This document shows, piece after piece, positions 1 to 5,138 of a stretch of DNA of 5,138 bases (positions within the stretch are counted from its first letter, which is position 1; every line of letters begins with the position of its first letter). Both the position numbers and the translations under genes were made by a program. The notes below the pieces were generated by a model. The model saw nothing but the letters and a program-made list of their open reading frames with translations, was not told the origin of the DNA and made no database searches. Location of the stretch: contig JAGGRU010000309.1 of NCBI GenBank assembly GCA_021159425.1, forward strand, positions 1 through 5,138. Reading direction: 5' to 3'. This DNA comes from Sulfurovum sp. Lineage in GTDB: Bacteria > Campylobacterota > Campylobacteria > Campylobacterales > Sulfurovaceae.

Positions 1-2
1 AT

Positions 3-92
3 ATTGTAAATAGAAATGAAGATTTAGTGAGTATCATCGCTGTGCTGCAGGATGTCACTCAGAAGATGCTTGGGTTTAGGTGCGAAAGTTAA
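3..92 (+). CDS. C-terminal end of an unidentified protein (5' end outside the window)
   Basis: The third frame is open from the window start to TAA at 90-92, giving 29 residues that end in KMLGFRCES. The other two plus frames stop within the first 13 bases, so this is the only candidate on this strand. The segment SIIAVLQDVTQ resembles the last strand of a PAS/PAC sensor domain, where 'G.LQDIT' endings are common, but the fragment is too short to assign a family. A hairpin follows 24 bases after the stop, consistent with the end of a transcription unit. The gene would converge with the small peptide gene at 149-232. Confidence is moderate that it is coding and low for any function. Confidence 0.5.
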   Translation: MVNRNEDLVSIIAVLQDVTQKMLGFRCES

Positions 93-103
93 GAGACTTA
101 TTT

Positions 104-138
104 AAAAAAAGCGCCCACCGATAGTTACTGCTATCGGT
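104..138 (-). terminator. Intrinsic terminator of the small-peptide mRNA
   Basis: Positions 117-138 form a perfect 8-bp stem (ACCGATAG / CTATCGGT) around a 6-nt loop. Read on the minus strand it is followed by GGGCGC and seven T residues (A-run at 104-110), and it begins 10 bases after the stop codon of the 27-residue peptide. On the plus strand a short T4 run at 143-146 could make it partly bidirectional and end the truncated gene at 3-92. On the minus strand the loop reads CAGTAA, which is exactly complementary to the loop of the hairpin at 338-353 in the upstream small RNA. Confidence 0.8.
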
Positions 139-148
139 AGACTTTTGA

Positions 149-232
149 CTAATGCTTAAACAGATGCATTAAATAATACACTGCTAAAAACAAATAACCA
201 ATAAATGCGATGACATCATTAAAACTATTCAT
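149..232 (-). CDS. 27-residue hydrophobic peptide, candidate type I toxin
   Basis: ATG at 232-230 runs to TAG at 151-149 and encodes 27 residues. The peptide has a short polar N-terminus (MNSFND), one hydrophobic stretch of about 17 residues (VIAFIGYLFLAVYYLM) and a basic C-terminus (HLFKH). This is the usual plan of membrane-acting type I toxins such as TisB and Fst, although I recognise no specific family. The start is set by a strong AGGAG at 245-241 with 8-nt spacing. An in-frame ATG at 250-248 would give 33 residues but would place that ribosome site inside the coding region. A dedicated terminator follows 10 bases after the stop, and the upstream small RNA is complementary to the ribosome site, start codon and codons 7-11. 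It could instead be a harmless small membrane protein under antisense control. Toxicity is inference. Confidence 0.72.
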   Translation of the reverse strand: MNSFNDVIAFIGYLFLAVYYLMHLFKH

Positions 233-245
233 AAGGCTCGCTCCT
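202..245 (-). promoter_or_regulatory. Antisense target region on the peptide mRNA (SD, start codon, early codons)
   Basis: Four blocks on this mRNA match the complement of the small RNA: AGGAG 245-241 with 356-360, GAGCC 239-235 with 361-365, ATGAATA 232-226 with 366-372, and GTCATCGCATTTA 214-202 with 378-390. The last two blocks are perfect. The first two each differ by a single G/A change, which becomes a G-U pair in RNA. A 1-nt bulge, a 2-nt bulge and an 11/5-nt internal loop separate the blocks. A duplex here would cover the ribosome binding site and initiation codon, so translation should be blocked. Confidence 0.7.
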
Positions 246-256
246 TTCATAGAGCC
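235..256 (-). promoter_or_regulatory. Leader hairpin presenting the Shine-Dalgarno of the small peptide
   Basis: On the minus strand GGCTC (256-252) and GAGCC (239-235) form a 5-bp stem around a 12-nt loop that contains AGGAG. A shifted pairing of GCTC with the GAGC formed by the end of AGGAG would instead bury part of the ribosome site. The leader may therefore switch between open and closed forms. The small RNA pairs with both the loop and the 3' side of this stem. Confidence 0.45.
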
Positions 257-284
257 ATCCCACCATCTACCCTAAAATTACGCC

Positions 285-326
285 AAAAAAAAAGCCCTGC
301 ACCTCAATAAAGAGATACAGAGCTTT
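285..326 (-). terminator. Strong intrinsic terminator of the small RNA and of tkt readthrough
   Basis: The arms 291-305 and 312-326 form a 15-bp stem with a 6-nt loop, followed on the minus strand by nine T residues (A-run 285-293). On the plus strand the stem has three C-A mismatches (296/321, 300/317, 302/315). On the minus strand these become G-U pairs, so the hairpin is intact only in minus-strand RNA. This shows it serves minus-strand transcription. An alternative 5-bp hairpin, AGAGC/GCTCT at 333-319, overlaps the 5' arm and could compete with it. Confidence 0.85.
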
Positions 327-337
327 AGGCTCTAAAC

Positions 338-353
338 GCTAGCAGTAACTAAC
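338..353 (-). other. Kissing-loop hairpin inside the small RNA
   Basis: Read on the minus strand, GTTAG (353-349) and CTAGC (342-338) pair with one G-U, leaving the 6-nt loop TTACTG (348-343). The mRNA terminator hairpin at 117-138 has the loop CAGTAA, its perfect complement. Identity in the inverted sense extends to 12 bases (340-351 against 123-134), so a kissing contact could grow into the stems. Confidence 0.65.
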
Positions 354-397
354 TTAGAAGAAGCCATGAATATAAACGTCATCGCATTTACATTTGG

Positions 398-403
398 ATT
401 ATA
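398..403 (-). promoter_or_regulatory. -10 box for the small RNA
   Basis: The minus strand reads TATAAT, a perfect sigma-70 -10 box, 24 bases beyond the tkt stop codon. No good -35 box lies 16-18 bp upstream; that stretch is simply AT-rich, as is common in Campylobacterota promoters. The expected start, near 391, falls immediately before the 13-nt antisense block at 390-378. Confidence 0.6.
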
Positions 404-426
404 AGACATAATGCCTTAAATAAATA

Positions 427-2415
427 TTAAAGTTCACACTCTCCCAGATCCACTTCTCTATACTCCACATCCATTAATTTACAAGCACGTTTCATGATAC
501 CTTCTTTGGTAAATCCAAACTTCTCAAAGAGTAAGTCTGCCGGAGCTGATGCTCCGAAGCTTTCCATGCCTAGAACATCATCTGCATATCTGTAGAATTC
601 TGTGGCTGTGGCTGCTTCAACTGCCAATACTTTTGTATTAGGATCAACAACTGTTGCTTTGTACTCTGCATCCTGTTCATTGAAGAGGTCAAGACATGGT
701 ACAGAGACAACATTTGCAACGATACCAAGTGGCTTAAGATAACATGCTGCTTTAAGACAAGGCATCAACTCTGAACCTGAAGCCATGAGTGTAAAGTTTG
801 CATCTTTTCTTTTTTTGACGATGTATGCACCTTTGCTTACTTCTCCAAAATCTCTTTTTGGTTTAAGTGTTTTAAGTTTTTGTCTAGAGAGAACAAAACC
901 GTGTGGTGCCTGAATAGTCAGTGCTGTTTTCCATGCTTCCACATTTTCTGTTGCATCTGCCGGTCTCCATACATAGAAGTTCGGTAATGCTCTAAACTGA
1001 GAAATTTGCTCGATCGGCTCATGTGTCGGACCATCTTCACCTACACCGATACTGTCGTGTGTCCAGACAAAGAAGTTTTGTATGCTTGTCAATGCTGCAA
1101 TACGTACAGAAGGCTTCTGATAATCAGAGAAAACAAAGAACGTTGCATTGAACGGGATAGTTGTACCGTAAAGTGCCATTGCATTGGTGATCGCTGCCAT
1201 AGAGTGTTCTCTGATACCAAAGTGAATGTTTCTTCCTTTAGGGAAGTTACCCAACTCTTTAAGGTCTGTTTTGTTTGATGGTGCAAGGTCCGCTGAACCA
1301 CCCAAAAATGATGGAATAGCTGTTGCAATGGCATTAAGGATCTTACCGTTTGAATCTCTTGTAGCTACTTCCGGAGCCTCTGAGAAATCAGGATATTGGA
1401 TCGTTGAGAAATCAGGGTTAAGCAATCTATCTAAAGCCTCATTCTGCTCTAAAAGCGGTGCCTCTTTTTGTCTGTGGATCCACTCTTTTTCAGCTAAGTC
1501 ACCGTTTTCAAGTGCACATCTGAATCTTAGAAGTACATCTTCAGGAATGTGGAATGTCTGCTCAGGATCAAAACCTTCTTTTACTTTAGATTCAGCAATG
1601 ATCTTGTCTCCAAGAGGTGCACCATGAGTATGGTGTGTCCCCTCAAGCTCACCAGCACCTTTACCGATGATCGTATTGGCAATGATGATAGTCGGTTTCG
1701 TAGCAGACTTTACATCTTCGAGTGCTTTTTCAATATCATCATAACAGTGACCATTGATCTTCACTACATTCCAGTTCTGTGCCTCAAAACGTTTTTCAAC
1801 ATCTTCAGACCAGGCAATGCTTGTGTCACCCTCGATCGTAATATGATTAGAGTCATAAATAAGCACCATATCTTTAAGACCTAAGTGTCCCGCCAAAGCA
1901 CAGGCCTCATAAGAGATTCCCTCTTGCAAGTCACCATCACCACAAAGACAATAGACTTTATGGTCTATAAGTTCACATGTCTCTGAGTTTACCTGGTTTG
2001 CCGTGTAGGTTTCAGCCATTGCAAAACCAACAGCATTAGCAATACCTTGCCCAAGTGGTCCAGTCGTGATCTCTATACCATCTGTGTGACCAGACTCCGG
2101 ATGACCCGGTGTTTTAGAGTCTAGTTGACGGAAGTTTTTCAAGTCATCAAGACTCAGGTCATATCCCCAAAGGTGAAGCAGTGAGTAGATAAGTGCAGAA
2201 GCATGCCCACCTGAAAATACCAAACGGTCACGGTTGAGCCATTTTGGGTTTTTAGGATTATGGCTGAGTTTTTCAGAAAGTACAACTGCGATATCTGCAA
2301 GTCCCATTGGTGCACCCGGGTGTCCTGAGTTTGCTTTTTGTACCATATCGGCAGCCAAAAATCTGATCGTATTCGCCATCTTTTTACGCATTGTATTTTG
2401 CTCTGTCATTGCCAT
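427..2415 (-). CDS. tkt: Transketolase
   Basis: Transketolase (EC 2.2.1.1) moves two-carbon ketol units between sugar phosphates in the non-oxidative pentose phosphate pathway, or the Calvin-type reverse direction, using thiamine diphosphate and a divalent metal in the cytoplasm. The 662 residues match the usual full length. Visible motifs are SGHPGAPMG (residues 30-38, His32), GGHAS (His71), the thiamine-binding signature GDGDLQEG (159-166) ending at Asn190, THGAPLG (263-269), GIREH with the catalytic Glu403, THDSIGVGEDGPTHEP (452-467) and LSRQ (Arg511). AAAGGA lies about 8 nt before ATG 2415 and favours it over the internal ATG at 2409. The gene follows ispA after 11 bases, and its ribosome site shares bases with the ispA stop codon, so translation is probably coupled. 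Readthrough should end at the terminator at 285-326. Confidence 0.97.
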   Translation of the reverse strand: MAMTEQNTMRKKMANTIRFLAADMVQKANSGHPGAPMGLADIAVVLSEKLSHNPKNPKWLNRDRLVFSGGHASALIYSLLHLWGYDLSLDDLKNFRQLDSKTPGHPESGHTDGIEITTGPLGQGIANAVGFAMAETYTANQVNSETCELIDHKVYCLCGDGDLQEGISYEACALAGHLGLKDMVLIYDSNHITIEGDTSIAWSEDVEKRFEAQNWNVVKINGHCYDDIEKALEDVKSATKPTIIIANTIIGKGAGELEGTHHTHGAPLGDKIIAESKVKEGFDPEQTFHIPEDVLLRFRCALENGDLAEKEWIHRQKEAPLLEQNEALDRLLNPDFSTIQYPDFSEAPEVATRDSNGKILNAIATAIPSFLGGSADLAPSNKTDLKELGNFPKGRNIHFGIREHSMAAITNAMALYGTTIPFNATFFVFSDYQKPSVRIAALTSIQNFFVWTHDSIGVGEDGPTHEPIEQISQFRALPNFYVWRPADATENVEAWKTALTIQAPHGFVLSRQKLKTLKPKRDFGEVSKGAYIVKKRKDANFTLMASGSELMPCLKAACYLKPLGIVANVVSVPCLDLFNEQDAEYKATVVDPNTKVLAVEAATATEFYRYADDVLGMESFGASAPADLLFEKFGFTKEGIMKRACKLMDVEYREVDLGECEL

Positions 2416-2422
2416 TATTTTT

Positions 2423-2429
2423 TCCTTTA
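2423..2429 (-). promoter_or_regulatory. tkt ribosome site overlapping the ispA stop codon
   Basis: The minus strand reads TAAAGGA: the TAA is the ispA stop and the adjoining AAAGGA is the tkt Shine-Dalgarno, about 8 nt before ATG 2415. Ribosomes ending ispA would be placed on the tkt start, which suggests translational coupling. Confidence 0.7.
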
Positions 2430-3275
2430 ATTGTGTCTGTTTAAGTATGTGTTCATTAAGGGTTGTAAAGCTATTTGCAACTTCTCATCAAAGTCTTCAA
2501 ATCGTCTTTGTAAATCTTTTGCAAGTGTATCTGCCTGAATGACAGTTTCATCTAGTCCCAAAAGATTGACAAAGCTATTTTTATCTGTATCATTTCCAGT
2601 AGTTTTTCCCGCTTCTTCTTCACTTTGTGTTTCATCTATAATATCATCTTGTATCTGAAAAAGTAATCCAAGGTCAATACCAAAAGCATAAAGTTCATCT
2701 TGTACTTTTTTCTCTAGCCCGACGATCACCGCCCCCATCTGGAGAGATACTGCAATAAGTTTGGCTGTTTTGTTTGTATGCAATATTTTTATCTGTTCAA
2801 GATCAAGAGGTTTATTTTCAAAATAACAGTCAATCGCCTGACCAAGTACCATCCCCCTGCTCCCACCGTCACGAGCAAGAAGTTCCACCAGTTTAATCTT
2901 TATATCTTCACGAAGCGGTGCTTTGGCTATAAGGTAAAAAGCATCAGAATTAAGTGCATCTCCAGCTAAAATAGCTGTAACCTCATCATAACGCTTATGC
3001 AAGGTTTCATGACCACGACGCAAATCAGCATTATCCATAGCAGGGAGGTCATCATGTATAAGAGAGTAGGTATGGAACATTTCAAGAGCAAGTGCTACAG
3101 GAAGAGCCGAGTTGTAAAGCATAGGTTCATGAGTATCAACAATATTTAAAAGCAACATAGGACGAAAACGTTTCCCACCAGCAGTCAGCATCACCCCAAG
3201 TGCATCTTCATACACAGGATGAAAGCTTGGTACTTTAGGTAAGTTTTCATTTAAGTATGTTTCAAATCGTTGCAT
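2427..3275 (-). CDS. ispA: Polyprenyl (farnesyl-type) diphosphate synthase
   Basis: The enzyme condenses isopentenyl diphosphate with allylic diphosphates in the cytoplasm to make farnesyl diphosphate, or possibly geranylgeranyl diphosphate, for quinone tails and undecaprenyl carriers. At 282 residues it is normal for bacterial IspA. It carries GGKRFRP (33-39), the first aspartate-rich motif DDLPAMD (75-81, the DDxxxxD form of bacterial enzymes) followed by LRRG, GQAID (145-149), HTNKT (166-170) and the second motif FQIQDDIID (206-214). Tyr70, five residues before the first motif, matches the E. coli IspA context (YSLIHDD), which favours C15 product. The ATG at 3275 follows a weak AAAGA-type ribosome site. 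A perfect TATAAT at 3319-3314 lies upstream. It is first in an operon with tkt, an arrangement also found in Campylobacter. Product length cannot be proved from sequence. Confidence 0.94.
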   Translation of the reverse strand: MQRFETYLNENLPKVPSFHPVYEDALGVMLTAGGKRFRPMLLLNIVDTHEPMLYNSALPVALALEMFHTYSLIHDDLPAMDNADLRRGHETLHKRYDEVTAILAGDALNSDAFYLIAKAPLREDIKIKLVELLARDGGSRGMVLGQAIDCYFENKPLDLEQIKILHTNKTAKLIAVSLQMGAVIVGLEKKVQDELYAFGIDLGLLFQIQDDIIDETQSEEEAGKTTGNDTDKNSFVNLLGLDETVIQADTLAKDLQRRFEDFDEKLQIALQPLMNTYLNRHN

Positions 3276-3309
3276 TATTGTCTTTCTTTTATACGGATAA
3301 TTAAATTGT

Positions 3310-3315
3310 TAGAAT
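3310..3315 (+). promoter_or_regulatory. Probable -10 box for the small membrane protein gene
   Basis: TAGAAT matches the -10 consensus at five of six positions and would start transcription near 3322, leaving a leader of about 20 nt that includes AGGA at 3327-3330. TAAAAT at 3331-3336 is too close to the ATG unless the mRNA is nearly leaderless. It overlaps the ispA -10 box on the other strand by two bases. Confidence 0.4.
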
Positions 3316-3319
3316 TATA
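3314..3319 (-). promoter_or_regulatory. -10 box of the ispA-tkt operon
   Basis: The minus strand reads a perfect TATAAT. The predicted start is near 3307, giving a leader of about 30 nt before ATG 3275. There is no convincing -35 box, only T-rich sequence upstream. Confidence 0.6.
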
Positions 3320-3342
3320 TCTAATTAGGATAAAATCTTCTT

Positions 3343-3564
3343 ATGGAAAAAGCACAACAAGAAACTATTATTTTATGGCTCAAAAGAGTCGCTGCCATTA
3401 TAACAATTATTGTTTGGGGATATCTTATGGCAATATTTCTAAAAGATCCTACCCCATTTGCAGAACCGACACCCTATTACACGGGAAGTGCCCTGCTCAT
3501 ATTTGCTGTGTTAACAGGAGTTTTTAAAGGTTTAGAGTATTGGAAACAACAAATAAACATGTAG
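3343..3564 (+). CDS. Small two-helix membrane protein of unknown function
   Basis: The gene encodes 73 residues that I do not recognise as a named family. An amphipathic N-terminus (MEKAQQE) leads into a first hydrophobic segment around residues 15-33 (VAAIITIIVWGYLMAIFL). A proline-rich linker follows (KDPTPFAEPTPYY), then a second hydrophobic segment around 48-62 (SALLIFAVLTGVF) and a polar tail. This predicts an inner-membrane hairpin. The ribosome site AGGA at 3327-3330 is 12 nt from the ATG, which is rather far. It is divergent from ispA across 67 bases. The stop codon TAG (3562-3564) is part of the GTAG foot of the first REP-like palindrome, so the natural C-terminus may have been trimmed or extended when the repeat arrived. 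Confidence 0.75.
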   Translation: MEKAQQETIILWLKRVAAIITIIVWGYLMAIFLKDPTPFAEPTPYYTGSALLIFAVLTGVFKGLEYWKQQINM

Positions 3565-3586
3565 GTCGGAGTGCCCTCACCCCGAC
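3561..3586 (+). repeat. REP-like palindrome with GTAG foot (first of an inverted pair)
   Basis: A GTAG tetranucleotide (3561-3564) is followed by GTCGGAGTG, the loop CCCT, and CACCCCGAC; the stem is 9 bp with one mismatch. GTAG at the 5' foot of a GC-rich hairpin is the hallmark of REP elements mobilised by RAYT (TnpA-REP) transposases. The sequence is 23/26 identical to the reverse complement of 3628-3653 and much more GC-rich than its surroundings. Confidence 0.7.
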
Positions 3587-3627
3587 ATTATCGACAATCA
3601 CAAATAAATATTGGATATAAAGTTCAC

Positions 3628-3653
3628 GTCGGGGTGGGGACACCCCGACCTAC
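3628..3653 (-). repeat. REP-like palindrome, inverted partner
   Basis: A perfect 9-bp stem GTCGGGGTG / CACCCCGAC with the loop GGGA ends in CTAC, so on the minus strand it starts with GTAG. Together with 3561-3586 it makes a head-to-head pair separated by 41 AT-rich bases, like a BIME. The pair can also fold into one 26-bp stem. It lies between convergent genes, where it could end transcription from both sides. Confidence 0.72.
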
Positions 3654-3673
3654 AACAGAAAACAGTTAAAAGC

Positions 3674-4183
3674 CTACATACACTTCTTAGCAATAAACGC
3701 CAATTGCTCATCCAAAGACAAATTCTCCACATCTACAACAACATCTGCCAACTTCTTATAAGCCTTCTCACGTTCTGCATAGAGTTTCTTAGCCTCTTTC
3801 TCTTGTGAGAAAAGAGGCCTTTTCGCTAATTTATTTTTTGCATTTTTTGCTGTCTTCAGACGGTTATGTATCCACTCAAACGATGCATCAAGAAGCACAA
3901 CAGTACCCAGCTTTTTAAGGTTATTCACTTTGTAAAATCCCCCGCCGCAAGAGATAAAAGTACCACTTACAGATGTTTCTATCCAGTCAGCAGTAGCCTG
4001 CTCCTGCTCTCTAAAATACGCTTCACCTTTTTTCTTAAAGATCTTTTTAACCTCTTTGTTCTCTTTTGACTCGATAAGATCATCTGTGTCAATAATATAG
4101 GTTCCATATTTCTTGCTAAAAGCACGAGCTGTCGTCCCCTTACCTATACCCATGAAACCTATCAATATTATATTTTTCTTCAA
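3674..4183 (-). CDS. aroK: Shikimate kinase
   Basis: Shikimate kinase (EC 2.7.1.71) phosphorylates shikimate with ATP in the cytoplasmic chorismate pathway. The 169 residues match the family. Motifs in order are the P-loop GFMGIGKGT (9-17), the shikimate-binding DTD (32-34), GEAYFRE (53-59, Arg58), CGGG (79-82), the lid motif KRPLF (121-125, Arg122) and YAEREKAYKKLAD (135-147, Arg138). The P-loop has Gly16 after the lysine where shikimate kinases usually have Ser, giving an adenylate-kinase-like GKGT. The start is TTG at 4183-4181: no ATG or GTG lies in frame before the upstream stop at 4222-4220, and GGGA lies 7 nt before it. It follows the HicB-like gene by 26 bases and probably shares its promoter. 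The family call is strong; the start is moderately sure. Confidence 0.88.
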   Translation of the reverse strand: MKKNIILIGFMGIGKGTTARAFSKKYGTYIIDTDDLIESKENKEVKKIFKKKGEAYFREQEQATADWIETSVSGTFISCGGGFYKVNNLKKLGTVVLLDASFEWIHNRLKTAKNAKNKLAKRPLFSQEKEAKKLYAEREKAYKKLADVVVDVENLSLDEQLAFIAKKCM

Positions 4184-4209
4184 TTCAGCATCCCATAAAC
4201 ATTCCAGGT

Positions 4210-4446
4210 TTATACTGTATTATAACGCTCAATGATCTTTTTAAGTCGTTTACGCAAGTTTTTCACCGCATCTATTGCCGTATCACCTTCAGCAATAAGT
4301 GAATCAAATTCATCAAACTGAACCTTTGCCACCCAACCGATCTTTGTATGTTTTTTGATCCCTGCAAAACGTACTTCTCCAAAGTGCTCTTTCGACATAT
4401 TGTAAATACGTTCAATTCTTTCATCTAGACTTTTTACTTCACTCAT
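4210..4446 (-). CDS. Small HicB-like domain protein
   Basis: The 78-residue protein resembles the HicB fold in its middle and C-terminal part: strand-like GWVAKVQFDEFDSLIAEGDT (37-56), then the helix AIDAVKNLRKRLKK (57-70). 'GDT..DAV.NL' is the usual HicB helix entry. The N-terminus is charged and helical (SLDERIERIYNMSKEHFG). No HicA toxin lies on either side and there is no obvious C-terminal DNA-binding domain, so this is an orphan domain, perhaps with a housekeeping role. The start ATG 4446 has a good AAGGA at 4456-4452 with 5-nt spacing. It is the first gene of a unit with aroK and has a leader of about 100 nt. The family assignment is by pattern only. Confidence 0.7.
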   Translation of the reverse strand: MSEVKSLDERIERIYNMSKEHFGEVRFAGIKKHTKIGWVAKVQFDEFDSLIAEGDTAIDAVKNLRKRLKKIIERYNTV

Positions 4447-4477
4447 TTTTATCCTTTTTTAAATTAATGTAAATCTC

Positions 4478-4506
4478 ATTAAAGAGTAACTTTACTACTC
4501 TTTAAT
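4478..4506. repeat. Perfect 10-bp inverted repeat in the HicB-like/aroK leader
   Basis: ATTAAAGAGT (4478-4487) and ACTCTTTAAT (4497-4506) are exact inverted copies separated by 9 bases. It lies 32 bases before the HicB-like start and inside the predicted leader RNA. With no T-run after it on either strand, an intrinsic terminator is unlikely. It could be an operator for a dimeric regulator or an mRNA hairpin. Confidence 0.6.
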
Positions 4507-4513
4507 ACCTCTC

Positions 4514-4533
4514 ATCCAAGCTTCAACTTGGGT
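4514..4533. repeat. Short second inverted repeat in the same leader
   Basis: CCAAG (4516-4520) and CTTGG (4527-4531) pair around CTTCAA. The stem grows to 7 bp with one wobble pair on the plus strand. It lies between the -10 boxes and the 10-bp inverted repeat, so the aroK-side leader may carry two consecutive hairpins. Confidence 0.4.
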
Positions 4534-4549
4534 AAGATATTTACTCTGG

Positions 4550-4555
4550 TATAAT
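4550..4555 (+). promoter_or_regulatory. Extended -10 promoter of the short-chain dehydrogenase gene
   Basis: TGG followed by TATAAT (4547-4555) is an extended -10 element. A weak -35 (TTGGGT, 4528-4533) lies 16 bp upstream. The predicted start near 4562 leaves a leader of about 27 nt with AAGGA at 4577-4581. Confidence 0.65.
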
Positions 4556-4559
4556 TATA
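4554..4559 (-). promoter_or_regulatory. -10 box of the HicB-like/aroK unit
   Basis: The minus strand also reads TATAAT here, because 4550-4559 is the palindrome TATAATTATA. Transcription would start near 4547, about 100 nt before the HicB-like ATG. A nearer, weaker promoter in the AT-rich leader cannot be excluded. Confidence 0.45.
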
Positions 4560-4588
4560 GCATAGCAAAAGAACAAAAGGATTACAAT

Positions 4589-5138
4589 ATGAAAAAAATA
4601 CTTATCACAGGTATCGGTTCAGGGTTGGGTGAAGCATTGGTGCAAGAGCTTCTTGCCAATGGTGATACTGTCTATGCCATTGGAAGAACATTTCCAAAAA
4701 TCTTTGACAAGAACCCACATTTTTTCTTTTTCCCTTATGATCTGAGCGAAACTTTTATGCTCAAGGCCGAGATCAAAGCCTTTATAGAGAACCATGCCTT
4801 TGATATTGTCATATTAAATGCTGGCCTGCTTGGCGAGATCAAAACACTCGCTCAGACCGACCTGAATGAGATAAAAGAGGTTATGGAAGTCAATGTCTGG
4901 GCAAACAAAGAGCTCATTGATACCCTTAATGAATATGCCCATGTCAAGCAAATAGTGGGCATCAGTTCAGGTGCTGCGGTCAATGGCTCAAAAGGCTGGG
5001 GAGCCTACTCTCTCTCCAAAGCAGGACTTAACATGCTACTCTCTGTCTATGCAAAAGAACTACCGGGGATCCACTTCACTGCACTTGCCCCGGGAGTCAT
5101 AGATACACCCATGGTAAGACGTATCATCCATGAAGTAG
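4589..5138 (+). CDS. Short-chain dehydrogenase/reductase (3' end outside the window)
   Basis: An open frame from ATG 4589 continues past the window end, giving at least 183 residues of a family usually 230-260 long. It is a classical Rossmann-fold SDR: TGIGSGLG cofactor loop (7-14), Arg33 after the second strand (suggesting NADPH), DL at 51-52, NAG (77-79), Asn102, SS (126-127), catalytic Tyr140 and Lys144 in YSLSK, and PG (168-169) followed by DTP. It probably reduces or oxidises a small carbonyl or alcohol in the cytoplasm; the substrate cannot be told. The start is supported by AAGGA 7 nt upstream and an extended -10 promoter. It is divergent from the HicB-like/aroK unit. The TAG at the very end of the window is out of frame. 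Confidence 0.9.
   Translation, partial: MKKILITGIGSGLGEALVQELLANGDTVYAIGRTFPKIFDKNPHFFFFPYDLSETFMLKAEIKAFIENHAFDIVILNAGLLGEIKTLAQTDLNEIKEVMEVNVWANKELIDTLNEYAHVKQIVGISSGAAVNGSKGWGAYSLSKAGLNMLLSVYAKELPGIHFTALAPGVIDTPMVRRIIHEV

What the first reader, a model, noticed from the sequence alone, without database searches (positions are those of the whole stretch)
104..410. Candidate new type I toxin-antitoxin locus downstream of tkt
Seen: a 27-residue single-helix peptide gene with strong AGGAG and its own terminator, directly preceded on the same strand by a self-contained small RNA unit (TATAAT, about 105 nt, terminator) that carries two separate stretches complementary to the peptide mRNA. Known: Fst of pAD1, TisB/IstR-1 and ZorO/OrzO pair a small hydrophobic toxin with a short RNA; the Campylobacterota examples I know (AapA/IsoA, CjpT/CjrA) use fully overlapping antisense RNAs. 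Inferred: this tandem, non-overlapping layout would be a different type in this phylum.
Basis: partly seen in the sequence, partly recalled or inferred. Interest (0 to 1): 0.92.

Follow-up and report, generated by a model that had tools for sequence, protein, structure and literature searches.

The report
Tandem RNA-guarded toxin-like peptide genes
Next to a sugar-metabolism gene of a Sulfurovum-like bacterium lies the reading frame of a 27-residue water-repelling peptide, preceded on the same strand by a predicted small RNA whose sequence is complementary to both ends of the peptide's predicted message and so would likely keep it switched off, and the same layout recurs with some 70 different peptides in related bacteria, which suggests a widespread and perhaps undescribed kind of toxin-antitoxin pair.

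Summary
On the minus strand, a predicted sRNA (about 391-286) precedes a 27-aa hydrophobic ORF (232-149). The sRNA is complementary to the ribosome-binding/start region (34 bp) and to the tip of the hairpin after the ORF (12 nt). Ten homologous units were found. In nine aligned ones 13 of 37 inter-RNA pairs change on both sides; in all ten, cognate duplexes are on average stronger than swapped ones. The frame is under purifying selection (pN/pS 0.37 in nine units); the tenth has an internal stop. A model of the core without the sRNA's antisense part found the same layout with 72 distinct hydrophobic frames, one truncated, in six family groups of the class; FREEIR-type peptides also occur on Campylobacter plasmids. 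Upstream RNAs match their own message (at least 9 nt perfect in 54 of 72; 6.3% of non-cognate pairs). Best reading: type I toxin-antitoxin modules with Fst-like two-site pairing in a tandem layout. Transcripts, toxicity and the toxin promoter are untested. No description was seen in the search listings, but the library lacks most subscription papers.

The parts
398..403 (-). -10 box TATAAT of the predicted sRNA
   Evidence: Read; TATAAT or TATACT in all nine aligned units and in the tenth.
286..391 (-). Predicted antitoxin sRNA (about 105 nt): 5' hairpin, middle hairpin with segment B at its tip, terminator
   Evidence: Similar fold predicted for all 10 units, L031 with one more hairpin; transcription not tested.
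355..391 (-). Antisense segment A, complementary to Shine-Dalgarno, start codon and first codons of the peptide
   Evidence: 34 bp in the window; cognate mean -38.9 against non-cognate -24.5 kcal/mol in ten units.
340..351 (-). Kissing segment B (TAGTTACTGCTA)
   Evidence: 100% of cells paired with B' in nine units, three positions with double changes.
328..332 (-). Segment C (GAGCC), can pair with 256-252; also part of the stem below the B hairpin
   Evidence: 78.6% of cells paired; weak energy signal.
285..326 (-). sRNA terminator hairpin and T9 run (293-285)
   Evidence: T-run exactly 9 in 61 of 72 loci of the wider set.
257..284 (-). Near-invariant G-rich, C-poor leader (promoter or 5' UTR of the peptide message; role unproven)
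   Evidence: Alignment of nine units; shared character in the wider set.
252..256 (-). Segment C' (GGCTC), can pair with sRNA C; can also form a hairpin over the Shine-Dalgarno
   Evidence: hairpin read from sequence.
241..245 (-). Shine-Dalgarno AGGAG
   Evidence: AAGGTG instead in L028b, L027, L052.
200..246 (-). Segment A' on the peptide message, target of A
149..232 (-). 27-aa hydrophobic peptide ORF (toxin candidate)
   Evidence: frame kept in nine of ten homologous units, pN/pS 0.37 in those nine.
113..142 (-). 3' hairpin whose tip B' (133-122) pairs with sRNA segment B
   Evidence: strong T-run only in the window.
104..110 (-). T-run after the 3' hairpin
   Evidence: not conserved.
427..2415 (-). 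Transketolase gene (tkt) upstream of the unit; context only
   Evidence: Pfam PF00456, PF02779, PF22613.

Best explanation
This is most likely a type I toxin-antitoxin module in which a predicted 105-nt RNA would bind the message of a 27-residue hydrophobic, likely membrane-damaging, peptide at two separate sites and keep it untranslated. Shown from sequence: the tandem order on one strand, the complementarity to the start region and to the 3' hairpin tip, the matched changes in related units, and the constrained peptide frame. Inferred: segment B of the sRNA first kisses the tip of the message's 3' hairpin; segment A then pairs over the Shine-Dalgarno, start codon and first codons, blocks the ribosome and probably invites RNase III; loss of a short-lived RNA would let a more stable message make the peptide, which would insert in the inner membrane. 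The logic is that of Fst/par of pAD1, but the antisense segments sit as inverted copies in an RNA gene placed upstream on the same strand. The same chassis appears to carry at least three kinds of hydrophobic peptide across the class, and each RNA mostly fits its own message best.
For: Nine aligned units: 92.1% of cells in 37 inter-RNA pairs are standard pairs (shuffles 84.2%), 13 pairs with double changes (shuffles 7.0), 29 double-changed cells (10.4); slid controls pair in only 33-56%. Ten units: cognate A duplex mean -38.9 against -24.5 kcal/mol, 0 of 100000 permutations as low, 8 of 100000 with 8 representatives; B -18.2 against -13.8, 0 and 14 of 100000. L052 has the same segment A as L028b but a changed B with the matching change in its partner. 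pN/pS 0.37 (nine units). Across 72 loci with distinct hydrophobic frames: perfect match of at least 9 nt to the start region in 54 of 72 against 6.3% of non-cognate pairs, at least 11 nt in 36 of 72 against 0.6%; to the 3' region at least 9 nt in 30 of 72 against 4.4%; 0 of 20000 permutations each. Between units of the same genome: at least 9 nt in 29 of 36 cognate against 4 of 48 non-cognate. Eleven model hits in ten genomes of other phyla: 0 of 11 had such an ORF. Copies in tandem, decayed copies and plasmid copies fit an addiction-type module.
Against: No transcript, half-life or toxicity was measured. No consensus promoter was found for the peptide message, so independent transcription is unproven. 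L052 keeps the pairing with a broken frame. Cognate partners are not always best: row-best in 7 of 10 for A and for B, 1 of 10 for C. Contact C is weak (78.6% paired; 376 of 100000 permutations), and one of five covariation measures was not above shuffles (further pair types, 124 of 500). In the wider set 18 of 72 loci lack a perfect match of 9 nt in the start region and 42 of 72 in the 3' region; whole-region duplex energy reached z of -2 or lower in only 38 of 72. One Campylobacter concisus genome gave no R2 hit.
Confidence: 0.8

Rival explanations
1. Cis-acting leader: one promoter (the TATAAT at 403-398) makes a terminated leader RNA, and the peptide is made only from read-through; segments A and B then pair within the same read-through RNA. 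The ratio would be set by the T9 terminator, much as the order of parts in type III toxin-antitoxin loci suggests.
For: A -10-like hexamer lies upstream of the terminator in 58 of 72 loci (34% of mononucleotide shuffles hold one), but no consensus promoter is seen before the window's peptide; the terminator T-run is strikingly constant (exactly 9 in 61 of 72); type III loci place RNA, terminator and toxin in that order (PMC4147584, passages).
Against: The leader after T9 is the most conserved stretch of the unit, as a second promoter would be, and the upstream RNA is predicted to fold on its own into stable hairpins. Pairing in cis does not exclude pairing in trans, so this rival and the best explanation can both be partly right.
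Confidence: 0.3
2. The peptide is not a toxin but a small regulatory membrane protein whose translation is tuned by a neighbouring trans-acting sRNA.
For: Toxicity was not tested; many small hydrophobic peptides are harmless regulators (general knowledge); the RNA evidence says nothing about the peptide's effect.
Against: Several units per genome whose RNAs mostly do not cross, decayed copies, dissimilar peptides on one chassis and plasmid copies are the usual signature of toxin-antitoxin modules rather than of a house-keeping regulator.
Confidence: 0.15
3. Already described: the Campylobacter FREEIR-type members could be the CjpT/CjrA pair named by the first reader, and the Sulfurovum unit would then be a distant member of a known type I system.
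For: FREEIR-type peptides do lie on Campylobacter plasmids, 19 of 21 typed as conjugative (three regions read).
Against: The library lacks most subscription papers, so this cannot be excluded.
Confidence: 0.2
4. Chance open frame and chance complementarity in an intergenic region.
For: The ORF is short and the sequence AT-rich.
Against: and the outside controls.
Confidence: 0.01

Closest known systems
Fst / par of plasmid pAD1 (RNA I / RNA II)
   Same: Small peptide toxin (33 aa) and an antitoxin RNA with two separated contacts, one over the translation start and one kissing the loop of the 3' terminator (PMC7472228, passages).
   Different: par is convergent with a shared bidirectional terminator and direct repeats; here the RNA gene is upstream on the same strand, has its own terminator, and complementarity comes from inverted copies. 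The peptide matched no Pfam family above its cut-off; only a sub-threshold DUF2933 match was listed.
AapA/IsoA (Helicobacter pylori, same phylum)
   Same: Type I logic, 30-aa peptide, antisense RNA of 80 nt (AapA3/IsoA3), hairpins that sequester the Shine-Dalgarno (PMC6733600, passages).
   Different: IsoA3 lies on the opposite strand of the ORF; here RNA and ORF do not overlap and lie in tandem.
TisB/IstR-1, ZorO/OrzO, ShoB/OhsC, DinQ/AgrB (E. coli)
   Same: RNA antitoxin not encoded opposite its small toxin gene.
   Different: Divergent genes whose RNAs bind the long 5' UTR and do not overlap the start (PMC4147584, passages); here they are tandem and the start region is covered.
Type III systems (ToxIN class)
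   Same: RNA antitoxin, terminator and toxin gene in that order (PMC4147584, passages).
   Different: Type III RNAs are tandem repeats and their toxins are predicted RNases; here the RNA matches the message, no tandem repeat is found, and the product looks like a single hydrophobic helix.
CjpT/CjrA
   Different: Said to be fully overlapping; could not be checked.

Membership tests
Type I toxin-antitoxin system | Small hydrophobic peptide ORF with a ribosome-binding site | tested here: met
   ORF 232-149 with AGGAG; constrained (pN/pS 0.37 in nine units).
Type I toxin-antitoxin system | Partner RNA complementary to the toxin message | tested here: met
Type I toxin-antitoxin system | The RNA is transcribed and represses the message | not testable with these tools
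   Needs RNA-seq and reporter assays.
Type I toxin-antitoxin system | The peptide is toxic when made alone | not testable with these tools
   Needs expression assays.
Fst/par of pAD1 | Convergent genes sharing a bidirectional terminator | tested here: not met
   Both units lie on the minus strand with separate hairpins.
Fst/par of pAD1 | Two contacts: translation start and 3' hairpin loop | tested here: met
   Segments A and B, by sequence; mechanism alike, not membership.
Fst/par of pAD1 | Fst-family peptide sequence | tested here: inconclusive
   No Pfam family above its cut-off; 27 aa gives little power.
AapA/IsoA | Antisense RNA on the opposite strand of the ORF | tested here: inconclusive
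   The predicted RNA gene lies upstream on the same strand and no consensus promoter is seen on the opposite strand, but the consensus scan also misses the sRNA's own promoter, so an opposite-strand RNA is not excluded.
Type III (ToxIN) | Antitoxin RNA made of tandem repeats | tested here: not met
   No tandem repeat in 100-420 at score 30 or more.
Hol_Tox (PF16935) | Match to the Pfam model | tested here: not met
   0 of 21 genomes including the window's own; controls ring in Bacillus subtilis and Lactococcus lactis.
Any Rfam family | Match of the RNA to a covariance model | tested here: not met
   Window at gathering score, 60-460 at E up to 1, ten related loci at gathering score: no match.

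The most novel reading that the evidence does not exclude
One ancient tandem chassis (RNA antitoxin, T9 terminator, G-rich leader, hydrophobic peptide, kissing 3' hairpin) is a major type I toxin-antitoxin platform of the class Campylobacteria: it accepts unrelated toxin peptides, and each copy evolves its own RNA address so that several units in one cell do not cross-talk.
Probability: 0.6. Interest if true: 0.87.

Novelty: new variant of a known kind. Interest (0 to 1): 0.8.

Why it matters
If true, a class of bacteria that includes Campylobacter and important chemosynthesisers of vents and seeps carries a widespread toxin-antitoxin layout that annotation tends to miss, because peptides of 20-30 residues and their RNAs are seldom called (18 of 21 plasmid places carry no listed feature, in an incomplete gene table). 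The naturally matched pairs in single genomes make a direct test of how RNA-RNA specificity evolves, and the tandem layout raises a clear question: is the RNA-to-toxin ratio set by two promoters or by read-through of a nine-T terminator?

Tried and rejected
Blastn of the unit against plasmids and phages: no match. Tblastn of a FREEIR-type peptide in phages: no match. Tblastn of a composite of two short peptides in plasmids: no match. Pfam on the peptide: only sub-threshold DUF2933. Hol_Tox in 21 genomes: none. Rfam: none. Weak R1 hits such as L082, L084, L085 and L086 looked like coding sequence by eye and were set aside as chance. R2 hits by E-value, model loci left out: hydrophobic ORF in 15 of 18 (below 1e-9), 17 of 20 (1e-9 to 1e-6), 20 of 33 (1e-6 to 1e-4), 7 of 39 (1e-4 and worse), so weak hits are mostly plain terminators. 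A conserved upstream leader peptide starting at the ATG in GATGG was considered and rejected, because its frame and length differ between the aligned units (my reading; no separate run). Sigma-54 spacing in the leader was considered and rejected as not constant (reading). Rows left out: 127 places from the two R2 hit lists were examined; other listed places, largely partial, terminator-only or weak, were not. Of the 127, 44 gave no usable ORF and three no T-run, and eight more fell to the filters for hydrophobicity, length and distinctness, leaving 72. The 72 include one truncated frame (L096, the unit of L052) and some doubtful ORF choices by the script (for example L154, whose frame runs on, and L192); ORFs were chosen partly by hydrophobicity.

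Full report
Observation. Of seven named records that carry the same unit, five are titled Sulfurovum sp. and two bear broader names. On the minus strand, after the transketolase gene (427-2415; Pfam), the order is: TATAAT (403-398), a predicted RNA from about 391, a terminator hairpin 326-291 with nine T (293-285), a G-rich leader (284-257), AGGAG (245-241), a 27-codon ORF (232-149) and a hairpin 142-113. The scan found three terminator-like sites, two of them overlapping, against 0.3 expected. It found no two-hexamer promoter for either RNA.

Pairing in the window. Segment A of the RNA (391-355) makes 34 base pairs with the message from the Shine-Dalgarno to about codon 10. Segment B (351-340) is complementary over 12 nt to the tip of the 3' hairpin (133-122). 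Segment C (332-328) can pair with 256-252. The RNA is predicted to fold into a 5' hairpin, a middle hairpin with B at its tip, and the terminator, in all ten units examined, L031 with one hairpin more.

Homologous units. A DNA search of 60 relatives gave matches in nine genomes, the window's own and two short chance-like matches included. A pattern scan of 78 genomes of the genus gave 6 with the exact leader motif, the own one included. A scan of genome contigs gave 18 stretches, of which 11 were chance or other contexts by eye. The sequence model R1 found nine full-length units in 7 of 78 genus genomes. With L027 this makes ten units. Nine have an intact frame; L052 has an in-frame stop. Seven of the ten lie downstream of tkt and three elsewhere (tkt ends recognised by eye from the window's), and one contig carries two units in tandem. 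Remnants without the peptide exist (L041/L054, L009/L055).

Matched changes. On the nine-sequence alignment A1, 37 inter-RNA pairs were written as a pseudoknotted structure: 92.1% of cells are paired (shuffles 84.2%), 13 pairs have changes on both sides (7.0) and 29 cells do (10.4); one measure, further pair types, is not above shuffles (124 of 500). Slid versions pair in 33-56%. B is paired in 100% of cells, C in 78.6%. Part of the excess for A may follow from the pairs having been chosen on these sequences. Swapping partners in ten units: A, cognate mean -38.9 against -24.5 kcal/mol (0 of 100000 permutations; 8 of 100000 with eight representatives); B, -18.2 against -13.8 (0 and 14); C, -7.8 against -6.3 (376). 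Cognate was row-best in 7 of 10 for A and for B and in 1 of 10 for C, so close relatives can cross-pair. The three window-type units of genome G021 are each best with their own partner for A (3 of 3), with n too small for a permutation test. The frame has pN/pS 0.37 over the last 20 codons, stop included in the count of codons, of nine units.

Wider class. R1 hits outside the genus, and weak ones inside it, showed other hydrophobic peptides after the same kind of terminator and leader. A covariance model R2 was built from 12 such cores (terminator to start codon; the antisense part of the upstream RNA is not in it). It hit 50 of 78 genus genomes at E up to 0.1 and 97 of 397 class genomes at E up to 0.01, in 33 of 68 genera; many of the weak ones are plain terminators. 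Most fall in three kinds: LFREEIR-like (31 by a motif count), about 20-residue peptides with short ends such as -LY or -LH (26), both, and the AFIGYLFLAVYYLMHLFKH kind with its likenesses. The pairing, which played no part in finding them, holds: the upstream RNA matches its own message by at least 9 nt perfect in the start region in 54 of 72 (non-cognate 6.3%), at least 11 nt in 36 of 72 (0.6%), in the 3' region at least 9 nt in 30 of 72 (4.4%), 0 of 20000 permutations each; without the seven of the window's own kind it is 47 of 65. Within the same genome it is 29 of 36 cognate against 4 of 48 non-cognate. Whole-region duplex energy was less telling (z of -2 or lower in 38 of 72). Outside the phylum, ten genomes of other groups, which had come in through a chance match to the leader pattern, gave 11 R2 hits at E 1.5e-5 to 0.0076, and 0 of 11 had a hydrophobic ORF; hits of similar E in the class had one in 20 of 33 (1e-6 to 1e-4) and 7 of 39 (worse than 1e-4). 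One Campylobacter concisus genome gave no R2 hit (G599).

Plasmids. A FREEIR-type peptide matched 21 plasmid records, all Campylobacter, 19 of them typed conjugative; 18 places bear no listed feature and three a hypothetical protein, in a gene table that is incomplete by its own description. I read three: L221 lies between a virB8-type gene and trbL, L222 beside trbL, and L220, on a plasmid typed non-mobilizable, between two hypothetical genes. In all three the same tandem order and both complementary stretches, with some G-U pairs, are visible by eye. That f13 is Campylobacteraceae is my inference from this match.

Common anatomy. The T-run is exactly nine in 61 of 72 loci (51 of 60 not used in the model), followed by G in 70 of 72, then a C-poor leader with four or more GG runs in 60 of 72; the distance from T-run to start codon is 51.2 +/- 5.7 nt. 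The model was trained mostly on T9, so some bias is likely. A -10-like hexamer lies upstream of the terminator in 58 of 72; 34% of mononucleotide shuffles hold one. I cannot say whether the leader is the toxin promoter, a read-through leader or an RNA structure.

Mechanism. I commit to antisense repression in trans by two-site binding: loop contact at B, then sealing of the start region by A. The nearest mechanism is par of pAD1, where terminator loops kiss and DRa/DRb cover the start (PMC7472228, passages). The layout differs from par, from the opposite-strand AapA3/IsoA3 (PMC6733600, passages) and from the divergent E. coli loci (PMC4147584, passages); it resembles the RNA-terminator-toxin order of type III (same paper). 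A cis-acting read-through version is the main rival and may act together with it.

Literature. Searches on type I systems with Campylobacter, Epsilonproteobacteria, Helicobacter AapA, Sulfurovum, CjpT/CjrA, T1TAdb and tandem layouts listed no paper whose title or shown start of abstract describes this layout; some lists were cut (for example 10 of 81 papers, 30 of 80, 15 of 157). I read only passages of five papers. The library lacks most subscription journals, so 'not described' is limited to those listings.

Noticed in passing
window 285-293 and the 72 loci: The sRNA terminator's T-run is exactly nine long in 61 of 72 loci, followed by a C-poor leader rich in GG runs; unexplained, and partly open to model bias.
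   Followed up: partly
G000:C202 (L121) and G000:C37 (L120): The window's own genome holds at least one more unit with another kind of peptide (MLQIRVLAILILLVCLSVRLY) and the start of a third, cut by a contig end.
   Followed up: partly
L221 and L222 (Campylobacter plasmids); also L220: FREEIR-type units with the tandem RNA lie between virB8-type and trbL genes (L221) or beside trbL (L222); L220 lies between hypothetical genes. No CDS is listed at the peptide in these three.
   Followed up: partly
L024, L028, L031 downstream of the unit: An ORF resembling the end of an XRE-type helix-turn-helix regulator lies convergent to three of the units (judged by eye, no family search).
   Followed up: no
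window about 57-109 (+), L002 and L011: The sequence beside the unit (end of a frame ...LQDVTQKMLGFRCES) recurs at another place in this genome and in another genome.
   Followed up: no
window 3560-3654: An inverted repeat (27-nt arms, 89% complementary, 41 nt apart) with GTAGGTCGG ends follows the small ORF at 3343-3564, like a dispersed intergenic repeat.
   Followed up: partly
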